From contig JACRCN010000006.1 of the NCBI GenBank assembly GCA_016219005.1, forward strand, positions 1 through 33,119: a stretch of 33,119 nucleotides of DNA, read 5' to 3'. This document shows positions 1-33,119 of the stretch, one piece after another (the stretch's first letter is position 1; each line of letters begins with the position of its first letter). Source of the stretch: Deltaproteobacteria bacterium (GTDB lineage: Bacteria > Desulfobacterota > Desulfobacteria > Desulfobacterales > SpSt-501). The notes beneath the pieces are model-generated. The model worked only from the letters and a program-made list of their open reading frames with translations, was not told where the DNA came from and searched no databases. Position numbers and translations under genes: made by a program.

Positions 1-180
1 CTGGTATGGCGGATACCGTGGCGGCAAATCCTTCCAGGGGGCACCGGTTCGTAATATCCATAATACACCGTTTAAGACCTCGCGCGGATCGCGCTCCTTG
101 CGGCCTCGCGGATCTTTGCGTGCTCTTGCCGATAGTATTATTGGCTCTATCCGATTCCATTGCTCGTCTGTAAGCTCCAT
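1..180 (-). CDS. IS5-family transposase, N-terminal fragment (runs off left edge)
   Basis: The reverse strand reads from an ATG at 180 for 60 codons to the window edge without a stop. The peptide starts MELTDEQWNRIEPII and contains DPRGRKERDPREVLNGVLW followed by RTGAPWKDLPPRYPPYQ. This is the N-terminal domain (DUF4096-like) of small IS5-family transposases, which bind the element ends. An in-frame stop just upstream (ATG AAA TAA) makes the ATG at 180 the first usable start. The catalytic DDE part is outside the window. Identification is firm at family level; whether the full gene is intact cannot be seen. Confidence 0.88.
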   Translation of the reverse strand, partial: MELTDEQWNRIEPIILSARARKDPRGRKERDPREVLNGVLWILRTGAPWKDLPPRYPPYQ

Positions 181-236
181 CCTGATCTTATTTCATAATC
201 AGGACCTTATGTCTAGATTTTTTTTGAGATAGCTTC
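1..236 (-). mobile_element. IS5-type insertion sequence, one end (truncated by window edge)
   Basis: The segment carries the 5' part of a transposase gene read leftwards, followed outward by a short untranslated end. Read on the - strand, the outer end begins near 236 with GAAGCTATCTC and a run of A, which resembles terminal inverted repeats of the IS427-like part of the IS5 family. The other end lies outside the window, so neither the inverted repeat pair nor a target duplication can be confirmed and the exact boundary is an estimate. The element ends about 48 bases before the start codon of the first polysaccharide gene and is oriented away from it. Confidence 0.7.
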
Positions 237-284
237 TAATCAAATCAATCCAACCAATAAAACCTTATTTTTAAAGGAGCATTC

Positions 285-2684
285 ATGGAAGCAAGAAAGA
301 TCGCCGCGGCAGTGACGGTTTTGGTGCTGGTGCTGAGCCTTGCCGCCTGCGGCGGGCCGGAGGAGAAAAAGGCCAGATTCCTGGCCAAGGCCAAGGAATT
401 ATATAGCAAAGGCGATTACGTCAAGGCACGCCTCGAAGTAAAAAATGCCATCCAGATCGACCCCAAGTACGCCGAGGGCTACCACCTGCTCGGTCTGATC
501 GAGGAAAAGGACGGCAACCTCAAGGGCGCTTTCGGTGCCTTTTCCAAGGCCATCGAGTTGAACCCGGAGCTTACCGCGGCACACGTCGAGATGGGCAAGC
601 TCCTGCTGGTATCGGGTGCCCCCGACAAGGCCTTTGAAAAGGCTCAGGCGGCACTCGCCAGGCAGCCCGCCAACAGCGATGCCCTGATGTTGAAGGGCTC
701 GATTCTCATGGCCCAGAAGAAGCCCAGGGATGCCGCCGCGATTTTCGAGGGCTTGCTGCAAAAAGGAGAAAAAAAGCCCGAGACCTACCTGCTGCTGGCA
801 ATGGCCTACTCCCAGAGCGAAAACCCGTCGCAGGCGGAAAAGACCCTTGCGGAGGGCATTGCCGCCTATCCGGGATATGCGCCGCTGCACCTGGGGCTTG
901 CCCAGTTTTACAGCGGCCTCAAGCAGCCGGACAAGGTCAAGTCCGAGCTTCAGAAGGTAATTCAGCTTGAGCCGGACAAGGCGATCCACAAATTCAACCT
1001 GGCGAATTTCCTGTGGGAGGAGGGCCGCCAGGCCGCCGCCATCGACCTTATTACCGAAACCGTCGCCACCGACGCCGCCAACGAGGGCACCTGCGAAATG
1101 GCCGCCCGGTTTTTCATCTCCAAGAAACAGCTCTACGAAGCGGCCAAGATACTGGACAAAGGCGTTGAAAAGATCCCCGCGAGCTTTAAGCTGAGAATCC
1201 TGCTGGCCGACGTTTTTCTGAACCAGGGCAACCCCTCCAAGGCCATCGAGACTCTCGAAAAATGCCTGAGCTTGAGCAAGGACCCGGGGGATCCGGGGAT
1301 TATTCAGGCCAAGACCGCGCTGACCCGGGTGCACCTGCTGCTGCGGCAGACGGCGAGAGCCGAGGCCTACGTCAACCAGGTCCTTGAAGCCAACCCCAAA
1401 AGCGTCGAAGGCCACCTCGCCAAAGGCGACATTTATATGGTGAAGGGAGAAGGCCAGAACGCCGTTGCCGAATTCCGCACCGTCGTGGGCGAGCAGCCCC
1501 AGTTCATTGCCGGCTATATCCGGTTAGCCTCCGCCCACGTGCTCAACCGCGAGCTCGACCTTGCCGTCCAGATCCTTCAAAACAGTCTGAAGCTCGACCC
1601 CAAGTCCAAGGAAACACTGCAGGCGCTCTCGCGGGTTTACGGACTCAAGAAAGATATGACCGCGGCCGAGGAGCAGTTGCGCAGGATCGTCGATATGGAC
1701 GCCGGCGACATGGCGGCGCGCGCCAACCTGGGCGATTTTCTGGCGGCAAGCGGCAAGACCGCGCAGGCGGAGGCCGCCTACCGGACGATCGTGCAGCATG
1801 CGCCCCAGTCCCCCCTCGGCTACCTCAAGTTAAGCCGCCTGTATCGGATGCAGAACAAACCCAGGGAAACGCTGGCGCAGCTGGAGGAGGGCTATCGTCA
1901 GAACCAGGTGTCCGCCGAGCTTCTGACCGAGCTGGTCCAGACCTATATCCAGCAGAAGAAGCACGGTGCCGGCGTTGCCGTGTGCACGAAGCGCATCGAG
2001 GACAATCCGCGCGACATCTTTGCCTACAACCTGCTGGGGTGGGTCTACACCGACATGAAGAACTACCAGGAGGCGGAGGCCGCCTTGAAGAAGGCGGTCG
2101 AAATGCAGCCGCTGTGGCCCGCGCCCCACACCAATCTGGCCAACCTGTACCTGCTCCAGGGCCGCAAGCAGGAGGCGATCGAAAAGCTCCAGGCCGGCAT
2201 CGACGCCAACCCGAAGGATGCCTCGGGTTATCTTACGCTGGCCCTCCTTTTTGAACGCGACAAGGACTATACGAACGCCATGCAGGTGTATGAACGGGCC
2301 CTCAAGGAAAACCCAGGGTTCTGGTTCGCCTCAAACAACCTCGCTTTCCTGATGGCCGAGACAAATGCATCGAAAAGCGGGCTGCAGCGTGCTAAAATGC
2401 TGGTGGAGGAAGCCCTCAAGGCGCGGCCGAACGAAGCCTCCCTGCTGGACACCCTGGGGTGGGTCTATTTCCGCATGGGGGATACCCAGCAGGCGCGAAG
2501 CCTGATCGAGCAGGCCCTCGCCGCCTCCCCCGAAGAAGGCGTGCTGAACTATCACATGGGGGCGGTGCTCGCAAAGCTCGGCCAGAAGGACGAGGCCCGG
2601 GAGAAGCTTGAAAAATCGATGGCCGGCGCGGGCGACTATCCCGGCAAGGCCGATGCGGCCCGATTGCTGAAAGAATTGTCGTAA
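285..2684 (+). CDS. prsT: PrsT-type TPR-repeat lipoprotein of the XrtA/PEP-CTERM polysaccharide system
   Basis: A 799-residue protein with a lipoprotein signal: a charged start, a hydrophobic stretch and lipobox LAAC with Cys22. The rest is a continuous array of tetratricopeptide repeats of about 34 residues (e.g. A-x-Y-x-L-L-G...A-x-A-x-x-x-P patterns near residues 40-110, 590-660 and 670-760). The TPR lipoprotein of XrtA-associated EPS loci (family recalled as TIGR02917) has this form and is usually somewhat longer. It is expected to be anchored in the envelope and to act as an assembly scaffold for polysaccharide export. The start is supported by AAAGGAG at 273-279. It heads a + strand block of six export genes; the next gene begins 20 bases after its stop. 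The IS end directly upstream may have replaced its native promoter region. Confidence 0.85.
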   Translation: MEARKIAAAVTVLVLVLSLAACGGPEEKKARFLAKAKELYSKGDYVKARLEVKNAIQIDPKYAEGYHLLGLIEEKDGNLKGAFGAFSKAIELNPELTAAHVEMGKLLLVSGAPDKAFEKAQAALARQPANSDALMLKGSILMAQKKPRDAAAIFEGLLQKGEKKPETYLLLAMAYSQSENPSQAEKTLAEGIAAYPGYAPLHLGLAQFYSGLKQPDKVKSELQKVIQLEPDKAIHKFNLANFLWEEGRQAAAIDLITETVATDAANEGTCEMAARFFISKKQLYEAAKILDKGVEKIPASFKLRILLADVFLNQGNPSKAIETLEKCLSLSKDPGDPGIIQAKTALTRVHLLLRQTARAEAYVNQVLEANPKSVEGHLAKGDIYMVKGEGQNAVAEFRTVVGEQPQFIAGYIRLASAHVLNRELDLAVQILQNSLKLDPKSKETLQALSRVYGLKKDMTAAEEQLRRIVDMDAGDMAARANLGDFLAASGKTAQAEAAYRTIVQHAPQSPLGYLKLSRLYRMQNKPRETLAQLEEGYRQNQVSAELLTELVQTYIQQKKHGAGVAVCTKRIEDNPRDIFAYNLLGWVYTDMKNYQEAEAALKKAVEMQPLWPAPHTNLANLYLLQGRKQEAIEKLQAGIDANPKDASGYLTLALLFERDKDYTNAMQVYERALKENPGFWFASNNLAFLMAETNASKSGLQRAKMLVEEALKARPNEASLLDTLGWVYFRMGDTQQARSLIEQALAASPEEGVLNYHMGAVLAKLGQKDEAREKLEKSMAGAGDYPGKADAARLLKELS

Positions 2685-2704
2685 ACGATAACGCGGAGGT
2701 CTGG

Positions 2705-3283
2705 ATGAAGAAGATAATGTGGTTTCTCGTCGCCGTTGCCGTGGGGATCTGCGGCGCGGCAAACCTCCTCGCGGCAGGCGAGCAGGAAGCTTCACCGATT
2801 GCCGATTATGTCATCGGTTTGGGGGACACCCTGACCATTTCGGTTTGGAAGGACGAGTCCCTGACACGCCAGGTGGTGGTGTTGCCCGACGGCAAGATCG
2901 CCTTCCCCTTGGTCGGCCAACTGCCCGCGGCCGGGCGGACGGTAGCCGAGCTCACCAGGGACATGGAGCAGAAGCTCGAACGGTTCGTTCCCGGGGTCAC
3001 CCTGAGTGTGGTCGTGCAGCAGGTGAACAGCCTGATGGTTTACGTGATCGGCCGGGTCAACACCCCGGGCCGCTTCGTGCTCAACTCGGATATAAATGTC
3101 CTGCAGGCGCTTGCCATGGCCGGCGGGCTCAACCCGTTTGCCAAGCGCGGGGACATCCGGATCTTCAGGGAGGCCGGCGGGGGAACGAAGGTCATGTATT
3201 TCGACTACGACAAGGTTTCCGTCGGCGAGGAGGTCAAGCAGAACATAAAGCTCAGGCGCGGGGATGTCATCGTGGTGCCTTAG
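2705..3283 (+). CDS. Short Wza-like polysaccharide export protein, XrtA type
   Basis: A 192-residue exported protein with a signal peptide of about 24 residues (cleavage near LLAAG). It has the Poly_export domain near residues 33-105 (YVIGLGDTLTISVW ... VLPDGKIAFPLVG) and one SLBB-like domain near 110-160 (VYVIGRVNTPGRF ... LQALAMAGGLNPFA). It is much shorter than classical Wza (about 380 residues), as is usual for the XrtA-associated exporters (family recalled as TIGR03027). No lipobox is apparent. It would form or gate the outer-membrane/periplasmic part of the export channel. The start is preceded by GGAGGT at 2695-2700. It sits between PrsT and the beta-barrel gene, in what looks like one operon. 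Confidence 0.88.
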   Translation: MKKIMWFLVAVAVGICGAANLLAAGEQEASPIADYVIGLGDTLTISVWKDESLTRQVVVLPDGKIAFPLVGQLPAAGRTVAELTRDMEQKLERFVPGVTLSVVVQQVNSLMVYVIGRVNTPGRFVLNSDINVLQALAMAGGLNPFAKRGDIRIFREAGGGTKVMYFDYDKVSVGEEVKQNIKLRRGDVIVVP

Positions 3284-3353
3284 CGCCGGGGGGGCCGAAG
3301 CCCGACGGCCGCGCTTAACGTCACAACAAGAACGTTTACGGAAAGGAGTTCCC

Positions 3354-4571
3354 GTGGCTCAAAAGTGGAAAGCAGCAGCGGCGCTGATGCTGGTTCTGGC
3401 GGCTGGTACTGCTCCGGCGGACGAGTTCAAGCTGACCCCCAGCGTCGCCGTGAGACAGGAATACAACAGCAACATCTTCTTCGACACCAGCGACGAGAAG
3501 GACAGTTTCATCACCCGGGTAAAACCGGGGCTTGAGCTGCTGAACCGCACCGAGCGGCTGGACCTGCGGCTCGCTGGCTACGTAACCCCTTTCTACTACT
3601 GGGACGAGAGCGACCTGAATTCCGTGGACCAGGACTATAGTGGCCGTGTCAACTACCGGCTGACGCCGCTGGTGACAATCGGCGCGGATGCCGGCGTGCG
3701 CGTGGACCACCAGCCGGACCGGGACCTGCTGACCACCGGCCTTACCTATACCGACAACCGCCGCATCCAACAGCGCTACGGCGGCAAAGCAAGCTGGATG
3801 TTCACCGAGCTGATGTCGGCCTCGGTCGCCTACGGCTACACCCGCGAGGATTGGCGGGGCGTCGATGCGGGCGACGACATCGAGGACTGGGACAGTCACT
3901 CGGTAACCCTGGGGTTGAGCCGCGAGCTCGGGGCCGCCAGGGGCGTCACCGTGGGGCTTTTGAACGCCGGCTGGGCCGAATACGACTACGAAACCTCGAA
4001 GACCGACTACTACTTCGGCACGGTGGGCGTAAAGCACCGCCTGACCGAGATCTTCAATCTCACGGCCGACGTGGGTGCACGGTACACGGACTCCGATTTC
4101 AAGGTCCAGAGCCTGGCGATCGTTCCCCCCGGAGTGCTTGCGGTCATCACCGAGGATGAAAACAGCAGCGGTTGGGGCGGCATCGGACACCTGGCGGTGG
4201 AATACGCGGGGGAAAGGGCGCGCGCGAGCCTTGCGGCCTCCCACGACATCAACGCGGCGAGCGGGACCAGCGGTGTGGTCCAGCGCACGGGGGTAACGTT
4301 TAACGGCGGCTACTTGTGGCTTGAGAAGCTTCGGGTGGGTTTGATTGCCAGCGCCTTCCGCAACAAGTCCGAGAACGAGGAGTTCACGGGCACCGAGATC
4401 AACGAGTACACCTACAATTTCATCCCCAGCCTGCGATGGGAGTTCTACCGGGACGTGACCCTCGAGGCCGGCTACGGCTTCACATACGTGGACGACCGCA
4501 CCGAGGACGGCAACGCCGTGCGCAGCCTTGCCTTCATCCAGCTTGCCTACGGACTGCCGCTCCTGGAGTAG
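3354..4571 (+). CDS. XrtA/PEP-CTERM-associated outer-membrane beta-barrel protein
   Basis: The frame is open from 3264, but GTG at 3354 is the better start: AAAGGAG lies at 3342-3348, and the product then begins MAQKWKAAAALMLVLAAG with signal-peptide cleavage after APA. The mature part (about 380 residues) alternates polar and aromatic residues in short strands (TPSVAVRQEYNSNIFFD, LDLRLAGYVTPFYYW, RWEFYRDVTLEAGYGFTYV), as expected of an outer-membrane beta-barrel. The composition and neighbourhood match the uncharacterised outer-membrane family of XrtA EPS loci (recalled as TIGR03016). It may be the outer-membrane pore that works with the short Wza-like protein just upstream, which lacks a membrane-spanning C-terminus; that role is inference. 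Confidence 0.8.
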   Translation: MAQKWKAAAALMLVLAAGTAPADEFKLTPSVAVRQEYNSNIFFDTSDEKDSFITRVKPGLELLNRTERLDLRLAGYVTPFYYWDESDLNSVDQDYSGRVNYRLTPLVTIGADAGVRVDHQPDRDLLTTGLTYTDNRRIQQRYGGKASWMFTELMSASVAYGYTREDWRGVDAGDDIEDWDSHSVTLGLSRELGAARGVTVGLLNAGWAEYDYETSKTDYYFGTVGVKHRLTEIFNLTADVGARYTDSDFKVQSLAIVPPGVLAVITEDENSSGWGGIGHLAVEYAGERARASLAASHDINAASGTSGVVQRTGVTFNGGYLWLEKLRVGLIASAFRNKSENEEFTGTEINEYTYNFIPSLRWEFYRDVTLEAGYGFTYVDDRTEDGNAVRSLAFIQLAYGLPLLE

Positions 4572-4637
4572 AGGATCGGTCAATCCCGCGCAAGGGCGCC
4601 CAAACCCTGACCGGTTTTCGGGAGAAAAGCGAAAAGG

Positions 4638-4651
4638 AGCGCTCGAGCGCT
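4638..4651. promoter_or_regulatory. 14-base perfect palindrome, possible operator
   Basis: AGCGCTCGAGCGCT is self-complementary over its whole length. It lies in the 235-base gap between the beta-barrel gene and the chain-length gene, four bases upstream of a candidate -35 box. Its placement suggests a binding site for a dimeric regulator, but no second copy was seen in the window, and a chance palindrome in G+C-rich DNA cannot be excluded. Confidence 0.3.
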
Positions 4652-4655
4652 AAAG

Positions 4656-4685
4656 TTTAACCATAAGCCGGAAACATGCTAATAT
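4656..4685 (+). promoter_or_regulatory. Candidate sigma70-type promoter for the chain-length/kinase/ATPase genes
   Basis: TTTAAC (4656-4661), an 18-base spacer and TAATAT (4680-4685) form a plausible -35/-10 pair in the 235-base gap ahead of the chain-length gene at 4807. It would give a leader of roughly 115 bases and let the three inner genes be expressed apart from prsT. The -35 box is a weak match. Confidence 0.3.
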
Positions 4686-4806
4686 TCTAACGAGCGCGGG
4701 AAATTGAAACGAAGGGGTCAACAAGCCCGCCCTCGCCCGGCGGCCCGCATCGCACCGGGTCCCCCATTGCCGCCGGCGGCTGAACCTTCGATCTTAAGGT
4801 GATAAA

Positions 4807-6381
4807 ATGGAACAAAACACCATGACGCCGATGGAGCTTCTGTCAATCCTAAGGCGGCGACGCATGAGTCTTGTGGTTCCGGCTCTCGCCATCATCGCGC
4901 TGAGCATAGCGGTCGCACTGCTTCTTCCTTCGATATACAAGTCCACCGCCACGATCCTGATCGAGGAGCAGGAGATCCCCACGGACTTCGTCATGACCAC
5001 GGTGACGAGCTATGCCGAGCAGCGCATCCAGCAGCTGACCCAGCGCATCATGAGCTTCACGCGGTTGATGGAGATCATAAACCAGTTCAACCTGTACGCG
5101 GACATGAAGGAGCGCTACACGACCGAAGAGATCGTGGACCAGATGCGCAAGGACACCGAGCTGAAACCCGTGAGTGCGGAGATCATCGACCGCCGCACGG
5201 GTCGGCCCACCGCGGCCACGATCGCTTTTACCTTGTCCTATCAAGGCAAGAACGCGAACACGGTGCTGCAGGTGTCCAATATACTGACCTCGCTCTACCT
5301 TGAGGAGAACCTCAAGGTGCGCGCCAAACAGGCCGAGGAGACCGCGGGGTTCCTGGATTCCGAGATGTCGCGGGTAAAGCAGGAGCTGGCTGAAATCGAA
5401 GCGCGGATTTCGGAATTCAAGAGGGTTCACATGAACGCGCTTCCGGAGGTAATGCAGCTCAATCTGCAGACCCTCTCCGGTATCGAGCGCAGTATGGAGG
5501 TGACGGGTGAACAACTGCGCGGCCAAAGGGAACGCGAGGGGTATCTGCAGGCCCAGCTCGCCGGTATCAAACCGTATACCGAAAAGGAAGACGAGCTGGC
5601 GAGCAAGAAGCGCATTGAAGAGCTCAAGGTTCAGTTGGTGGCTCTGAACCAGCGCTTCTCGGAAGAGCATCCTGATGTAAAGAAGACCCGGGCCGAAATT
5701 GCCCAGCTGGAGGAGCGCCTGACCGGAATCGGCTCCAAGGGCGGCAGCGGATCGCCCGACAATCCGGCCTACATCACCCTGTCGGCCCAACTCGCCAGCG
5801 CGCGGGTCGAGGTGCAGGGTCTCCAGCGGCAGATCGAGAAATTAAGCGCGGAAGCCGCCGAATACCGCCGCAGGATCGTCGCCACCCCCAAGGTCGAGGA
5901 AGAGTACAACGGTCTCCTCGCCGCGCGCACCAGCACCCAGGCCAAGGTCAACGACCTGATGCGCAAGCTGATGGAGGCGCGCGTGTCCCACGGCCTGGAG
6001 AAGGAACAGATGGGTGAGCGCTTCACCCTGATCGATCCGCCGCGGCTGCCCGAGAAGCCCTTCAAGCCCAACCGCCTGGCGATTATGCTGATCGGGCTGG
6101 TGCTCGGGATAGGGGCCGGGGTCGGCTTTGCCGCCCTGCGGGAGTTCAGTGACGATTCGGTGCACACGGCCGAGCAGCTCGAAGCCTCAACCCAGTTCCC
6201 GGTGCTGGCCGGCATTCCGGTCATCGAGACCGCCCGGGACATCCGGCGCAAAAGGGGCCGGCGCATGGTTTACGCTCTCAGCACGGCGGGAGCATTGGCT
6301 GCGGGTATACTGGTGTTTCACTTTTTCGTGATGGACCTGGATGTCTTCTGGGCGAAGCTTGCCCGCAAGATGCCGCTTTAG
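4807..6381 (+). CDS. XrtA-system polysaccharide chain-length determinant (Wzz/PCP-2-like)
   Basis: A 524-residue inner-membrane protein. A Wzz domain starts at the N-terminus (MTPMELLSILRRRR) with a transmembrane helix near 21-40. A long periplasmic coiled coil spans roughly residues 170-400. A proline-rich motif (PPRLPEKPFKPNR) precedes a second helix near 424-443, and a third hydrophobic segment lies at 488-509. This layout matches the chain-length family of XrtA loci (recalled as TIGR03007), which lacks a fused kinase domain; the kinase is the next gene. It should set polymer length and link the inner-membrane synthesis machinery to the exporter. AAGGTGA at 4796-4802 supports the start. 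The extra C-terminal helix ends in a basic cytoplasmic tail that could contact the kinase (inference). Confidence 0.88.
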   Translation: MEQNTMTPMELLSILRRRRMSLVVPALAIIALSIAVALLLPSIYKSTATILIEEQEIPTDFVMTTVTSYAEQRIQQLTQRIMSFTRLMEIINQFNLYADMKERYTTEEIVDQMRKDTELKPVSAEIIDRRTGRPTAATIAFTLSYQGKNANTVLQVSNILTSLYLEENLKVRAKQAEETAGFLDSEMSRVKQELAEIEARISEFKRVHMNALPEVMQLNLQTLSGIERSMEVTGEQLRGQREREGYLQAQLAGIKPYTEKEDELASKKRIEELKVQLVALNQRFSEEHPDVKKTRAEIAQLEERLTGIGSKGGSGSPDNPAYITLSAQLASARVEVQGLQRQIEKLSAEAAEYRRRIVATPKVEEEYNGLLAARTSTQAKVNDLMRKLMEARVSHGLEKEQMGERFTLIDPPRLPEKPFKPNRLAIMLIGLVLGIGAGVGFAALREFSDDSVHTAEQLEASTQFPVLAGIPVIETARDIRRKRGRRMVYALSTAGALAAGILVFHFFVMDLDVFWAKLARKMPL

Positions 6382-6439
6382 GATAGAAGCCATCGCGAAA
6401 ACAGCAGGGGTTGATGTTTGCAAAGGGAGCAGGAACCTG

Positions 6440-7258
6440 ATGAATTTGAGAAAAGCATTGGACAAGGCCAGGCAGATGCGGGGGGAAAGTCTTCCCCGAC
6501 CCCTGACGTCGGGAAAGCCCGTGGTGATCGCCCGCTCGCCCGATCGGCAGTGGAAGCCGCCGGAGTACTCCCAGTCCCGCAGCATGCACGTCCAGCCGGC
6601 GCAGCTCATGGAGAACCGCTGTGTGTGCATCGAGCCCGATGCCGCCGAGCTCGAGGCATACAAGGTGCTGCGAACCCGCATCCAGATGGCAACCAAAACA
6701 AAAGGCTGGAACACCATAATGATCACCAGCCCCAACGCCGGCGATGGGAAGACCCTGACCGCCATCAACCTGGCGCTCACCTTTGCCAAGGCCTACAACC
6801 AGACCGTGATGCTGGTCGACTGCGACCTCAGGCGGCAGAATATCCACCGTGTGCTGGGGATTGAGAGCGGTGCGGGGATAGTGGACTTCCTGGTGGACGA
6901 CAAGCCCCTGAACGAGTTCATTATCTGGCCCGGCATAGAGAAGCTCTCCTTGATCTCGGGGGGACGTTCCATCCAGAACAGCGCAGAGGTTATTGGCTCG
7001 GCCCGCATGAAGTCGCTGATCCAGGAGCTGAAAACCCGGTACGATGACCGTTTTATCATTATCGACGCCCCGCCGATTCTGAGCGGAGCCGACACCATGG
7101 CCCTGGCGCCTTGCGTGGACTGCATTCTGATGGTAGTCAAGGAAAGCCGCACCCGCATGCACGAGATCAAGAAGGCGATGGACATGATCCCAAAGGATAA
7201 ATTCCTGGGGTATGTCATGAACCATCAGCGGAAAGCCGGGAAAGCTTACTACTACTAG
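6440..7258 (+). CDS. Tyrosine autokinase (BY-kinase), XrtA type
   Basis: The frame opens at 6341, but ATG at 6440, preceded by AGGAA, gives a 272-residue product starting MNLRKALDKA and is preferred. It has the P-loop SPNAGDGKT (97-105), Walker A' MLVDCDLRR (124-132), Walker B IIIDAPP (206-212) and a C-terminal tyrosine cluster AYYY. These are the hallmarks of bacterial tyrosine kinases that autophosphorylate on their C-terminal tyrosines and control Wzz-dependent polymerisation (XrtA subfamily recalled as TIGR03018). As in Gram-positive systems, the kinase is a separate polypeptide from the membrane activator, here the gene just upstream. All catalytic motifs are intact, unlike the second kinase-like gene at 25338-26093. 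Confidence 0.9.
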   Translation: MNLRKALDKARQMRGESLPRPLTSGKPVVIARSPDRQWKPPEYSQSRSMHVQPAQLMENRCVCIEPDAAELEAYKVLRTRIQMATKTKGWNTIMITSPNAGDGKTLTAINLALTFAKAYNQTVMLVDCDLRRQNIHRVLGIESGAGIVDFLVDDKPLNEFIIWPGIEKLSLISGGRSIQNSAEVIGSARMKSLIQELKTRYDDRFIIIDAPPILSGADTMALAPCVDCILMVVKESRTRMHEIKKAMDMIPKDKFLGYVMNHQRKAGKAYYY

Positions 7259-7323
7259 GACCGCGAGCTTCAGCGGGGGTCAATGCGAAAAAGAGGTTTT
7301 AACGTCAGCCGATCGGTGCCGCG

Positions 7324-8463
7324 ATGTATGAATCCTTCTATGGTTTAAGGGAAAAGCCCTTCCAGATCGTTCCGAGCCCGAATTATCTTTACAAGAGCGA
7401 GAAGCATCAGAACGCGCTGACCTACCTGGAATACGGGCTGACGGAAAATGTCGGGTTCATCCTTCTGACCGGCGAAGTCGGGTCCGGGAAGACGACACTG
7501 GTGCAATATATCTTGAGCCAGCTCGGCGACAACACGGTGGCGGCGGTCATTTTCAACTCCAATCTGTCCGCCGGTGAGCTCTTGCGCATGATCCTGACGC
7601 AGTTTGAGCTGAAACCCGGTGATGACAAGACCGACAACCTGAATGCACTGAACCACTATCTGATCCAGATGTACGGCTCAGGCAAACAGGCCCTGCTGAT
7701 CGTCGATGAAGCGCAGAACCTGACGCCGGACGCCATAGAAGAAGTGCGGATGCTCTCCAACCTTCAAAGCGATAATCACACCCTCCTGCAGATCGTGCTG
7801 GTAGGGCAGCCGGAGCTGAAGGCGGAGCTTGAGCACCCGTCCATGCGGCAGGTCGCGCAGCGTATAGCGGTAAGATATCACCTGACAGGCTTGAACCGGG
7901 AAGACACGGGCCGGTATATTTCGTATCGATTGCAAACGGCCGGGGGAAAGCCGGATCTTTTCACGGAGGCCGCCGTCGATCTGATTTACGATGTGTCAAA
8001 GGGGATCCCCCGTTCCATCAACCTCGCCTGCCAGGCGGCCTTGGTCTATGGTTATGCGGAGGAATCCCGGAAGATCAGCCAGGATATCGTCAGGCAGATC
8101 ATGGCCGACAACCTCGGGGTGGGGTTGGAATCAGTCAAACAGCAGACGGCGGCCGATAATCCCGGAAATCCCGGCGACCCCCACCCCAATCCGTCAAAAA
8201 ACGGCTACAAGGAACGACTGGACGCCATCGAGCAAACCGTCCAAGGCTTGCAGGCAGCGGTTGAAAACCGTTTGGGTGTGATCGAAAGGAGCCTGAACAG
8301 CCAACCGAGCGAAACCGTGCGAAAGCTGACCGAGTTGCTGCAGCAGGAGCAGGCGCGGAACCAGGCCCTGTTGCGCAAGCATGCCCATCTTGAAATGCAG
8401 TATCTGCATCAGCAGGATATTATCGACAAGGCGCGGAGGAAATACCGGCAGAATAAGGCTTAA
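7324..8463 (+). CDS. XrtA-associated ExeA-like AAA ATPase
   Basis: A 379-residue cytoplasmic ATPase beginning MYESFYGLREKPF, the typical opening of the ExeA/GspA family. Walker A is GEVGSGKTT (50-58) and Walker B LLIVDEAQNL (124-133); the sensor region follows near 150-190. The AAA_22 module is followed by a glutamine-rich coiled-coil tail (about 290-379). It is the last gene of the + strand export block and fits the ATPase family of XrtA EPS loci (recalled as TIGR03015). Its exact function is unknown; the family resembles ATPases of transposition (TniB/MuB type) and of type II secretion assembly. The Shine-Dalgarno sequence is poor, and no better start is visible. A terminator follows directly. 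Confidence 0.88.
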   Translation: MYESFYGLREKPFQIVPSPNYLYKSEKHQNALTYLEYGLTENVGFILLTGEVGSGKTTLVQYILSQLGDNTVAAVIFNSNLSAGELLRMILTQFELKPGDDKTDNLNALNHYLIQMYGSGKQALLIVDEAQNLTPDAIEEVRMLSNLQSDNHTLLQIVLVGQPELKAELEHPSMRQVAQRIAVRYHLTGLNREDTGRYISYRLQTAGGKPDLFTEAAVDLIYDVSKGIPRSINLACQAALVYGYAEESRKISQDIVRQIMADNLGVGLESVKQQTAADNPGNPGDPHPNPSKNGYKERLDAIEQTVQGLQAAVENRLGVIERSLNSQPSETVRKLTELLQQEQARNQALLRKHAHLEMQYLHQQDIIDKARRKYRQNKA

Positions 8464-8483
8464 AAAGCGTAAACAGAATACTG

Positions 8484-8523
8484 AAAGGCGCGGATCGCTC
8501 AAGTCGGTCCGCGCCTTTTTTTT
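8484..8523 (+). terminator. Rho-independent terminator, probably bidirectional
   Basis: An 11-base perfect stem (AAAGGCGCGGA at 8484-8494 with TCCGCGCCTTT at 8508-8518), a 13-base loop and a run of eight T (8516-8523) follow the ATPase stop by about 20 bases. On the - strand the same stem ends in only three T, so it may also stop transcripts from the PEGA gene at lower efficiency. Confidence 0.92.
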
Positions 8524-8740
8524 GTCCTCTGAGCGAATGGGCCAAGGGCCTTCAATTTGCGCCGGTATGAGTTTCGGAGCGGCTGGGATTAAAGAGGTTG
8601 ATGCCTTTTGACCGCAGGCGCACCAAGTCAAGGCGCTCGCTGATTCAGAGTAACGGACGACCGCCATCTACCCCATGGCCATGACGTGCGGTGGCATGAG
8701 TGGGTTGGATGATGCTTTTGAAGCGTGGCATCCTGAGGAA
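8524..8740. other. Intergenic region between convergent operons
   Basis: About 217 bases between the terminator and the end of the PEGA gene. Open frames crossing it are short and have no convincing ribosome binding site. Apart from the terminator, nothing was recognised. Confidence 0.6.
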
Positions 8741-9220
8741 TCAATAGATCGGACCTCGGGGGTTCATGGGCCAATAGTATGGATCGCTCTTGTAGGTCTT
8801 CCCGGCGCCAGTCGGACCTTGCTCAAGCTCGGGGGCTTTTCCGGATGGCTGAGGCTCCTTCACGATTTCGCGCGGCGTTTGAGCGCTTTCGGGGATTTCG
8901 ATAAAAGACCCCTTGAACCAGCTTATGGTGGTGGTTTTCCCGGCCGCGAGGTGGACCTCCGTATTGGAATCGCCGATGCGCAGCAGATGGGCGCCGGAAA
9001 CGAATTTGGCTGCGAAAACCGGGGTCTTTCCGATGACGTTGCCGTCCACCCGCACCTCCATACCGGGAGGCTCGCTGACAACTCGCAAGATGCCGCTTTC
9101 CTCGGCGTCGCCACGGAGGCCGCGTGTCGGCTCAATGAGTTGAGCATCCAGGCGGACGGCATAGGGTAAACACCATACGCCTGCCAGGAGAAGGATGAGA
9201 AATGGCTTTTTGCAGTTCAT
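8741..9220 (-). CDS. Secreted PEGA-domain protein
   Basis: A 159-residue protein with an N-terminal signal peptide (hydrophobic residues 6-20, cleavage near RLDAQ). A PEGA-like surface domain lies at about 44-100, with the pattern ILRVVSEPPGMEVRVDGNVIG then KTPV and a closing beta-strand. PEGA domains occur in surface layer and envelope proteins and are thought to bind envelope partners. The last 55 residues are rich in Pro, Glu and Gly. It follows the polysaccharide export lipoprotein gene by 28 bases on the same strand and is probably the last gene of that operon. A role as an accessory of the exporter is inferred from position only. Confidence 0.72.
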   Translation of the reverse strand: MNCKKPFLILLLAGVWCLPYAVRLDAQLIEPTRGLRGDAEESGILRVVSEPPGMEVRVDGNVIGKTPVFAAKFVSGAHLLRIGDSNTEVHLAAGKTTTISWFKGSFIEIPESAQTPREIVKEPQPSGKAPELEQGPTGAGKTYKSDPYYWPMNPRGPIY

Positions 9221-9248
9221 CTTTCAAAGGCTCGGGAAGTCAAAGGGG

Positions 9249-9974
9249 TTAGTCGTTCTTGTCACCGTGAAGCTCCCATGTGAATCCCAAACTCACACCC
9301 CGGAAAAGAAACAGCTGCTCGATGTATTGGTTCACGAACTGGTTGGCCTTGGCGATGGGCGACTTTGGAACGTAAACCACATCGCTTGGTTGCAGCTTGA
9401 AATCCTGAGCATTCGTGCTGCCGTCAAGAACCCGGTTCAAATCCACCTGCAGCGGGACGGGGCGATTGTCCGGTCCTTTTCGGATTACTACCGTTTCGCT
9501 GGGTTGGGCGGTGTTTTTGAATCCGCCGGCCTGCATCACCGCCTGGAGCGCAGTCAGCCCCGTCGGCATGGCTATCAACCCTTGCTGGCCCACCTCGCCG
9601 CCCACAAAGACCTGCTGTCCCGCAAACGATCTGACGATTACGGTGATGACGGGCTTTTTCAGCTCGCGGGAATATCGTTCCGTGAGCAGATCGTCCACCT
9701 GCCGCGGCTCCAAGCCCGCGACGAGCACTTCGTCCACCAATTGCAGGGAAATGTACCCGTCGGGTCGGACGCTGACGGATTCGTTCAGTTCCGGGTTGTA
9801 AAAGAATTTTATGTCCAGGCTGTCCCCCGGTTGGACGAGATAGGGCGGAACCAATTGCTGCATTTGCGCAGGGGCTCCGGCGACCGGAGGAGTGATTGAA
9901 TTGGAATGGCTGCACCCGAAGATTACCACCAGGATCCCGACCGCCTGTGCCCAACGAATCAGTTTCGGCTTCAT
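9249..9974 (-). CDS. Wza-like polysaccharide export lipoprotein
   Basis: The frame reaches up to 10049, but ATG at 9974 is preceded by AAAAGGGGG and gives a clean lipoprotein signal with Cys21 (VIFGC). The 241-residue product has a Poly_export domain near 45-120 (YLVQPGDSLDIKFFYNPEL ... RPDGYISLQLV), an SLBB domain near 125-175 (VFVGGEVGQQGLIAM ... LQAVMQAGGF), and a C-terminal helix (AKANQFVNQYIEQLF) followed by a short aromatic tail. This is the outer-membrane exporter component of Wzx/Wzy-type pathways. It is the only Wza-like gene near the - strand Wzx/Wzy locus, so it probably serves that locus although it sits in a separate operon. Confidence 0.87.
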   Translation of the reverse strand: MKPKLIRWAQAVGILVVIFGCSHSNSITPPVAGAPAQMQQLVPPYLVQPGDSLDIKFFYNPELNESVSVRPDGYISLQLVDEVLVAGLEPRQVDDLLTERYSRELKKPVITVIVRSFAGQQVFVGGEVGQQGLIAMPTGLTALQAVMQAGGFKNTAQPSETVVIRKGPDNRPVPLQVDLNRVLDGSTNAQDFKLQPSDVVYVPKSPIAKANQFVNQYIEQLFLFRGVSLGFTWELHGDKND

Positions 9975-10060
9975 CGTAAGCCCCCTTTTAAGATATGTGT
10001 TGCCTGAGAAGGAATCTCGTAGCATCGCTTCCGAGTACTCTGCTTTCATTTCCAGCGCTA

Positions 10061-11419
10061 TCAGGACACCGCAGACGCCCGCTCCCGAGAGAGGGGCAGG
10101 CTTTCTCCGTCAGCGGAATGAACTTCGGAGACTCCGGCCATGGTCATGCTCTGGGCCGGCTCCGGGGCTCTAATGCGGACCTTGGTTCCTGGCCCCTTTC
10201 GGTCCGGTCTATCGAGGCGACCTTGAATGTAAACGGTCTTGTCGGTCGCTTCGGCTTTGGGCCGAGCACCCGCTTGCGGAACACGGTGCGATACCGCGCT
10301 TTTCCTTTCCAGCGCGGCCTTGATTCTTGGCATTATCTTTTTTTCTATCCAGTAGGTCAGGGACGGCTTCTTGCATATCACGGTTATCATTTCGTTTTGA
10401 TGGGTCGCTAGACTCACCTTGTACCGTTCGGGGCCGGCCAAAAAGTCGTATGCCGAATGCCCCAGTTGGGCATTCAGGATGATGGCCTTTACGTGGCAGA
10501 CCATACCCGGCTTTAAGCGCTTGTCCGATTCGTAGTTGAATGCGCACTGGTAGCCGTACACCCTTCCACCCCACACGAAACCGTACAGGTACCCAATGGG
10601 TCCTTCCTTGCGCCAAATTTTCAACAGCTGGATTTCACTCTTGTGAAAATTCTTCTTGATCAGTCGCTTGTGGAAATGGACAAAGAAATCGGATTCGAAA
10701 GCGCTTTCCAGCTTCCTGCGCCTCCAGTTCTGCAAGTTCAGCTTCACCAACTGGTCGAAATATTCGATGGCAGTGTCGACATCCGAGGCCGCCTCGATCC
10801 TGACCTCTCCCTGTTGTTCATATAGGCGTAGCGATCTGCGGATTTGATAGCGCGTTCCGGGGGTCAAACGAGCCAGGTAGCCATCGAGGCGAAGTCCGGC
10901 CAGCTTAAGGTCGACAAAATTGGCCGTGAATTTTTTAAAAATCAGACCGGATGGCGCCGTCTGGCCAGCCAGCTCGTTTCCAGGAAACAGCCTGCAATCC
11001 AGATACGGCAAGTGCACCTCGTTGCAGCCGCCCCGGATGGATTCCAGCAGTTCAGGAAAGCGTACGGCGTTTTCCCCTAATCCCTGGATGCAATTATATT
11101 CCGCGCACACCGCATCAAAAACCGGGTTTCCCGTACAATTGAGATATACGCCGTTGCTGCGGATGAACCCATAGCGGTACCGCTTGCTCTTCCCGATGAA
11201 AAAGCACGCCATCGGCCCAGAGTCATCGTGCAGAACGGCCAATTTCAATGACAGGCTATTCGGCAGACACGCAATCCAATTCTCGATCCAGCCCCATGAT
11301 TGAAAGTATGATAGATCGTTTCGATGGCCCAACTTTTTCCATAAAGCCTCGATGGCCTCTGTGTTCTGAAACGGATTGACGAGTTCGATTTTCAGAGTGT
11401 CGCGTCCACAATTGCGCAT
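10061..11419 (-). CDS. GNAT-type acyltransferase, CelD/BcsL-like
   Basis: The 452-residue reading starts at ATG 11419, preceded by AAAGAGG; a GTG 24 bases upstream is possible but less well supported. The protein shows the double-GNAT layout of the CelD/BcsL family (Acetyltransf_6): an N-terminal part with YFQSWGWIENW near residue 40, and a C-terminal part with RYQIRRSLRLYEQQG and LKIWRKEGPIGYLYGFVWGG, then GYQCAFN and LKPGMVC. Such proteins acylate polysaccharides or their precursors in cellulose and EPS loci. About 75 C-terminal residues are basic and low in complexity and look like an appended tail. It lies between a second GNAT gene and the Wza-like gene on the same strand. Acetylation of the locus polysaccharide is inferred. 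Confidence 0.78.
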   Translation of the reverse strand: MRNCGRDTLKIELVNPFQNTEAIEALWKKLGHRNDLSYFQSWGWIENWIACLPNSLSLKLAVLHDDSGPMACFFIGKSKRYRYGFIRSNGVYLNCTGNPVFDAVCAEYNCIQGLGENAVRFPELLESIRGGCNEVHLPYLDCRLFPGNELAGQTAPSGLIFKKFTANFVDLKLAGLRLDGYLARLTPGTRYQIRRSLRLYEQQGEVRIEAASDVDTAIEYFDQLVKLNLQNWRRRKLESAFESDFFVHFHKRLIKKNFHKSEIQLLKIWRKEGPIGYLYGFVWGGRVYGYQCAFNYESDKRLKPGMVCHVKAIILNAQLGHSAYDFLAGPERYKVSLATHQNEMITVICKKPSLTYWIEKKIMPRIKAALERKSAVSHRVPQAGARPKAEATDKTVYIQGRLDRPDRKGPGTKVRIRAPEPAQSMTMAGVSEVHSADGESLPLSRERASAVS

Positions 11420-11500
11420 GTAAACCTCTTTCCAGGGGTGCACGGAGCTTGCCGCAATCCGGGTTAAGAGACCCTGGGCGGCGCCATGAACGGTGCACCC

Positions 11501-12205
11501 TCATCCGGCGGTGGAATAGCGCTTCGAGTCAGCCCCGATGAACTCGTGGATGCGTTTGATTCCGAAATCTTTTACTTCCCGGGACCTGAGTGTCATGAAA
11601 TGCTTCTTCGAACCGAACAGCCACACCCTGCCGACCCTCCTGTAGCCGCTCTTGGTTTGCCCGCTGATCGAGGCCCAGTTGGTGTAGCGCACATACCCGA
11701 TGAACCCGAGCATGTTCCTGCCCCACTGCTTGTAATGCATCAGCGCACGATGCCGGACTGACTGCAAGCCCGATCCTCTGAACTTGGGGAGCGTGAATCC
11801 GCTGTAATTGTAGATGTAATTTTCGGGCAATTTCAGCCGGAGACCCGATGCCAGCAGCGGCTGCCCGTTGACGTTGGCCCACGTATAGCCGGCAAGCTCG
11901 CCGCCGCAAAAACTCAGAAAACACATGTCGCCCTCTGCGGCCCGGTCAAGCAGAAAATCATCGATGGCCCATGTTTCCTGCTTTCGCATGTCCACCAGTT
12001 CATCCCACGTGGCGAACCTGAATGAAATGTCGGGACTCGAGGCCGCGGAGGGTTCCTTGACCTTTTCCCGGTCCAGCACGATGATGTGGTAGCAATCTGC
12101 AAGAATCACGCTGTTGATCAAGCGGTCCAGCAGGTACACCATAGTTTTGCCGAACCCAAAGCGCGCATAATGCTCTTTGCACTTTTGATAGTATGTAGTT
12201 TTCAT
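11501..12205 (-). CDS. GNAT-family acyltransferase
   Basis: ATG at 12205 lies two bases after the stop of the crotonase gene and is preceded by AAGGTGG within the end of that gene, so the two are translationally coupled. The 234-residue product begins MKTTYYQKCKEHYARFG. The GNAT acyl-CoA binding region is recognisable as YSGFTLPKFRGSGLQSVRHRAL (about residues 150-170, with R-G-S-G-L in the pyrophosphate loop), followed by NMLGFIGYVRYTNWAS. It differs in size and layout from the CelD-like neighbour. The substrate is unknown; the shared operon with an acyl-CoA enzyme and a polysaccharide exporter suggests acyl transfer to a surface glycan. Confidence 0.72.
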   Translation of the reverse strand: MKTTYYQKCKEHYARFGFGKTMVYLLDRLINSVILADCYHIIVLDREKVKEPSAASSPDISFRFATWDELVDMRKQETWAIDDFLLDRAAEGDMCFLSFCGGELAGYTWANVNGQPLLASGLRLKLPENYIYNYSGFTLPKFRGSGLQSVRHRALMHYKQWGRNMLGFIGYVRYTNWASISGQTKSGYRRVGRVWLFGSKKHFMTLRSREVKDFGIKRIHEFIGADSKRYSTAG

Positions 12206-12207
12206 TT

Positions 12208-12996
12208 TCACGCCACCTTGATTCTGGTCTGGAAGAATCTGTCCATCCCGCTTGCGGCATCCAAAGACCTGATGCACTCCGCCTGGGATTGTTCTTCGTG
12301 CCTGAGGACATCGGCGAGAGTGCTGGACTCGCTGCTGTAAACGCCCTTTTTGATCAGCCTGACGGCGATTTCGGATTTTTGGCACACGAGGCGGGCGTAT
12401 GCATGGACCTTTTCCGCAAACTGCTCATGAGGAATGAGGGCATTGGCTATTCCAAACCCCATTGCCTCCTGGGCCGAGATGATCCGGCCGGTCAGAGCCA
12501 AATCGAGCGCGCAGCCGACATTCGTCAATCGTGGCAGGAAATACGTCCCCCCCCAGTCCGGATGCAAACCTATATTGATGAAGGTTTGCCCAAAGGTGGC
12601 CTGGGTGGACACCAACCGGATATCGCATGCCAGCGCCAGGTTCATCCCCGCTCCGGCCGCCGGGCCGTTTACGGCTGCCACGACGGGGATCGGCAGGGCA
12701 CGGATTGTGGTGACAATTTCCCGACCCCACTTCAAGAACTTTTGGATGGTGTCGAAATCCCGGTCGGCGATGATCCCCTGCATGACGCGTATGTCTCCCC
12801 CTGCGCAGAAGGCGCGTCCGGCGCCGGTGATGACACACACGCGGACCTCTTTCCGATGCATCAACGACTTGAGTGCTTCGGACAATTTTGCGCGCATGGG
12901 CTCTATGAATGCATTCAACTTGTCCGGGCGGTTCAACGTAATGTAGAGAATCCCGTCCGTCTCTTTTTCCTCGATCACTTCTATTGCGTCGGCCAT
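12208..12996 (-). CDS. Crotonase-fold protein, PaaG-like enoyl-CoA isomerase/hydratase family
   Basis: ATG at 12996 has an excellent site AGGAGGTGAGC and gives 262 residues. The crotonase fold is clear: oxyanion-hole segments AGRAFCAGGDI (residues 59-69) and GPAAGAGMNLALACD (111-125). The two glutamates of classical enoyl-CoA hydratases are replaced by Asn119 and Phe139 (spacing of 20, as in the rat enzyme), so simple hydration is unlikely. The motif HPDWGGTYFLP keeps Asp147, in the place of the catalytic Asp of PaaG-type isomerases. A delta3-delta2 enoyl-CoA isomerase-like or other crotonase reaction is therefore more likely. It is first in the operon with two GNAT proteins and the export lipoprotein, an unusual place for a fatty-acid type enzyme. 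Confidence 0.85.
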   Translation of the reverse strand: MADAIEVIEEKETDGILYITLNRPDKLNAFIEPMRAKLSEALKSLMHRKEVRVCVITGAGRAFCAGGDIRVMQGIIADRDFDTIQKFLKWGREIVTTIRALPIPVVAAVNGPAAGAGMNLALACDIRLVSTQATFGQTFINIGLHPDWGGTYFLPRLTNVGCALDLALTGRIISAQEAMGFGIANALIPHEQFAEKVHAYARLVCQKSEIAVRLIKKGVYSSESSTLADVLRHEEQSQAECIRSLDAASGMDRFFQTRIKVA

Positions 12997-13154
12997 GCTC
13001 ACCTCCTGGTTTGTTTGAGGCGTTCTATGTTTTTGATTCAGATGCCTTGATCGTGTCACTTTTCCGGTCGATCATCCCCCAAAAGACCGGCTACTGGTCC
13101 TTTCTACACATGTTGGAAATGAATTCAAGGAGGGTTTATGGGGGGGAACGAGTG

Positions 13155-13183
13155 AGTATCACGAATACCTCTTGACACGACAA
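13155..13183 (-). promoter_or_regulatory. Candidate promoter of the crotonase/GNAT/export operon
   Basis: On the - strand TTGTCG (13178-13183), a 17-base spacer and GATACT (13155-13160) match the sigma70 pattern at four of six bases in each box. It lies about 160 bases upstream of the crotonase start. Confidence 0.3.
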
Positions 13184-13200
13184 AACACTGACAGTAAGCG
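13172..13200 (+). promoter_or_regulatory. Candidate promoter of the beta-propeller gene
   Basis: A consensus -35 box TTGACA (13172-13177) is followed after 17 bases by TAAGCG (13195-13200), a weak -10 box. Its -35 box directly abuts that of the opposite promoter, so the two could not be occupied at once. Confidence 0.3.
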
Positions 13201-13373
13201 TGGAGTAATTGGCTGAACACGGCATCGGTGCACTTTGGATTCAGCTTCGGCCAGCCTTTCTGATCGCCTTGGAATTGAAACGGCCCCGCACTCGAAGCCG
13301 TTGGTTCGCGACTCGTCTCGATTTGCCGGCCCGCGATCGGGCGCTTCCTTTTAACCTTCATCGGAAAGCGACC

Positions 13374-15497
13374 ATGCGTGCATTTCGACTTGCGTTCAAA
13401 GGATATAGGCCAAAAGAAGCCTTCCAACAGGCCTGGAAGGCAACCCGACCTATTTTTTCGGCCGCGTTGTGGGCTTCCGTGGGCGTTGGGGTCTTCTTTT
13501 TGACGCCGGCCCATGCGCTCCATTGGGTCTCCGTCCCGGTCATCACGGCGGCGCAACGCGCGGCGGGACTCTCGGGCGGCGAAGGTTTTCAGATGATAAT
13601 GGACATCAGCTATGCGCCCTCGAATCCCAGCATCGCCTACCTGGCCGTGGATACCACTTGTGTCTGGAAATCGACCGACGCCGGAACGACCTGGAGCCGT
13701 TCGTCGCGGGGTCTTTTCGCCAAAGGAGTCCGCTCGCTGGTCGTGGATCCCCGGGATGCGAACATCGTGTTCGCTGCCGCCTTCGGCGGTGAGCCCGTCG
13801 GTGCTGCCGGCGCCTACCCGGCAGCTTTCAGCGGTATCTTCCGCAGCCTGGACGGTGGACAATCGTGGCACTTTCTGAAAGAGACGGGCTTCTTCAAACA
13901 GACACAGGGTCGTCTCCTGGCCTGTTATTCCGGCGGCGGCTCCTGGACCCCAAGCAGTATTATTTTCGCCGGCTCCTACACGGAAGGATTGCTTCGTTCC
14001 GATGACGGAGGCGCCACATGGACGGCTGTCCCCCCCAAGATCAACGGCATTACCGCCATCCAAGAAATACCTCAAAGCGAAGGTGAGTTGTGGATATCCG
14101 CGGAGGACGGTTTGTTCAAGTATGACCGCCGTGGAGTTCACCGACTCGGCAAAGGGCTGCCTGATTATCCCCGCGGTGTCGCCGTCAACCATCAAAACCC
14201 GGCCATCGTTTACGCTGTTGTGGGAAAGCACGGCATCTACCGCTCGACCGATCACGGCTCGACGTTCTTACCTTACGGCAGGGGCCTCCCGCCGGCCGTC
14301 AACTGCGCGAACATCGCCGTCAGCCCGGCCGACTCCAATATCCTCATGGTCAGCTTTCACCAAACCGGAATCCCCAACCCCTATTACAGCACGGACGGCG
14401 GCTCGACGTGGCGGCCACCGCTTACGATCAACGACCGGGGTCTGTTTCACGTGGACAACAGCGGGGTATGGTATGCCGCCCCCATCAGCTTTCACCCGGC
14501 CGACCCCCACAAGGCCCTTTCGGTGGCAAATGGCGCCAATATCGTCATAGCAACCGATTCCAACGGCAAACGGTGGCGTTATTCCAACACCGGTTTCACC
14601 GGGGGGGTGCTGGTGCAGAAGACCTCACTATGCTTCGTCGGCCCCAAGACCATGCTTTTTGGACTGTTGGACTTCGGTTGCTGGCTAACGCAAGACGGTG
14701 GCGCAACCTTCAAGCAGCTGAAGACATTGGAGTACCGATCCCTGAGTTCCTGCAGCGCGGCGGCCATGCATGCCGATACCATAGTAGCCGCAATCGGAAG
14801 CTGGGACACGCAAGCCATCCAGGTCAGTTGGGATCGCGGCAAGACATGGACGATGTTCCCGTCTTTAGAGTACAGCAGCCACCGGTTTGTTTGCTTTCAC
14901 CCCCAGCATCCGTCGGTGATATATGCCGGCATATTTCGAAGCGATGACGGGGGGCATCGCTGGCGGCGGCTCGACCATCGCGTGCGCGCGATTTATCCTC
15001 CTGACGGAGACATTGTGTACTCATTTGCCCAAGGAGACACGACGCGTATTCTCAAATCGACCGACCGCGGCGACAACTGGTCTCCGGTTTACCCGGCATT
15101 GCCTTCCACGGGAGCCGACGTATTGGACATCTCTGTTGATCCCCGGAACCCGGATCACCTTTATCTCGGCACGACCGACGGGGTCCTGATTTTAAAGCAA
15201 GGTCGCTGGCAGCATGCCGGTCCCGGCCATGGCCTGGCAGAGGACCAGTTCGGCCTGAACATGGTCCGAGCCGTCGCTGTCGACCCCAACCACCCGGATG
15301 TTCTCTACGCCGGGAAATGGTCCGCCGGCCGCGGTAGCTCTAATGGTGTTTTTCGCTCAACCGATTCAGGCGAGCGTTGGGTGAACATCTCGGCCAACCT
15401 GGGCACCGAGCTGGAGGTTGGCTCCATTTTCGTCGATCCTGTCCACAGCACTGTTTATATCGGCTCTTACATGGGCACCTGGAAACTGGTGCCGTGA
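13374..15497 (+). CDS. Secreted BNR/Asp-box beta-propeller protein (sortilin/sialidase-like repeats)
   Basis: Start ATG 13374, preceded by GGAAAG, gives 707 residues. A longer TTG start (13209) is possible but adds a basic, non-signal stretch. After an N-terminal basic region a hydrophobic segment (WASVGVGVFFLTPAHA) looks like an extended signal peptide cleaved after AHA. The mature protein carries about ten Asp-box motifs (S-x-D-x-G-x-T-W), e.g. KSTDAGTTW, RSLDGGQSW, RSDDGGATW, YSTDGGSTW, RSDDGGHRW, KSTDRGDNW and RSTDSGERW, spread over its whole length. These mark a large beta-propeller of the BNR/VPS10 type. Such proteins include glycan-binding and glycan-cleaving ones, but no catalytic residues could be assigned. 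It lies alone between two polysaccharide operons; a role in binding or processing EPS is inference. Confidence 0.83.
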   Translation: MRAFRLAFKGYRPKEAFQQAWKATRPIFSAALWASVGVGVFFLTPAHALHWVSVPVITAAQRAAGLSGGEGFQMIMDISYAPSNPSIAYLAVDTTCVWKSTDAGTTWSRSSRGLFAKGVRSLVVDPRDANIVFAAAFGGEPVGAAGAYPAAFSGIFRSLDGGQSWHFLKETGFFKQTQGRLLACYSGGGSWTPSSIIFAGSYTEGLLRSDDGGATWTAVPPKINGITAIQEIPQSEGELWISAEDGLFKYDRRGVHRLGKGLPDYPRGVAVNHQNPAIVYAVVGKHGIYRSTDHGSTFLPYGRGLPPAVNCANIAVSPADSNILMVSFHQTGIPNPYYSTDGGSTWRPPLTINDRGLFHVDNSGVWYAAPISFHPADPHKALSVANGANIVIATDSNGKRWRYSNTGFTGGVLVQKTSLCFVGPKTMLFGLLDFGCWLTQDGGATFKQLKTLEYRSLSSCSAAAMHADTIVAAIGSWDTQAIQVSWDRGKTWTMFPSLEYSSHRFVCFHPQHPSVIYAGIFRSDDGGHRWRRLDHRVRAIYPPDGDIVYSFAQGDTTRILKSTDRGDNWSPVYPALPSTGADVLDISVDPRNPDHLYLGTTDGVLILKQGRWQHAGPGHGLAEDQFGLNMVRAVAVDPNHPDVLYAGKWSAGRGSSNGVFRSTDSGERWVNISANLGTELEVGSIFVDPVHSTVYIGSYMGTWKLVP

Positions 15498-15550
15498 GCT
15501 TGCCATCGCCTGGCAACATGCGTCTCCACGCAGAATCCATATCGGTGTAT

Positions 15551-16825
15551 TCACAAACCGCTTGCCCCGTTACAGCCTTGCACCCTCGGACCCGGATCGG
15601 AATGGGTCAGGAGGTTTGAAGCGGTACTGAATGACCTGCCGCGATCTGCGACGCTCGAGCTCTCAGAGAGCCGCCTGCTCAGCGTTCCCATGGCCACTCC
15701 CTGATAGGTTTGATAGGTTTTATCGGCGATCGCGCTCCAGTCATGGAGCTCTCTGATGCGGGCCTGCTGGAGTTTCTTTTCACTTTCCTCCCATCGCTTT
15801 CCGCAATAAATTTTTAATTTTTTCGCCAGCTCGTCAGGGTTCCCGGGCGGGAAATATCGGCTCTCTTCCAGCTCAGCCAGGCGGTTGGCTCTCAAATCGC
15901 TGGCGATACAGGATGCGCCTTCGGCCATGGCCTCCAGCAGCGCGATGGGCATGCCTTCGTAATAGGAAGGCAGCACGAAAAGCCCGCAGCGTCCGTAGAG
16001 CACGCGCAGCGAAGGTTCGTCCAGGTATCCGGTGAAAACCACATTGGAGTCCATGGTGCCCGTTTTCTTTAGTGCGGCGCTGTAACGGTCCTCGTGGTCC
16101 GCCGCACCGGCAATGGCCAGCTTCCACCCGGTCAACTTCGATTTTAAAAAACTTTGGACCAGGATGTCGAACCCCTTTTCGGGAACCAATCGCCCGACCG
16201 AAAGAATAAATTTTGCATCCGCAAGCCCGAAACGCTGCAGAAGGCTGTCGCACCCGGGGCAGCTGCCGAAATCGACGCCATTCGGTATGACAACCGGACG
16301 ACGTCCGTATTTTTGTTGAATCTGCTCGCCGATGATTTTCGAGACGGCAATGACCTCGTGAGCAAAGCTCACCCCCATCAGTTCGCCTGCCCGCAGGGCC
16401 AATTTCCCGAAAAGCCCCCACTTCAGATGGTGATAGTTCGATCCATGACTGGTGAGAACGACTTTCAGCCCCAGGGCGCGGGCAAGCGGGGCGAACAAGG
16501 AGGGGCCGATGCCGTGGATGTGAAGGACGTCCGGCCGCATCCTAATGCCGGCTACCAGCACCCCGATGAACGTGTGGAGAAGGGCCTCCACATTTTTCTG
16601 CCGTACCGCCGGCAAGGGAACCAGCCGTACCCCCCCATAGCTTGTGATGAAGGTGTCGACATAGGGTTTACGGGTCAGGACCGTAACCGCACAGTTCCGG
16701 CGCGCGAGGTGCACGGAGAGCCGTTCGCAATGTTTCTCCACACCGCCCTGCACATTCGGGAAACCGCGGGTTCCGACCATGCAGACCCTGAGTGGTTTTT
16801 TCTGACGTATCAATTGCGCTCCCAT
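15551..16825 (-). CDS. GT4-type glycosyltransferase
   Basis: A 424-residue cytoplasmic enzyme. The N-terminal Rossmann domain starts RVCMVGTRGFPNVQGGVEKH, a glycine-rich opening typical of GT4 enzymes of the DUF1972-like group. The C-terminal domain has SVGRLVPEKGFDIL (phosphate-binding region) and the E-x7-E motif SYYEGMPIALLEAMAEG. It should add one sugar of the repeat unit from a nucleotide sugar to the lipid-linked acceptor; the sugar cannot be told. GGAG lies 8 bases before the ATG at 16825. It is the last gene of the long - strand locus and ends 53 bases from the convergent beta-propeller gene. The final 50 residues are Ser/Arg-rich and probably disordered. Confidence 0.87.
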   Translation of the reverse strand: MGAQLIRQKKPLRVCMVGTRGFPNVQGGVEKHCERLSVHLARRNCAVTVLTRKPYVDTFITSYGGVRLVPLPAVRQKNVEALLHTFIGVLVAGIRMRPDVLHIHGIGPSLFAPLARALGLKVVLTSHGSNYHHLKWGLFGKLALRAGELMGVSFAHEVIAVSKIIGEQIQQKYGRRPVVIPNGVDFGSCPGCDSLLQRFGLADAKFILSVGRLVPEKGFDILVQSFLKSKLTGWKLAIAGAADHEDRYSAALKKTGTMDSNVVFTGYLDEPSLRVLYGRCGLFVLPSYYEGMPIALLEAMAEGASCIASDLRANRLAELEESRYFPPGNPDELAKKLKIYCGKRWEESEKKLQQARIRELHDWSAIADKTYQTYQGVAMGTLSRRLSESSSVADRGRSFSTASNLLTHSDPGPRVQGCNGASGL

Positions 16826-16886
16826 CGATCATCTCCGTCTTTGTTCTTCCGCCGGCTTCCCCACGTGGCAACGAACGGTTCCGGCC

Positions 16887-17753
16887 TCACGTCAGCCCGA
16901 AAGCCTGCCGAATCAGAAAAAAAGGCTTCGTTTCGAGCAGCCCGGAGAGCCTTAATTTGAACACGATCATAGGGCATTCCCGGATGCCGATACGCTTCAA
17001 CTCATACGGACTTTCGTCACCGCGGATGGCGCCGTTTTCGGCCATGAAGGCCGCTTCATAACCAGCGGCTGCTACACCCCGTATTATATCGGGGTTGACG
17101 TCCTGGTGTTTCCCCTTGGGGTAGGCGAAAAACCGCACCGCCCTTCGAAGCATGCGCTCCAGATCCTTCTTGGATCCTTCGATCTCATCCTTGGCCTGAT
17201 CGGAATTGATGGACGAAAGCACCGGATGGGTCAGGGTATGGCTGCCAAACTCTATGCCATGTTCCAACATTTCCATGATGTGGTGCCGGCTCATGAACAT
17301 GGTCTTTCCCAGCCAACGGCTGACCAGGAAAATGGTAGCAGGCACCGCGTATTTTTTTAACAAGGGAAAGGCTTGTTCGAAATTGTCCAGATACCCGTCG
17401 TCGAAGGTCAAGGCCACAAAAGATTTTCGGCCGTTTTCGACTTGATCGGGCGGGGCCAGAAGAGCGTTCACGCTCGTGAGCGTAAAACGCTGCGTGAGAT
17501 AACGAAGCTGCCGGTCGAATGTTTTGGGGGTCACACTGATGTGGGAATCCAGTGAATCGTCACGCACACGATGATACGTGAGCACCACACGCCGTTGCCG
17601 TCGACGGATGTGCTCTTCAAAGAGACGGTGGATCCCGTAGACCCCGGAGAAGTACAAGAGGAAGCAGACGATCGTCCCCAATCGCCATGCCTGGCCGTAG
17701 GGGTCGGATCGCTCGACCGGCCGACCGCATAATTTGCGCATGAACCCTTGCAT
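16887..17753 (-). CDS. Membrane-anchored NodB-type polysaccharide deacetylase (CE4)
   Basis: ATG at 17753, with GAAGG upstream, gives 288 residues; a TTG at 17768 and an ATG at 17741 are alternatives. A transmembrane segment lies at 25-41. The NodB domain follows with TFDDGY (116-121, containing the metal-binding and catalytic Asp pair) and SHTLTHP (171-177, the H-x3-H metal site), then a later AYPKGKH motif. All key motifs of carbohydrate esterase family 4 are present, so an active metal-dependent N- or O-deacetylase facing the periplasm is likely. It would remove acetyl groups from the polymer made by this locus. It is placed between the radical SAM gene and the last glycosyltransferase gene. 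Confidence 0.87.
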   Translation of the reverse strand: MQGFMRKLCGRPVERSDPYGQAWRLGTIVCFLLYFSGVYGIHRLFEEHIRRRQRRVVLTYHRVRDDSLDSHISVTPKTFDRQLRYLTQRFTLTSVNALLAPPDQVENGRKSFVALTFDDGYLDNFEQAFPLLKKYAVPATIFLVSRWLGKTMFMSRHHIMEMLEHGIEFGSHTLTHPVLSSINSDQAKDEIEGSKKDLERMLRRAVRFFAYPKGKHQDVNPDIIRGVAAAGYEAAFMAENGAIRGDESPYELKRIGIRECPMIVFKLRLSGLLETKPFFLIRQAFGLT

Positions 17754-17805
17754 ACGCAGAACCTTCAACTCGGCCTCCGCTTCAGTGTCCCCTGAAGTCC
17801 TCGGG

Positions 17806-18834
17806 CTAGGGGTGTCCCGGAACCGGGTCGCATGGCCTCACAGGCTCGACCGCCACCAACGGAGCCTTCCCGAAGGCGGACCTCAATTTGTTCACAGCCA
17901 CCCATTTCATTGGTTGCAGCGGGTGGTGCCAGATGGCGGGAGCCACGCTGCCGATCATCCAGCAGTTTTTGGGGCATGTTCGAACCGCTTGTCGCACACT
18001 GGCGGCCTGTTGGCTATTCCAGATGTCTTCCCACGCCTGGTGCTTGAGGTTGCCCATCGGCAGCTTATCGTTCATTCCGTTGCAGGCCAGGATATCTCCG
18101 AAGGGGTCCAGGAAAAACCCGTCCTCGCCCATCTCACAGGGCAGCAGCCGTGCGTTTCCATGAATATAGTGAATGAGCCCATAATTGTAGTAGGCCCGGA
18201 ACCACTCCTTCGGCTTTTTGGACTTCAGCATCAGCTGGATCAATTTCTGAATCTGCTCCGCAACGGCGTCCACTTTGCCGATACGGTTGTCCAGTTTGTG
18301 GAAATAATGGGAGTTGTGCAGGGTTGCGGTTGCAAACTCGTACCCCAACGCCTTGGCGAGGTGGTACAGGTAGGGCAGGTCCGGCGCGTTGATGTCCTGC
18401 AGCGTCATGGCGAAGCCGATGTCCTTTATGCCCATCTCGCGCAGAATCAGAAGTGTTCTCAGGGTTCGGTCGAAGCCTTCCGGTATGCCCCGGATGGTGT
18501 CGTTGGTTTTCGGAAGCCCCTCCACGCTGATGCGGATCCCGAGGTCGGGGTATTTCTGGAAGAGCGATATGATCCGCTGGGTGAAATAGCCGTTGGAGCT
18601 CAGAACGATGCGCCGGCTCTTGCGCCTGAGGATCTCGATGATGTCGGGGAGGTCCTTGCGGATGAAAGGCTCACCTCCGGTAACGTTTGCGAAAAACATT
18701 TCCGGCAATTTCTCGAACGTCTCAAGGCCGACTTCCTCTTGCCGATCGCTCGGATGGTGCCAGACATTGCACATGTTGCACTTGGCATTGCAGCGGTACG
18801 TGACGATGATGGATCCATGCAGTTTTGTTTTCAT
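17806..18834 (-). CDS. Radical SAM/SPASM protein of the polysaccharide locus
   Basis: The ATG at 18834 overlaps the stop of the preceding glycosyltransferase gene by four bases (ATGA), so a 342-residue product is expected; GGGAGC lies upstream. The radical SAM cluster motif is CNAKCNMC (Cys15, Cys19, Cys22), followed by VTGGEPFIRKDL for SAM binding. A SPASM-like region near residues 245-320 holds LPCEMGEDGFFLDPFGDILACNG and CPKNC, so an auxiliary iron-sulfur cluster is likely. Radical SAM/SPASM enzymes modify peptides, proteins or, in some cases, sugars. No precursor peptide gene was found nearby. In this setting a modification of a sugar or lipid carrier is possible, but the substrate is unknown. 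Confidence 0.85.
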   Translation of the reverse strand: MKTKLHGSIIVTYRCNAKCNMCNVWHHPSDRQEEVGLETFEKLPEMFFANVTGGEPFIRKDLPDIIEILRRKSRRIVLSSNGYFTQRIISLFQKYPDLGIRISVEGLPKTNDTIRGIPEGFDRTLRTLLILREMGIKDIGFAMTLQDINAPDLPYLYHLAKALGYEFATATLHNSHYFHKLDNRIGKVDAVAEQIQKLIQLMLKSKKPKEWFRAYYNYGLIHYIHGNARLLPCEMGEDGFFLDPFGDILACNGMNDKLPMGNLKHQAWEDIWNSQQAASVRQAVRTCPKNCWMIGSVAPAIWHHPLQPMKWVAVNKLRSAFGKAPLVAVEPVRPCDPVPGHP

Positions 18835-20057
18835 TGGCGCTCCCTGGCAGCGGCGTAAACCCGCATAAGCCCTTGATAGTAAACCTCTGAGTTGAATCCC
18901 TCTTCGACCAGTTTTCGGGCATTCCGGCCCATGCGCATGATCGCTTCGGGCGCTTTCATTAGAGAGTCGATTTTTTGGCTTAACTCGTCGGCATTTTTGG
19001 CCGTGAACGTCAGCCCTGTGAGACCATCGATAACCAACTCGGGGATACCTCCCAGGCGGGATCCGATGACAGGCTTCCCGAGGGCAAATGCCTCGAGAAC
19101 GGCTCGGGGGTTGTTTTCGTGGCACTCCGATGGCAACACCACGAGCGAGCCTGAGGCGATTTCATCGAGCAGGTTCTCGCCGGAGCGATACCCCAGGAAC
19201 TTCACTTGGTGCAGGCCGCCTTCCGCGACCCTGCGTTTGAGGGCGTCCATCAATGGACCCTCTCCGATTATTTTAACCGTGACGTCCCGGACTCTGCCGA
19301 CTGCATCAAGCAGGGTGAAAAGGCCTTTTTCTTCCGAAAGCCTCCCGACATAGACGATCGATCGACCAGGAGAGCCGTACTGCGGGCGATACGCCGCGGT
19401 ATCGATGAAGTTCGGCAGATGCACGATGTCGCCCCCGAACCCCATGTCTTCAACTTTCCTTTTCAGGAAAAGACTGGGGGCGATATGGGTGCCGACGATT
19501 TCGTACAGGCCGAGCACATCATGGTGAAGATACATTTCGATGGCGCCGAGCAGGCTCTTGGACCATGATGACTTCACGCAACGTTTTGCTGCGCATTGAT
19601 AGTATTTTCCCTGCCCGCAGGCGTCGCAGACATCCCCCCCGCACCGCAGCAGATAGGAAGCACAAACTAATTTGGCATCGTGCAGAGTGGCTACCGCGGG
19701 AATGCCATGCCTGCGGATCGTGTGCAGTATGGACGGAGAAATCTGGTGGGCGTAGTTGTGGAGATGCACGACATCAGGTTTTTCCGCCTGGAGGACCGAC
19801 TCCAGCTTATGCTTGGCTTCGAAGGAGTAGAGCAGATTGGCCGCCATCCTGAACTGGCTGATCGGACCGCCGGGTTGATGGTAGTCGACATTGCGGACAA
19901 AGTACTCTTTCAGCGGCAACTCCGGGTTGCGCGGATGATCCATGCCCCAGAAAATGACCTCGTGCCCCTTCTCCTGCAGAAGTCGCCCCGTCTCAAGGGT
20001 GCAGATCGCGTCCCCTCCTTTCGGGAACAGATACTTGTTGATCATTAAAACGCGCAT
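18831..20057 (-). CDS. GT4-type glycosyltransferase with cysteine-rich insert
   Basis: ATG at 20057 starts a 408-residue GT4 enzyme (MRVLMINKYLFPKGGD); the frame is open further up but only this start gives the family N-terminus. The Shine-Dalgarno site is weak (GAGAG). The donor-binding domain has VYVGRLSEEKGLFTLL and the E-x7-E region ECHENNPRAVLEAFALG. An insert after TLHDAKLVC carries six cysteines (132, 139, 144, 147, 155, 160) in a C-x6-C-x4-C-x2-C spacing. This is seen in a subgroup of GT4 enzymes and may bind metal or form a structural knot. It is coupled to the radical SAM gene by a four-base overlap. Confidence 0.87.
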   Translation of the reverse strand: MRVLMINKYLFPKGGDAICTLETGRLLQEKGHEVIFWGMDHPRNPELPLKEYFVRNVDYHQPGGPISQFRMAANLLYSFEAKHKLESVLQAEKPDVVHLHNYAHQISPSILHTIRRHGIPAVATLHDAKLVCASYLLRCGGDVCDACGQGKYYQCAAKRCVKSSWSKSLLGAIEMYLHHDVLGLYEIVGTHIAPSLFLKRKVEDMGFGGDIVHLPNFIDTAAYRPQYGSPGRSIVYVGRLSEEKGLFTLLDAVGRVRDVTVKIIGEGPLMDALKRRVAEGGLHQVKFLGYRSGENLLDEIASGSLVVLPSECHENNPRAVLEAFALGKPVIGSRLGGIPELVIDGLTGLTFTAKNADELSQKIDSLMKAPEAIMRMGRNARKLVEEGFNSEVYYQGLMRVYAAARERQ

Positions 20058-20095
20058 GGTTTTATCTCTCGTGCGCTTCCGAGGGACTGTTTGCG

Positions 20096-21292
20096 TCAAA
20101 CGATGGTGACGCTTTCCTTGCCGGTGTGGTCCGGCGGGTTGTGCCGAATCCGAAGCGGAATCCGCCCATGAAGCGTCACCTCTGCGGGCAACCCGGGTGG
20201 CGTATAGAACGTGATCCCCTTTAGCACCAGTTCCTCTTGGGCGGTTGGCCCCGCGAGGGGGTCTTCGATCGACTGGATGTTGATTTTGCATTGTCCTCCG
20301 TTTACCCAACCCCTCCAGGTGAGATGCCGGGTGGCCAGACAGTGTTCCAGCATCGCCCCGGTCGGGGGGACCCAAATCTGCCCGTTATCGGACTCCAACC
20401 TCAACCTTCTGAGCGCTTGAAGTGTTTTTTCCCCGCCGGGTGATGTCGGGTTGAATTTTTTCCCCAAGTGCGTGTACACGATGCTGCAACCCCCGACCTG
20501 CTTGAGTCTGTACAGAACCGGCTCGGCAAGCAGATAGTGCAAGTCCTCGAAAGTATCTCCCACCGCAGCGCCCTTGAAGTGATTGTTGAACCGGATGAAT
20601 TCAAAAAATCGCTGCCCATCTTTCAGGGTGACGGGTCCGACGACCGTATTGGTCCTGAAATGCGCATACTTGGTCGAACCCAACCGCGACAGGGCGACCT
20701 TTAGGATTGTTTTGGTCATTTGCAGAAAACTATCCTTGGCGTGCCGGGGATCGTATATGCACAAAAGGCTCTCCAGCCGCAGTGGAACCCCCTGGCCGAC
20801 GATGTTGGTAAGACGCTCCGTCCAAATGAACCTGATCCCGTACCGCTTGAGCAAGTCGCTGTGATACTCCGGGCGGTCCCGGTCGTCCCCGCGACCGCAG
20901 GACCTGAATTTGCAGAGGTTGCTCGATGCATCTGCATGATCGATCCAAATCCGCACCCGGCACCCGTATCGTTCGAGCTCATCCAAGGCCCGAACGGCAT
21001 CGGCGCGGGTGAAGTTCGACTTTTCGCCGAAAGAGTGAAGCGCGTCGATCTGCCCGGACCTGATTTGTGCAACGATAGCGTCCTTGTCGGCCTTGCGCGA
21101 GGAAAATAGGCAGAAGTGGTCCCCCTCGTGGTAGGGAAAAAAGGTGTTGCTGAAGTCGATTCCGATGGTCTCTCGCATGAAGGTTTGGATCGCATGGTGT
21201 TTTTCTATCGTATCAGTGCAGTCTATGTCGCTGCTGATGGACAAGGCCGCCCGGTAGGGATAGGGAAGGTTTCTTAGGCTGACCGGGTTCAT
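20096..21292 (-). CDS. Putative NodB-like (polysaccharide deacetylase-fold) protein, divergent
   Basis: A 398-residue protein whose ATG overlaps the stop of the ligase gene by four bases (ATGA). Its start, PYRAALSISSDIDCTDT, resembles the first strand of NodB-type domains with an Asp pair (D-I-D), and later IDHADASSN and LHSFGEKS offer further Asp/His candidates for a metal site. The canonical TFDDG and H-x3-H motifs are not present, so activity cannot be assumed. The C-terminal third (VTLHGRIPLRIR) looks beta-rich. No firm family was recognised. The tight coupling suggests it acts with the ligase or on the same polymer. Confidence 0.6.
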   Translation of the reverse strand: MNPVSLRNLPYPYRAALSISSDIDCTDTIEKHHAIQTFMRETIGIDFSNTFFPYHEGDHFCLFSSRKADKDAIVAQIRSGQIDALHSFGEKSNFTRADAVRALDELERYGCRVRIWIDHADASSNLCKFRSCGRGDDRDRPEYHSDLLKRYGIRFIWTERLTNIVGQGVPLRLESLLCIYDPRHAKDSFLQMTKTILKVALSRLGSTKYAHFRTNTVVGPVTLKDGQRFFEFIRFNNHFKGAAVGDTFEDLHYLLAEPVLYRLKQVGGCSIVYTHLGKKFNPTSPGGEKTLQALRRLRLESDNGQIWVPPTGAMLEHCLATRHLTWRGWVNGGQCKINIQSIEDPLAGPTAQEELVLKGITFYTPPGLPAEVTLHGRIPLRIRHNPPDHTGKESVTIV

Positions 21293-22557
21293 GTGATCTT
21301 GGGCAGTGCCTGGGACCCTGCGGAGCGCCCGGGTCGAAACCCTGCAAGTATCCGCGGCAGCCCCGCAAAGGCCGCGGCAGGTGGGGATGCCTTCTCCGTG
21401 CGGGGAGCGAAATAGGTCGCGATGAACGTGAGAAGAAATAGCCGGTTGCTGACATACAAAAAATTGTCCGTTATCCCGAAAGACAACATCATCAGCAGCA
21501 CGATTAATACCATGTCCCTGTCATCCGTTTCGATGGCCCACGCTTTGCGCCAGATGGAAACGATGACAGCCATGTAGAGCGCAATGCCGATCACTCCGAG
21601 GTCGAAATATATCCGGAGGTAGTCATTGTGCGGAGGTATTAGGACCTCTTCCGTGGTGAACCGATCAGCGCTCCCGACTCCGTGGCCGATGATCGCCGTC
21701 AAACCCGTGGTTTCGCTGAGCAACCTCTGCCAGAACTGAACCCGCCACTGCAAAGTTCCGAAGGAGAACCTGGAGTCAGCCTGGGCGTAGTCGACTTCGA
21801 TTGGCCCGGAATTCAGGGCGATGGCCCCTCCGTATGCGGCCATCAATAACACCATGGTAATGACATAGGCTTTTCGGGGTATTTCCCGGCGTAAAACGTA
21901 TTTGCCGGCCACCCAGGAGAGAAGAACCATGCTGAGAAAAGGGCTGCGCGTCCCGGTCGCGAGGCAGGTGAACAGCAGCATTGCGGCCCAGAGGAACGCG
22001 CCGCTGCGCAGAAAAGGCAGAAGAAAGGGCAGCAGCATGATTAAACAGATGCTGGGGTGCACGAAAATGCTGCGAGCCGGTCGTCCGGTCAATATGTCCG
22101 TCGGATTGAGGGTCCGGTTCTCGATGATGAACAGCACCAGTTGGAACACTCCGATGACTACCATGCACTTGACAAGTCCAATGATGAGGTTTCTCAATCT
22201 GCCGGCAATCGTCGGCTCAGTAGCGGCCACATCGACAGTAAACCAAAAGAAAAACCAGACGATGACTTCGGACAGGAGGCACTTAATCGGGTACAGCTGG
22301 GTAACATCGGTACGTGCAACCAAATACAGCAGGTAAAACAAGGTGGGCAGCTTCCCGGCCAGCAGACGCCTGTCTTTCTGGACGGCCATGGCCATCTGCG
22401 GCCACAGAAACAGGCATATGACGGCCAGCGCCACCACGGCCCACACGTAATTCGCCCTGTCCCAGAGGTGCGTATTGAAGGCCTCGGCTGCAAACCGCGT
22501 TGCCACCAACCACACGGCCATGATCGAAGCAGGCGCCCAGTTGTGGCGGGTGGTCAT
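21289..22557 (-). CDS. O-antigen ligase/polymerase-like membrane protein (Wzy_C type)
   Basis: ATG at 22557, preceded by AGGAG and 10 bases after the flippase stop, gives 422 residues with about ten hydrophobic segments. The long periplasmic loop between the later helices contains RVQFWQRLLSETTGLTAIIGHGVGSAD, then PPHNDYLRIYFDLGVIG, the signature region (H-N-D/x-Y-L near a G-x-G) of the Wzy_C ligase/polymerase superfamily. Since no other Wzy candidate is seen, this protein is probably the polymerase of the locus; ligase activity cannot be ruled out. Its stop is overlapped by the downstream gene. Confidence 0.82.
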   Translation of the reverse strand: MTTRHNWAPASIMAVWLVATRFAAEAFNTHLWDRANYVWAVVALAVICLFLWPQMAMAVQKDRRLLAGKLPTLFYLLYLVARTDVTQLYPIKCLLSEVIVWFFFWFTVDVAATEPTIAGRLRNLIIGLVKCMVVIGVFQLVLFIIENRTLNPTDILTGRPARSIFVHPSICLIMLLPFLLPFLRSGAFLWAAMLLFTCLATGTRSPFLSMVLLSWVAGKYVLRREIPRKAYVITMVLLMAAYGGAIALNSGPIEVDYAQADSRFSFGTLQWRVQFWQRLLSETTGLTAIIGHGVGSADRFTTEEVLIPPHNDYLRIYFDLGVIGIALYMAVIVSIWRKAWAIETDDRDMVLIVLLMMLSFGITDNFLYVSNRLFLLTFIATYFAPRTEKASPPAAAFAGLPRILAGFRPGRSAGSQALPKIT

Positions 22558-22567
22558 AGGTTGCTCC

Positions 22568-23854
22568 TCATGTATTCGCCTCCACGATCGGGCGAGGTGC
22601 ACCGATTGTTCGGTAGCCATGGCCCAATTTATACTTGAGCACCATAGCGGATGTGGCCGCTTCGATCGTATAGGTCAGGCTCATGGCATAGGCCGCGCCG
22701 TAAAGACCCTGAAGCGGAACGAGCCAATAGAGCAAACTCAAGCCTACCAATGATTTCCACGCTTCGAGCATGAACCGCGTACGTGTGTCTCCGAAAGCAA
22801 CAAACAGGAAGGAAAAGGGGATAAACATCACCCGAAACGTCCAACCACACAGCAGAATACGCAGAATACTGCCGGCCGTGGAATAACTGACTCCGTAGAG
22901 CAGGTCGACCAGGATGGGTGCGATCAAAACCATGACCGCGATTCCACATAGCAGAACCCCGATCATGACCAGGTTTTCCTTGAAAAATATTCTGAGAAGG
23001 CTGTCGGACCGGACGGCCTTGCCGGCTTTCGGAAGGCATATGCCTGACAAAGCTCCGACGGCTAAATCCACAAAAAGGATCAATTGGGCTGCGACCGAAT
23101 AGACGCCGATGCTTTCGAAGTCGGCGTATCGCGTTAGAAACAGGAGGTCCATCCTCCCGAAGATGACGGAGGCCATCAAAGCCAGAAGCAGCCATTTCCC
23201 TTGATGGAATGAATCGGACACCAATCTGAAATCAACCGAGCGCATGCGGCCGGTACGTTTCCGGATACTGCAAAAGCTTAACGCTCCCACCAGGGTGCAC
23301 ACGACCACATAGACCCCGATTGAACCCCACAGGGTAATACCCCCGTTCACCAAAAAGAGCGTGGCCAGACCCAGAAGCACGGGCCCGGTGTAAAAGGCGT
23401 TGGCGGAGGCATACCGCCCGAATCGCTCGGCCTCCTGATAGGTGCTGGCGATGGAGGATAGAAAGGCCAGTCCCGCCCCGCACGCAAATGCAGTCAGGAT
23501 TGGAAAAAGCACGGCAGGCTTCTCGACCAGGTGCGCCACCGTCATCGCAACCGGATACGCCAGGGCCCCTCCCATGAGAACATAGGCCAGTTTCAACTGG
23601 ACACATGCCTTTAAAAGCTGAGTCTTGCCGCTTTGGGAGTCAACCTTCCTGGCCGATGCGATAAAATACCCATCAAACGCCTGCGGCAACTGCCAGAAAA
23701 TGACCATGGCCGCATAAAAAATAGAGAAAACTCCATACGCGGAGGGGCCTATGGACCTGGCAATAATCAGGCTGTTCAAAAGCGCCGCCCCCCGGGTTAA
23801 AACTCCCCAAGCCAGAACATGGAAATACGTCTTGAATAGATTCAAAAGGTCCAT
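22568..23854 (-). CDS. Polysaccharide flippase (Wzx-like, MOP superfamily)
   Basis: A 428-residue integral membrane protein with about twelve hydrophobic helices. The N-terminus (FHVLAWGVLTRGAALLNSLIIARSIGPSAYGVFSIFYA) is typical of the polysaccharide biosynthesis/MATE-like flippases. It should flip the undecaprenyl-linked repeat unit across the inner membrane. It starts 13 bases after the sugar transferase stop and lies 10 bases ahead of the ligase/polymerase gene, so the three membrane steps are encoded in pathway order. The ATG at 23854 lacks a strong ribosome site and is probably reached by coupling. Confidence 0.87.
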   Translation of the reverse strand: MDLLNLFKTYFHVLAWGVLTRGAALLNSLIIARSIGPSAYGVFSIFYAAMVIFWQLPQAFDGYFIASARKVDSQSGKTQLLKACVQLKLAYVLMGGALAYPVAMTVAHLVEKPAVLFPILTAFACGAGLAFLSSIASTYQEAERFGRYASANAFYTGPVLLGLATLFLVNGGITLWGSIGVYVVVCTLVGALSFCSIRKRTGRMRSVDFRLVSDSFHQGKWLLLALMASVIFGRMDLLFLTRYADFESIGVYSVAAQLILFVDLAVGALSGICLPKAGKAVRSDSLLRIFFKENLVMIGVLLCGIAVMVLIAPILVDLLYGVSYSTAGSILRILLCGWTFRVMFIPFSFLFVAFGDTRTRFMLEAWKSLVGLSLLYWLVPLQGLYGAAYAMSLTYTIEAATSAMVLKYKLGHGYRTIGAPRPIVEANT

Positions 23855-23867
23855 TGGCGCGCCCGGG

Positions 23868-25277
23868 TCAATTGGCTCCGCGTTGCAGAAGAACTGCCGG
23901 GATCGTTTTGGTTAAAATCTTCACGTCCAGCCACAACGACCACTCATCGATGTATTCCTGATCCATCTCCATCCAGCGCTCGAAGCTGATTTTGTTCCGG
24001 CCGCTGACCTGCCAGGTGCAGGTCAGCCCCGGCTTGATGCTGAGACGCCTTCGATAGTCGAGTCGATATTTCTCCACTTCCTCGGGCACCGGCGGCCTGG
24101 GACCGACCAGACTCATGTCCCCCATGAATACGTTGATGAGCTGCGGCATTTCGTCGATGCTGGTCCGACGAAGGTATCGTCCGACCGATGTTATCCGTGG
24201 ATCGTCCTGCATTTTGAACACCGGCCCATCCATCTCGTTCAGATGCTGGATCGAACCTTTCATCTCCGCTGCATTTTTCAGCATGGTCCTGAACTTGTAC
24301 ATGTTGAACGTCCGACCGTTATAGCCGACTCGTTTTTGAACGAAAAATACCGGGCCCTCCGAGTTCAGCTTGATAGCCGCCGCCGCGGCGAGGAGAATAG
24401 GGGACAATACGATCAGCGTCGCCAGCGAGAGCGCCAGATCCAAGGCCCTTTTGATCACCAGCTGCACCTGCATCCGCGGGCTGGTATAGAATTCAATCAT
24501 TCGCTGGCCAAAATAGGTGGTGATGGTGGATTTCGAGTGCGAAAGCCTGAAAAGATCCGAAGGAATCTTCACCTCAACCCCTGTCTTTTCGCACGTCCTG
24601 ATGATTCCGTGGACTTCGTCGTAAAACGACTTTATTGGCAGCGTTACAATCAGTTCGTCCACCACGATGCGCGAAAGCAGGCTTTCGATTTCCGTTAGCC
24701 CGCCTAGAACCGGCTGATTGCAGAACAGGGTGCAACTGTCATTCTGCGGGGCGTCCACAAAACCCAATATCTTGATACCGAACTGTGGATTGGCCAGAAT
24801 GTTGCCGATGATTTCCTCCGCGCGCGGGTTTCTCCCTACAAGCAGAACCCGCCGGAAATTGTACCCTCTCAGCCGGATTAAATTCAGAAAGTTGCGTAAA
24901 CAGATCCTCCACAGCGCCAACACCCCGGTGTGCAATGAGTAGAAGCTTACAAGGAAGGTGGGGCCTAAATGTTCATGGGGAAAAAGATTGGCCGTTGTGG
25001 CGGCGACAACCGTGGACGCAGTCGTCGCCTTGAGCAGGTCCCACAATTCCGTCCGTATCGGCGAGCACCGCTTTGAGTCATGCAGGCGCAACCATCTTGC
25101 AACCGCCGTCCAAGTGCCTGCATAAACTATCAGAAACCAGACAAATGGTTCCGGAGTGTGCCAAGAGCTCTCCGCAGGAGCTTGCATGTGCATGCAAACG
25201 GCCCCGACGCAAACACTTATGGTCAGATCAATCGTTTGGTGCAACGCGGATAAACTTTTCCGATGCTGCTTCAGCAT
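23868..25277 (-). CDS. Polyprenyl-phosphate sugar-1-phosphate transferase (WcaJ/WbaP-like)
   Basis: A 469-residue membrane enzyme that starts polysaccharide assembly by loading a sugar-1-phosphate on undecaprenyl phosphate. The N-terminal half has several hydrophobic helices and a nucleotide-binding-like domain ([16 protein letters not shown] near 142). The C-terminal catalytic domain has [47 protein letters not shown] and [14 protein letters not shown], all conserved in this family. Whether the sugar is glucose, galactose or another hexose cannot be read. AAAGG precedes the ATG. It is the fifth gene of the - strand locus, 60 bases downstream of the kinase-like gene. Confidence 0.93.
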
Positions 25278-25337
25278 GGCACTGCCTTTAACCTTTTCCT
25301 TTGCTCTCCTTGGATATCGGCCTTGCTCGCATTTTGC

Positions 25338-26093
25338 CTACAGCCGTTTATAGAGCCACCCGGGAATGAAATAATTGCGTTTGTTCAGCACCACTCCAAG
25401 GATTCGAGCCCCGGCGTTTTCGAGTGCCTGTTTTGCCGCCAGAGCAACTTGTCGACTGGTTTTTCCGGCCTCGACCACGACCACTACTCCGTCGACTTGC
25501 CTGGCGAGCAAAAGAGAGTCTGAAAATCGTGGAATGGGAGAACCGTCGATTAAAATAAAATCAAACTGGGTACGTGCGTTTTGCAGGAAATCTCCGAATT
25601 TCGAAGAAGCCAAAATTTCAACCGGCGTTGGCGTTGAACAGGCGCAAGTGGTGATGAAAAGGTTTCCATATCCCGCCTTCTTCAACCCTGCCGAACCAGA
25701 ATCACCTGCGTTAGAGAGGTCGAATTTTTGCTCCGATTTTTCAAGGCGAAATCGGTTGTGGAGGTCAGGGGTCCGCAGATTGGCATCGATTAAGAGCACT
25801 TTCTGGAACAGGCCTTTGGCAAGGCTGGAGGCAAGGCCGATGGCAGTGGTTGAACATCCGCCGCCATGATCGGTTCCTACCAGCAAAACTGTTTTTATGT
25901 CTTCATGCCGGTAAAGACTGATCAGGGTGGCCTTCATTTTTTCAAACGGTTCGCTCGGAAACTCAACCAGTCCCAACTGGGGCGGCTCCTTGAAAAGCTC
26001 GAATGAGTGCGCGACCTCCATCGCTTCATTTACAGGCGGTCTCACCTTGGGCAGCTTCTCAGACTTCTCGAGTGCGGCGAAAACCCTTCCCAT
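25338..26093 (-). CDS. CpsD/CapB-like P-loop ATPase lacking the Walker A lysine
   Basis: ATG at 26093 follows the Wzz stop by four bases with AAGGGGG upstream; a start at 26120 inside wzz is less likely. The 251-residue product resembles the kinase half of BY-kinases: Walker A' VLLIDANLRTPDLH (99-112), Walker B DFILIDGSP (178-186). The P-loop reads GTDHGGGCSTT (73-83): Cys80 stands where Lys should be. The C-terminus lacks a tyrosine cluster (only two tyrosines in the last 12 residues). It is placed next to its presumed membrane partner Wzz, as active kinases are. It may be a pseudokinase or a non-kinase regulator of Wzz. The intact kinase of the other locus (6440-7258) might act in its place. 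Confidence 0.85.
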   Translation of the reverse strand: MGRVFAALEKSEKLPKVRPPVNEAMEVAHSFELFKEPPQLGLVEFPSEPFEKMKATLISLYRHEDIKTVLLVGTDHGGGCSTTAIGLASSLAKGLFQKVLLIDANLRTPDLHNRFRLEKSEQKFDLSNAGDSGSAGLKKAGYGNLFITTCACSTPTPVEILASSKFGDFLQNARTQFDFILIDGSPIPRFSDSLLLARQVDGVVVVVEAGKTSRQVALAAKQALENAGARILGVVLNKRNYFIPGWLYKRL

Positions 26094-26097
26094 GTCG

Positions 26098-27615
26098 TTA
26101 CCCCCTTGCCTCTGATCCATGATATTCCAACAACGAGGTTAGCACCGGTGCTCGAAAGACCTCTTCGCAGTCTTCAGGGCTTTCCAGCCGGTCATTGAAC
26201 ATTTCTCGCAAAAATGCTGCTGCGATGCCCAGAAAAAGCGAGATCGGCAAAACAACGCCCATCACCACGGGCAGCTTCGGTCCCACCGGTTCCAGGGGTA
26301 CTCTGGCGGATTCCACCAAACTTACGCTTGTGATTTTCCTTTCGTCCATGGCATTTGCTATGCGGCTTTCCTCGAGCTTGGCGATGTAGAGGTGATAGTT
26401 ATCCTGCTTTATTTTGATTGTCTGCTCGCGCTCTCGCAGCTTCAATTCGAGGTCGTTCAATTGTTCGAGCCTGCGCCGGCAGGTATCAAGATGCTGGGTT
26501 AACGCCTTTTCCTTATCGGCCGTTGCCTGGCTCTCGATCTGGTTGCGTGCCAGATCGTTTTCCATCTGAAGCCGCGAAGGGTTGGGCCCGAACCGGGTGC
26601 GCGCATGGCGCTGAGACTCCTCCCGGCTGAGCTTTTCCCTCACAAGATTGATTTCGTTTTTGACCTCCTGCACCAGGCGGTTGTTGTCAGTGTACTTGGC
26701 GGAAAGCTCGCGCTGCTTGAGTTCGAGCTCTACCAGGCGGGCTTGCAGGGTGTTAATTAGTGCCGGGTTGGATTCCAGGTCCTCACCCTGCGAGACCGAG
26801 GCCGGCATGCCGACCATATGCTTTCCAATTTCCTTGATTCTCCGATTCATTTCCGCCCGCTGGCTCGTTGCAAGATTCAGGTTGTTTTGTATTTCGACTT
26901 TCTGCTTCAGCAACAGGCTTTTTTCTTCCATCAACGCGCTGAGATCATGCGTTTCCTTGAATCGCTTGAGTTCATTTTCCAGTTCGTTGATTTCCTTTTT
27001 AAGCGTATCGGATTGCTCGCGAAAAAATGTCAATGATTGTGGACTGCTATATAGCAAGGTCCGCTTTTCGAAATAGCCGTCAACGACGTGACTGACTGCT
27101 TGGGCAGCCGTCTGCGGGTCGCGATGCCGAAACCGTATTTCGATTACGCGTGAGTTTTTTACCGGCTCAACGACCAATTGCTTCCGGACGCGTTCGGCCG
27201 CCTCATTTTTAAGATCGCTTTCCTGCTTGGTTGAGAACAGGGTGCCCCAGCTTCCTGGCCACAAATCGATGCTTTGATTTTGAAACATAGGTAGTCCCAA
27301 TTCGGTTACCACCCGCTCGGCCAGTTCCTTGCTTTTGATCAACTCCACCTCGGAATTAATCAACTCGTTTCCTCTGGTTCCCAAAGGCGGGATCGCGCTG
27401 TCCCGAACCGGCCAATTCGGAATGTAAACGCTCTCCCTGCCTAATTTCACCAATATTTGCGTTTGGGCCTCGTAAACGGTCGGCACCACCAGCCATGCAC
27501 ACAGAGCCATCGCGCAAATGCCAAGAGCAACAGAGCCGATCAGACGCTTTCGCTTGAAAACTACGCTAAAGAATCCTCTTGCGGACAGATTGGCATATGG
27601 CCTATTTCGGTTCAT
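26098..27615 (-). CDS. Wzz/GumC-like chain-length determinant
   Basis: A 505-residue inner-membrane protein with transmembrane helices at 25-44 and about 448-469 and a long coiled coil between (about 195-430). After the first helix comes the Wzz motif VYEAQTQILVKLG, and before the second the proline-containing ARVPLEPVGPKLPVV. It is the polysaccharide co-polymerase of the - strand locus and should control polymer length together with the next gene. AAGGA lies 8 bases before the ATG. It is a different subfamily from the XrtA-type chain-length protein at 4807. Confidence 0.9.
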   Translation of the reverse strand: MNRNRPYANLSARGFFSVVFKRKRLIGSVALGICAMALCAWLVVPTVYEAQTQILVKLGRESVYIPNWPVRDSAIPPLGTRGNELINSEVELIKSKELAERVVTELGLPMFQNQSIDLWPGSWGTLFSTKQESDLKNEAAERVRKQLVVEPVKNSRVIEIRFRHRDPQTAAQAVSHVVDGYFEKRTLLYSSPQSLTFFREQSDTLKKEINELENELKRFKETHDLSALMEEKSLLLKQKVEIQNNLNLATSQRAEMNRRIKEIGKHMVGMPASVSQGEDLESNPALINTLQARLVELELKQRELSAKYTDNNRLVQEVKNEINLVREKLSREESQRHARTRFGPNPSRLQMENDLARNQIESQATADKEKALTQHLDTCRRRLEQLNDLELKLREREQTIKIKQDNYHLYIAKLEESRIANAMDERKITSVSLVESARVPLEPVGPKLPVVMGVVLPISLFLGIAAAFLREMFNDRLESPEDCEEVFRAPVLTSLLEYHGSEARG

Positions 27616-27661
27616 GGCATTGATCCTTCTCGATTGAACTGTGATAAATGGATTATGGGTG

Positions 27662-28057
27662 CTATGCGGATCTGGTGTAGGTGCTGATAAATAACTCTAT
27701 TTCGCGCTCCTGATCTTTCGTCATTCCAGTGAACTGGATATTGCAGAGTCGGCTGGACCATAATTTCAAATTTCTTTCCTGCATGCTATCGCAATCGATT
27801 CCTTCGTCGTGGATTACCTGACAGGGAACATGATAAATATGAACTTCCCCGGTAGTTAAGAATATCTCCACGGATACATTTTCCTCTTTCGTATCCCGGA
27901 AGGCGGTATACTCGAAGACCAATCCACCCTTGCTGATATTGACTATTTTACCGACTTTGCTGTACTCACTGCCGAGGGCTGCGAATGCATCTTGATTCGG
28001 AAAAAACCGGATATGCCTTCTCCGCTCGGGCAGAATGGGAATCCGTGAATTATTCAT
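27662..28057 (-). CDS. PilZ-domain c-di-GMP receptor
   Basis: A 131-residue protein with the two PilZ signatures: R-x3-R as RRHIR (Arg13, Arg17) and (D/N)-x-S-x2-G as NISKGG (Asn40, Ser42, Gly45). Both c-di-GMP binding motifs are therefore intact. The remainder is one PilZ barrel without another domain. GAGGGAAA precedes the ATG. It sits directly ahead of wzz on the same strand (46 bases apart), so c-di-GMP probably acts on the polysaccharide machinery at the protein level; the partner is not known. Confidence 0.9.
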   Translation of the reverse strand: MNNSRIPILPERRRHIRFFPNQDAFAALGSEYSKVGKIVNISKGGLVFEYTAFRDTKEENVSVEIFLTTGEVHIYHVPCQVIHDEGIDCDSMQERNLKLWSSRLCNIQFTGMTKDQEREIELFISTYTRSA

Positions 28058-28382
28058 TTTCCCTCAATTGCTATTGCTGAGTAATTCAGGATCGCATGAA
28101 GGTCCTTACTGCAGGCGAATACCGGTTTCAAGAGGGGTTTTTGGGGAGTAACTAATGAGTAGTAAACATACCCTCTCAAAACACCGAAAAGCGATGCCGC
28201 TATTCGATCGACAGTCAAGAAGCCGATCTGCCAGTGGTGGGGATGTTACGATATGGCCCGCTGAACGGAAACAGTTGTATTGCGGCGAAACGGGATCAAC
28301 TATTTTAACTGGAGTTCGAGATTTTCAGAGAGAGGATACAGATGGTTCTGCTACGGCATCGAGACTATCGGGGATCACCGCG
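28058..28382. other. Intergenic region ahead of the polysaccharide operon
   Basis: 325 bases between the PAS-LuxR stop and the PilZ start, both on the - strand. It probably holds the operon promoter and regulator sites, but no convincing -35/-10 pair or sigma54 site was found. On the - strand a TTGAAA is followed after 17 bases by TAAGGA (about 28101-28129), a weak candidate only. A + strand frame at 28155 has a GGGGAG site but low-complexity content. Confidence 0.4.
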
Positions 28383-30182
28383 TCAGCGGATAATTGTTCC
28401 CGTTTTATCGAGGCGATTTTTTATCTTTGGATTGAAAAGGAATTGCGATTTGCCCAGTTTCATTTTTAGATAGGTGGCAAGATTGATTTTAGAGTTGCTA
28501 ATATGCAATTTCTTGCGAATGCTTTTTCGGTGGGTTTTAACCGTGAGGTCTGATAGATGAAGCAGGCGGCTTATTTCGAGCGTGCTGAAACCATTTCTGA
28601 TCATGATCGCTACACGCATCTGCGTTTTGGACAGCGCCGCTATCACCCCGGAACTCATGGGCGCATCTGGGGTCAAATCCTCCAGGTAGCTTCTGATGAT
28701 ATCGATCTGAACTCGATGCTTTTCCGGGATATTGAAACTTTCCAGCTCCTCTAAGGCCGGCAGAATCCGCGACGTTACGGTTTGCGTGATCTGGTGAACC
28801 AAATGCTGGCCCTTTCTGTCAATGTTCCGGGCCATTATCGACAGAGCCTTGTTTGTGTGAACCAGTTCCCGGTTGACCCGTTCGAGGTTGAGCTTATACC
28901 GATCGAGTTCTTCCTGCTTTTGAGCGAGCATTTTGGTGGCCACCTCCAGCCTCTGAGGGTACTGTTGCTGGCTGGTTTTCATCTGTCCGTCGGCGCCACT
29001 CGGAGATTTGCGAATCTTATTTCTGCATGGTGCTTCTCTGAATACAATTATAGCTGCTGTTCGTCCTTGCCAGGCAGCCGAGGAAGCGTAAACATCTATC
29101 GGCCAGATGTCGCCATCTTTCCGAAGCAGTTCGGTTTCGAAACGCTCCGCGCTGATTTCGCCGCACAGCCTGCGTTTCAAAGTATCACTCTGGAAATTGT
29201 GCTGTTGCGCGTCCAGCACGAACCGGGCGGGAGCTATCTGAAGCAGTTCATCGACTTCATAGCCCGATAGCTGGCTCGCACGCCGATTTGCGAAGATGCA
29301 CGAGTCTGAAAGCTCATATGCAATGACAACCCCTTCCCCTGCGTTCTCGATTATCGTCCTGAAACTCTCCTCACTCAGGCACAACGACTCGTCGCCTAAC
29401 GCCGGCGCCGTGCTATCCGAAATACGCATCGCCACCTGCTGCGGCGAGGGGCGGAATGCGTGGATCTCTGCGTATTTCTTGTTTCCTCTATAAAAATACT
29501 TGAGCCTCGCGCCCTCTCCGTGGACCGCAATTCGTTTGAGCATATCCAGCCAATCAGATTCCAATCCCGGCAGTATCTCTGTCAGCCTTCGGCCCAGCAT
29601 GGTGTCTATGCTGATCCCCTTAAACTCTTCAAAAGCCGAGTTGGCATCTACCAAACGGAATTGCGAGAAATAGCCTGGTTCAATCGCTATCAGTTCAAAA
29701 AGGGCAAATGCGCCGGCCCCGGCATCGCCTTGCCTGTTCTCATTTTCCATGATGTTTTGAGGAAAACCGTCAGCGCTTTGCACAGCAAGCGGGCCTCCGG
29801 TCATCAACCAATATTCCTTCAGCGATCCGTTTTCTTCGAAAATGGCATTGGTCATCCATGTCCGCTGCCGGATTCCGCCTCCGGGCAGCATCAACCGCAC
29901 CCCTACTTTAGAAGCGGAACGCCGTGGGTTGAGCTGACGCAACGAGCTATGAAGCACGGGCAGGTCTTCTTCCAGTACGAAAGGAAATTTTTTCGCACCG
30001 AGAAGCTCTTGAGGTTTCAAACCGAAAAAACAACAGCAGGGATCGTTGATGAATGTCAAACAGGAGGACGAGTTCAACCGGCATATCCATTTCCGATTCA
30101 GTGGATCATTTTGCTGTTGACCCTGCTGGCTGAAGACTCCTTCATTACAATTTCCTTGTGGGTTAGAATAGTATTCTACCAT
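28383..30182 (-). CDS. Multi-PAS LuxR-type transcriptional regulator
   Basis: A 599-residue cytoplasmic regulator. Three PAS-like domains lie at about 30-140, 160-255 and 270-385 (the last with TIIENAGEGVVIAYE and RRASQLSGYEVDEL). A coiled coil follows (about 405-455), and a LuxR/GerE helix-turn-helix at 517-575 (LSKTQMRVAIMIRNGFSTLEISRLL, then TVKTHRKSIRKKL). No kinase or receiver domain is present, so the PAS sensors are coupled straight to DNA binding. A cysteine cluster DPCCCFF in the first PAS could respond to redox or bind a cofactor (inference). GGAGGT precedes the ATG. It is the most upstream gene of the - strand polysaccharide locus and the likely regulator of it. Confidence 0.87.
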   Translation of the reverse strand: MVEYYSNPQGNCNEGVFSQQGQQQNDPLNRKWICRLNSSSCLTFINDPCCCFFGLKPQELLGAKKFPFVLEEDLPVLHSSLRQLNPRRSASKVGVRLMLPGGGIRQRTWMTNAIFEENGSLKEYWLMTGGPLAVQSADGFPQNIMENENRQGDAGAGAFALFELIAIEPGYFSQFRLVDANSAFEEFKGISIDTMLGRRLTEILPGLESDWLDMLKRIAVHGEGARLKYFYRGNKKYAEIHAFRPSPQQVAMRISDSTAPALGDESLCLSEESFRTIIENAGEGVVIAYELSDSCIFANRRASQLSGYEVDELLQIAPARFVLDAQQHNFQSDTLKRRLCGEISAERFETELLRKDGDIWPIDVYASSAAWQGRTAAIIVFREAPCRNKIRKSPSGADGQMKTSQQQYPQRLEVATKMLAQKQEELDRYKLNLERVNRELVHTNKALSIMARNIDRKGQHLVHQITQTVTSRILPALEELESFNIPEKHRVQIDIIRSYLEDLTPDAPMSSGVIAALSKTQMRVAIMIRNGFSTLEISRLLHLSDLTVKTHRKSIRKKLHISNSKINLATYLKMKLGKSQFLFNPKIKNRLDKTGTIIR

Positions 30183-30410
30183 TCCAGACCTCCATCACGG
30201 CTACCCGGGTTGATCCCGGCAGTCTTTTTTGCTGCAAGGATCGATAAATCGAATTTTCGTTTGATATATCACCTTACAACCTATTCTGGTTCATACGGCG
30301 ATACTGTCTTGATGTTGGCTTGCCAGGCATTTTAAAGGAGGCTGTCGAATACCCCTGTCCAATGCTTCGCGTTCTTGGTTGAACAGTCCACAAAAGCCCG
30401 GTCGACCGAA

Positions 30411-30926
30411 TCATCGCCTGCGCATAACGAAGGATTTCGCGTTTTCGCCGACGGTCGCAAACCACTCTTTGAATTTCGCCTCCTTGCCGGCGTGCACATC
30501 AGAGACATTATTGACATCAGGATCCCGGAAGCGCACCAGAATTGGTCCTTCCCGTGCAATGCGAATTTCCTCGCTGTTTGGATACTGGCGGACAAACGGT
30601 ACAATCAGAAAAAGAGTGAGCAAGACATTTTTGGTGAAGCGGCTGAATTCGTACTCTACGCGTGTATCGTCACATTCAAAGCTGATCCGCCCGATCACCT
30701 CGTCCGAAGTCTTCGCTGCGATCTCGTTTTTTAAAATCAAGTATCGTTTTGCGACACTCACCCAGAGATGCTCTCCCAAGCCAAGCAGAAAGTCGCTATA
30801 ATATTTCCCGAATACAAATGACAGAAGTAGAACCGTCCTTGAATCCATACTATCGATTTTAAGCTCGGATTCAAAAATTTCACAGTGCAATTTATGGTTA
30901 TCGATATTGAAAATCTCTGACTTCAT
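30411..30926 (-). CDS. Hypothetical protein in AT-rich segment
   Basis: A 171-residue frame with a natural-looking amino-acid mix and one moderately hydrophobic stretch (KNVLLTLFLIVPFV, about residue 99-112). No family was recognised. Its A+T content is clearly higher than that of the flanking polysaccharide and secretion genes, which suggests acquired DNA. The Shine-Dalgarno site at the ATG is weak (ACGAAG). It is on the same strand as the PAS-LuxR gene but 228 bases away. It may be real but is the least supported gene listed. Confidence 0.45.
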   Translation of the reverse strand: MKSEIFNIDNHKLHCEIFESELKIDSMDSRTVLLLSFVFGKYYSDFLLGLGEHLWVSVAKRYLILKNEIAAKTSDEVIGRISFECDDTRVEYEFSRFTKNVLLTLFLIVPFVRQYPNSEEIRIAREGPILVRFRDPDVNNVSDVHAGKEAKFKEWFATVGENAKSFVMRRR

Positions 30927-31452
30927 CTTCGTAACGTGTTCATGGTGTGGGCTATCATTGAGTTGGGGATTGCGATATTTGACTTCCTATCAGCGCCGGA
31001 AATCCATGTAAATACCGTCAATTGTGTATATTTGGATAGTAAACCGCTTACTCGCGTTTTCAACAAGGCAATCCGGCAGTACTCGTCAGGTGGGTATGTC
31101 TGCTACCGGTATTCTTCATTACTGTATACTTTAATTCCTTATTCTAACTATTTTATTATCCTGTTTATTAACTAATATTACATATCAGTGTATTGCAGCA
31201 CGGCGTTGAGTTGATGAAGATTTTTGGTTCTTTTTCTGACTTAGCAGCAGAAAGCCTAATAGATTTTCAGTGTAAAGCTCACGCGCCGCATCGGTTGCGC
31301 CCTTCCAGTGGAATTTTTTGAAGGATTGCGGCTTCAAAGCCGCGAATGCTTATTATTTATAGTGTTTTGTCGATCCCTGCGGATCGTGATAATATAAAAA
31401 ATGGCCGGCCATAATAAAAAGCGCCTGTAATTGTGCTAATAAATAATTCGCC
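30927..31452. other. AT-rich intergenic region ahead of the integrase-gspC gene
   Basis: 526 bases, markedly AT-rich. A + strand frame at 30936-31175 lacks a ribosome site and is not accepted as a gene. The region holds a GCGGCT-TCAA-AGCCGC hairpin (31328-31343), a candidate promoter with an internal inverted repeat (31367-31395) and a TGGCCGGCCA palindrome (31402-31411). Confidence 0.55.
31367..31395 (+). promoter_or_regulatory. Candidate promoter with inverted repeat in the spacer
   Basis: TTGTCG (31367-31372), a 17-base spacer and TAATAT (31390-31395) form a fair sigma70 pair 58 bases before the start of the integrase-gspC gene. The inverted repeat CGATCC-CTGC-GGATCG (31371-31386) overlaps the -35 box and spacer, where a repressor would act. 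Confidence 0.4.
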
Positions 31453-33119
31453 ATGCCTCCCAAGCGCCCATCAAAAAAATCTTCGATCAAGCTCAGCCCT
31501 GAAAACCGGGAAAGAATTTCTGCGGCTGCACTTGAGCACCCAAGCCTCGGCGTTAAACGACTTGTATCCATACTCCAAGGCGAGGGGGTCGCAGCAACCG
31601 AAGGCACCGTCCGCAGTGTTCTCAAGAAACAAGGCCTTCAAACGTGTGAACTTCGGCTCGAGCTCCTGGAAGAACGCCACCTGAACCTGTCCTTGGCCCT
31701 CTCGGAAGAGCAGGAACAGGCGCTGTTTGGCTTTAATCCCTGCCTGCGCGAGCGCCACCTGGATTGCCATCGACCCGGAGGGCTTCTCGTCCAGGATGCC
31801 GTCGATCTCGGCAAGCTGAAAGCCATCGGGCAGACGTTCCTGCACGCCGCCATCGACCCGAGCTGCTGCCTTGCTTTTGCGACACTCGCGGTATCCACGG
31901 ATCCGGCGGCTTCCATTGCCCTGCTGAAGGACCAGGCACTTGTGTTCTACCGGAGGGAGGCGATAGCGGTACAGAGGGTCATGGCCGGCAAGGGGGTCGT
32001 TTCCGGCGCCGGTGTCGATCCTGAATACGAAAAATTCCTGGAAAGCCAGGGGATAGCGCTCACGCTGCCGCCGGCAGGCGATCAGCCCCTGAACGGCTTC
32101 ATCGAGCGTTTCGGGCGATCGGTGCGCAAGGAGTTTCTGGCCGAAGCCCTGAAGTCGCGGGCCTATCACGATCTCGGGGCCCTTCAGTCGGGTTTCGACG
32201 ACTGGCTTGAAAGATTCAACCGTGAAGCCTTGCTTGCCGGCTACCCAACCTTGGGCCGGGCCCCGTTGGACGCATTCGGAGCCGTCAGGGCTGCCGAAAC
32301 CCCCCGGGAAAGAACGGGGTACATCCCCCCGTCGGAATCTGAACCTGTTACGGTCCCGCCTCCGTCGGAAATTGCGGCTGCGCCGGTCCAGCCCGAACCA
32401 CGCGCCCAGAAAACATACGAATGGACGCCCGGCTTCGAAATCTGGGGGTTTCGCGCCGTTAACACTGCGCTGGTCTGCCTCATATTCTACTTCGGGTGGG
32501 TGGTCGTCTCGATGATTCTCGACGGCCCCCGCATGGAAAAGCATCCCGGAGCAACTCCATCGGTTCAACCGGTGGCGGCACCGGGTTCCGGCCGGACGCA
32601 GAAGAAGGCCTCGCTGCTGGCAGAGTACCGGGTGGTTTGGGACAGGAATCTTTTCGGCGTGTCCCGGCTCGCCGAGAAGGCCGCCATGCCCGAGAAGATC
32701 GATGTCGACAAGGTTGCATTGGCTGGGACAGATGTCGGCCTCAAACTCATTGGAACGGTGGTAGCGAGCGACCCGAAGTTGAACTACGCCGTCATAGATG
32801 TGGCCTCAACTCGCAACCAGGGAATCTATCGCGAGAAAGAGCGGGTGGGTAAGTCGGTGATAAGATTAATCCTCCGAAACGCCGTAATCATCGAAACGGA
32901 GGACGGCAGCCGCAAGCGATTGAGCACGGACGAGGAGGCTGCAAAGAGCCCGAAGTCAGGGGGGGAGGGGACCGGGCCGCCTGCAGGGTCAGCCGCCGCT
33001 TCCTTCAACCCGGATGACATCCAGGGCGACGGCAGCACCTTTCAAGTCCCGCGCGATGAAGTCCCCGCATCTCCTCCGGATGTTCAACGCGTTATAGAGG
33101 AGCTGAAACTTGCTCCCCA
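31453..33119 (+). CDS. gspC: Integrase-core-like/HTH domain fused to type II secretion protein GspC (no stop in window)
   Basis: From ATG 31453 (in-frame TAA at 31444) the frame stays open for 555 codons to the window edge. Residues 14-70 form an HTH like that of IS481/IS3 transposases (HPSLGVKRLV ... TEGTVRSVLKKQGLQT). Residues 107-275 align with an RNase H-like integrase core: LLVQDAVDLGKLKAIG, AAIDPSCCLAFATL, LNGFIERFGRSVRKEFL and GYPTLGRAPLDAF. Of the DDE triad Asp115 and Glu218 remain; the middle Asp is replaced by Gly179 (MAGKG for the usual T-D-N-G). A Pro-rich linker (285-325) leads to a single transmembrane helix (336-355) and a GspC homology domain (390-500: YRVVWDRNLFGV, LIGTVVASDPKLNYAVID), with a GspC-like tail near the edge. 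GspC links the inner-membrane platform to the secretin. No ATG lies between codon 177 and the helix. The Shine-Dalgarno site is weak. Confidence 0.82.
   Translation, partial: MPPKRPSKKSSIKLSPENRERISAAALEHPSLGVKRLVSILQGEGVAATEGTVRSVLKKQGLQTCELRLELLEERHLNLSLALSEEQEQALFGFNPCLRERHLDCHRPGGLLVQDAVDLGKLKAIGQTFLHAAIDPSCCLAFATLAVSTDPAASIALLKDQALVFYRREAIAVQRVMAGKGVVSGAGVDPEYEKFLESQGIALTLPPAGDQPLNGFIERFGRSVRKEFLAEALKSRAYHDLGALQSGFDDWLERFNREALLAGYPTLGRAPLDAFGAVRAAETPRERTGYIPPSESEPVTVPPPSEIAAAPVQPEPRAQKTYEWTPGFEIWGFRAVNTALVCLIFYFGWVVVSMILDGPRMEKHPGATPSVQPVAAPGSGRTQKKASLLAEYRVVWDRNLFGVSRLAEKAAMPEKIDVDKVALAGTDVGLKLIGTVVASDPKLNYAVIDVASTRNQGIYREKERVGKSVIRLILRNAVIIETEDGSRKRLSTDEEAAKSPKSGGEGTGPPAGSAAASFNPDDIQGDGSTFQVPRDEVPASPPDVQRVIEELKLAP

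Follow-up and report, generated by a model that had tools for sequence, protein, structure and literature searches.

An accessory GspC fused to a transposase-derived helix–turn–helix domain in a deltaproteobacterium and its relatives

Introduction

GspC proteins of the type II secretion system (T2SS), such as PulC, OutC and EpsC, have a single transmembrane helix, a homology region and a PDZ domain, and little is understood of how the secretion machine selects its cargo or keeps export in step with expression. A 2001 study by Bouley is said to have dealt with the PDZ domain of OutC, and one by Mehta from 2006 reportedly dealt with the multicopper protein OmpB of Geobacter and an atypical T2SS. 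Helix–turn–helix (HTH) domains are also found in front of a membrane helix in ToxR-like regulators, where they are of the OmpR/PhoB-type winged kind (Trans_reg_C), and the HTH of RodZ is a protein–protein scaffold for MreB.

In this study, we revisited a gene at the end of a 33,119-nt stretch of DNA (the window), in which a transposase-like N-terminus precedes a GspC-like part. Labels beginning with G, C and L denote genomes, contigs and loci, respectively. All genome counts take in the genome at the centre of the search concerned, and gsp, tat and GspA-like names given without a family search are readings of the sequences.

Results

Architecture of the fusion gene

The gene occupies a + strand frame (31453–33117) that starts with ATG, is open for 555 amino acids and runs past the end of the window (Table 1). 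In the source genome (5.24 Mb in 106 contigs, with 4.67% contamination) the window makes up contig C82. Its final 141 nt recur unchanged as the first 141 nt of C49, and when the two contigs are joined the frame encodes a protein of 632 amino acids. An earlier note had read the frame as an uninterrupted series of IS481-like HTH, integrase core, Pro-rich linker, transmembrane helix and GspC domain, and both domain searches and the further copies described below bear this out: a transposase-derived N-terminus stands in frame on GspC, with one transmembrane helix. NCBIfam identified in the window part an IS481 transposase over residues 4–260 (E 1.7e-27) and GspC_delta over residues 333–516 (E 5e-13), and Pfam identified T2SSC (7.5e-5), rve_3 (1.5e-4) and HTH_32 (1.9e-3), every Pfam and NCBIfam score of this copy being under its curated cut-off. 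Besides the maximum at the transmembrane helix, the hydropathy profile has two weaker peaks (1.57 and 1.44). In a single-sequence AlphaFold2 model the HTH alone folds confidently, as three helices (block pLDDT 63–78); the model is poor everywhere outside the HTH, and its helix at 327–356, at the position of the transmembrane segment, is of low confidence. Beyond the hydropathy, we infer a topology in which the HTH is cytoplasmic and the GspC region and PDZ domain are periplasmic.

Table 1. Features of the fusion gene (copy C82) in the window
Feature	Position	Strand	Basis or remark
HTH–integrase–TM–GspC fusion gene (copy C82)	31453..33119	+	77 further codons in contig C49
IS481-type HTH, residues 15–74	31495..31674	+	HMM, 88 bits (model of 13 units including C82); common part of the accessory-GspC clade
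Integrase (RNase H-like) core, residues 76–285	31678..32307	+	Alignment with 6 IS481 transposases
Pro-rich linker, residues 286–330	32308..32442	+	Sequence reading
Single transmembrane helix, residues ~338–356	32464..32520	+	Hydropathy maximum 2.36
GspC homology region, RNLF ... VGLKLIGT stretch, residues 390–495	32620..32937	+	Pfam, NCBIfam and alignment
Periplasmic linker and PDZ start	32938..33119	+	PDZ mostly in contig C49, L008:about 131–373; PDZ domain match made on the other members

The absence of ATG from the roughly 160 codons before the helix, as pointed out previously, is correct: Met occurs at residues 1 and 177 and then at 354, inside the helix. Between Met 177 and the helix, the possible internal starts are one GTG (224) and three TTG codons (260, 267 and 272).

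The GspC part

The transmembrane helix and the GspC homology region behind it are both present in the fusion copies. Against Pfam T2SSC the copies on C82 and C60 score 23 and 25.7 bits, below the cut-off of 27, and the members in G284, G225, G326 and G776 score 33.6–45.4, above it. With the NCBIfam equivalogs NF041515 (cut-off 150) and TIGR01713 (cut-off 101.6), the window part of the C82 copy scores 49.5 and 11 bits and six other members score 69.7–145.2 and 22.3–98, respectively, all below the cut-offs. The C82 protein has 337 residues before the helix, compared with 11 in the canonical GspC of the same genome, and the seven HTH-bearing members measured have 171–365. Among the best 60 of 93 PDB chains, OutC was matched over its PDZ domain (5.4e-8), as were the PDZ domains of PulC and EpsC; a PDZ profile of the four copies of this genome matched DegP at 1.2e-4 versus GspC at 3.3e-3. 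We count it against the explanation favoured below that the match of the PDZ domain to HtrA-type proteases is at least as good as that to GspC.

Copies in the genome and their neighbours

A search of the genome led to seven places, namely the C82 copy, its continuation on C49, a second copy on C49, one place on C96, two parts on C60 and one place on C74. The second full fusion (C49, 59% identity to the C82 copy) and the third (C96, 46%) have the same domain order, and the fourth copy (C60) keeps the HTH, transmembrane and GspC parts and is without the integrase core. On C74 a plain GspC is encoded inside a T2SS operon with the order gspC, D, E, N, M, L, K, J, I, H, then gspG and gspF, the names being readings of the sequences except for the GspC match. 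This operon has its own canonical gspC, and the fusions are therefore accessory GspCs; the C82 fusion as a member of a gsp operon was rejected. Of the earlier reading, the fused N-terminus and the helix thus stand, and the GspC identity has to be narrowed to that of a paralogue, with the gspC of the T2SS operon elsewhere. The note had proposed looking for gspD to the right of the fusion; a gene for an HU-pentapeptide protein and then the second fusion copy are found there instead, and neither gspD nor gspE lies beside the fusion copies in the stretches of this genome read.

The HU-pentapeptide gene (L008:392–1234, contig C49) starts 18 nt past the window copy, and the second fusion follows 51 nt later. 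Pfam identifies Bac_DNA_binding (2.6e-15) and Pentapeptide (1.4e-39) in its product. The same joining of an HU/IHF-like domain to pentapeptide repeats is encoded at L071:16365–17270 in G284, on the other strand from the accessory gene, and both genes adjoin an HTH–GspC gene. The C96 fusion is followed by what is left of the pentapeptide part, decayed and with one stop, which suggests that fusion and HU-pentapeptide gene were duplicated as a pair. This protein is a possible partner or DNA mimic. As an obligatory partner it was rejected: in the matches listed from 25 genomes, a single hit contains both domains in G284 (the query), the source genome and G244, where the match spans residues 1–170, and G244 gave no GspC match at E <= 1e-25.

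With Pfam CCP_MauG (E <= 0.001), the whole genome yielded two genes (three hits, two in one frame), both on the same strand and just upstream of a fusion, with gaps of 427 nt (C96) and 414 nt (C60). One of the three Cu-oxidase_2 genes of the genome lies 770 nt downstream of the C49 copy. Export of these MauG proteins and multicopper oxidases is a reading of their hydrophobic N-termini. For three loci placed at random, the chance that both MauG genes fall within 1 kb is ~5e-6, given uniform placement and a category chosen post hoc. The gaps to the MauG and multicopper oxidase genes span 414–770 nt and the one on C60 holds a hairpin, so that co-transcription with the redox genes is no more than possible, a point against the explanation favoured below.

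In L008:1–4000, which takes in the whole second copy and only the end of the window copy, the repeats comprise an imperfect inverted pair of 16 nt and two direct pairs of the same length, and the placement of none of them resembles that of IS ends. No 9-mer is shared by three or more of the upstream regions of seven members, and the palindromes in front of the C82 copy, such as ATGGCCGGCCAT at -52, are peculiar to it and could be due to chance. A tblastn search of 72,556 plasmid records with the C49 copy matched 478, none covering 80% of the query; nine of the best 10 of these 478 matches are annotated as IS481 transposase, and the top one (36%, with 37% covered) is without annotation. Plasmid carriage was rejected on this result.

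Elsewhere in the window, positions 285–10049 hold exopolysaccharide genes of XrtA/PEP-CTERM type; a PrsT-like TPR protein scores above its cut-off, and three others (chain-length determinant, pepcterm_ATPase and export protein) fall short of theirs. Left of the fusion, the first large gene (28386–30182, - strand) encodes a PAS protein with a LuxR-like C-terminal HTH. A stand-alone GspA-like ATPase is encoded on contig C54 (L125:7421–8785) and has 51% identity to the one beside the four-HTH gene of G326; the gene next to it encodes a short protein that ends in a PEP-CTERM-like way. In the source genome, neither of the two closest GspA-like genes (C54 and C3) adjoins a fusion.

Distribution among relatives

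In 96 genomes (the source and 95 relatives), five of six congeners each gave a single match that stopped short of the N-terminal half, and the sixth gave none. The accessory clade was found in at least seven of 389 genomes of the class (the source genome, G284, G225, G326, G321, G059 and G152) and in at least two of 395 genomes of the phylum (the source genome and G521, which belongs to another class), the counts being lower bounds because at most three candidates per genome were scored. It occurs in two of six genomes of the family of G284 and in one of eight of that of G326. At least seven further genomes in the phylum search (E <= 1e-45) had plain frames of GspC length (291–319 amino acids). 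Within the class of G521 (55 genomes, E <= 1e-55) eight genomes passed; G521 and G776 have the accessory type, and the other seven hits (six further genomes and G776) are plain GspCs beside a secretin-like frame. Another GspC is present in seven of the nine accessory-bearing genomes (the source genome, G284, G225, G326, G059, G152 and G776); a second one was not found in G321 (70% complete) or G521 at the limits used. Two narrow pattern scans of genome contigs, from which near genomes may be left out, gave 142 matches for the N-terminal part and 28 for a four-copy alignment, none confirmed.

The conserved part of the accessory GspCs is the HTH and not the integrase. Tandem HTH units precede the Pro-rich stretch in G284 (two), G225 (three) and G326 (four), with Pfam HTH_32 above its cut-off, and G776, a complete member outside the building set of the HTH model, has one (86 bits). 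In the G059 gene the unit is decayed (12.9 bits, E 0.0068), and none was found in G152 with the HMM of 13 fusion units. At contig edges, the G521 gene begins inside the HTH and the G321 gene after it; these two are outside the ten complete accessory genes read, eight of which have an HTH (the four copies of the source genome, G284, G225, G326 and G776). Orthologues thus do not always start just before the helix. No integrase core was seen in the relatives, and only three copies in the source genome carry one. The order that the earlier note had proposed seeking in relatives therefore recurs as HTH–TM–GspC and without the core, and its emphasis on an integrase–GspC fusion is apt for those three copies, the conserved novelty being the HTH, present one to four times in relatives.

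The accessory genes of the relatives have varied neighbours. In the single-contig genome G284 the copy lies between gspF and gspG inside a T2SS operon that has a canonical gspC too. In G326, one strand carries the four-HTH gspC, an AAA ATPase with a transmembrane segment and a SPOR domain, and the small (Tat signal) and large subunits of a NiFe hydrogenase. We call this ATPase GspA-like; its best NCBIfam name, XrtA/PEP-CTERM-associated ATPase, and a weak TniB match (E 0.0073) are both below cut-off. The hydrogenase (L074:6843–9971) could be secreted, and its large subunit has an extra N-terminal stretch of ~150 residues. Beside the G225 gene, the opposite strand encodes a hydrogenase maturation protease; a hydrogenase remnant (L043:52–654) is also present, in which the start of a small subunit is apparently joined to the end of a large one, by internal deletion or as an assembly chimera. 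In G152, genes for a multicopper oxidase (its twin-arginine start being a reading of the sequence) and a small ORF, tatA and the accessory gspC follow on one strand. In G059 tatA lies upstream of the accessory gspC, and the neighbours in G321, G521 and G776 are genes for a GspA-like ATPase, a cytochrome b561 and a DsbA-like protein, respectively. An exported redox enzyme, a category formed after the first neighbours had been seen, is thus encoded beside six of 11 loci (C82/C49, C96, C60, G326, G225 as a remnant, and G152) and not next door in the stretch seen at the other five (G284, G321, G059, G521 and G776).

Phylogeny of the GspC part and the HTH

In a tree of 73 GspC parts, the 11 HTH or orphan rows and G152 lie on one side of a branch (SH-aLRT 98), so that an accessory clade of 12 rows stands apart from 61 other GspCs, the canonical one of the source genome among them. 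The clade together with five plain GspCs of the family of G521 received 96, and the four copies of the source genome group together with 99. This tree is without the G781 row, and the G152 branch is long (2.18) and its placement unsure. A 67-row tree groups the 11 HTH or orphan rows with 99; both trees are quick ones with SH-aLRT support only.

The HMM built from the 13 fusion HTH units scores those units at 82–101 bits and seven transposases of relatives at 22–53. In a tree of 60 columns one branch (100/99) splits the 13 fusion units from the seven transposase units, the latter being the nearest found by profile searches. This grouping, together with the single GspC clade, supports one capture event, and an IS481-type HTH was probably captured once. 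The sole N-terminal match among the best 60 of 93 PDB chains is the DNA-binding domain of the Sleeping Beauty transposase (E 3.2e-4), and the Pfam types in the members are HTH_32, HTH_21 and the Tc3 transposase HTH; the OmpR/PhoB-type winged HTH is absent. All 13 units have Arg at HTH columns 22 and 54, and 11 of the 13 have Lys or Arg at columns 44 and 45; the net charge is about zero for several units and -1 for that of C82. Retention and multiplication of an HTH with these invariant Arg residues suggest that DNA binding was kept.

The core retains D115 and E218, and the second catalytic Asp is replaced by Gly (residue 179 in C82) in all three core-bearing copies, as aligned with six IS481 transposases of related genomes. 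The DDE triad, complete in IS481 transposases, is incomplete in all three copies, and the core appears to be dead. These copies are also without the first HTH of the six transposases. In three copies the order of HTH and core follows that of the transposase collinearly; for this reason we take the core to be ancestral and lost elsewhere, although it may instead have been gained later.

Conservation of the N-terminal half

We compared the C82 and C49 copies with our own Nei–Gojobori script (Table 2), other pairs of copies being near saturation in places. In its degree of conservation the N-terminal half resembles the GspC half and differs from the periplasmic linkers. The dN/dS ratios of the HTH (0.28) and core (0.29) are low, but so are those of the unconserved linker before the PDZ domain (0.31) and the Pro-rich linker (0.43); the identity pattern is therefore better evidence than the ratios, which alone are blunt. 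A conserved N-terminus makes an internal start unlikely, and the earlier statement that a separate short GspC is improbable agrees with its conservation in copies and relatives.

Table 2. Divergence between the C82 and C49 copies by segment
Segment	dN	dS	Amino acid identity
HTH	0.43	1.53	55%
Integrase core	0.21	0.73	68%
Pro-rich linker	0.35	0.81	57%
TM	0.21	0.36	66%
Periplasmic linker after helix	0.72	0.81	23%
GspC homology region	0.19	1.02	69%
Linker before PDZ	0.84	2.71	21%
PDZ	0.47	2.48	42%

Discussion

The explanation that we favour is that an accessory GspC of the T2SS captured the HTH end of an IS481-type transposase, probably once. The protein would span the inner membrane, with the HTH (and the dead core in three copies of the source genome) in the cytoplasm and the GspC region and PDZ domain in the periplasm. 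The periplasmic part may engage the secretin and one specific folded cargo, typically the exported redox enzyme of a neighbouring gene; a GspC encoded beside a cargo-like gene is plausibly dedicated to that cargo. From the membrane the HTH would bind DNA, and cargo or secretion status could in this way be coupled to transcription of the cargo locus, as in a ToxR-like one-component regulator. That these proteins are accessory GspCs for exported redox enzymes, with the HTH as a DNA-binding ToxR-like regulator or as a tether, is a reading we hold tentatively, at somewhat short of an even chance. Against it weigh the lack of a 9-mer common to three or more of the seven upstream regions, the near-neutral charge of several HTH units, the five loci at which no exported redox enzyme was seen next door, GspC scores under the equivalog cut-offs, the bluntness of the dN/dS control and a structural model that is poor outside the HTH. 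A bolder form of it, in which the secretion subunit is itself a membrane-tethered DNA-binding regulator whose one to four domesticated HTHs read DNA while its GspC/PDZ part monitors or loads redox cargo, so that export and expression are coupled, is possible if doubtful; the HU-pentapeptide protein beside some copies would then shape the bound DNA.

A cargo-dedicated GspC could also use its HTH as a protein scaffold, for example for GspL, GspE or a GspA-like ATPase, and not for binding DNA. A role beside the GspE/GspL motor, as put forward in the earlier note, is possible: such an HTH would sit at the cytoplasmic face with GspL and GspE, its repeats could give avidity for a protein, and several units are near-neutral in net charge; the GspA-like ATPase, which is related to transposition ATPases, is a neighbour in G326 and G321, and the G326 protein has the weak TniB match. 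However, basic HTH positions are conserved, the family from which the domain stems binds DNA, and the closest GspA-like genes of the source genome are not beside the fusions, and we consider the scaffold unlikely. The opposite simplification, a membrane-bound regulator or DNA tether outside secretion, for which the GspC-type periplasmic domains are a sensor and nothing more, would suit the position of the copies in the source genome, away from gsp genes in the stretches read, the linkage to redox genes, the companion HU-pentapeptide DNA-binding protein in the source genome and G284, and a PDZ domain as near to HtrA sensors as to GspC. Against this, the G284 copy lies within a T2SS operon, few parts of the protein are as well conserved as the GspC homology region, and the sister group consists of GspCs encoded before the secretin gene in the family of G521; we rate this reading as slightly less likely than the scaffold.

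Two more sceptical explanations fare worse. The transposase part might be an untranslated or useless relic, with a plain GspC starting inside at the GTG or one of the TTG codons before the helix, which would agree with a core that has lost one catalytic residue and with the decayed HTH of G059. Three copies are open, however, the HTH and core are far more similar between C82 and C49 (with dN/dS ~0.28) than the periplasmic linkers are, and the HTH is kept in C60 without the core and multiplied in relatives, so that a relic is very improbable. An artefact of assembly, binning or sequencing could be suspected from a gene that ends at a contig end in a fragmented genome with some contamination; yet a sequencing error joining two frames, raised earlier as a possible objection, is ruled out by independent copies with identical domain order, a relative exists in the single-contig genome G284, and we regard the chance of any such artefact as negligible. 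Tetranucleotide profiles of the four loci agree with each other at 0.88–0.95 and with the first T2SS stretch of C74 at 0.85–0.93; those of G284, G225 and G773 agree with C49 and C74 at 0.70–0.78, and G284 and G059 reach 0.87 and 0.91 with C82. With foreign stretches reaching 0.91, the measure is not sharp and binning is not settled by it.

If the favoured explanation is true, a cargo-facing GspC part and a domain of DNA-binding type are joined in one chain and encoded near a likely cargo gene, which would make a coupling of export to expression testable. The fusion is also an example of a domesticated transposase whose HTH survived and multiplied and whose catalytic part is dead or gone, inside a membrane protein of a secretion system. 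Both halves are known, and their combination and its spread appear to be new as far as seen; the earlier claim that no GspC with such an N-terminus had been described agrees with the open-access literature, in which we found no description of such a protein, subscription papers being mostly outside that body of work.

Compared with known systems, the fusion shares with GspC proteins of the PulC/OutC/EpsC kind the single transmembrane helix, the homology region and the PDZ domain, but differs from them by one or more transposase-derived HTHs before the helix, by the location of the copies in the source genome outside the gsp operon and by scores below those of the equivalogs. With the IS481 family transposases (NF033577) it shares their second HTH, and three copies also share the integrase core in collinear order, whereas the first HTH is missing, the second Asp is Gly and the whole is joined to a membrane protein, the relatives of the fusion keeping HTHs only. 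ToxR/CadC-type regulators likewise have an HTH, a linker, one transmembrane helix and a predicted periplasmic part, and on hydropathy and domain order the fusion has the HTH–TM–periplasmic order of ToxR-like proteins; in contrast to theirs, however, its HTH is of transposase type and sometimes tandem, and its periplasmic part is a component of a secretion system.
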